Positions 1 through 41,859 of a stretch of 41,859 nucleotides of DNA are shown one piece after another. A program made the position numbers and the translations under genes. The DNA comes from Gammaproteobacteria bacterium (GTDB lineage: Bacteria; Pseudomonadota; Gammaproteobacteria; Methylococcales; DRLZ01). Below the pieces are notes generated by a model. The model was not told the origin of the DNA, ran no database searches, and saw only the letters and a program-made list of their open reading frames with translations. How positions within the stretch are numbered: position 1 is the first letter of the stretch; each line of letters starts with the position of its first letter. The stretch covers positions 1 through 41,859 of the forward strand of contig JAHZJL010000140.1 of the NCBI GenBank assembly GCA_022600935.1. Direction: 5' to 3'.

Positions 1-303
1 ATCAATGAATCGATCAACATTCAATATGGTCAAGTGATTTCTAAAATTGATGATTTTAGAAGAATGACTATATGGAAGGATGATTATAAAAAAACTTACC
101 ATTACTGGCCTAAAGATGTAGGACACAAAAATGCTGTTTTACAACCATTTAATTCTTCAAGGCGTTCATGGAAGGAAGTGGAAGCATCAACTCTTCTTAT
201 GCTGTTTATCAAAGATATGGTTATTGAAAAAGAAACATATAAAAAATTTTCCTTCTCAAACGAATGGAAAAAGTTAGAACAGTTAACACAATCGGCGCAT
301 TAA
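1..303 (+). CDS. C-terminal part of a CDS that begins upstream of the window; unknown product, probably part of the exopolysaccharide locus
   Basis: Frame is open from base 1 to the TAA at 301-303; stop lies 2 bp before the ATG of the next gene. No family recognised. Confidence 0.55.
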   Translation: MNESINIQYGQVISKIDDFRRMTIWKDDYKKTYHYWPKDVGHKNAVLQPFNSSRRSWKEVEASTLLMLFIKDMVIEKETYKKFSFSNEWKKLEQLTQSAH

Positions 304-305
304 TA

Positions 306-2462
306 ATGAAGCAACTTCTACAAAACCTTAAAACAGGGGAAACTATCGTTGAAGACATTCCATGTCCCAACATTATTCCAGGTAGTTTACTTATACGCAC
401 ATCAAAAACACTTGTATCAGCCGGTACTGAACGTATGCTTGTAGATTTTGGCAAAGCCAACCTGATAGATAAAGCACGACAACAACCCGATAAAGTAAAA
501 ATGGTAGTTGATAAGGTAAAAACTGATGGTCTCATGCCAACTATTGAATCAGTTCGCAATAAACTTGATCAACCGTTACCATTGGGTTACTGCAATGTTG
601 GTACTGTCTTGGAAGCAGGTGCTGAGGTCAGCGATTTCAAGACTGGTGAACGTGTAGTCTCCAATTCAAAACATGCTGAAGTAGTTCTTGCACCAAACAA
701 TCTGTGTTGCAAAATTCCGGACTCGGTTACTGATGAACAGGCCTCATTCACAGTCCTTGGCGCCATTGCTTTACAAGGTATTCGTTTAACTCAGCCTACT
801 TTAGGTGAAACTGTTGTTGTAACAGGTTTGGGTTTGATCGGTTTAATGGCTGTGCAGTTATTAAAAGCACACGGTTGCCGCGTACTGGGAATTGATTTCG
901 ATTCCGAAAAGATCAAAATAGCACAACAATTTGGGGCTGAAGTAGTCGATTTATCCAAAGGCGAGGACCCTATAAGCAAAGCTCAAGCATTTTCTCGTGG
1001 TCGCGGTGTAGATGCCGTGATTATTACTGCATCGACCAAAAGTAATGATCCGGTTCACCATGCCGCTTTGATGTGTCGTAAACGAGGTCGTATTGTCCTG
1101 GTTGGTGTTGTTGGCTTGGAGTTATCCAGAGCTGATTTCTATGAAAAAGAACTCACATTTCAGGTTTCCTGTTCCTACGGACCTGGACGTTATGACTCAA
1201 CTTATGAGGAAGGCGGTCATGATTATCCAGTAGGTTTTGTACGCTGGACAGAACAGCGTAATTTTGAGGCTGTTCTGGATATGATTGCCGAGAGACGCAT
1301 TGATGTCGACGCCTTGATTTCTCATCGTTTTACTCTGGATGACGCTAAACAAGCTTATGATTTAATCAGTGGTGATGAATATTCGCTAGGTGTCGTGCTT
1401 GAATATCCGGATCACAACCAACAGTCAAACGAGGACTTGCTCCAATCAACAATAACATTCCAATCAACCAAACAGCGTAAAACGCTGCCAAACCAGCCAA
1501 CTCTGGGCTTTATCGGTTCCGGCAATTATGCCACATCGGTCCTTATCCCTGCATTTGCAAAAACACCGGCAATACTAAAAAGTGTTGCATCAAGTACAGG
1601 GATCAGCAGTGTTCATGTCGGTAAAAAACATGGATTTCAGCAAACCACAACTGACAGTCATGCGATTTTCAATGATCCAGATATCAATACAGTAGTCATC
1701 ACCACCCGTCACGATAGCCATGTAGATTTTGTTTGTCAGGCATTGCAACAAGGGAAACATGTTTTCGTGGAAAAACCACTAGCTCTCGATAAACAAGGTT
1801 TGATCGCAATTAAGGACGCCTACACTAAAAGCGAGCAACTTCCGAATCAACCACTTGTGATGGTCGGTTTTAATAGACGCTTTGCACCACAGGTCCAGAA
1901 GATCAAAACGCTATTGGAAAGCGTCACCGAGCCCAGGTCATTTATTATGACAATCAATGCCGGAACCATTCCAGCGGATCACTGGACCCAGGATATGAAG
2001 GTCGGTGGCCGTCGTATTATTGGAGAAGGCTGTCATTTTATTGATTTACTTCGCTTTCTTGCCGACTCACCAATCACTGGAGTCAATGCAACCATGCTTG
2101 GCAATCCAAGCGGGACAGCTATAACAGATGACAAAGTCACGTTCACACTTAGTTTTGAAAACGGCTCTTTCGGCACTGTACATTATCTAGCCAACGGGCA
2201 TAAATCTTTTCCCAAAGAACGGCTTGAAATTTTTTCTGGTGGTAAAATCCTGGCACTGGATAATTTTCGCAAGCTGACTGGTTACGGCTGGTCGAATTTC
2301 AACAAAATGAATTTGGCCAGACAAGATAAAGGAAATAAACACTGTGCTGCACAGTTTATCGAGTCAGTCAGCAAAGGTTTACAATCGCCAATTCCATTTA
2401 ACGAACTCGTTGAAGTCACAACAGTGAGCATAGACATCATGGACCAACTCTATTCGCAATAA
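306..2462 (+). CDS. Two-domain oxidoreductase: zinc-type alcohol dehydrogenase (MDR) fused to Gfo/Idh/MocA dehydrogenase
   Basis: ORF track 264..2462; likely start ATG 306 (MKQLLQNLKTGE). Rossmann motif GLGLIGLMAVQLLKAHG in the N-terminal half; second Rossmann GFIGSGNYATSVLIPAF and VFVEKPLAL motif (Gfo/Idh/MocA) in the C-terminal half. Confidence 0.85.
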   Translation: MKQLLQNLKTGETIVEDIPCPNIIPGSLLIRTSKTLVSAGTERMLVDFGKANLIDKARQQPDKVKMVVDKVKTDGLMPTIESVRNKLDQPLPLGYCNVGTVLEAGAEVSDFKTGERVVSNSKHAEVVLAPNNLCCKIPDSVTDEQASFTVLGAIALQGIRLTQPTLGETVVVTGLGLIGLMAVQLLKAHGCRVLGIDFDSEKIKIAQQFGAEVVDLSKGEDPISKAQAFSRGRGVDAVIITASTKSNDPVHHAALMCRKRGRIVLVGVVGLELSRADFYEKELTFQVSCSYGPGRYDSTYEEGGHDYPVGFVRWTEQRNFEAVLDMIAERRIDVDALISHRFTLDDAKQAYDLISGDEYSLGVVLEYPDHNQQSNEDLLQSTITFQSTKQRKTLPNQPTLGFIGSGNYATSVLIPAFAKTPAILKSVASSTGISSVHVGKKHGFQQTTTDSHAIFNDPDINTVVITTRHDSHVDFVCQALQQGKHVFVEKPLALDKQGLIAIKDAYTKSEQLPNQPLVMVGFNRRFAPQVQKIKTLLESVTEPRSFIMTINAGTIPADHWTQDMKVGGRRIIGEGCHFIDLLRFLADSPITGVNATMLGNPSGTAITDDKVTFTLSFENGSFGTVHYLANGHKSFPKERLEIFSGGKILALDNFRKLTGYGWSNFNKMNLARQDKGNKHCAAQFIESVSKGLQSPIPFNELVEVTTVSIDIMDQLYSQ

Positions 2463-2483
2463 TCCTGTAAGATTCTTGAGATC

Positions 2484-4124
2484 ATGTCTTTTACGCAGTT
2501 AAAACTGCTTTTTTTCACCATACGCCATGTCAAACTCTCACAAATCACATGGCGATTTCGCAACCGTTTCCTTAAAAAAACTGTTACCGCGAGTAATTTT
2601 ATTACAGAGATATATCCAAGTTTCAACCTGATTACTCCCTGTCCGCGTCCATGTAGTGTTGAAAAAAACGAATTTAAATTTTTGAACCATCGTGTTGATT
2701 TCAAAAAGAACATTGATTGGAACAACAGCGAACAAAGCAAACTCTGGCTTTACAATCTTCATTATTTCGATTACTTGCATCAGCCAGGTATTGAGCATAA
2801 TACTAGATTCAAGTTGATCCATGAATGGATTGAAACAAACCCACCTTTCAAAGGAAATGGCTGGGAACCCTACCCCCTTTCACTGCGCATTGTTAACTGG
2901 ATTAAATTCCTGAATCACAGCGATAACCAACAATCCGAAGTCATTTTACATTCGCTTTACCTGCAAACCCGTTCTCTTAACAATCAGCTCGAGTATCATT
3001 TGCTTGGCAATCATTTGTTTAAAAATGGAGTCGCCTTGTTGTTTGCCGGTTATTTTTTTACTGGAGAGGAGGCGAAACAGTGGCTTGAGACTGGTAAGCA
3101 GATTTTAAACGAGCAACTAGCAGAACAAGTTCTGGCGGATGGTGGTCATTTCGAACGCTCGCCAATGTATCATGCTTTGATTCTGGAGGATATTATGGAT
3201 TGTCTGAATCTGGTGACATCTAATCAGATAAATATTGATCCTGAATTTCAAGCCATGCTGAAGTCCAAAGCAACTGCCATGTTCGGCTTTATGATGGATA
3301 CCCTGCATAAAGACGGGACTTACCCGGTATTTAACGACACAGCACAAGGCATTGCATCGACTATAGAGCAGTTAGCTGAATATGCTGGTCGACTAAACCT
3401 GAATTGGAGAACAAACGCTGATCCTTTAATTGAAAAACCTGATTTTGGTCTGTATACCCTAACCAGGAACCATATTCACTGTATTATCGATGCCGGTCCA
3501 ATTGGCCCCGATTATCTGCCCGGACATGCCCATTGCGATACCTTGTCATTCGAGCTGTCAATCGAGAATCTTCGTGTAATCGTCAATGCCGGTGTGTTTC
3601 AATATGCCGGTCCTGAACGCAATAAGTACCGGGCAACCAGTGCGCATAACACAGTTGAAATCGATCATGCCGAACAGCATGAAATCTGGTCAACATTCCG
3701 GGTCGCCAGACGTGGTTATCCTCAAAACATCATGACCCGGATGGACGAAAACCAACTGTTTTTTTCCGGACAACACACCGGTTATCACCGCCTCCCTGGA
3801 AAACCTACCCATCAGCGTGACATGACACTTACAGATTACCGGCTGACTATCAAAGATGTTATTACCGGCAAGGGACACCACAGCGCCAGGAGTTTTATTC
3901 ATTTTCATCCCGATGTGAAAGTGATTGAACATCAGGAAAACCAACTACAATTGCAAAGAGATCATATTGTTTTCACCTTGGTGATTAATGGCACTCAAAA
4001 CTGGAGTGTGGATCAATATGAGTATTCAGAACAATTCGGGTTACAGCAATCAGCGCTTGTTGTCACAATCCAGGCCGCCGGTACCGATGTATTCAGCATC
4101 GAATACTCTATCGAGAAAAACTAA
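2484..4124 (+). CDS. Heparinase II/III family / alginate-lyase-like protein
   Basis: 546 aa; NHLFKNGVALLFAGYFF, GGHFERSPMYHALILEDIMD, GHAHCDTLSFELS and RATSAHNTVEID are typical of heparinase II/III-like proteins in EPS loci. Confidence 0.8.
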   Translation: MSFTQLKLLFFTIRHVKLSQITWRFRNRFLKKTVTASNFITEIYPSFNLITPCPRPCSVEKNEFKFLNHRVDFKKNIDWNNSEQSKLWLYNLHYFDYLHQPGIEHNTRFKLIHEWIETNPPFKGNGWEPYPLSLRIVNWIKFLNHSDNQQSEVILHSLYLQTRSLNNQLEYHLLGNHLFKNGVALLFAGYFFTGEEAKQWLETGKQILNEQLAEQVLADGGHFERSPMYHALILEDIMDCLNLVTSNQINIDPEFQAMLKSKATAMFGFMMDTLHKDGTYPVFNDTAQGIASTIEQLAEYAGRLNLNWRTNADPLIEKPDFGLYTLTRNHIHCIIDAGPIGPDYLPGHAHCDTLSFELSIENLRVIVNAGVFQYAGPERNKYRATSAHNTVEIDHAEQHEIWSTFRVARRGYPQNIMTRMDENQLFFSGQHTGYHRLPGKPTHQRDMTLTDYRLTIKDVITGKGHHSARSFIHFHPDVKVIEHQENQLQLQRDHIVFTLVINGTQNWSVDQYEYSEQFGLQQSALVVTIQAAGTDVFSIEYSIEKN

Positions 4125-4172
4125 TTCACCTGTTCAATCACAACACCCATACGAGATACTCAATTCAAAATC

Positions 4173-5438
4173 ATGCGCATCCTTTTCCTCTCCCATTATT
4201 TTCCACCGGAAGTGAATGCCCCTGCTTCACGCACGTATGAACATTGCAAACACTGGGTCAAAGCCGGTCATCAAGTCACTGTCGTGACATGTGCTCCCAA
4301 TCATCCTCAAGGGAAGGTCTACGATGGTTACCGTAATACATTATTTCAACGAGAGCACAAAGACGGTATCAAAGTCATTCGATTGTGGACTTACGTAACG
4401 GCCAACGAAGGGTTTATCAAACGCACATTGAATTACATTTCGTTTATGATCGCCACGATCATCGCGGCACCATTTCTTAGTAAAACTGATGTGCTGATTA
4501 CCACCTCTCCGCAGTTTTTTAACGGTCTTGCAGGTTACGCAGTCAGTCGCTTAAAACGTGTTCCCTGGGTATTGGAAATACGGGATTTATGGCCGGAATC
4601 AATCCTCACCGTCGGTGCAATCAATAACCAGTTGATCATTAACACGCTGCATTATCTAGAATTATTCGCTTATCGCAAGGCTGACATGATTATTCCAGTG
4701 ACAGATGCGTTCCGCCAATACATGCTCGACAAAGGCATTGAGGCTGCAAAAATCAACGTGATTAAAAACGGTGTGGATCTTAATTTTTACAAAGAACAAC
4801 CGACTACTAGCGAAAAGTCCCTGGATATTTCTGTTAAAAACCAGCAAGCAAAGCAACATATCGATTTAACCGGAAAATTCGTTGCATCCTATGTCGGCAC
4901 ACACGGCATGGCGCACCATCTTGAAACTGTGCTTGAAGCAGCCCAACTGCTCAAGGATCAGCAAAACATCGTCTTTATACTCGCAGGTGCTGGCGCGGAA
5001 CGCGCCAAACTTCTCAAACTGAAAGAGCAGATGCAACTGGACAACGTACTCATGTTAGACCAGCAACCCAAAGATGCCATGCCCATGTTATGGCAGGTTT
5101 CAGATGTGAGCATGGTGTTGTTAAAGAAATCTGACCTATTCAAAACCGTGATTCCATCTAAAATTTTTGAAAGCCTGGCCATGAAAAAACCGATAGTGAT
5201 CGGTGTGGAAGGAGAAGCAAAATCCATTGTTGAACACGCCAAAGCCGGAATTTGCATCGAGCCGGAAAATCATCAGCAACTGGCTGAGGCAGTGGTCAAA
5301 TTATCTTCTGACCGTGCGTTATTCAATACCCTGTCAGAGAATGGTAGACTCTTTGTTGAAGAAAATTTTGACCGTTCCAAACTGGCAAAAGATTATCTCA
5401 AACGGTTGCAACAGTTAGCTTCCAAAACAACACGTTGA
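4173..5438 (+). CDS. Glycosyltransferase family 4 (WbuB-like)
   Basis: N-terminal MRILFLSHYFPPEVNAPASRTYEHCKHW, LEIRDLWPES, C-terminal IPSKIFESLAMKKPIV typical of GT4. Confidence 0.87.
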   Translation: MRILFLSHYFPPEVNAPASRTYEHCKHWVKAGHQVTVVTCAPNHPQGKVYDGYRNTLFQREHKDGIKVIRLWTYVTANEGFIKRTLNYISFMIATIIAAPFLSKTDVLITTSPQFFNGLAGYAVSRLKRVPWVLEIRDLWPESILTVGAINNQLIINTLHYLELFAYRKADMIIPVTDAFRQYMLDKGIEAAKINVIKNGVDLNFYKEQPTTSEKSLDISVKNQQAKQHIDLTGKFVASYVGTHGMAHHLETVLEAAQLLKDQQNIVFILAGAGAERAKLLKLKEQMQLDNVLMLDQQPKDAMPMLWQVSDVSMVLLKKSDLFKTVIPSKIFESLAMKKPIVIGVEGEAKSIVEHAKAGICIEPENHQQLAEAVVKLSSDRALFNTLSENGRLFVEENFDRSKLAKDYLKRLQQLASKTTR

Positions 5439-5511
5439 GAAAGAAAAAGCTTGACTCAATTAAAACAGAACCTGGCCAACAGTCATATAACCTGACATTG
5501 CCGATTTCAGA

Positions 5512-6105
5512 TCAGCCCTTGTCATACCCATCACTGGCAGATTCCAAACACGCCTGGAGCATTGCTGACAATTTGTCTTTACCCAGAACACGGGCATGAT
5601 CAATGTTTCGTTGCGGGATCTGCTCAACATCTGCATAAAGTTGAATTGCCTGCCCCAAACTGTCTTCACGCAGTACATGTAACATTGGATACGGTGAGCG
5701 ATTTGTGAAATTGGACGCATCATTGCTATCCACACCTTGAAAGCAATACTGAGGATGAAAACTGGCCAGTTGATAAACGCCCTGGTAGTCTTGCTCGACC
5801 AACAACTTCTCTCCCAATTCCAGCAAGTCTAGATACGCCTCGAACTCAGAAAAGCCACAAGCGAAAATTAACAAACTTGTAGCAATATCAGGATTACGAT
5901 CAAGTCGGACGAATTCCTCAACCAAAACTTGCAGACCAGGTTCAAAGTCTATTTCTTGGGTCACTCGATAATGAATTTGCTGGCTTTCATACACATGCCC
6001 AGCGAATGGACAAAACTGTTGTCCAATCACTACCTCCTCTATCCAGCATTTGGTTTGACTGACAACCAAATTGGAATGCGGCAATTCCTCTGGTATTGAC
6101 CCCAT
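5512..6105 (-). CDS. DUF1415 family protein
   Basis: 197 aa; WIEEVVIGQQFCPFA and ASFHPQYCFQG, NRSPYPMLHVLRE resemble the DUF1415 family. Confidence 0.75.
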   Translation of the reverse strand: MGSIPEELPHSNLVVSQTKCWIEEVVIGQQFCPFAGHVYESQQIHYRVTQEIDFEPGLQVLVEEFVRLDRNPDIATSLLIFACGFSEFEAYLDLLELGEKLLVEQDYQGVYQLASFHPQYCFQGVDSNDASNFTNRSPYPMLHVLREDSLGQAIQLYADVEQIPQRNIDHARVLGKDKLSAMLQACLESASDGYDKG

Positions 6106-7463
6106 TAAAGCAACTCCAGTGCTTGTTTGAGCGTTTTGACAACATTGATCTGTAAACCATCAATACCTTGCTTGGGCGCATTACCGGCTGGCACAATCGC
6201 TTGTTTGTAACCGTGTTTGAGCGCTTCCCGCAAGCGTTCTTCACCATTCGGTACCGGGCGCACTTCACCAGCAAGACCAATCTCGCCAAACACAATCCAG
6301 TCATTTGGAATTGGTTTGTCGCGAAAACTGGATAACAAAGCGATCAGAACCGGCAAATCACCAGCTGTTTCACTGAGCCGCATACCACCGACGATATTCA
6401 CAAACACATCCTGGTCAGCAATCGATACGCCACCGTGGCGATGCAACACAGCCAGTAACATAGATAACCGATTCTGCTCAATACCCAGCGTGACTCGCTT
6501 GGGTTGTCCTGCATAACTGGTATCAACCAGGGTTTGCACTTCAACCAGTAAAGGGCGGCTACCTTCACGGGTTACCATCACCACACTTCCGGATACTGCC
6601 TGGTCATGGCGAGAAAGAAATATCGCCGAAGGATTATGGACTTCTTTCAACCCGCCCTCGGTCATCACGAAAACACCGAGCTCATTCACTGCTCCAAAAC
6701 GGTTTTTTATCGCGCGCACAACCCGAAACCGACTTCCGGCATCACCTTCAAAATACAAAACAGTATCCACCATATGCTCCAGCACACGCGGACCGGCGAT
6801 GGCGCCTTCCTTGGTGACATGACCAACGACAAACACAGCAGTCTGGCTTAGCTTGGCATAACGCACTAACTGCGCAGCGCATTCCCGTACTTGTGACACA
6901 GAGCCGGGAGCTGATTGCATGGAGTCATGATAAACAGTTTGAATAGAATCAATCACCAGAACCGAGGGTTTATGTTTGGTGACTTGAGTTAAAATGTTTT
7001 CCAGACTGGTTTCAGCGAGGATATCGATATGTCCGACATCAAGCTTGAGACGTTTGGCACGTAGACTGACTTGCTGAATAGATTCTTCACCAGTCACATA
7101 TAGCGGTCTGGTACTTTCGCCAAGCAAAGCCATGCCTTGCAATAACAGAGTGGATTTACCGATTCCCGGATCGCCGCCAATCAGAATCGCCGATCCGGCA
7201 ACCAGTCCGCCGCCCAATACCCGGTCGAATTCGCTCAAACCGGTCGGACGTCTGGCGATCTCCTCGGCTTCGACATCAGATAACGGGACAATGTCGCTGT
7301 CTGCCGCTACTCCGGCAAACCCGCTGAAGCGGCCTTTACCCTCTTGTTGCTGGCGAATTTCCTGTAAAGTATTCCATTCACCGCATCCAGAGCACTGACC
7401 TGCCCATTTGCGTTGGGCATAGCCACACGCAGTACATTGATACTGCATTTTCTGTTTACTCAT
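6105..7463 (-). CDS. radA: DNA repair protein RadA
   Basis: N-terminal C4 zinc finger (CTACGYAQRKWAGQCSGCGEWNT), Walker A GGDPGIGKST, KNRFGAVNELGVF motif, Lon-like C-terminus. Confidence 0.96.
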   Translation of the reverse strand: MSKQKMQYQCTACGYAQRKWAGQCSGCGEWNTLQEIRQQQEGKGRFSGFAGVAADSDIVPLSDVEAEEIARRPTGLSEFDRVLGGGLVAGSAILIGGDPGIGKSTLLLQGMALLGESTRPLYVTGEESIQQVSLRAKRLKLDVGHIDILAETSLENILTQVTKHKPSVLVIDSIQTVYHDSMQSAPGSVSQVRECAAQLVRYAKLSQTAVFVVGHVTKEGAIAGPRVLEHMVDTVLYFEGDAGSRFRVVRAIKNRFGAVNELGVFVMTEGGLKEVHNPSAIFLSRHDQAVSGSVVMVTREGSRPLLVEVQTLVDTSYAGQPKRVTLGIEQNRLSMLLAVLHRHGGVSIADQDVFVNIVGGMRLSETAGDLPVLIALLSSFRDKPIPNDWIVFGEIGLAGEVRPVPNGEERLREALKHGYKQAIVPAGNAPKQGIDGLQINVVKTLKQALELL

Positions 7464-7534
7464 TGCGATTCAACCTTGCGGACAATGCAGCCAGCAGACT
7501 TTAACTGGCGGCTGTCCGAGCATAGAGACGCTGA

Positions 7535-8671
7535 TCAGGAGAATTCAGCTGCAAGCTGCACAGGTTGCTCAGCTTCAACAGCCGGAATTTCCATGACACC
7601 AACCCGGCGGGTAATTCCGCACAACAATGTATACGGTATGGTCGATGCAGACTTGGCGAGTTGTTCAATTGCGCATTGACTTCCCCACAATTCCACTTCA
7701 TCGCCTTCCTGGGCATGTGGACATGTGCTCAGGTCAACGGTTAACATATCCATAGACACGCGACCAATCACTGGCACAACTTGACCGTTTACAGCAACCA
7801 GCGTTCCAGATTGCGCGGCTCTGGGATAACCGTCACCATAACCGATTGCTACCACACCTAGACATATTGGTTTGTTACATACCCAGTCGCCGCCATAACC
7901 AACAGCATCGCCTTGATGCAGTTGTTTGATGCTGACCAGTTTGGAACGCAGTGTCATTACCGGTTTCAAGCCAAATTCATAACCCTGTCGTCCTGCGAAT
8001 GGCGATACTCCGAACAACATCAGGCCCGGTCGTACCCAGTCAGAGTGCGACTGTTTCCATCCCAGAATTCCGGCTGAATTGGCAATACTATCATGCTCAT
8101 TTCGGTCTGCAGTCAAACTGCGGAACAAGTCGATCTGTTTTTGTGTTGTGGAATCTTCAAGATCATCGGCATTGGCCAGGTGTGTCATCCAGGTCAATTC
8201 AGCCCACTGTCCCTGATGGGTGTTCAACCACTCCAGTACCGCGCGCCAGTCTTCCTGTTTAAAACCGAGCCGGTTCATACCGGTATCCAGCTTCAGCCAC
8301 AAGCTCAGCTCTTCCAGGTATGGGCATGTTGCCAGCAATCTGAGCTGGTGAAAACCATATATAACCGGGTCCAGATCGAATTTGCGGTGTGCATCCATTT
8401 CATCGCGATCAAGAAAACCTTGTAACACGACGATGCGGTTCGTGATTCCTGCCAGACGCAGTTCGATGCCTTCTTTGACTCTGGCGACTGCAAGGGCATC
8501 TGCGTCCTGCAAGGCATTGGCGATTCTTACCAGACCATGGCCATAAGCATTAGCCTTGATGACTGCCAGTATTTTACTGTTCGACGTGTATTGCCGAACC
8601 ACTTTCAAATTGTGAACAACAGCATTGCAATCCACAACCGCATGGGTCAAAGCCGGCAAGCCTTCGATCAT
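7535..8671 (-). CDS. alr: Alanine racemase
   Basis: PLP lysine motif AVIKANAYGHG, GDAVGYGGDWV, RVSMDMLTVDL; 4-bp overlap with dnaB. Confidence 0.95.
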   Translation of the reverse strand: MIEGLPALTHAVVDCNAVVHNLKVVRQYTSNSKILAVIKANAYGHGLVRIANALQDADALAVARVKEGIELRLAGITNRIVVLQGFLDRDEMDAHRKFDLDPVIYGFHQLRLLATCPYLEELSLWLKLDTGMNRLGFKQEDWRAVLEWLNTHQGQWAELTWMTHLANADDLEDSTTQKQIDLFRSLTADRNEHDSIANSAGILGWKQSHSDWVRPGLMLFGVSPFAGRQGYEFGLKPVMTLRSKLVSIKQLHQGDAVGYGGDWVCNKPICLGVVAIGYGDGYPRAAQSGTLVAVNGQVVPVIGRVSMDMLTVDLSTCPHAQEGDEVELWGSQCAIEQLAKSASTIPYTLLCGITRRVGVMEIPAVEAEQPVQLAAEFS

Positions 8672-10068
8672 TCAAAGCCTCCTTCAGCATAAATATCCGC
8701 AGCAAAATTCTCGAACCGGGTGTATTGTCCAAGAAATGTCAATACCACATGACCGATCGGGCCGTTACGCTGTTTGCCGATGATGATTTCTGCCTTGCCC
8801 TTGTCAGGGGAATCCTCGTTATACACTTCATCCCGATAGATAAACATAATAACATCGGCATCCTGCTCAATACTGCCTGACTCACGCAAATCCGACATCA
8901 CCGGGCGTTTATTGGGGCGCTGCTCGAGATTACGATTGAGCTGCGACAACGCAATCACCGGAACATTCAATTCCTTGGCCAGGGCTTTCAGTGAGCGCGA
9001 AATCTCGGAAATTTCTGCGGTGCGGTTTTCGCCGCTGGATGGTGATTGCATCAACTGTAAATAATCGATCATGATCAACCCGAGCTGTCCGTGTTCTCGA
9101 GTCAGACGCCTCGCCCTGGCTCTAAGTTCAATCGGCGTCAATGCAGGGGTGTCATCGATAAACATGGGTGCTTCGGCAAGCAGATTGACCGCTGAAGTCA
9201 AACGCGGCCATTGGTCATCCTCCAGTTTTCCAGTTCTGACCTTGCTCTGATCTATCCGACCCAGTGAAGACATCATACGCATCGCCAGTTGCACGCCCGG
9301 CATTTCCATACTGAATACGGCAACCGGCTTTTTTCCCTTGATGGCGATGGTTTCAGCCATATTCATGGCAAAACTGGTCTTACCCATCGATGGACGCCCG
9401 GCAACGATAATCAGATCAGATGGTTGCAAACCGGATGTCATATCGTCAAGATCACGAAAACCAGTTGATACACCAGTCAATCCTCCATCACTCTGGAACA
9501 GGGTTTCTATGCGCTCGACAGCCTCCGACAATAATGAGCGTATCGGCTCAAACCCGGCTTTACCGCGACTGCGTTGTTCCGCGATCTGAAACACATGTTG
9601 CTCGGCAAACTCCAGCAGTTGAGCGGGATCCTGCCCATCGCTTTCATACGCTGATGCGGCAATTTCAGTACCGACATGGGCCAACTGTCGCAGCACCGAC
9701 TTTTCGCGCACGATTCGGGTATACGCCAGAATATTGGCTGCGCTTGGGGTATTGCTCGCCAATGATGCAAGATATCCCAGTCCACTGGCAGAATCAAGAC
9801 TGTCGGATTTTTCCATATGCTCCGACAAGGTAATCACATCAAACGGCTGTTCTTCCAGAGCCAACCCTTGAATGGCTTTGAAAATCAGCTTGTGTTCCTT
9901 GCGGTAAAAATCTTCCTCACTGATTTGATCAGCGATTTTATCCCAGGCCTCATTGTCGAGCATCAAGCCACCCAAAACTGCTTGTTCAGCTTGTAATGAA
10001 TGGGGAGGAACGCGCAGGCTGTCCTGGGCAGGGGAAGAGGAGGATATCGCGGTCAGGGTTTCTGCCAT
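8668..10068 (-). CDS. dnaB: Replicative DNA helicase DnaB
   Basis: Walker A GRPSMGKTSFAMN, MIDYLQLMQ, SDLRESGSIEQDADVIMFIYRDE; uninterrupted (no intein). Confidence 0.97.
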   Translation of the reverse strand: MAETLTAISSSSPAQDSLRVPPHSLQAEQAVLGGLMLDNEAWDKIADQISEEDFYRKEHKLIFKAIQGLALEEQPFDVITLSEHMEKSDSLDSASGLGYLASLASNTPSAANILAYTRIVREKSVLRQLAHVGTEIAASAYESDGQDPAQLLEFAEQHVFQIAEQRSRGKAGFEPIRSLLSEAVERIETLFQSDGGLTGVSTGFRDLDDMTSGLQPSDLIIVAGRPSMGKTSFAMNMAETIAIKGKKPVAVFSMEMPGVQLAMRMMSSLGRIDQSKVRTGKLEDDQWPRLTSAVNLLAEAPMFIDDTPALTPIELRARARRLTREHGQLGLIMIDYLQLMQSPSSGENRTAEISEISRSLKALAKELNVPVIALSQLNRNLEQRPNKRPVMSDLRESGSIEQDADVIMFIYRDEVYNEDSPDKGKAEIIIGKQRNGPIGHVVLTFLGQYTRFENFAADIYAEGGFE

Positions 10069-10299
10069 GTCAGATTAATTGTGTTTGTTTAAACCTGGGT
10101 GATATGCTTTGCAAAAACAACTGCCTGGATTTGAAGCAACCATCATAATTGAAAATCCAGCATCCATAATAAACCAGCATGACGTTGAATAATGACTTAA
10201 TTCACCGGCTTTACTCATCAGCAAACGAAATACAGGCGGGCATTTAACCCGAGCTATTCAGCAATCAGGAATTGCTGATCAACCTGTATCAGGGGAACG

Positions 10300-10878
10300 C
10301 TATAGCGCTATCGGTTGCGCCGTCATAATTGCCTGTTCAAAAAAAGGAATGATCAAACGTCGAAGAAATTCAAGCGCAATCACGACCAGAATAGGCGACA
10401 AATCAATACCTGAAATTGGCGGTAAAACGCGCCTGCCCAGACTCAATACCGGATTGGTAATACTGTGTACCAGTGCGATCGCTGGATTGTAGACACCGGG
10501 GTTAATCCAGCTCAGAACTGCCTGGACAATGATTAAAATGACAAATGTATTGAGAACCAGATCAATCAATTCACCAACTGACCAGATCAGCAGTGGCACC
10601 GGGTTAACCTGACCACCGTGCAACATCGTCATCAGATAACCATATAGCGCTTGCAAAACGATCATACCAAACAGTGAAGCCAGATCGAAATGACCGGTTG
10701 ATGGCAAAATTTTTCGTAATGGATTAAGAATCGGCTTGGTCACTTTCACCACAAATTGTGCAACCGGGTTGAAAAAATCCGCCCCCATCCATTGCATCAA
10801 AAAGCGTAATAGAACAATAAAGATATAGATTTTAAAAAACGTATTGATTAAAAAAACAAACGGGTCTATGTTCATCAA
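10300..10878 (-). CDS. YggT family integral membrane protein
   Basis: Two repeated hydrophobic segments with NPL/NPV motifs; overlaps the end of proC by 4 bp as in the common proC-yggT arrangement. Confidence 0.87.
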   Translation of the reverse strand: MMNIDPFVFLINTFFKIYIFIVLLRFLMQWMGADFFNPVAQFVVKVTKPILNPLRKILPSTGHFDLASLFGMIVLQALYGYLMTMLHGGQVNPVPLLIWSVGELIDLVLNTFVILIIVQAVLSWINPGVYNPAIALVHSITNPVLSLGRRVLPPISGIDLSPILVVIALEFLRRLIIPFFEQAIMTAQPIAL

Positions 10879-11732
10879 GATTGTCCTAGTATTTTTGATA
10901 ATTCAATAGAGCGATCATGTGCGCCCTGTAAAGCCTGCTCCACAATCGATCTTAAATTCTGTTGTTCGAAAATTGCAATTGCCTGCTCTGTCGTGCCGCC
11001 AGGCGATGTGACTTTTTTGCGTAACTGATCAGCCGGCTCGCCGGTTTCCGCAACCATTGTAGCAGCACCAAGAGCAGTTTGCTGTACTAACAATCTAGCA
11101 GATTCTGGCGTTAATCCAAGCTTAACGGCTGCATCATACATGGCCTCCATCATCAGAAAAAAATAGGCCGGGCCACTACCGGATACCGCAGTCACACTGT
11201 CCATTAACCTTTCTTCATCAACCCAGACAACTTGACCAACTGCTTTCAATACACTCCCGGCGATAGTTTTCTGCTGCTCATTGACCAGTTCGGTTGCATA
11301 CAACCCGGTAACGCCCTGCCCCACCAATGCCGGGGTATTTGGCATACAGCGAATGACAGCAACATCAGGTAACCATTGATTCAATACCGAGCAGGTAATA
11401 CCTGCTGCAATGGAAATCACTAAAACATTACGGTCTTTAAGTTGGTCAGCCAGTGGTAATACGACAGATTTCATAACCTGTGGTTTGACAGCCAGAACGA
11501 CAATATCCACTTTGCTGACCAGGGTTTGATTATCGCTGGTAACATGAATTGGCGCTTGCAGAACAAGTTTATCCAATTGCTTTTGATCGGGATCCGAGGA
11601 CCACACTTGCTGCCCCGAAACTCCGGTTGCCAGCAACCCGTGGATTAGACTGGACGCCATATTACCTGCGCCGATAAAGCCGATGCGCAATTGATCAGGC
11701 AAATTTACAGTTTCGCCAGGTTCTTGATTCAT
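10875..11732 (-). CDS. proC: Pyrroline-5-carboxylate reductase
   Basis: GFIGAGNMASSLIHGL, RCMPNTPALVGQG, VSGSGPAYFFLMMEAM, TSPGGTTEQAI. Confidence 0.95.
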   Translation of the reverse strand: MNQEPGETVNLPDQLRIGFIGAGNMASSLIHGLLATGVSGQQVWSSDPDQKQLDKLVLQAPIHVTSDNQTLVSKVDIVVLAVKPQVMKSVVLPLADQLKDRNVLVISIAAGITCSVLNQWLPDVAVIRCMPNTPALVGQGVTGLYATELVNEQQKTIAGSVLKAVGQVVWVDEERLMDSVTAVSGSGPAYFFLMMEAMYDAAVKLGLTPESARLLVQQTALGAATMVAETGEPADQLRKKVTSPGGTTEQAIAIFEQQNLRSIVEQALQGAHDRSIELSKILGQS

Positions 11733-11920
11733 ATTCTATTTATAATAGTGAGCAATGTGATGGGGTTATTCAGGGTTGATCAGGGATAAATGTGTACTCT
11801 CGGCAACTACTTTTATCTGGCCTTTATCAAAGATGTCAGAGCTGATTTGCTCGTTATGCAAGAACGTTTGAGTCAGACAGCCTCCAAATGTGAGTGTTAT
11901 CGAAATCATCAACGCTATTT

Positions 11921-12913
11921 ATGATTGAAACTATATATATTGAATCCGGTTTACAAGACCATCCGCGTGCTCAATCTCTGTTGCAACGATATTCTACTGC
12001 ACGGGTGATACCTTGTGAACATTATGGTGAAGTATTTAATCCATCGTCGCAGAATTTTCGATTGCAAAAACTCAAGCCAGCCCTGATTATTGCCAATAAA
12101 CAGAATCAACTGGTGTTACCTTCCCCTGATGCCTATGGCATCGGCATGTCACACAATTATTATTTCTCACATATGCTGAATTGCTTGTACGATTGCCGTT
12201 ACTGCTTTCTGCAAGGTATGTTCGCATCAGCCAATTATGTGTGGTTTGTCAATTATGAGGATTTTGCTCAGGCAATTCATCACACAACAGAACAGCATGA
12301 AAACGAATCTGTTGCATTCTATTCAGGTTATGATTGTGACAGTCTTGCTCTGGAATCGCTGACCGGATTTGCCGGGTATTTTCTAAACATATTTCGCAAT
12401 CTGCCCAATGCCTGGCTGGAATTGAGAACTAAAAGCCCTTATACAAAACAATTGCTGCGAGAAGAGCCATTTAGCAATTGTGTGGTCGCATACAGTTTTA
12501 CACCAGACCCGATCAATCGCGCCATTGAATATAAGGTGCCTGCAAATGAAGCGCGCATCAAGTCCATGCAGACTGTTCAGCAACATGGCTGGTCAATTGG
12601 CTTGCGATTTGATCCTTTAATTTATTGTGACAATTACAAGACGCTCTACAGCCAGTTATTCAAAACACTATTCGCGGCCATCGATAGCAATGCAGTGCAT
12701 TCGGTGAGCCTTGGACCATTCCGGTTGCCGGAACGTTATATGCGGAAATTAAAAAAACTCTATCCGGATGAAAAATTACTGGCTTGTAATTTTCCGGTTA
12801 ACAAACGGATGGCATCTTATCCTGAGCATTTGGAACATGAAATGATGGTTTTTGTGAAGACTGAGCTGTTGAATTACATTTCTGCCGATAAACTTTATCC
12901 GTGCGTAAACTGA
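11921..12913 (+). CDS. Spore photoproduct lyase (SPL)-family radical SAM protein
   Basis: ORF track 11894..12913, ATG at 11921. CxxxCxxC cluster motif in LNCLYDCRYCFLQG; overall resemblance to SPL-like proteins. Confidence 0.75.
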   Translation: MIETIYIESGLQDHPRAQSLLQRYSTARVIPCEHYGEVFNPSSQNFRLQKLKPALIIANKQNQLVLPSPDAYGIGMSHNYYFSHMLNCLYDCRYCFLQGMFASANYVWFVNYEDFAQAIHHTTEQHENESVAFYSGYDCDSLALESLTGFAGYFLNIFRNLPNAWLELRTKSPYTKQLLREEPFSNCVVAYSFTPDPINRAIEYKVPANEARIKSMQTVQQHGWSIGLRFDPLIYCDNYKTLYSQLFKTLFAAIDSNAVHSVSLGPFRLPERYMRKLKKLYPDEKLLACNFPVNKRMASYPEHLEHEMMVFVKTELLNYISADKLYPCVN

Positions 12914-13620
12914 TGCGCACAGCAATCGTCTCGGGTGCCAGCTCAGGCATCGGGTATGCAGTCAGTCAGCGGTTGTTACAGGAAAACTGGCAAGTTTATG
13001 GCATCAGTCGCGATTTCAGCAAAGCTGACAGCCTCACTCAATCAGCACAGTTTTTGCCAGTCTGCCTTGATTTGTCGGATCTTGACCTCATGCCAGATAC
13101 GATTAAGCAATTACTCAAACCAATAACTGATATTCATGCTGTGATATTTGCTGCCGGACAAGGCTGGTTCGCCCATCTTGAGCAATTTTCCTATCAGCAC
13201 ATTCAACAGTTGATGGATATTAATTTCACCAGCCAGGCCTATCTGGCCAGAGCAGTTGTGCCAAAAATGAAGCAAGCCAGACAAGGCGATCTGGTCTTCA
13301 TTGGTTCAGAAGCCGCTCTGAAAGGATCAAGACAGGGAACGATTTACTGCGCCAGCAAATTTGCCTTACGCGGATTTGCCCAGGCTTTACGGGACGAGTG
13401 CAGCGCCAGTGGAGTTCGGGTCAGCATCATCAACCCCGGTATGGTCAAAACAGCTTTCTTCGACGATCTGGGTTTTGAACCGGGTGTTGAAGCCAATGAG
13501 TCGATCTTACCGGAAGATGTCGCAGACATGGTATCCCATGTCCTGAATATGAGACGGGGAACAGTGATTGATGAAATCAACTGTTCCCCGTCTATCAAGT
13601 CAATCCGTTTTAAAAAGTAG
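12913..13620 (+). CDS. Short-chain dehydrogenase/reductase
   Basis: SGASSGIG cofactor motif, YCASK active site; ATG at 12913 shares its A with the preceding TGA. Confidence 0.88.
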   Translation: MRTAIVSGASSGIGYAVSQRLLQENWQVYGISRDFSKADSLTQSAQFLPVCLDLSDLDLMPDTIKQLLKPITDIHAVIFAAGQGWFAHLEQFSYQHIQQLMDINFTSQAYLARAVVPKMKQARQGDLVFIGSEAALKGSRQGTIYCASKFALRGFAQALRDECSASGVRVSIINPGMVKTAFFDDLGFEPGVEANESILPEDVADMVSHVLNMRRGTVIDEINCSPSIKSIRFKK

Positions 13621-13683
13621 GGCCATTTAAAACACTACCGGATTAACCTGACTATCTGACAACAGACTGCACGACTATCTCAT

Positions 13684-14265
13684 TCAAGCTGCTTTTCCAG
13701 CAGCAGTGGCTTCCGTTACTTCGATCAGTTTACCGCTCTTGCAGTCATAAATATAACCATAGATCGGAATATCTGATGGCACCATCGGACTGTTGCGAAT
13801 TCGTTGTACATCTTCGACAACGCTCTTCTCATTGTCACTGATGGTCAACCAGTTGATATATTTACCGTCTGTGGTACCGCCACCTTCACAGCAATCATGC
13901 CAGCCTGACGCATCAACGCTGGAGGTTTTCAGACTACCGGTCAGCAAGTCACCCATAATGTCGCTGGTAAAGGTTTCCATGCCGCAATCCGTGTGATGAA
14001 TCACAAACCATTCTCTTGTTCCCAGTAATTTATAGGAAATTACCAGTGACCGGATTGCATCATCACTGGCTCGCCCACCGGCATTGCGAATAACATGTGC
14101 ATCCCCCTCTGCCAGCCCCGCATATTTTGCAGGATCCAGGCGCGCATCCATACAGGTCAGTATGGCAAACTGACGCCCTGGGGGCATCGGCAACTCACCT
14201 TTGTTGCCAAAACCTGCAACATAATCTGAATTGGCTGAAAGAACATCATCAAGTATTTTACTCAT
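13684..14265 (-). CDS. Beta-class carbonic anhydrase
   Basis: [31 protein letters not shown]; likely start MSKILDDVL at 14265 within ORF 13684..14298. Confidence 0.9.
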
Positions 14266-14346
14266 TATTGTCACCTTATTGTTTTCCACCTTGAGCAACA
14301 GTTTATACCATACAGATATCCGGTTGAGTAAAGTATTTATTTCAGT

Positions 14347-15534
14347 TTATGCAGCGTCCAGCCCGCGCTCAAGATCACGTTTGATATCCTCAATCTTTTC
14401 CAGACCAACCGAAATACGGACCAGGCCGTCACTGATTCCGGCCTGTTGCCGCTCTTCGTCAGTCAGGCGACCATGCGTAGTCGTTGCCGGATGGGTAATG
14501 GTGGTTTTGACATCACCAAGATTGGCTGTAATTGATAACATTTGCGTATTATCGATTATTTCCCAGGCTTTTGATTGACCACCTTTTACATCAAAGCTAA
14601 GCACACCACCGGAACCGGTTTGCTGCGTCTGCCCCAGTTCATATTGGGGATGGGATTTCAAACCAGGATAATACACTCGTTTGACTTGCGGATGCGCTTC
14701 CAGCCACTCTGCCAGTTTCATGGCATTGTTGCAATGCGCTTGCATTCGCACTGCAAGAGTTTCCAGCCCGGTTAAAAAGACCCAGGCATTAAACGGACTC
14801 ATGGTTGGACCGGCAGTCCGCAGAAACGGGTAGATTGATTCGTTCAACAATTGCTCTGAACCAACAATCGCACCCCCCACGCAGCGCCCTTGTCCGTCGA
14901 TATATTTAGTCGCCGAATGCACCACCAGATCTGCACCCAGGGCTAAAGGTTGTTGCAACACCGGCGTACAATACACATTGTCTACGACCAGCAAACAGTC
15001 ATTAGTATGCGCCATTTTCGCCAAGGCACTGATATCGGACAGATCGGTGAGCGGGTTGGATGGTGTTTCCAGATACAAAAAACGGGTCTCCGGTCTGATC
15101 GCCTGCTCCCAGGTATCCAAATCGGTCATATCGACAAATGTGGTCTCGACACCAAATTTCCCCATGATGTTCTGAAACAGCAAAATACTGGTTCCAAATA
15201 AACTGCGTGAGCAGACGACATGCGCACCCTGCTCCAGTAACCCCATAGCCAGTGCCAGAATCGCCGCCATACCGGATGCAAACGCAACACAGCGTTCACC
15301 GCCTTCTATTGCTGCCAGACGCTGCTCAAATGTGCGTACTGTGGGATTAGTAAAACGGGAATAGATATTTCCATCTTCCTGATGCGCAAAGCGCGCCGCA
15401 GCCTGGGCGGCGCTGTCAAACACAAAACTGGATGTCGGGAATATCGCGTCACTGTGCTCACCTTCAGGTGTGCGTTGCTGTCCTGCACGAATCGCCTGGG
15501 TTTCCAGGTCAAATTCTGTATGTTGTCCGGCCAT
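14347..15534 (-). CDS. metZ: O-succinylhomoserine sulfhydrylase (Cys/Met metabolism PLP enzyme)
   Basis: YSRFTNPTVRTFEQRLAAIEGGE, SATKYIDGQGRCVGGAI; located next to purF as is common in gammaproteobacteria. Confidence 0.9.
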   Translation of the reverse strand: MAGQHTEFDLETQAIRAGQQRTPEGEHSDAIFPTSSFVFDSAAQAAARFAHQEDGNIYSRFTNPTVRTFEQRLAAIEGGERCVAFASGMAAILALAMGLLEQGAHVVCSRSLFGTSILLFQNIMGKFGVETTFVDMTDLDTWEQAIRPETRFLYLETPSNPLTDLSDISALAKMAHTNDCLLVVDNVYCTPVLQQPLALGADLVVHSATKYIDGQGRCVGGAIVGSEQLLNESIYPFLRTAGPTMSPFNAWVFLTGLETLAVRMQAHCNNAMKLAEWLEAHPQVKRVYYPGLKSHPQYELGQTQQTGSGGVLSFDVKGGQSKAWEIIDNTQMLSITANLGDVKTTITHPATTTHGRLTDEERQQAGISDGLVRISVGLEKIEDIKRDLERGLDAA

Positions 15535-15596
15535 GTAATAATGTTGTATAAGTGATTGTTAGAAAAATCAAAAAATGAGAATCTTGAATGTATTAT

Positions 15597-15615
15597 CTAA
15601 ATGATAATCATCAAG
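15597..15615 (-). promoter_or_regulatory. Fur-box-like sequence upstream of metZ
   Basis: AAATGATAATCATC contains the ATGATAATCAT core of the GATAATGATAATCATTATC consensus (13/19 over the full site). Confidence 0.35.
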
Positions 15616-15721
15616 ACCGTTTATTGGCAGTCATAGGTGTGTGCAACTGTTGCATTACACTGAAATTAAGGCATTAAAACCTGATACTCGAGACATTCAA
15701 CTCAGGAAATCTGAGTGTTCA

Positions 15722-17239
15722 CTATGCTGAATTATACAATCCAATCTCGGTGTCTTCGCTGGATTCCTGATTGATCCGCTGTGTTCTGGCTGCTTCGTTA
15801 CGGCGTTGTTCCAGCAAGTTCAAATACTGTCGATTGATGTCGCCAGTGACATAATGACCATCGAAACAAGCGGTATCAAAATCATTGACCCTGCCTTGCC
15901 CCACTGCAGCTATTAAATCCTCGATATCCTGATAAATCAGGGCATCGGCTCCCAGATCATCACAGATCTGTTGCTCGCTGCGATCGTGCGCAACCAGCTC
16001 ACTGCAACTCGGCATATCGATGCCATAAACATTGGGAAACCGAACCGGTGGTGATGCCGAAGCAAAAAACACCTTTTTTGACCCTGCTTCCCTGGCCATC
16101 TGGATAATCTGACCAGATGTGGTGCCGCGTACAATCGAGTCATCGACCAGCAGAACATTTTTGTCTTTCAATTCATGCATGATCGGGTTCAGTTTTTGTC
16201 TGACCGACCGTTTGCGCAATTGCTGCCCCGGCATAATAAAGGTGCGACCGATATAACGATTTTTGATAAACCCTTCGCGGTATTTTATACCCAGTGTTTC
16301 AGCAAGTTGCATGGCCGAGGTACGGCTGGTATCAGGGATTGGAACAACGACATCAATCTCTTTGTCATAGCCCAGTCTGCGAATTTTAGCTGCCAGCTTT
16401 TCACCCATGCGTAAGCGCGAGTTATACACTGAAATACCATCAATCACTGAATCCGGTCTGGCCAGATACACATATTCAAAAATACAGGAATGAAGATGCT
16501 TGTCTTGTATGCATTGCTTGTTATGAAAGCGGCCGTTTTTTTCAATAAAAATGGCTTCACCCGGCTGCACATCACGTACCAGTTCAAATCCTTCATTATC
16601 AAGCGCAACACTTTCCGAGGCAATCATGTATTCCGTTCCTTCGGCAGATTGGCGCTGACCAAAACATAAAGGACGAATCCCATACGGATCCCGGAATGCC
16701 AAAACGCCGAATCCGGCAATCATGGCAACTACAGCAAACCCGCCCTGACAGCGACGGTAAACACCGGCAACTCCTTTGAATACATCTTCAGGAGTCAACC
16801 GCAGTTTACCGGTTTCAGCCAGCTCATGGGCAAACACATTGAGCAATACCTCCGAATCTGAGTTTGTATTCAAATGGCGCTGATCTTCGACAAACAGTTG
16901 TTCTTTTAATTCGTCGGCATTGGTCAGATTACCATTATGAGCCAGAGTAATCCCGTACGGGGAATTGACATAAAACGGTTGTGCTTCTGCAGTACTGTCA
17001 CTGCCTGCAGTGGGATATCGAACATGCCCCAACCCCATGGAGCCAACCAGTTTCAGCATATGTTTCTCCCGGAAGACATCGCGCACCAGCCCCATATCCT
17101 TGCGCAGGTAAAAGCGCCCGTGATGTCCACAGGTCACGATACCGGCGGCATCCTGACCACGGTGTTGCAACACTGTCAAAGCATCGTATAACAACTGATT
17201 GACAGGTTGATTGGCAACGATTCCGACTATTCCACACAT
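15722..17239 (-). CDS. purF: Amidophosphoribosyltransferase
   Basis: Starts [13 protein letters not shown] (catalytic Cys after Met removal), [21 protein letters not shown] motif. ORF extension 17240-17296 judged non-coding. Confidence 0.96.
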
Positions 17240-17258
17240 ATCGTTTTGACAATTCTGA

Positions 17259-17759
17259 TCACGGTTTGACTGTACTCTCAATTTTATTGACGACATCGGG
17301 GGGAGCCTGTGCCCTCATCCACACAATGATGTCTTCAAACGGTTTGATCAACTGTGAGTGGCGCCACCAGGTTTCGCGTTTCAGCGGTGTCAATCCCATG
17401 AGATAAATCAGTAACATGACAATCCCACACCCGCGCAATACGCCAAACAACAGCCCACCAAGCCGATCCAGAAATCCGAGGCCAACTTTCTTTAATCCTG
17501 AACGAATGATGTAACTGACCAGGCTCAGAGTCATCAGTGTCCCCATGAACAATGCCAGAAAAGAGACAATATGACGGACTGTATTCTGCTCAATCTGATC
17601 TTGCAGCAGTTGTGCAAGCATGGGACTGAAATGCACACCAACCCAGATCGCAAAGACCCAGGAGATCAGCGATAACGCTTCTTTGACCAGGCCACGCATT
17701 AAGCCCACCAGGGCTGATGCGACAATAATAAACAGAAAGGAATAGTCTATCCAGATCAT
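17259..17759 (-). CDS. cvpA: CvpA family membrane protein
   Basis: [35 protein letters not shown]; adjacent to purF. Confidence 0.92.
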
Positions 17760-17845
17760 GGTTTTAATGATGAAGACCAATGCTTAAACCACGGCTCAGT
17801 GGCTTGAAACAATGCGCTAATGACATGAAACCGTCTGCCTAAATT

Positions 17846-18718
17846 TTATCGACCTGCGCGCAGACTGTTCCATTTTGTTTCGGGAAATGTAATGGCTTTC
17901 AAACCAAACCGCTTGTTCAATGTAGTTACCATTTGCCGGGCTGCCTTTTCTTTTGGAACGCGTCCTGCTCTAACCCTGATCAATTTACCGACTTCAGTTG
18001 TCACAGGTTCCAGATAAGCCGCAAAACCATTTTTCTTAAGCTTCTTCATCAGCGTACCGGCATTGGATTTGTCCTTGAAAACACCGACCTGGATTATCCA
18101 CAGTCCGGTATTATCCGGTTTTGCCAGTCCGGGTTTGGATGACACAGCCGGTTTCACAGAGGATTGGTTGTGACGGCTAACCACTGTTGTCTGTTGTTTG
18201 TTTGCAGATGTCTGACGAACCTGCGGCGTTGGTTTTGGCTTTGACTTAGAAATAACAGATTTTGCCACTACAGTCTGCTTTTTCTGTTGAACGGGTTTTA
18301 CAGACCCAGATGTCGCCGTTGATTTTGCAGTAGAAGGCAGCAAGCTGTCCAACTGCTTCTTCATGTCTGGAGTCCGGGTGGTTGCCGACTTGGTACTCAA
18401 TACTGGTTTTTCAATCACTGGAACATCTGATTTCTCCGCCTGTCCCGGTGTCACGGTTTTAGCAGCAGATCGTTGTTTATTGTCTGAAATATCAACTGAC
18501 TGATTTGAACCTGGAAACAACTGATTTTGGTCAAAATCAGCCTCACTGACGATTTTTGGTGTTTTTTTGTATTTGTCCGGCAATGGCGGGACTTTGGATA
18601 CAGTATCCTGCGTTTCCCAGCGCTGATCATCTTCGTCAATCAACATTGGTAAAAACACTGCAGCCAGAACTGTTATCGCCGCAGTACCAATGAGTCGTTC
18701 CTTAAGCTTTTGTTCCAC
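17846..18718 (-). CDS. SPOR-domain protein (DedD-like)
   Basis: One N-terminal TM segment, low-complexity K/T/S/P linker, C-terminal WIIQVGVFKDKSNAGTLMKKLKKNGF SPOR repeat. Probable GTG start at 18718 overlapping the folC end. Confidence 0.85.
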   Translation of the reverse strand: MEQKLKERLIGTAAITVLAAVFLPMLIDEDDQRWETQDTVSKVPPLPDKYKKTPKIVSEADFDQNQLFPGSNQSVDISDNKQRSAAKTVTPGQAEKSDVPVIEKPVLSTKSATTRTPDMKKQLDSLLPSTAKSTATSGSVKPVQQKKQTVVAKSVISKSKPKPTPQVRQTSANKQQTTVVSRHNQSSVKPAVSSKPGLAKPDNTGLWIIQVGVFKDKSNAGTLMKKLKKNGFAAYLEPVTTEVGKLIRVRAGRVPKEKAARQMVTTLNKRFGLKAITFPETKWNSLRAGR

Positions 18719-20018
18719 TCGAAAACCCTGCCAGTAAATGTTTCGGAAACCGCTGAAAATATTCAGAAACAAGAAAAAAAGAACCAAAAATCAAAACCAT
18801 ACAACTTGCATCATGGATATCATCAAGCATTACACTCCAGGCTTCATCAAAATTCCGTAGCTGTTTGCTGCAATCATGAACGCCCTGGCCAGACAACACC
18901 TCATAGATTTGTGCTGAAGTTGCTGCCCGCTCCATCTGGAGGGGTACAGGATACCATTTTTTAACACAATCTTTCATGTGCATGACAATTTCAGCAATGT
19001 CTTTGTCTGCCATAACTGAGAATAATGCATACAATGTCCTGTCCGGATAATGTTGCCTGATATTCTGCGCCAGTAATTGTGCTGATTGCGCATTATGCGC
19101 GACATCAATTAACACTGCCGGTTGCTGCGTTACGCTGTCTGATTCAACCAACTGAAAACGCCCCGGCAAACTGGCTGACCGAATGCCCTCTGTAATTGCT
19201 TGCCTGGATATCTTCAAATTATCCTTGACCAGGCTAAGAGCCTGAATCACTGCAGCTGCATTTTGAATCTGATGCGAGCCGGGGATTCCAGGTAAGGGCA
19301 ATCCGGGGTACTGATATTCGTTACCATGCCAGGACCATTCTTCGTGGTTTGTTTGAACATGATAGTCACGGTTGGCGATACTGACCGGGACCTGCCTGGA
19401 AGATGCCCAATCAAGCATGACTTGCGGTGGATCAAGGTCACCGATAACAGCTGGAATACCTTGACGCATAATGCCAGCTTTCTCCAGACTGATTTGTTCC
19501 CGGCTTTGACCCAGCCAGTGAACATGATCGATGCCGATACTGCTGACAATTGCCAGATCTGTGTCGATAACATTGACAGCATCAAGACGACCGCCCAGGC
19601 CAACTTCCAGCAATTGAATATCAACCGCTTCACTGGCAAAAATGTCTAACGCCGCCAATGTGCCGAACTCAAAGAAACTCAGTGAGATATCACCGCGAAT
19701 TGCATCGATTTTTTCAAATGCCTCACAAATGACCGCATCATCAACAGGCTGGCCACTAATTCTAATGCGTTCGTTGTAATCAACAATATGAGGTGAGGTA
19801 TAGGTTCCGATACGATAGTTTTCCTGACTCAGGATGCTTTCCAGAAATGCAACGGTCGACCCTTTGCCATTGGTTCCGGATACTGTAATGGTGAATGGCT
19901 TGTAGCCGATTTGCATCCCGGCATGGACAATCTTTACTCTGTCCAGACTTAAATCTATGGTTCTGACATGGGAGTTTTTCTGCCATGTCAGCCACTCACT
20001 GAGCGATGCAAAACGCAT
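18702..20018 (-). CDS. folC: Bifunctional folylpolyglutamate synthase/dihydrofolate synthase
   Basis: VSGTNGKGSTVAFLESIL, TSPHIVDYNERIRI, SSIGIDHVHWLG. Confidence 0.95.
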   Translation of the reverse strand: MRFASLSEWLTWQKNSHVRTIDLSLDRVKIVHAGMQIGYKPFTITVSGTNGKGSTVAFLESILSQENYRIGTYTSPHIVDYNERIRISGQPVDDAVICEAFEKIDAIRGDISLSFFEFGTLAALDIFASEAVDIQLLEVGLGGRLDAVNVIDTDLAIVSSIGIDHVHWLGQSREQISLEKAGIMRQGIPAVIGDLDPPQVMLDWASSRQVPVSIANRDYHVQTNHEEWSWHGNEYQYPGLPLPGIPGSHQIQNAAAVIQALSLVKDNLKISRQAITEGIRSASLPGRFQLVESDSVTQQPAVLIDVAHNAQSAQLLAQNIRQHYPDRTLYALFSVMADKDIAEIVMHMKDCVKKWYPVPLQMERAATSAQIYEVLSGQGVHDCSKQLRNFDEAWSVMLDDIHDASCMVLIFGSFFLVSEYFQRFPKHLLAGFSSGTKA

Positions 20019-20224
20019 TTAGTTCAATTCCATTGCGATCACCAACGAGGATTTGAACAACCACAGATCAGTTAAGAAATTGTCAACAGGACAGGAGTCA
20101 ACACTGTTAATCAAGGCAGAATTAATCGGAATTCTCCGAATACGATTAGAATGGCAGATAAACGCAGATAATCATTGAAACAGAAACAAGTGGAGAATGG
20201 TCTCAGATGCCTCGGTGCAATGCT

Positions 20225-21148
20225 TCATTGATTCTCAGGTGATTCGTTTGCATCAGATTCATTCTGTATTGGCACATTATCTTCATCCGGCTCATCGAGA
20301 GCTTTCATCATGGCCAGTAAGGAAGCGATTTTGGTGCGCATTTGCCTGCGATCGACAATCATATCCAACGCTCCATGTTCAACCAGAAATTCGCTGCGCT
20401 GAAAGCCTTCAGGTAGCTTTTCATGTACAGTCTGCTCGATCACTCGCGGACCGGCAAAACCAATCAAGGCGCGAGGCTCGGCAATATTGATATCACCCAA
20501 CATGGCAAGACTGGCCGAAACACCACCCATGGTTGGATCAGTTAACACCGAAATAAACGGTTGTTTAGCCTCCTGCAAGCGTTTCAGTGCAGCACTGGTT
20601 TTAGCCATTTGCATGAGCGAAAACAGGGATTCCTGCATTCTGGCACCACCACTGGCACTGAAGCAAACAAACGGGATGGCTTTTTCTATGCAAATATTGA
20701 CGCCACGGATAAAACGCTCGCCGACCACAGAGCCCATGGAACCACCCATAAAATCAAAATTAAATGCCGCTGCAACCAGATCACGACCCAGTAATTTACC
20801 TTTGACGACAATCAGTGCGTCTTTCTCGCCGGACTGTTTCTGTGCCTGGCTCAACCGGTCTCTGTATTTTTTGGAATCCTTGAATTTCAAGGGATCGGCA
20901 GATCTTAAATCTGCACCGATTTCATCGCGTTGCGCGGGGTCCAGAAACACATCGAGTCGTCTGCGTCCACTGATTCGCATATGATGGTCGCATTTGGGAC
21001 AGACATCGAAATTTCTTTCCAGCTCGGATTTATACAAAATTGCCTGGCAGTTACTGCATTTGCTCCATAAACCTTCCGGAACAGTGATACTCTTGCGAGT
21101 TGATTCAGTCAGAATTTTGGAAGGAACCAGTTTTTCATACCAGCTCAT
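20225..21148 (-). CDS. accD: Acetyl-CoA carboxylase carboxyltransferase subunit beta
   Basis: C4 zinc motif CSNCQ...[35 protein letters not shown]. Confidence 0.97.
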
Positions 21149-21189
21149 GACTATTCACCTGTGTTATAAAAATTATTAAGGTCAGCGAA

Positions 21190-21996
21190 TCAGATAGAAT
21201 CCAACCCCGTGCGTATCGATTTCAACAACTCCGAGACAGCGGGTATCGCTGACTCAGGTGTATCGAGACAGGATTCAATCCGCTCAATCAATGCACTGCC
21301 AATCACGACACCATCTGCCAAACGCCCGATTGATTGAGCTGTTTCCGAATTTTTAACGCCAAAGCCAACTCCAACCGGCATATCAGTCATGCTCCTGATC
21401 TGTTGCATTTTTTGATCAACGCTGTCCAGATCCAGATGTCCTGCGCCAGTCACACCTTTCAACGACACATAATACAGGTATCCACTGGCAATAGACACGA
21501 CCTTTTCTATGCGTTCACTGGTACTGTTTGGCGCCAGCAAAAAAATCATATCCAGTTGATTCGCTTTCAGGTATCCGGTTAAGGCCCCGGTTTCCTCCGG
21601 TGGCATATCAACAATTAACACACCATCAACCCCTGATTCGGCAGCCAGTCTGGCAAATGTTTCATAACCCATCACTTCGATGGGATTCAGATAACCCATC
21701 AATACAATTGGAGTTTGAGAATTTTGCTCACGAAACTGTTCGACCATTGACAGTACATCACGTAATCCAATTGCATGCTGTAATGCTCGTTCACTGGCGC
21801 GTTGAATTGTCGGTCCATCGGCCATCGGGTCTGAAAAGGGCACCCCTAACTCGATGATATCACTTCCGGCAGCGACCATTTCATGCATCAGCGGCACCGT
21901 CATAAAGGGAGACGGATCACCTGCTGTAATATAGGGTATAAGCGCTTTTTTATGATTGTCCTTAAGTTGTTGAAACGTGTCGTGTAATCGGCTCAT
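21190..21996 (-). CDS. trpA: Tryptophan synthase alpha subunit
   Basis: [43 protein letters not shown] overlap with trpB. Confidence 0.97.
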
Positions 21997-23201
21997 AAGT
22001 TTATTCCGTCAACTTTGGCAACTGTATGCATATCCTTGTCACCGCGTCCGGACAGGTTCACCAGCACTGACTGGTCCGGGCGCATGGTAGCCGCCAGTTT
22101 CGCAGCATAGGCCAGTGCGTGACTTGACTCAAGTGCCGGAATGATGCCTTCTTTGCGTGTCAGCGTGTGAAATGCCTGCAAAGCCTCCTGGTTTGTAACA
22201 TTGACATAATTGACCCGTCCCAGGTCTTTTAACCATGCGTGCTCAGGCCCTACTCCGGGATAATCAAGACCGGCTGAAATTGAGTGCGCTTCCTGAATCT
22301 GGCCATTGTCATCTTCCATCAGGTAGGTCCTGTTACCGTGCAATACTCCTGGCCGACCTGCACATAATGGAGCTGAATGACGCCCGGTTTCTATTCCTTC
22401 TCCAGCCGCTTCAACGCCATACATGGCCACATCATCATCTGCGATAAACGGATAAAACAAGCCGATTGCATTGGACCCTCCACCAACACAGGCAACCAGA
22501 GCATCCGGTAAACGCTGAGTTAAATCCTGAATCTGCTGACGGGCTTCCCGACCGATCACCGCCTGAAAATCACGTACCAGCGCCGGATAAGGATGTGGAC
22601 CAGCGACTGTTCCAATAATGTAAAATGTATCATCAACGTTAGTGACCCAATCCCGCATGGCTTCATTAAGCGCATCCTTGAGAGTTTTCGAGCCGGATTC
22701 AACAGGGACAACTGAAGCACCCAACAGTTTCATGCGATAGACATTCTGCTTTTGCCTTTCGACATCGACTGCGCCCATATAGACGACACATTCAAGCCCA
22801 AGCCGCGCAGCAACTGTTGCTGTTGCAACGCCATGCTGACCGGCACCGGTTTCAGCGATGATTCGGGTTTTCCCCATGCGGCTGGCCAGCAATGCCTGAC
22901 CAACTGTATTATTGACCTTGTGGGCGCCGGTATGGTTAAGGTCTTCACGCTTGAGGTAAATCTGCGCTCCGCCGATCAACTGACTCCAGTGTCTGGCGTG
23001 ATACAGTGGCGAAGGCCTCCCGACATAAGCCTGTAGATCGGCATCCAGTTCTGCGAGAAATTCAGCATCACTCAGATACTTCTGGTAGGCACGATTCAAT
23101 TCCTCCAATGGTTGCATCAGAGTTTCGGCAACGAACAATCCGCCATATGGCCCAAAATGACCGTGTTGATCCGGGTAGTTATACTGATTGAGTGATGTCA
23201 A
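21993..23201 (-). CDS. trpB: Tryptophan synthase beta subunit
   Basis: [28 protein letters not shown]. The open frame extends to 23366, but homology-like sequence begins at about [20 protein letters not shown]; probable TTG start at 23201. Confidence 0.95.
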
Positions 23202-23847
23202 ATCTGTTAACCTCGTTGATAAATTCTTGTATTTTTGTGGAATCTTTAATTCCCTTGTCAGTTTCCACCCCACTGCTGACATCAACAGCATAAACACGGG
23301 CAGTCTCAAGCGCCATACAAACATTTGCTGCACACAAACCACCAGCCAGGATAAAAGGTGGCTCATTGTTTGTTATACCAGCGTTTTTCAACATCGACCA
23401 ATCAAATTGCAGGCCGGTGCCGCCATGCTCATCCGGGTGCCAGGCATCCAGTAACAACCCCTGGGCATTCTTGTAGGTTTGCGCGGCCTGTATAATATCA
23501 GAGCCTTGCCTGACTCGCACGGCCTTGATGTACGGTCTGTCAAATGAAGAGCAAAATGCCTGGTGTTCCTCGCCGTGGAATTGCAACACATCGATCGGTA
23601 CATTGTTCAGGATTTCATTGACAGTATAACTGTCTGAATTGACGAACAACCCCACGACAGTAACAAATGGTGGCAGTGCGTCAGTAATTACCCTGGCCTG
23701 CTCGATATTGACATGACGCATACTCTTGTGAAAAAAAACCAGGCCAATGGCATCAACACCAAGCATTGCAGCCGCCAGGGCATCTCCAGGCCGGGTAAAA
23801 CCACATATTTTAACCCGGGTTCTGGTTTTCGTGGAATACACTGTCAC
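23179..23847 (-). CDS. trpF: Phosphoribosylanthranilate isomerase
   Basis: [51 protein letters not shown]. Probable GTG start at 23847 within ORF 23179..23931. Confidence 0.94.
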
Positions 23848-23893
23848 AATCGAATCAGTTAAAAAAAAATTATATTGGTTCAGGCAAGACGTT

Positions 23894-24700
23894 TTATTGA
23901 TTGGCAGCCAGCCAGTTCTGCCATAACTCAAACAAACTTTGATTCGATGCAGCCAAAAAAGAGCTTGTCAATTGCAAGGTATTTGTCTCTGCCTGGGTAT
24001 CAAGGCTCACGGAATGTCCTCCGGCTTCTCTTAAAATCAGTTCGCCTGCCGCGTAATCCCAGAGTTTCTGACTACCGTGCAAATAGAGCTGGAAGCGTTG
24101 CGCCGCCAGCCAACACCATTCCAGGGCACCAGATCCAAAACTTCGCATCGAAGCATACGGTGATTGGCGCATTAAACTTGTCGATAACTGATGTGTTAAA
24201 CGCTTGGTATCAATCACCGCAATGCTATGTTTTAATTGCTGTGTTGAATCATTAAGTTGAAGCGGAGTGTCGTTTAACCAGGCACCTCGACTGTACTCAG
24301 CAGCAAAACATTCATCTCTCATCGGGTCATAAACCACACCCAAAACCACTTGACCATTGTGGTACCAGGCCACTGAAACACAAAAAACCGGAATACCGGC
24401 AGCATAATTACGGGTTCCATCCAACGGATCAATGATCCATAACCCCAAATCTGGTTGAGATTGATAGTGTTCCAGCAAGGCATTGTGTTGCGCATCGGTC
24501 ATTTCTTCACCCAGAACCAGACTTCCTGGTACCAGATTTTTGAGCCGATGACTGAGATACTCCTGTGTTTCAGTATCAATTTTAGTCACAATGCCACCAT
24601 CCTCTTTTCTGGAATGACTGATATTGTCGAAACCTGGAATCAACAGAGTTTGACCGGCATCTCTGACGATATCAGTTAATTCACTTAGCTGCGGACTCAT
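23894..24700 (-). CDS. Inositol monophosphatase family protein (SuhB/CysQ-type phosphatase)
   Basis: GEE, WIIDPLDGTRNYAAGIPVFCVS (metal-binding DPLDGT), and C-terminal KLWDYAAGELILREAGG. Confidence 0.88.
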   Translation of the reverse strand: MSPQLSELTDIVRDAGQTLLIPGFDNISHSRKEDGGIVTKIDTETQEYLSHRLKNLVPGSLVLGEEMTDAQHNALLEHYQSQPDLGLWIIDPLDGTRNYAAGIPVFCVSVAWYHNGQVVLGVVYDPMRDECFAAEYSRGAWLNDTPLQLNDSTQQLKHSIAVIDTKRLTHQLSTSLMRQSPYASMRSFGSGALEWCWLAAQRFQLYLHGSQKLWDYAAGELILREAGGHSVSLDTQAETNTLQLTSSFLAASNQSLFELWQNWLAANQ

Positions 24701-24727
24701 TATGACGAATAGTGTTTAAAAAAAATA

Positions 24728-24760
24728 AAAGCCCCTGACAGAAAATCCGCCAGAGGCTTT
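24728..24760 (-). terminator. Rho-independent terminator for the VPLPA-CTERM gene
   Basis: Minus strand AAAGCCTCTGGCGG-ATTTT-CTGTCAGGGGCTTT (14-bp stem including three G-U pairs) followed by TATTTTTTTT. Confidence 0.85.
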
Positions 24761-24781
24761 AATGGATCAGTGACTAACGTA

Positions 24782-25432
24782 TTATACAGTAATACTGTAT
24801 GTCTGTTTACGACGTATTGCCATAAAACCCAAAATTGCCGAACCAAATAACCAGGCTGCTGCCGGTAATGGCACTGCAGTGATCACTCGAAACTGATCAT
24901 ATGTATCATTTCCACCAGCCGCTAGTTGTACACTGATCTGGTTGGGCGAAATAAACTGGAAGTTATTTCGGTCACTACCAGTCAAACCACGTCTGTTAGT
25001 ACCAGGACCATAGGTCACTCCGTTCAGACCCATATCTTCCCAACGGCTTCCTGGATCAGTATTATCCAGTTTACTGTTGGTCCAGATCACTCCCAGCACT
25101 TCATTGCTGAAAGTAAAGGTGACTGTGTTTGATGTCACCGAGGAATCACTTTGCGGATCAAAATGGAAAAAATGACTTTGCACAGTCTCACCAGCAGCAA
25201 TATTGTTACTGCCCGAAGGCACTTTGCTCATACTGCGATTTCTTTCCAATGTTACTACATTTTCATCAAACGCATAAATAATAGTATCGCTTTCCAGGCT
25301 TCCAGGTGCTACATCTGCTTGCGCACCAATCACGCCTCCTGTAGTAGCACTGATCAGCGATGCGCCTGACATACCGGAATAACCAAACAGCCCCAGTAAT
25401 ATCAAAACTAACCTAACCTGCTTTCTCCTCAT
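24782..25432 (-). CDS. Secreted VPLPA-CTERM (PEP-CTERM-like) sorting-domain protein
   Basis: N-terminal signal peptide; C-terminal VPLPAAAWLFGSAILGFMAIRRKQ: motif, TM helix and basic cluster. Confidence 0.82.
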   Translation of the reverse strand: MRRKQVRLVLILLGLFGYSGMSGASLISATTGGVIGAQADVAPGSLESDTIIYAFDENVVTLERNRSMSKVPSGSNNIAAGETVQSHFFHFDPQSDSSVTSNTVTFTFSNEVLGVIWTNSKLDNTDPGSRWEDMGLNGVTYGPGTNRRGLTGSDRNNFQFISPNQISVQLAAGGNDTYDQFRVITAVPLPAAAWLFGSAILGFMAIRRKQTYSITV

Positions 25433-25725
25433 TAAATCCTCCTTAAAATGTGCAGAGATTTGAATAAAACACTACCAAGTCAATAAGCTGTAATTGCATA
25501 AGCAATCAATACACCTTATCGCTCCCAGACCCAACCTTTTATTTCAGTTTTCTTCCTGCTCCGAAAGATTTAATGGACAGGGCTTTCGATAATATTTTTT
25601 TAATTAATGACGATATATAGCTTGTTATTGTTGTACAACCTAGGTATAGATTTCAATGACTCATGTTTTTGGAACTAGAGCTGCTGCCAAAATGACACTC
25701 TGACCCATTCCAACACCTGGTTATC

Positions 25726-25753
25726 GGGACTGATTACGTTTGTAATCAGTCCC
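25726..25753. repeat. Perfect 12-bp stem / 4-nt loop inverted repeat in non-coding DNA
   Basis: GGGACTGATTAC-GTTT-GTAATCAGTCCC read directly; outer ACCT/AGGT can extend it with a bulge. No T tract follows on either strand. Confidence 0.85.
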
Positions 25754-26315
25754 AGGTCACTTTGAACGATATTCCGGTAAAATGCGTCTCGATATTAAGA
25801 AGCTGTCAGCTTTAATCAGACCCCAAAATGCCAGGAAAATTCAAATTTCTGGTTGCCCAAAAGTAAATACTACGTTATCAGATTGTTCAAGAACAGTCCA
25901 ATGTTTGCAGTAAGCGACCAATGACTCAAAAATTTATCTGAACTTTGCTGTGCTCCAGATTAATCAGACTCAATGTAATATTGCTTACTTTTCAATCTGA
26001 TACTGCTTACCTGAAAACATTATACCGAAAAGTTTAGACTGGTTATATTACCAGATAGTGAATTAATGCAAATTTTTCAGTGTGCTCAAATTCAATACAA
26101 GGAAAATGACCCGCCTAAACCCTGTTCATCCATTTGTTATCGTTAATTGTATTCGGATAGTCTGGATATCAGATTTAGACTGAAAAGTTATTATTAAAGT
26201 CCATTGCACTACTCAACCACATACGCTAAGCAGTTTTTAGGATACAGGCAGTATTGATAATAATAATTACCGTTAAAAGCTAAAAATTTTCAGGGGAACA
26301 GATGAAACACAAGAG

Positions 26316-27092
26316 TTACATGTAGACATTTTTTAGCTTTAAACCTGGTTGCATCAAATGGCACGCCCATTCAATCCATCTGTTCGTCGTCAGAGAGCCC
26401 GCCAGAACCCGACTGAACAGTCCTGGCGATTCAACCAGAAAACGTCCACATTCATAGCTAAATGTCGATGTTGAGTAATAACCAGGCATGGTAGTAAACG
26501 CGGAACGGTAACCTGCTTTTTTTACATACTCAAGAACAACCGGATTATAACGTCCCTTAGGATAACAAAAGCTGCTCACTTCATTACCCAGCTGATCTTC
26601 CAGTAATGTTTTGGAATCTATGATTTCAGTGTTGAGTTGCCCGACATTGATTTTGTTGAGCTTGGGGTGATTCATGGTATGACAACCAATTTCCATGCCC
26701 AGCTTCGTCATCTCCTTGCGATGATTTGCCTGCATACTGGGAAACGGAATCGTAAACCCAGGTCTTTTTTCATCACTCCATTGTCTGTTTGATGCATTGA
26801 CCCAGCGGGTAATATTATCAAAACCCGGTATCACAAAAAAGGTGGCCTTAAATCCGTACTCCAGTAACAACGGAAGTGCTTTGTCATAGTTATCCAGCAA
26901 TCCGTCATCAAATGTTAACAGTGCATATTTTCCACTGTCTGTTGTTGGCAAGGATAACAGCTCGGAGCACGTCAACGTTGTAAATCCATGGGATTTCAAT
27001 AACTCCAGGTGTTGTCGAAACAACTCGACAGACAGAGTTTCTGGACCGACATTACCAATTGAATGGTAATAAAAAACGGGAACTTTCAACAT
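26316..27092 (-). CDS. Polysaccharide deacetylase (NodB) family protein
   Basis: LTFDDGLLDNYDKALPLLLEYGFKATFFVIP, EIGCHTMNHPKL, FCYPKGRY. Confidence 0.9.
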   Translation of the reverse strand: MLKVPVFYYHSIGNVGPETLSVELFRQHLELLKSHGFTTLTCSELLSLPTTDSGKYALLTFDDGLLDNYDKALPLLLEYGFKATFFVIPGFDNITRWVNASNRQWSDEKRPGFTIPFPSMQANHRKEMTKLGMEIGCHTMNHPKLNKINVGQLNTEIIDSKTLLEDQLGNEVSSFCYPKGRYNPVVLEYVKKAGYRSAFTTMPGYYSTSTFSYECGRFLVESPGLFSRVLAGSLTTNRWIEWACHLMQPGLKLKNVYM

Positions 27093-27169
27093 AACGATCC
27101 AGGATTCTTGGAAATCACCTCAATGACAGTTTATTACCCTGCACTGGATGTATTAAGAGATGACTATAA

Positions 27170-28303
27170 TCAATAACCCTGAACTGACTTAACTTCTTTA
27201 AGCGTGGGGCTTTTACTGTTAATAAAAGTCTCAGTCATATGGTAGGCTTCATCGTCTGTATACTGCTTTGGCGGATGCTTACAGAAATACGCAGATGGCC
27301 CATCGAGAATACCGCCAATCCCGCGTTCGAGGGCAATTTTCACACAACGAATGGAATCAATCGCGACTCCGGCTGAATTTGGTGAATCTTCAACTGACAG
27401 TCTTAATTCCAGATTCAGCGGAACATCGCCGAACAAACGCCCCTCCATACGCAGAAAACATAACTTGTTGTCTTTCTGCCAGGGCACATAATCGCTTGGC
27501 CCGATATGTATATTCTCGGCATCGAGCCGGTCTCCGGCGACTGACTGAACAGCTTCGGTCTTGGATGTTTTCTTGGAATCCAGTCTGTCCTTGTTCAACA
27601 TATTCAGAAAATCGGTATTTCCACCGGTATTGAGCTGATACGTGCGGTCAAGCTTGACACCTCGCTTATTGAACAAGTCAGTCAGCAACCGATGAGTGAT
27701 GGTTGCTCCCAGCTGGGCTTTGATATCATCGCCGATCAACGGTAAATTTGCTTCTTCAAAGCGTTTCGCCCAGATCGGGTCGCTGGCGATAAAAACCGGG
27801 ATATTGTTGATAAACGCTACTCCGGCCTGCAATGCACATTCTGCATAGAACCGGGTTGCCTGCTCAGAACCGACAGGCAGGTAATTGACCAGCATTTCCG
27901 CACCTGATTCCTTGAGTTTTTTAACCACTTGCTGCTCGCTGGGTTGGGGTAATTCAGCCGGCAGGAAAGTGGAGCCATCGGGATAATTCGACATATGCTC
28001 GGAATATCCATCAAGTAAAGCACCCATTTCAACCACAGTTCCTGTATCAGGCAGATCAGCACAAAACACTGTGGTGCAGTTAGGCAGACTGAATACTGCT
28101 TCAGCGACATCCTTACCGACTTTACGCTTATCGATATCGAATGCAGCAACAACTTCTATATCAGAGGGTTTATATCCTCCCAATTTCCAATGCATTAAAC
28201 CGGTGACGTCGTCAGGATTGGCTTTTGAATAATAGTGAATCCCCTGCACCAGTGAACTGGCGCAATTGCCAACACCTACAATCGCTATTTTTATTTTATT
28301 CAT
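27170..28303 (-). CDS. Inositol-3-phosphate synthase (myo-inositol-1-phosphate synthase)
   Basis: [87 protein letters not shown] are characteristic of prokaryotic MIPS. Confidence 0.93.
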
Positions 28304-28572
28304 CGTTGTTCTACATTACTGTGACATGAAATCAGTCCATGCAAATGATTCAGCTGATCGATTGACACTGGGTTAGTCATGACCACAATTTGCATTGCAG
28401 CGAATATCATGTCATTCAACCTCTCACCTGCTATACCATCCCTACCGGGATGGAAGCGCTCAACTACAGCTTTTACATAATCTGCATGTTTATTATTGTT
28501 TGCATTACACTCTCTACGCTGACACCAGATAGACTTGAAAACAAGCATCGAGAGAGAATCAATGGCTTTCAA
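28300..28572 (-). CDS. Candidate small ORF (90 aa) filling the gap between mprF and the inositol phosphate synthase gene
   Basis: TTG-initiated frame; stop TGA overlaps the synthase start as ATGA. No family recognised. Confidence 0.25.
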
Positions 28573-28641
28573 TGAATCCTGTTTCTATTTTACAGATGTT
28601 TTGCGCACTACTCGTTAAATTTTTACCTGAATCACATCCTC

Positions 28642-31218
28642 TCACACGGTATCGGAACGCAATTGAGTTGATTTCGGTAAATCAAGACGCCTCAGGTCGC
28701 GCAAAATACGGTAAGTTTTACGGCCTCCGGGAGATACCAGATATTTCGGAGAATACACCGGGCTGTACTGATCCAGCCATTGTCGGAGCTCATCAATTCC
28801 AATTCCAAGAGCGGCATGGTTTGAATGGTATAAAAAAGCACCAGTCCGGCTCAACACCGGTTTTAAAGGATGATATTCATGGTCTGCAGCAGGTACCAAA
28901 CCCATATTAAAATTTGCTACACCTTGATGCTGCAGAAAACCAATCAACTCGATCTGCAAGAAGTCCATGATGTGATCCGGTGCATGTTGATGAAAGCGTC
29001 TTAAATCCAAACCGGATTCTTTCTGATCAGCAGTATCCAGAATCACTGCAAAGGCCATCAGCTGACGATTGATTCTAACCACAGCACAGGAAAAATTTCT
29101 GATATAGAATGGATCAAAGAATCCGTCAGAATAGCCATATTCGACGATTGCGTTTTGCTCCAGCCAGCTGTCTGACACCGCTTTTAATTCCGGGATGAGC
29201 GGTTCCAGCGCATCTCCAGAAACCACCTCAAAAACTGCTCCGGCATCGGTTAAGACCCGATGAATACCTTGCAATTCAGGACTCAATGATTCATTGAATG
29301 CATAATCCTTGAGAGGGATCATCACATCCTCGCCAAGTTGCTCAAACAATAAATCGAAATCTTCGTATAACGTCAGGTGCGCGTCATCAACCAGGAAAAA
29401 CACAGGCCATCCACCATAACGGTCACACAAACCTCGAAATTGCCAGACCAGTTCCGCAAATTCCTTTTCGTCACCAATCGGACTGCCAAGTACAACCCAT
29501 GATTTGCCATAAATCTGATACATCAGAAAACTGTGCTCTGTGGGGCTGAAAAATATCCGTTTATCACCCAGCAAAACCAGATTTGAGCGAATTTCTCTGG
29601 CATTGGCAAGTATCTTGCGAATTGTCTCCAATACCTCGGATTCCGGTCTTTGAGGCAATGGATCTGGCCGGAGTAAATAAACCAGGGTAAACACTGAGGC
29701 GATAACCAAAACCAGCGCGATAGATCTTAAAAACCGCGAGTAATCATGATCGAACCCGACCAAAGTCCATAATTCAGTGGTATACGGAATTTCCTTGAAT
29801 GAAAACAATCCCAACCACACTGTTGTCACCAGGGTTACAGAAAGCAGGCTGACCCATTCCACAGGAAATCCTTCCTGATGCAGTGTGGCTTTACGATAAA
29901 ACTGCACTCTGGCAAGCCAGAGCAAAATCAAAACAAGGCTCAAACTGATCGCTTCCTTGAAACCCAGTCCTTTGAGCAATGATGTCACAATACCAGTAAC
30001 CAGCAGCACCACTGCCAACCAGAATGCCGAATACAAACGTTTTGAAATTCCTCGTGCCGCAAGAAACAACCCCAGCCCCGCTGCCGCTCCCATCAAGTGC
30101 GACAACTCAACAACAGATAAGGGAATATGCAAGACCAGCAGTTTCCTATCAAATCCAATTGGAATCGAACCTGACAATAAAAGGATAATGCCGGCAAGCA
30201 GAACCAGCATGGACAGAATTTGCGGACCGAATTCATGCAACACATCGAAAGTTGTATCCTGTATTCCTTCCAGGCTCTCCCTTTTCAGCATGGCTTCATG
30301 CCAGGTAAACACAATGGATGCAATGATCAATGGAGTCAGATAGTAAATCATTCTGAACATCAGAATGGATGCCAGCAGCGCCGCTGGCGAAATTTGCGGC
30401 AGCCCCAGCAGAATGACAGATTCGAAAACTCCAATGCCACCAGGCACATTGCTCGCGCTACCAGCTATCAAAGCAATGGCAAATACCCCCAAAAACCCCA
30501 GGTAACTGAGGTCAATCCCGGAAGGCAGCAAAACATAAATCAGTAACGCTACCAGACACAGATTTGTCGTGCCCAGGGTAATTTGTTTGAGAATTGTCAG
30601 CGAAGCAGGCAGTCGAATTGACCAGTTACCCAGGGTAATTGTCAAAGGCTTGTTTCTGGAATACAGAATATAACCGGTAACACTGGCTAAAATTATCCAA
30701 CCCATTGCGCGCATTAATATCGGTGAAAACGGCAAATCGGATTTGGAAATGGAATCAGCGCCATGCATGACCATCGATAACGCAAAAATCACGCTCATCC
30801 CGAAGATTGTAGTCAGCGCACACATTGAACTGACTGCTGCCACCTCCACAGTCGATAATCCGATCAACGAGTAGATGCGATAGCGAATGGAAGTACCGGT
30901 GAGCATTGCGAAACCGATATTGTTACCGAATACAGAAGCCAGAAAAGATGCAGTTGCGGAGCTACTGTATTTCACCTTGCGGCGAATATGATGCAAGGCA
31001 ACAATGTCATAGCCGGTAATCGTCAGATAGCTGCTGAAAGTGATCAGCAACGCCAGGATCAGGTATTCTATCGGGAACGAGGTCAGATGATTGCGCAGAT
31101 CATGCAGGCTGATGGTATGTAAGGTATTGTAGATAACCCAGAAAGCAGCACTGACAATGACGATACTGATCAATGCTCCGATCTGTACCATCAGCTTCTT
31201 GCCTAATTGACTTTCCAT
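28642..31218 (-). CDS. mprF: Bifunctional MprF-like protein (flippase domain plus DUF2156 aminoacyl-phosphatidylglycerol synthase domain)
   Basis: About 858 aa, many TM segments, ASNVPGGIGVFESVILLGLP (UPF0104/LPG flippase), C-terminal SPTEHSFLMYQIYGKSWVVLGSPIGD and FNMGLVPAA region. Likely ATG 31218 within ORF 28642..31236. Confidence 0.87.
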   Translation of the reverse strand: MESQLGKKLMVQIGALISIVIVSAAFWVIYNTLHTISLHDLRNHLTSFPIEYLILALLITFSSYLTITGYDIVALHHIRRKVKYSSSATASFLASVFGNNIGFAMLTGTSIRYRIYSLIGLSTVEVAAVSSMCALTTIFGMSVIFALSMVMHGADSISKSDLPFSPILMRAMGWIILASVTGYILYSRNKPLTITLGNWSIRLPASLTILKQITLGTTNLCLVALLIYVLLPSGIDLSYLGFLGVFAIALIAGSASNVPGGIGVFESVILLGLPQISPAALLASILMFRMIYYLTPLIIASIVFTWHEAMLKRESLEGIQDTTFDVLHEFGPQILSMLVLLAGIILLLSGSIPIGFDRKLLVLHIPLSVVELSHLMGAAAGLGLFLAARGISKRLYSAFWLAVVLLVTGIVTSLLKGLGFKEAISLSLVLILLWLARVQFYRKATLHQEGFPVEWVSLLSVTLVTTVWLGLFSFKEIPYTTELWTLVGFDHDYSRFLRSIALVLVIASVFTLVYLLRPDPLPQRPESEVLETIRKILANAREIRSNLVLLGDKRIFFSPTEHSFLMYQIYGKSWVVLGSPIGDEKEFAELVWQFRGLCDRYGGWPVFFLVDDAHLTLYEDFDLLFEQLGEDVMIPLKDYAFNESLSPELQGIHRVLTDAGAVFEVVSGDALEPLIPELKAVSDSWLEQNAIVEYGYSDGFFDPFYIRNFSCAVVRINRQLMAFAVILDTADQKESGLDLRRFHQHAPDHIMDFLQIELIGFLQHQGVANFNMGLVPAADHEYHPLKPVLSRTGAFLYHSNHAALGIGIDELRQWLDQYSPVYSPKYLVSPGGRKTYRILRDLRRLDLPKSTQLRSDTV

Positions 31219-31290
31219 ACCTGTTCTCCTTAACATGTCAAGCTGGTTTTCGCTTGATTATTCAAGTTGGCAGCACTGACAGCCCTAAAA

Positions 31291-31329
31291 TCAGGTTGTC
31301 AGGATCAATATCCTGATTGAAAAACCTGA
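31291..31329. promoter_or_regulatory. Nested dyad in the mprF / fkbM-type methyltransferase divergent intergenic region; possible operator
   Basis: Outer TCAGGTT (31291-31297)/AACCTGA (31323-31329), inner TCAGGAT (31299-31305)/ATCCTGA (31310-31316), read directly. Confidence 0.4.
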
Positions 31330-31475
31330 CCTTCTTGTCATCACCTGTCAATCAGGCGACAACACTAATTTGAACGATTGTATTCTAGGATAGAAAAATC
31401 AGCTAGGCATTTCAATGCTTAATGTAAGCTGATAGTGTGTTTGCCCTGAATAACAACTGACAATATAGCAAAACC

Positions 31476-32198
31476 ATGCAACAACAATTATCGCTTCCTT
31501 ACAGGCTCAGACTGTGGCTGGTCAAAGTGTTTGACAAACTGTGCCAGATTCCCAAATGGAGAACACTCGATTCAGTCTTGCAAAACGCATCCTCAACCAA
31601 CAAGCAACTGTTTTTTATACAGATTGGAGCGAATGACGGAGTCATTTACGACCCGATTCACAGATTTGTCAAACACTTTCACTGGCAAGGCATATTGGTT
31701 GAACCGGTCCCGAATTATTTCAACAAACTGAGGGGAAACTATGCCAGTCACAATAACCTGATCTTTGAAAACGTAGCAATTTCCGACCAGAACGTCATAC
31801 GAAATTTTTTTCGGGTGCGCGATGACCTGGAATTTCTTCCTGAATGGTGCAACGGTCTGGGGACATTTGACCGCGATGTGTTGTTAAGCCACAGATGGGC
31901 TATTCCCAACCTGGAAGACTATGTCGTCACCGAGCAAGTCCAGTGTATGACATTCCAGCAATTACTCGACAAACATGCCATCACACACATCGATGTCTTG
32001 TTAATCGATACCGAGGGCCATGATCTTCTGATCCTGCAACAGATTGATTTTGCTGCTCTACGTCCATCGATATTACTATATGAGCATGAATATATCAGTA
32101 AGGAAGACAGGGCTGGTTTTGAGAAAATCCTGATTAAACATGGTTACAGGCTGTCACATCATCTGGGCAATACTCTAGCATATAGCCAAGTCCCGTGA
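31476..32198 (+). CDS. FkbM family methyltransferase
   Basis: FFIQIGANDGVIYDPIHRF, GILVEPVPNYFNKL, ENVAISDQN, IDVLLIDTEGHDLLIL. Confidence 0.88.
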   Translation: MQQQLSLPYRLRLWLVKVFDKLCQIPKWRTLDSVLQNASSTNKQLFFIQIGANDGVIYDPIHRFVKHFHWQGILVEPVPNYFNKLRGNYASHNNLIFENVAISDQNVIRNFFRVRDDLEFLPEWCNGLGTFDRDVLLSHRWAIPNLEDYVVTEQVQCMTFQQLLDKHAITHIDVLLIDTEGHDLLILQQIDFAALRPSILLYEHEYISKEDRAGFEKILIKHGYRLSHHLGNTLAYSQVP

Positions 32199-32209
32199 TT
32201 ATCCCTCAA

Positions 32210-32794
32210 TCATGCATTCTCAGCCGACAACCGGAAAAAACGCACAATTCTCAGCATCACAAACACATGAGTACCAATTGCTATGGTGATCAGCCACAGA
32301 TCAGTGCGTTCAAACACAATAAACACCAGTAATAACAACCCGCGTTCAAGGTATTCAAACGGGTTTCCAGGACATTGAAAACCATATTTGCCATATAAAG
32401 CACGCGTATATGACATGAGACTGATTCCCAGAAACACGACAAAACTCCAGTAATACAAGACCGGCTGATCCCGGTAGAGATACAACACTGTGCCGACGAT
32501 AATGAATTCGTTATAGCGATCGACCACAGAGTCAATAAATCCACCTGACACTGTCACCTGATTGGTTGCACGTGCGTACGCACCATCGGTTGAATCGCAA
32601 AACCCGGCCATAAAAAACCCGAAAACTGCTACCCAATGGTTGCCAATGATTAACTGAAAACAGGCAAATGCAATAAACACGCAACCCATCAAAGTTATCT
32701 GTATGGGTTTTATTCCAAACCTTGTACACACGCCAAACAAAGGCTCGACACCTTTGGACCAGTATTGTCTTAACACATCTTTATCGTACATCAA
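32210..32794 (-). CDS. CDP-alcohol phosphatidyltransferase family protein
   Basis: Complete signature DxxDGxxARx8Gx3Dx3D: DSTDGAYARATNQVTVSGGFIDSVVD; multiple TM segments. Confidence 0.92.
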   Translation of the reverse strand: MMYDKDVLRQYWSKGVEPLFGVCTRFGIKPIQITLMGCVFIAFACFQLIIGNHWVAVFGFFMAGFCDSTDGAYARATNQVTVSGGFIDSVVDRYNEFIIVGTVLYLYRDQPVLYYWSFVVFLGISLMSYTRALYGKYGFQCPGNPFEYLERGLLLLVFIVFERTDLWLITIAIGTHVFVMLRIVRFFRLSAENA

Positions 32795-32947
32795 TGCTGT
32801 CCTTAGTCCTTTTAAAACAGAAACAATCGCTTCTGACAGAGTTCACCAGGTGAAAACGCTGGAACATTTCTTAAAAAAATCTGATACATTGAGTCAGTGT
32901 TATCTGATTTACAACACCTTGATATTCAACCTGATCAATCCAAACCA

Positions 32948-34042
32948 ATGGAATCATTAACCAGCATGTCAGTCAATGATTTGTTTTCCGCAATGCCTGA
33001 ACTGATTGAACAAATTGATCTCACCACCGGCATTGTCATCACTCTCAACATCCTGCTGATTATATTTTCCAAACCATTGGTCGGCATGGTGTACCAGGAA
33101 AGTCAGTATGACGGCCGCTTCAACCAGCGATTGACTGTATTCCGGGTACTCAATCTGATTATCCTGGTAGCATTCGGTTATTACCAGTTTTATGCAGGGC
33201 GTGACAATCATTCACTGGCGCTCAAACTGTTAACGATTCCTGTTGTCATTTATCTGGCTGTACTCAGTGTACATCTGGCCAGTTACTGGATACTCAAACG
33301 TTATGGTAAACAACGGGAGATTAAAGACCAGGTTCGCCAGATTGAAACCTACCATACCCGCTTGCTGACATTGTTCGTTCAGATTCTTATTTTTATCATC
33401 AGCCTGATTACCATTGTCAGAATTCTGGGGTTCAACACCTTGCTTGAAGCGGGTGGAGTCATCGGTTTTATCGGGGTATTACTGGCACTAACTCAAGGCA
33501 GTTGGGCACCGGATATCTTCAGTGGCATCATTATTCTTAACAGTGACATGGTTGAAGAAGGTGATGTGTTATTACTTCAAGGACAAGAACGTGTCTATGG
33601 CATGGTGTTCAAAACCAAGGTTTTTCACACGGAGATTCTCAATTTGATCAACAACCATCGCATCATGGTTCGTAACAGCCAGTTACGCGATCAGATCATC
33701 CACAATCTGTCCAAATTCGCCTCTGCCAAAGGCTTGCGTGAAAAACTCAGTTTTAAAATTGGATATGACGAACGCCCGTCCGATGTCAAAACCATGCTGG
33801 AACAAGCCTGGAACCAGGCAGTAGAACAACAGATCAGCGGACTGGAAACTCAATATCCAGTACAAATCGTGATTGGTGATACCGGCGACCATGCAGTCGA
33901 ATGGTGGGTGTTTTATCACACCAAGGATATTGAACAATTACCAAGAATTCGCGCTGAATTGAATGAAATTTTTCTGGAAACATCGATTGAACATAATATT
34001 TCGCTGGCAACGCCATTAACCCATGCCGTCAACCAAACCTGA
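32948..34042 (+). CDS. Mechanosensitive ion channel (MscS) family protein
   Basis: ALTQGSWAPDIFSGIIILNSDMVEEGDVLLL region matches the MscS beta-domain; ATG 32948 within ORF 32897..34042. Confidence 0.85.
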   Translation: MESLTSMSVNDLFSAMPELIEQIDLTTGIVITLNILLIIFSKPLVGMVYQESQYDGRFNQRLTVFRVLNLIILVAFGYYQFYAGRDNHSLALKLLTIPVVIYLAVLSVHLASYWILKRYGKQREIKDQVRQIETYHTRLLTLFVQILIFIISLITIVRILGFNTLLEAGGVIGFIGVLLALTQGSWAPDIFSGIIILNSDMVEEGDVLLLQGQERVYGMVFKTKVFHTEILNLINNHRIMVRNSQLRDQIIHNLSKFASAKGLREKLSFKIGYDERPSDVKTMLEQAWNQAVEQQISGLETQYPVQIVIGDTGDHAVEWWVFYHTKDIEQLPRIRAELNEIFLETSIEHNISLATPLTHAVNQT

Positions 34043-34099
34043 TCAAAATGTCTTTCTCACAACACCCGGGATTGACCTCAATGAAAGATAATGCCTGGC

Positions 34100-35149
34100 T
34101 TAATCCATCTCGCCAACATAATTTGCCAACAACATTGCCTGTATTTCGCCAATCGAATCTTTTTTCGATAATTCACCTGCTGCAATTTTTTGCTCAATTT
34201 GAGCCAAAATCCAGCTGAGTTTGACCATTGTCGAAGCGTGTGTCATGTTGGCAACCGGAATTGCCCCGGACTCTTGAAGCGCATGACTGGTTGCATAGTT
34301 TGAATCCAGAGTAGAATTAGCCGGAAAAGCACTGCCAATCACAACGGGTTTGGCGTGTTGGCTCGCTGCCAGAATAAACTGGCTCCAATTGTATTCTCCA
34401 GTATTCGGCAGATTACCTGCGCCAAACGATTGAATGATCAAAGCCTTGACTGAATCTGATGAAATCAATGGAAGCAGACAATCTGGTGTCAGCCCCGGTA
34501 CAACACCGATCTGAAGCACTCCTTCACTGAATTCTGGCCGGAATTGAAGCGTCTCTGTTGAATCCACATGCCCTCTGCGTTTAGCATGGCTTTGCAAACT
34601 GATGTGCTCACTGATGGTGCCTAAAAGCCCATCATCTGGGGCTTGAAATGCTTGAAAACTGCGCTCATCTGTTTTGTAAACACGACACCCCCGATAAATC
34701 GTATGGTTAAAACTCACCACGACTTCAGCCAGCGCTGAACGGGCAACCAATCCTGCCCGCAATAAATTTGTGCGCGCATCACCATGTGCAATATCAGTTG
34801 GAGCCTGAGAGCCGGTCAGCACAACTGGCAGGTTGAGCTGGCCACCAAAGGCGAATGCCAGAGCAGCCGCTGTATAATGCATGGTATCGGTACCATGTAC
34901 GACGACAAATCCAGCATAACCATAGTCCAGACGTGAATAGATAGCCTTGGCTATTTGTGTCCAGTCTGCCGGAAGCATGTTTGTACTGTCCTTGTTCAAC
35001 AACGGCACAAAATCGTAATCCATTAACCCGAAATCATCAGCGGTATTTCTGAATGAGTCGGGGGCTTCAGGGGGGTGAAGCACACCACTGGAATCCCTGA
35101 CCATACCGATGGTCCCACCGGTATAAATCAGGCAGATTTTTTGATTCAT
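34100..35149 (-). CDS. ansA: Type I L-asparaginase
   Basis: YTGGTIGMV, VVHGTDTMHYTAAALAF, VVLTGSQAPT. Confidence 0.92.
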   Translation of the reverse strand: MNQKICLIYTGGTIGMVRDSSGVLHPPEAPDSFRNTADDFGLMDYDFVPLLNKDSTNMLPADWTQIAKAIYSRLDYGYAGFVVVHGTDTMHYTAAALAFAFGGQLNLPVVLTGSQAPTDIAHGDARTNLLRAGLVARSALAEVVVSFNHTIYRGCRVYKTDERSFQAFQAPDDGLLGTISEHISLQSHAKRRGHVDSTETLQFRPEFSEGVLQIGVVPGLTPDCLLPLISSDSVKALIIQSFGAGNLPNTGEYNWSQFILAASQHAKPVVIGSAFPANSTLDSNYATSHALQESGAIPVANMTHASTMVKLSWILAQIEQKIAAGELSKKDSIGEIQAMLLANYVGEMD

Positions 35150-35195
35150 TGTGATCCGTCTGTTTTAAAGCAGATTAACCCAGCATCACTTCGGA

Positions 35196-36650
35196 TTATT
35201 CAACAGTTGGTAATTGTTGATGCCAGTCAGTCTCCTGCTGAAAACGGTGGGTCATATTCAATAATTTGGGTTCACTCCAGTACTTGCCTATGAGCTGCAT
35301 CCCAATTGGCAAACCGTTTGAATCAAATCCGGCTGGATGCGCAATTGCCGGGATACCGGCCAGATTAATCGGTAAGGTGTAAATATCGCCAAGATACATT
35401 TGCACCGGATCGTCAGTTTTCTCACCAAGCTTGAATGCCGTGGTAGGATTTACCGGGCCAGCAATGACATCGACTTGCTCGAATGCATTGTGAAAATCAT
35501 CCGCAATCAGGTGCCGAATTCGCTGTGCTTTCAGATAGTAAGCATCATAATAACCGGCTGATAACACATAGGTTCCAATCATGATGCGGCGTTTGACCTC
35601 ATCGCCAAATCCTTCGCCACGCGAACGCTTGTACAAATCTTCCAGATCAACCGGATTCTCGCAGCGATACCCATAGCGCACGCCATCATAGCGCGAGAGG
35701 TTGGATGATGCTTCGGCTGGCGCTAGAACATAATACGTTGGGACTGCGAGATGTGTATTGGGAAGGCTGATTTCAACAACGTCTGCTCCCAGCTTGCGAT
35801 ACACGGCAACTGCCTGATCGATTGCAGTCGCCACTTCATCGTTAAGACCATCGCCAAAATACTCTTTCGGTATACCAATTTTGACGCCATTCAAATCATC
35901 ATCAAGAGACGCCATGTAATCCGGCACAGGGTGTTCGGCACTGGTTGAATCGCGCTCATCAAAACCAGCCATTGCCTGCAACAGAATTGCTGCATCTTTG
36001 GCACTTTTGGCGATAGGCCCACCCTGATCCAGACTTGATGCATACGCAATCATCCCCCAGCGAGACACCCTTCCATACGTTGGTTTTAACCCGGTCAATC
36101 CGCACAACGCCGCTGGTTGGCGGATTGAACCACCGGTATCCGTACCTGTCGCCGCTGCACATAATCCAGCAGCGACAGCAGCTGCTGATCCGCCCGAGGA
36201 GCCTCCCGGGACACAGTCAGTATTCCAGGGATTTTTGACAGGTCCGTACCAGCTTGATTCGTTGGATGAACCCATCGCGAACTCATCCAAATTGGTTTTA
36301 CCTAAAACGACCACGCCAGACTGCTTGAGTTTTTCCACAGCTGTTGCGTCGTAAGGTGCAACAAATTGATCCAGCATTTTCGATCCGCAACTGGTGCGAA
36401 TGCCATTTGTGCAGAATATATCCTTGTGCGCAATCGGAATGCCTTGCAGCAATCCCTTATCGCCAGATTGAATCCGTTGATCGGCATTTTCTGCGTCGAG
36501 AAGCGCCTGTTCTTCTGTGACTGTAATATAGCTGTTGTAAGTCGAGTCATACTGTTTGATCCGTTCAAGAAAATTACGAGTCAGCTCGACGCTGGTAAAT
36601 TCGCCTGACTGAAGCCCCTGAGCAAGTTCGAAAATTGATTTGTTTACCAT
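35196..36650 (-). CDS. gatA: Aspartyl/glutamyl-tRNA amidotransferase subunit A
   Basis: [60 protein letters not shown] amidase signature. Confidence 0.96.
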
Positions 36651-36741
36651 TGATTGAGTTAAACCATGGGGATTGAGGATTGATTGTTGAGCAAACCGTT
36701 TTTGAGCAGTTGCTGAATGCAGTGATTGTCGTTGTATACTG

Positions 36742-37029
36742 TTATTCGATCACTTTGGGAACCATAAACAATTCATCAGCAGACGCCGGAGCATTATCCA
36801 TCAACTGATCACGCTGGTCGTTTTCAGTCACTTTATCAAGGCGCAAGCGTTGATTCATGTTTAACGGATGCGCCATTGGCGTAATAGCGTCAACTTGTGC
36901 TGTATTCATTGTTTCAACAAGATCGAGAATATTGGACAAATCACTGGCATACTGTCCAGTTTCCGATTCACTGATCGACAACCGGGCAAGATGAGCAATT
37001 TTAAGAACCTGATCACTATCCAGAGACAT
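36742..37029 (-). CDS. gatC: Aspartyl/glutamyl-tRNA amidotransferase subunit C
   Basis: 95 aa; [51 protein letters not shown]. Confidence 0.95.
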
Positions 37030-37161
37030 AAAACACCTATAACTTGATAATCCGAGCTTTACCTAAACGAAAGTTAACTCGTTATAATAACCGATTCAAC
37101 ACTCAAGACGCCAAAAATTCGATACGGAAGATGATGCAGTAATCATTGCATTGCGGTCTTA

Positions 37162-37301
37162 GAACCCGTTCAAGATCTTGATCAATGGATGGAGTGCCAG
37201 GCAACAGTGGGCGAAAAAGCACAGCATTCTGGAGATGTGAGCATTTTGAGTCCACTTTTAACACCGCAATACACCATTGTGGTGAGACCTGGAACAGGTT
37301 C
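37162..37301. mobile_element. MITE-like 140-bp non-autonomous element with 17-bp imperfect terminal inverted repeats and flanking TTA duplication
   Basis: Left end GAACCCGTTCAAGATCT, right end reverse complement GAACCTGTTCCAGGTCT (14/17 identical); TTA at 37159-37161 and 37302-37304. Confidence 0.6.
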
Positions 37302-37545
37302 TTAAATGCTGCCTGGTATAAAATGCCCAAGCGAAAAGCTCTTGAATCAAGTGGATTTTTTTGATGCTTCGAGCCGAACAGTTGTGCTGTTTAACGAGAA
37401 GCAGCGAAACAATACACCGATTTCAAGGGCTTTGCAGCGGATATCTTTGTTAACCAGACAGCTTCTTAATAGTTAATTCCGCAGCATCAGTACAATAGTG
37501 AGTTAATAACACACCTTGTGACAATAACCAGGAGAACAATTGTTC

Positions 37546-37824
37546 ATGTTGAATAAAAATCAGATAACTCAACTCAAGTCTCGTGCTCACCACCTTAAGC
37601 CTGTGGTAACCACCGGCCAGGCCGGCCTCACAGATGCGGTACTGGAAGAAATTGAGATTGCTCTCAACCACCATGAGCTGATCAAGGTCAAGGTACGCAG
37701 TGGAGACAGGGATGACCGCAAGCAGATCATCAACAGCATCCAATCCAAAACCCAATCGGACATTATTCAAGTTATCGGCCAAATCGCCGTCCTGTATCGG
37801 AAAAATCCAGACAACCATGGATAG
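37546..37824 (+). CDS. yhbY: YhbY family (CRM-domain) RNA-binding protein
   Basis: LKSRAHHLKPVVTTGQAGLTDAVLEEIEIALNHHELIKVKV; ATG 37546. Confidence 0.93.
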   Translation: MLNKNQITQLKSRAHHLKPVVTTGQAGLTDAVLEEIEIALNHHELIKVKVRSGDRDDRKQIINSIQSKTQSDIIQVIGQIAVLYRKNPDNHG

Positions 37825-38722
37825 CTTAATTCAACACCTGAATAATCAGTTCGGCATTGCCGGACATCTGAAAATCACTCAGAAAAACCCTCAATTCGCT
37901 TTCATTGAAGTACACAGCTCTCTGGCCACCGCAGTTGTTTCGCTGTATGGAGGCCATGTACTTGAATTCAAACCAGTTGATCAGAACGAACAATTGCTGT
38001 TTGTCAGCAACCAGGCATTGTATCAAACCGGAAAGGCCATCAGGGGAGGTATTCCGGTGTGCTGGCCGTGGTTTGGTGCTGCACCCGACAGCACTGGACC
38101 TGCACACGGCCTGGTTCGGACTCGCCCCTGGCAATTGCGCAAAACAGCACTGGCTGATGATGGATCAATCGACATCACTCTTGGTATACAGGACGACGCT
38201 GAAACCCGGAAAATCTGGAACCACCGTTTTGATCTGTCGCTGGTAATCACCATTAACCAAACCCTGTCGTTACAGTTGATCACATACAATACCGGCAATT
38301 CCGAATTCAAGCTGACCCAGGCATTACATAGCTATTTTCTGGTTGGGGACAGTCGATCTGTTCAAATCAAGGGGCTTGAAAATCTGTCTTACATCGATAA
38401 AACTGACGATGGACAACTCAAACAACAACAAGGATGTGTATCAATATCGGAAGAAACAGACCGCGTTTTCAATACCGAATCCGAGCCTCGATTGACATTG
38501 CTCGATCCTTCTTTGTCTCGAAGCACTGACATTCAATCAAACAACTGCCGCACAGCAGTGGTCTGGAATCCCTGGAAGCACAAATCCGAGTCCATGAAAG
38601 ACCTGGGTCATTCAGATTACATGCGATTTGTCTGTATCGAGACGGCAAATGCAGGTAACAATGTCATTCATGTAAAACCAGACAGCAAATTTTCATTGTT
38701 TGCTCAATACCGGGTTATTTAG
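37817..38722 (+). CDS. D-hexose-6-phosphate mutarotase (aldose 1-epimerase superfamily)
   Basis: GKAIRGGIPVCWPWFGA, PAHGLVRTRPWQL, VVWNPWKHKSESMKDLG, FVCIETANA; ATG 37817 overlaps the yhbY stop. Confidence 0.9.
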   Translation: MDSLIQHLNNQFGIAGHLKITQKNPQFAFIEVHSSLATAVVSLYGGHVLEFKPVDQNEQLLFVSNQALYQTGKAIRGGIPVCWPWFGAAPDSTGPAHGLVRTRPWQLRKTALADDGSIDITLGIQDDAETRKIWNHRFDLSLVITINQTLSLQLITYNTGNSEFKLTQALHSYFLVGDSRSVQIKGLENLSYIDKTDDGQLKQQQGCVSISEETDRVFNTESEPRLTLLDPSLSRSTDIQSNNCRTAVVWNPWKHKSESMKDLGHSDYMRFVCIETANAGNNVIHVKPDSKFSLFAQYRVI

Positions 38723-38782
38723 AAACAGCTTTGCTGTTGTGAATTCTGAATCAACTGCAACACTCGCCTGCTCGTGATAAAG

Positions 38783-38800
38783 CCGCGTCATATCACACAC
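38783..38800 (+). promoter_or_regulatory. Diverged third copy of the 18-bp near-palindromic site found in the 48-bp palindrome
   Basis: CCGCGTCATATCACACAC matches CTGTGTCATATCACACAG at 15/18 positions. Confidence 0.45.
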
Positions 38801-38893
38801 TTTTTTATTTAAATCCAACTTTAAACCAAAACACCCGGATAGAGACCGAAATATATCTTACTGATATCACAATACTATTTCTTCTAATTATTC

Positions 38894-38941
38894 AAAACTG
38901 TGTGATATGACACAGTTAACTGTGTCATATCACACAGTTTT
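38894..38941. promoter_or_regulatory. 48-bp perfect palindrome, composed of two inverted 18-bp near-palindromic sites; candidate operator (alternatively a hairpin terminator)
   Basis: AAAACTGTGTGATATGACACAGTTAACTGTGTCATATCACACAGTTTT; sites at 38898-38915 and 38920-38937, centres 22 bp apart. Confidence 0.6.
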
Positions 38942-39343
38942 AGCTTTTTGGATTCTAAAGCTGGCCGAAGAATCCACTGCCAGTACTGCATTGTAAAGAA
39001 TTCACAGCGTTGCAATAGAAACAACAATAAACAAACCCAATAAGTTATTTACACTATATATCAGCATCTTAAACAATCTCCACTCGAATTGAACACTTCA
39101 ATTTCAAGATCGTAACCTTATCAAAGCACCCTGAGCATCCAGAATCTCTTATAAACTATTGGCATCTTTATTGCTTGTTAATCCTCGGATTGAAACAACT
39201 GTTCTTTCCATACAACAAAAATACAAACATGCCCCGCCATTCCTTACTATACAAGGGAAACTAGCTGTTGATTTTTTACAACAACACTGCATAACAACAG
39301 CTATGGGGATGAAAAATGATTAACACATTGGCAAGGTGAAACA

Positions 39344-41704
39344 ATGAAAACAACACTGTTAAACACAATGCTTGGCTTTATAACCAGCATCGTGTTTTTA
39401 AGTTCAGCGACTATGGCTGCTGAGAACCAAGGGGACAACAACGAATCCTATTACAAACAAGTCAGTGATCAACAGGTTGCCGCTTACACAGGCGAAACCA
39501 TGGTCATTACGACAGCACATAAACTTTTTCCCAATACAACAATTGCAACACCAAGCTTCCAGGTCAGTGAGGAAGCTATCAACAAAACCAATTTAATTAC
39601 AGCATCTGATGCCATCAAACTGGCACCCAGTGTACAGGTGCGCCGCCGTTTCTATGGCGACACCAATGGCGTCACCGCAATTCGCGGGTCCACCAACTTC
39701 CAGACCAACCACTTCAACATGTTTGTCGATGGCATCCCTCTCCACAATCCGGTTCAAACCAAGTGGAATGGCGCGCCAAAATGGTCATTGATTGCTCCTA
39801 ACGCCATCCATTCGGCAACTGTGTTCTATGGCCCCTACTCAGCCGAGCATCGTGGTGCATTCGGCGGTACATTCGATCTGAAAACCAAGTTACCGGAAGA
39901 ATTCGAGATGCATTTCGATGTCACCGGCATTATTCAGGACGCCAAACGCTTCGGAAAAAATGAGGCATTAACCGGCCACAAGGAATTTGTTTCAGCAGGC
40001 AACCGCTTTGACAAATTTACTGTGTTCGCTTTTTACAACCATCTTGAGAATCATGGCCAGCCTCAGAATTTTCCTGTCACTGAAAGCCCAAGACCAACAG
40101 GAACCGCAGGTGACCCGACAACAGCAGTCAGAGGCGCGCGCTTTCCTGAGGCATTATCCGGAAACCCCAGCGTCATTTCCGGTGATTACGGCGTAAACAC
40201 CAACGAATTTGATTTGTATCAGATTAAACTTGGATACGATTTTACCGAAGATTTGCGCGGCTTGTTTACCATGGCGTACGAACGTATTCATCGCGGCAGC
40301 CAGGCCAGAACCTATCTTAAAGATGCCAATGGTAATGCGGTATGGAATGGCCTTGTCTCACAAAACGGTGTCGAGTTTGAAGCCAATCCATCCTCATTTG
40401 GTCGAGGTGTGCTAACCGGCAACGAAGATGAACGTCAAACCTTAATTTATGGCTTGAATCTGTCAGGAAAAATCTCGGAAAACTGGAGCATTGACACCAC
40501 TGCCAGTTATTTTGATGCATTCAAGGATCAAAACCGTGAATCCCGGTTCAGCACCAAAGACCCACAATTTGCAACCGATCCGTCCGGACGCATTACCGAT
40601 ACCAAAGTCTGGTGGGTTGATTACAGCGCCAAACTGGCAACAGACAAATTATTCGATCGCGACGATTTAGGGATGATGGTTGGCTATCAGTTCAACCATT
40701 CCTATTTGAAATTGCGCCAGTATAACTCGGACGATGTCGTTGCCGGGACTCGCGACAGTGCCAGAACACGAAATTTTAACGGTGGTTCCACGCAAACCAA
40801 TAGCGTTTTCATGCAAGCTGACTGGGATATTACCGACCAGATCAATATTATGGCCGGCGCACGTTATGACCACTGGCAATCTGAGCGCGGCCATATTAAC
40901 AATAACGACTTACCGGATCGGGACGCATCACGAGTCTCTCCGAAAGCGTCGTTATCGTTCACTCCAACTGAAAAGCTTAATTTCCGATACTCCTTCACTA
41001 AAGCATATCGTTTCCCGGTTGCCGAGGAACTGTTTGAAAGCTCGACCAATACCAATTCAGTCAATATCTCTGACCCGAATCTGGGACCGGAAAACGGCTT
41101 TTTTCATGATTTAATGGCGCAATACGAGTTACCTGGCGGTTACGTTAGAGCATCAGTGTTCTACAACAATATTGATAATGAAATTCTGCGCACCCAAACC
41201 CGCTTGACCAATGGCGGAACAAGCAACCGGACTCGCAGCATCGACGAAACTGAAACAATCGGTATCGAGCTGGTTTATGAACAGGATTACATTTTCGACC
41301 TGCCAATCGGCTTGTCCATGAATGGCACCTGGTTGAATAAGGAAATCAAGAAGGACTCAAACAATCCTGATCTGGTCGGCAATGAATGGCCTCGAATTCC
41401 CAGATGGCGAGCCAATGCCACAGCTACGTATCACACGACTGAAGAATGGGATAACATCCTCAGCGTGCAATATCGCAATGATCAGTTCAGCAACGAGAAC
41501 AACGATGATGTCAACCAGGGCGTGTTCGGGACTTCCAGCGCGTATGTACTGGTTAATTTCAAAACCATGTACAGCCTGGATGTTGGACATGGCATCACAA
41601 CCCGGTTCTCGGTTGGTATCGACAACATACTCAACGAGTCATATTACGACTTCCACCCTTATCCGCAGCGCACGTATTTTGCCAACATTGCTGTTGATAT
41701 CTAG
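39344..41704 (+). CDS. TonB-dependent outer membrane receptor
   Basis: Signal peptide, TonB-box-like ETMVITT, plug domain (AIRGSTNFQTNHFNMFVDGIPLHNP), C-terminal beta-barrel ending NILNESYYDFHPYPQRTYFANIAVDI. Confidence 0.92.
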   Translation: MKTTLLNTMLGFITSIVFLSSATMAAENQGDNNESYYKQVSDQQVAAYTGETMVITTAHKLFPNTTIATPSFQVSEEAINKTNLITASDAIKLAPSVQVRRRFYGDTNGVTAIRGSTNFQTNHFNMFVDGIPLHNPVQTKWNGAPKWSLIAPNAIHSATVFYGPYSAEHRGAFGGTFDLKTKLPEEFEMHFDVTGIIQDAKRFGKNEALTGHKEFVSAGNRFDKFTVFAFYNHLENHGQPQNFPVTESPRPTGTAGDPTTAVRGARFPEALSGNPSVISGDYGVNTNEFDLYQIKLGYDFTEDLRGLFTMAYERIHRGSQARTYLKDANGNAVWNGLVSQNGVEFEANPSSFGRGVLTGNEDERQTLIYGLNLSGKISENWSIDTTASYFDAFKDQNRESRFSTKDPQFATDPSGRITDTKVWWVDYSAKLATDKLFDRDDLGMMVGYQFNHSYLKLRQYNSDDVVAGTRDSARTRNFNGGSTQTNSVFMQADWDITDQINIMAGARYDHWQSERGHINNNDLPDRDASRVSPKASLSFTPTEKLNFRYSFTKAYRFPVAEELFESSTNTNSVNISDPNLGPENGFFHDLMAQYELPGGYVRASVFYNNIDNEILRTQTRLTNGGTSNRTRSIDETETIGIELVYEQDYIFDLPIGLSMNGTWLNKEIKKDSNNPDLVGNEWPRIPRWRANATATYHTTEEWDNILSVQYRNDQFSNENNDDVNQGVFGTSSAYVLVNFKTMYSLDVGHGITTRFSVGIDNILNESYYDFHPYPQRTYFANIAVDI

Positions 41705-41732
41705 CAGATAACAGGCAGGATCATGTGAATTT

Positions 41733-41765
41733 AGCGTAACCATGAAAGTGGTTACGCTTTTTTTT
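41733..41765 (+). terminator. Rho-independent terminator of the TonB-dependent receptor gene
   Basis: AGCGTAACCA-TGAAAG-TGGTTACGCT perfect 10-bp stem followed by TTTTTTT. Confidence 0.92.
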
Positions 41766-41859
41766 GCTCCAAAACAACAGCAGATTTAGTTTACAGAAAT
41801 CAGAACACGCAGCATACGGTTTGCAGAACTTACTTCATAAGGCTCAACAACAAGTAGCG

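Follow-up and report, generated by a model that had tools for sequence, protein, structure and literature searches.

The palindrome and its surroundings

The window, i.e., the whole analysed stretch of 41,859 nucleotides, contains a gene for a mutarotase-type Aldose_epim protein (37817-38722), followed by three copies of an 18-bp box, a predicted sigma-54 promoter, and a gene encoding a TonB-dependent receptor (Table 1). Two of the boxes lie within a segment that is identical to its reverse complement at each of its 48 positions, as the original prediction had described. Both match CTGTGTSATATSACACAG without mismatches, and each is self-complementary at 16 of 18 positions; their coordinates agree with the claimed distance of 22 bp between the centres. 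The third copy had also been claimed and is reproduced here with three mismatches, at a distance from the first box that is near 11 helical turns. The three box matches in the window compare with 0.02 in dinucleotide shuffles. Model R1, built from aligned box pairs (24 training rows), matches the palindrome with an E-value of 2.3e-10, the palindrome pair itself being among the training rows, and the third box alone with an E-value of 0.1.

Table 1 Features of the locus, of the other box sites in the same genome (G000), and of the candidate regulator
Feature	Position	Strand	Sequence or basis
Third activator box	38783..38800	.	CCGCGTCATATCACACAC; 15/18 (3 mismatches); 115 bp upstream of box 1
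Perfect palindrome, 48 bp; paired activator boxes (predicted enhancer/UAS)	38894..38941	.	self-complementarity; model R1
Activator box 1	38898..38915	.	CTGTGTGATATGACACAG; pattern match
Activator box 2	38920..38937	.	CTGTGTCATATCACACAG; centre 22 bp from box 1
Predicted sigma-54 promoter (GG-N10-GC, -24/-12)	39159..39175	+	TTGGCATCTTTATTGCT; score 9.7
TonB-dependent receptor, predicted target gene	39344..41704	+	Plug and TonB_dep_Rec barrel
GG-N10-GC elements, other five G000 sites			ATGGCATGGAAAATGCT, TTGGCATTATATATGCA, ATGGCAACAATACTGCT, TCGGCACGAATAATGCT, TCGGCATGATTAATGCT
EBP (sigma-54 enhancer-binding protein) gene, candidate activator	L018:5262-6212 (G000:C37)	-	Sigma54_activat, AAA lid, HTH_8
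DsbD_2-type multi-pass membrane protein gene, beside the C37 pair	L018:6231-6974	-	

The receptor gene agrees with the earlier placement of the box cluster about 400 bp upstream of a TonB receptor. Its product matches PF00593 (E 2.3e-43) and PF07715 (E 2.7e-11) and resembles heme/siderophore receptor models, scoring below every NCBIfam cut-off; a PDB sequence search found no relative among solved structures. That the gap contains no Fur box, as stated before, holds: upstream of the receptor, the best GATAATGATAATCATTATC-like 19-mer reaches 12/19, the level of shuffled sequence (mean 12.2). Matches of a sigma-70 promoter scan are at chance level. The -24/-12 element between the boxes and the receptor, which was absent from the original prediction, lies 221 bp downstream of box 2, and the receptor ATG follows 170 bp later; about 6% of random positions score at least 9. 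Against Rfam, the window and five sibling loci gave no match at gathering thresholds, and therefore no known riboswitch or RNA was found there.

Recurrence of the boxes and their association with predicted sigma-54 promoters

The genome that contains the window (G000, 3.89 Mb in 305 contigs) was searched for the box with up to three mismatches, which gave 15 places per strand versus two for the reversed control pattern. Pattern and model searches together yielded a list, incomplete as it is, of six intergenic sites: five next to TonB receptors and one at a redoxin/DUF3570 locus. Besides the window, box sites at C64, C77, C37, and C221 (pairs in the latter two) each flank a TonB receptor and lie in divergent intergenic regions, while the site at C183 flanks a redoxin gene next to DUF3570. 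The 18-mer is thus not confined to the window, and its absence elsewhere was the outcome that would have counted against the original prediction: it is found at five further sites in G000, and TonB receptor genes are preceded by it in relatives as well. Receptors among the targets score below any copper-family cut-off; the one at C37 has the TonB-copper family as its best NCBIfam match, likewise below the cut-off. Further three-mismatch matches, inside open reading frames at C170, C176, C206, and C228 and overlapping one at C279, were treated as chance occurrences.

A -24/-12 element (score at least 9, within 320 bp) is present between the box and the gene at all six G000 sites, compared with 6.3% of positions drawn at random from these loci, and the boxes are located 70-220 bp upstream of it in each case. 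The genome also encodes RpoN (PF04552, E 6.5e-66, at C27). Across 35 sites in the order, 22 have such an element versus 6.8% of random positions (binomial p ~1e-17, a value overstated because sites within a genus are not independent). The distance between box and promoter clusters at about 59-71 bp in the relatives, against 221 bp in the window. Several box pairs in the relatives, upstream of pmoC and some receptors, have no recognisable -24/-12 element.

Sites in the relatives were located with the single-box pattern; nevertheless, most of them contain a second box with its centre 20-22 bp away (14 at 21 bp, six at 22 bp, and five at 20 bp). As a search with one box still recovers pairs at most sites, the pair spaced by two helical turns constitutes a conserved architecture.

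A candidate sigma-54 activator linked to a DsbD_2 membrane protein

The pair at C37 lies between a TonB receptor and the genes of a DsbD_2-type membrane protein and a sigma-54 EBP, the latter starting 18 bp after the former. The EBP carries no N-terminal sensor domain: its homology starts at residue 6, directly at the AAA+ domain. The Walker A motif, GAFTGA, and the HTH are conserved in 68 homologues, and the recognition helix RDT(L/M)LYR is common to families f1, f3, f5, f7, and f8. In the membrane protein, His31, Cys32, Met35, Cys36, Pro162, and Cys163, which belong to the motifs HCxGMCG and PCG, show no variation among 82 homologues. Because the motif is also present in the generic DsbD_2 family, the Cys/His/Met arrangement does not prove metal sensing. 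An AlphaFold2 model of the protein (pLDDT 87) had no significant Foldseek match in the PDB, and a PDB sequence search gave no match either.

The two genes are closely associated. The EBP gene directly follows the DsbD_2 gene in 48 loci examined, nearly all of them in methanotroph records, and a scan of named genomes placed the closest DsbD_2 relatives (~55-65% identical) almost exclusively in records named as Methylococcales methanotrophs. In L073, L084, and f5 relatives the two are fused in one open frame (566-611 aa in f5), which, at the level of sequence, implies a functional partnership. Members of the DsbD_2-linked EBP subfamily are 54-70% identical, compared with at most 51% for other EBPs. 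The subfamily is present in a single copy in G000, G001, G005, G021, G024, and G027; it was not found in G006 in a search that also covered six carrier relatives. The EBP at C37 is most likely the activator that acts on the boxes. The literature searched contains no description of the DsbD_2-EBP pair as a regulator.

G016 encodes a second EBP of the same subfamily at C11 (L217:3820-4827), with no adjacent DsbD_2 gene, with the recognition helix RDQLNYRI instead of RDTLLYRM, and with a box pair ~100 bp upstream. This paralogue could bind the same boxes. It was rejected as the main regulator, given its different recognition helix and the single copy of the subfamily in the other box-bearing genomes checked.

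Among 31 relatives, R1 matches (E<=0.003) occur in 21 of the 23 with the DsbD_2-EBP pair and in none of the eight without it (Fisher p 6e-6, inflated by relatedness and by the training of R1 on pairs from some of the positives). Six of the negatives come from one family, and two negatives (G009, G015) are drafts. Within family f2, the one genome with the EBP is positive for the box and the two without it are negative. Family f7 carries the EBP and an adjacent receptor, yet gives no R1 match. In its genomes, TTGTGTCATATGACACAA-like sites occur singly, next to a gene of the CRP/FNR family and not far from a copper-type TonB receptor (L062:5985, L065:5696). A replacement of the regulator in f7, with the DsbD_2-EBP pair still carried, is possible from these sequences.

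Box pairs at copper-responsive operons

Copper availability decides the methane oxidation mode of methanotrophs, and copper-repressed genes (mopE, surface cytochromes, TonB receptors) have been catalogued in Methylococcus. In Methylococcus genomes, one box pair, together with a -24/-12-like element, precedes a CCP_MauG (SACCP-type) gene followed by a MopE gene (Cu_bind_CorA, E 3.8e-72); other pairs precede a nine-haem cytochrome and heavy-metal ATPase loci.

Three copper-responding clusters have been described in M. capsulatus Bath (PMC4831470). The same paper gives a sigma-54 promoter, ATGGTTCGCATTTTGCT, in front of MCA0424, a gene with increased transcript levels under copper limitation; Fur and IHF sites were suggested, and the accessible part of the paper names no sigma-54 activator (PMC4831470). 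The exact ATGGTTCGCATTTTGCT is found in five genomes of the G016/G020 genus (L180-L184), upstream of a cytochrome operon of the MCA0424 type, and each of the five carries a box pair ahead of this promoter, at a distance of about 70-100 bp. G016 has a further pair in this region, ~22 kb away and upstream of a TonB receptor. The published IHF sequence, TCTCAACGCATTG, occurs exactly in L180 and overlaps one box of the pair; judging from this overlap, the IHF assignment may be wrong. G016 is apparently M. capsulatus-like, given its match to both the promoter and the IHF site. Because the box and the promoter stand in front of operons with published induction under copper limitation (MCA0424-type and MopE/SACCP), the regulon is read as one of copper starvation. 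The mmoX upstream region of G016 contains no box, and the box system is therefore not the whole copper switch. The copper literature searched, mostly without subscription articles, names no regulator of mopE or MCA0424-type genes, which is not proof of novelty.

The pmoA family (PF02461) was not found in the 85%-complete assembly of the window's genome; it is present in the genus mate and in 24 of 31 genomes. Box pairs are also found upstream of the pMMO operon in G005, G021, G025, and G029 (L241:3955-3990, L242:3501-3536, L243:3345-3384, L244:3332-3365; e.g., CTGCGGCATATCCCACAG..CTGCGGGATATGCCG), ~1.1 kb before pmoA; AmoC was confirmed in L241 and L244 at 126-145 bp. As no clear -24/-12 element is located near these pairs, the regulator may act differently on pmoCAB in that family.

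Two further sites extend the range of neighbouring genes. In the genus mate G001, an MtrC/MtrF-like multihaem cytochrome (L044:2084-4840) has a paired UAS and TTGGCACAGATGATGCT, which suggests, from sequence, that extracellular electron transfer is under the same control in this genome. In G007, a NosR-like protein (FMN_bind and Fer4_5; L063:3939-6167) starts 45 bp from a CTGCGTCATATGACACAG site.

Discussion

The palindrome is probably an enhancer (upstream activating sequence, UAS) of the sigma-54 promoter that drives the TonB receptor, bound by the DsbD_2-linked EBP within a copper-starvation regulon. At the sequence level, this reading draws on the boxes and their pairing, the sigma-54 elements, the DsbD_2-EBP pair and its fusion, the co-occurrence of EBP and box, and the published copper-repressed operons; the mechanism proposed adds EBP binding, copper as the signal, the membrane protein as the sensor, and activation on starvation. 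Dimers of the EBP would bind both 18-bp boxes, whose spacing is about two helical turns, via the Fis-type helix-turn-helix, and the third box, in helical phase about 11 turns off, may add affinity. The DsbD_2 protein would sense copper, or a copper-dependent thiol state, and hold or release the EBP accordingly. When copper is scarce, the EBP would assemble on the UAS and the DNA would loop to sigma-54 RNA polymerase at 39159-39175, which would then transcribe genes for outer-membrane receptors and other copper-acquisition functions. About as likely as not is a broader version, in which a membrane-embedded DsbD_2 copper sensor directly controls the EBP, to which it is sometimes fused. The pair would then be the master activator through which gammaproteobacterial methanotrophs acquire copper, and in one family its control might extend to pmoCAB.

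In the original prediction, the boxes were operators at which a dimeric or tetrameric repressor of the classical kind may control the receptor. Near-palindromes paired two helical turns apart do suit cooperative repressors, and the boxes recur at receptor promoters; the predicted paired protein-binding site upstream of TonB receptors is retained here. The repressor itself is improbable: at all six G000 sites the boxes lie well upstream of the predicted promoter rather than at it, they co-occur with -24/-12 elements and a sigma-54 EBP, and no other regulator gene was found in association with the sites, except for the CRP-type gene in f7. This distance and the co-occurrence with the EBP favour an enhancer that activates from upstream. 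The f7 gene raises the question of a CRP/FNR-type activator, as TGTG-N8-CACA resembles CRP sites and the TTGTGTCATATGACACAA-like sites stand next to a CRP-family gene in L062 and L065. These sites, however, are single, have no -24/-12 elements, and are unmatched by R1; moreover, no CRP-family gene was found at the other sites examined and pairing at 20-22 bp is not a CRP feature, which makes such an activator extremely unlikely. The other proposal made earlier, a bidirectional hairpin terminator after the mutarotase gene, finds some support in a 22-pair hairpin with a T-rich tail and in matches of a terminator scan on the + strand. It is nonetheless very improbable, because the boxes at C64, C77, C37, and C221 lie between genes that are transcribed divergently, and a terminator would have no function there; besides, the conserved feature is the 18-mer with its spacing, not a hairpin with a U-tract. 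As a secondary role, the hairpin could still terminate transcription downstream of the mutarotase gene.

More weight, within an unlikely range, is given to the same enhancer and EBP responding to a signal other than copper, such as another metal, thiol/redox state, or membrane stress. The EBP has no sensor domain, like PspF; DsbD-type membrane proteins handle thiol electrons; and the targets include the redoxin/DUF3570 locus and receptors below any copper-family cut-off. Against this, the Methylococcus targets match published copper-limitation genes, including a MopE/CorA-type Cu(I)-binding protein, and heavy-metal ATPase loci are among the targets. The enhancer of a copper-starvation regulon is thus the preferred reading. 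What is offered here is a cis element, a promoter class, and a candidate regulator that is single copy in most genomes checked. If correct, they would represent a new type of metal-responsive control, in which a DsbD_2 membrane protein acts on a sensorless sigma-54 activator.

Comparison with known systems

The proposed system shares with NtrC/NifA-type regulation the upstream dyads (here TGT-N10-ACA-like), their tolerance of distance to GG-N10-GC promoters, and an activator with a Fis-type HTH and a GAFTGA motif. It differs in the box sequence, which is distinct and nearly always doubled at 20-22 bp, and in the activator, which is linked to a DsbD_2 membrane protein and has neither a receiver nor a GAF domain. 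PspF, the phage-shock EBP on which membrane-associated proteins act in trans, likewise starts at its AAA+ domain; with such an organisation, control of the present EBP probably comes from a partner protein. Here, however, the partner is a polytopic DsbD_2 protein with invariant His, Cys, and Met residues, sometimes fused to the EBP, and the regulon is different.

The copper clusters of M. capsulatus Bath, with MopE/SACCP, share the box pair upstream of the MCA0424 promoter and of the MauG-MopE operon; the accessible part of that work suggested Fur and IHF sites, in contrast to the sigma-54 activator proposed here (PMC4831470). The control of sMMO by MmoR/MmoG and MmoQ/MmoS is likewise a copper-dependent, RpoN-linked regulation in methanotrophs (PMC7994243, citing RpoN/MmoR work in M. 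trichosporium OB3b). It differs in that mmoX of G016 is not preceded by a box, and the sMMO switch therefore appears to be a separate branch.
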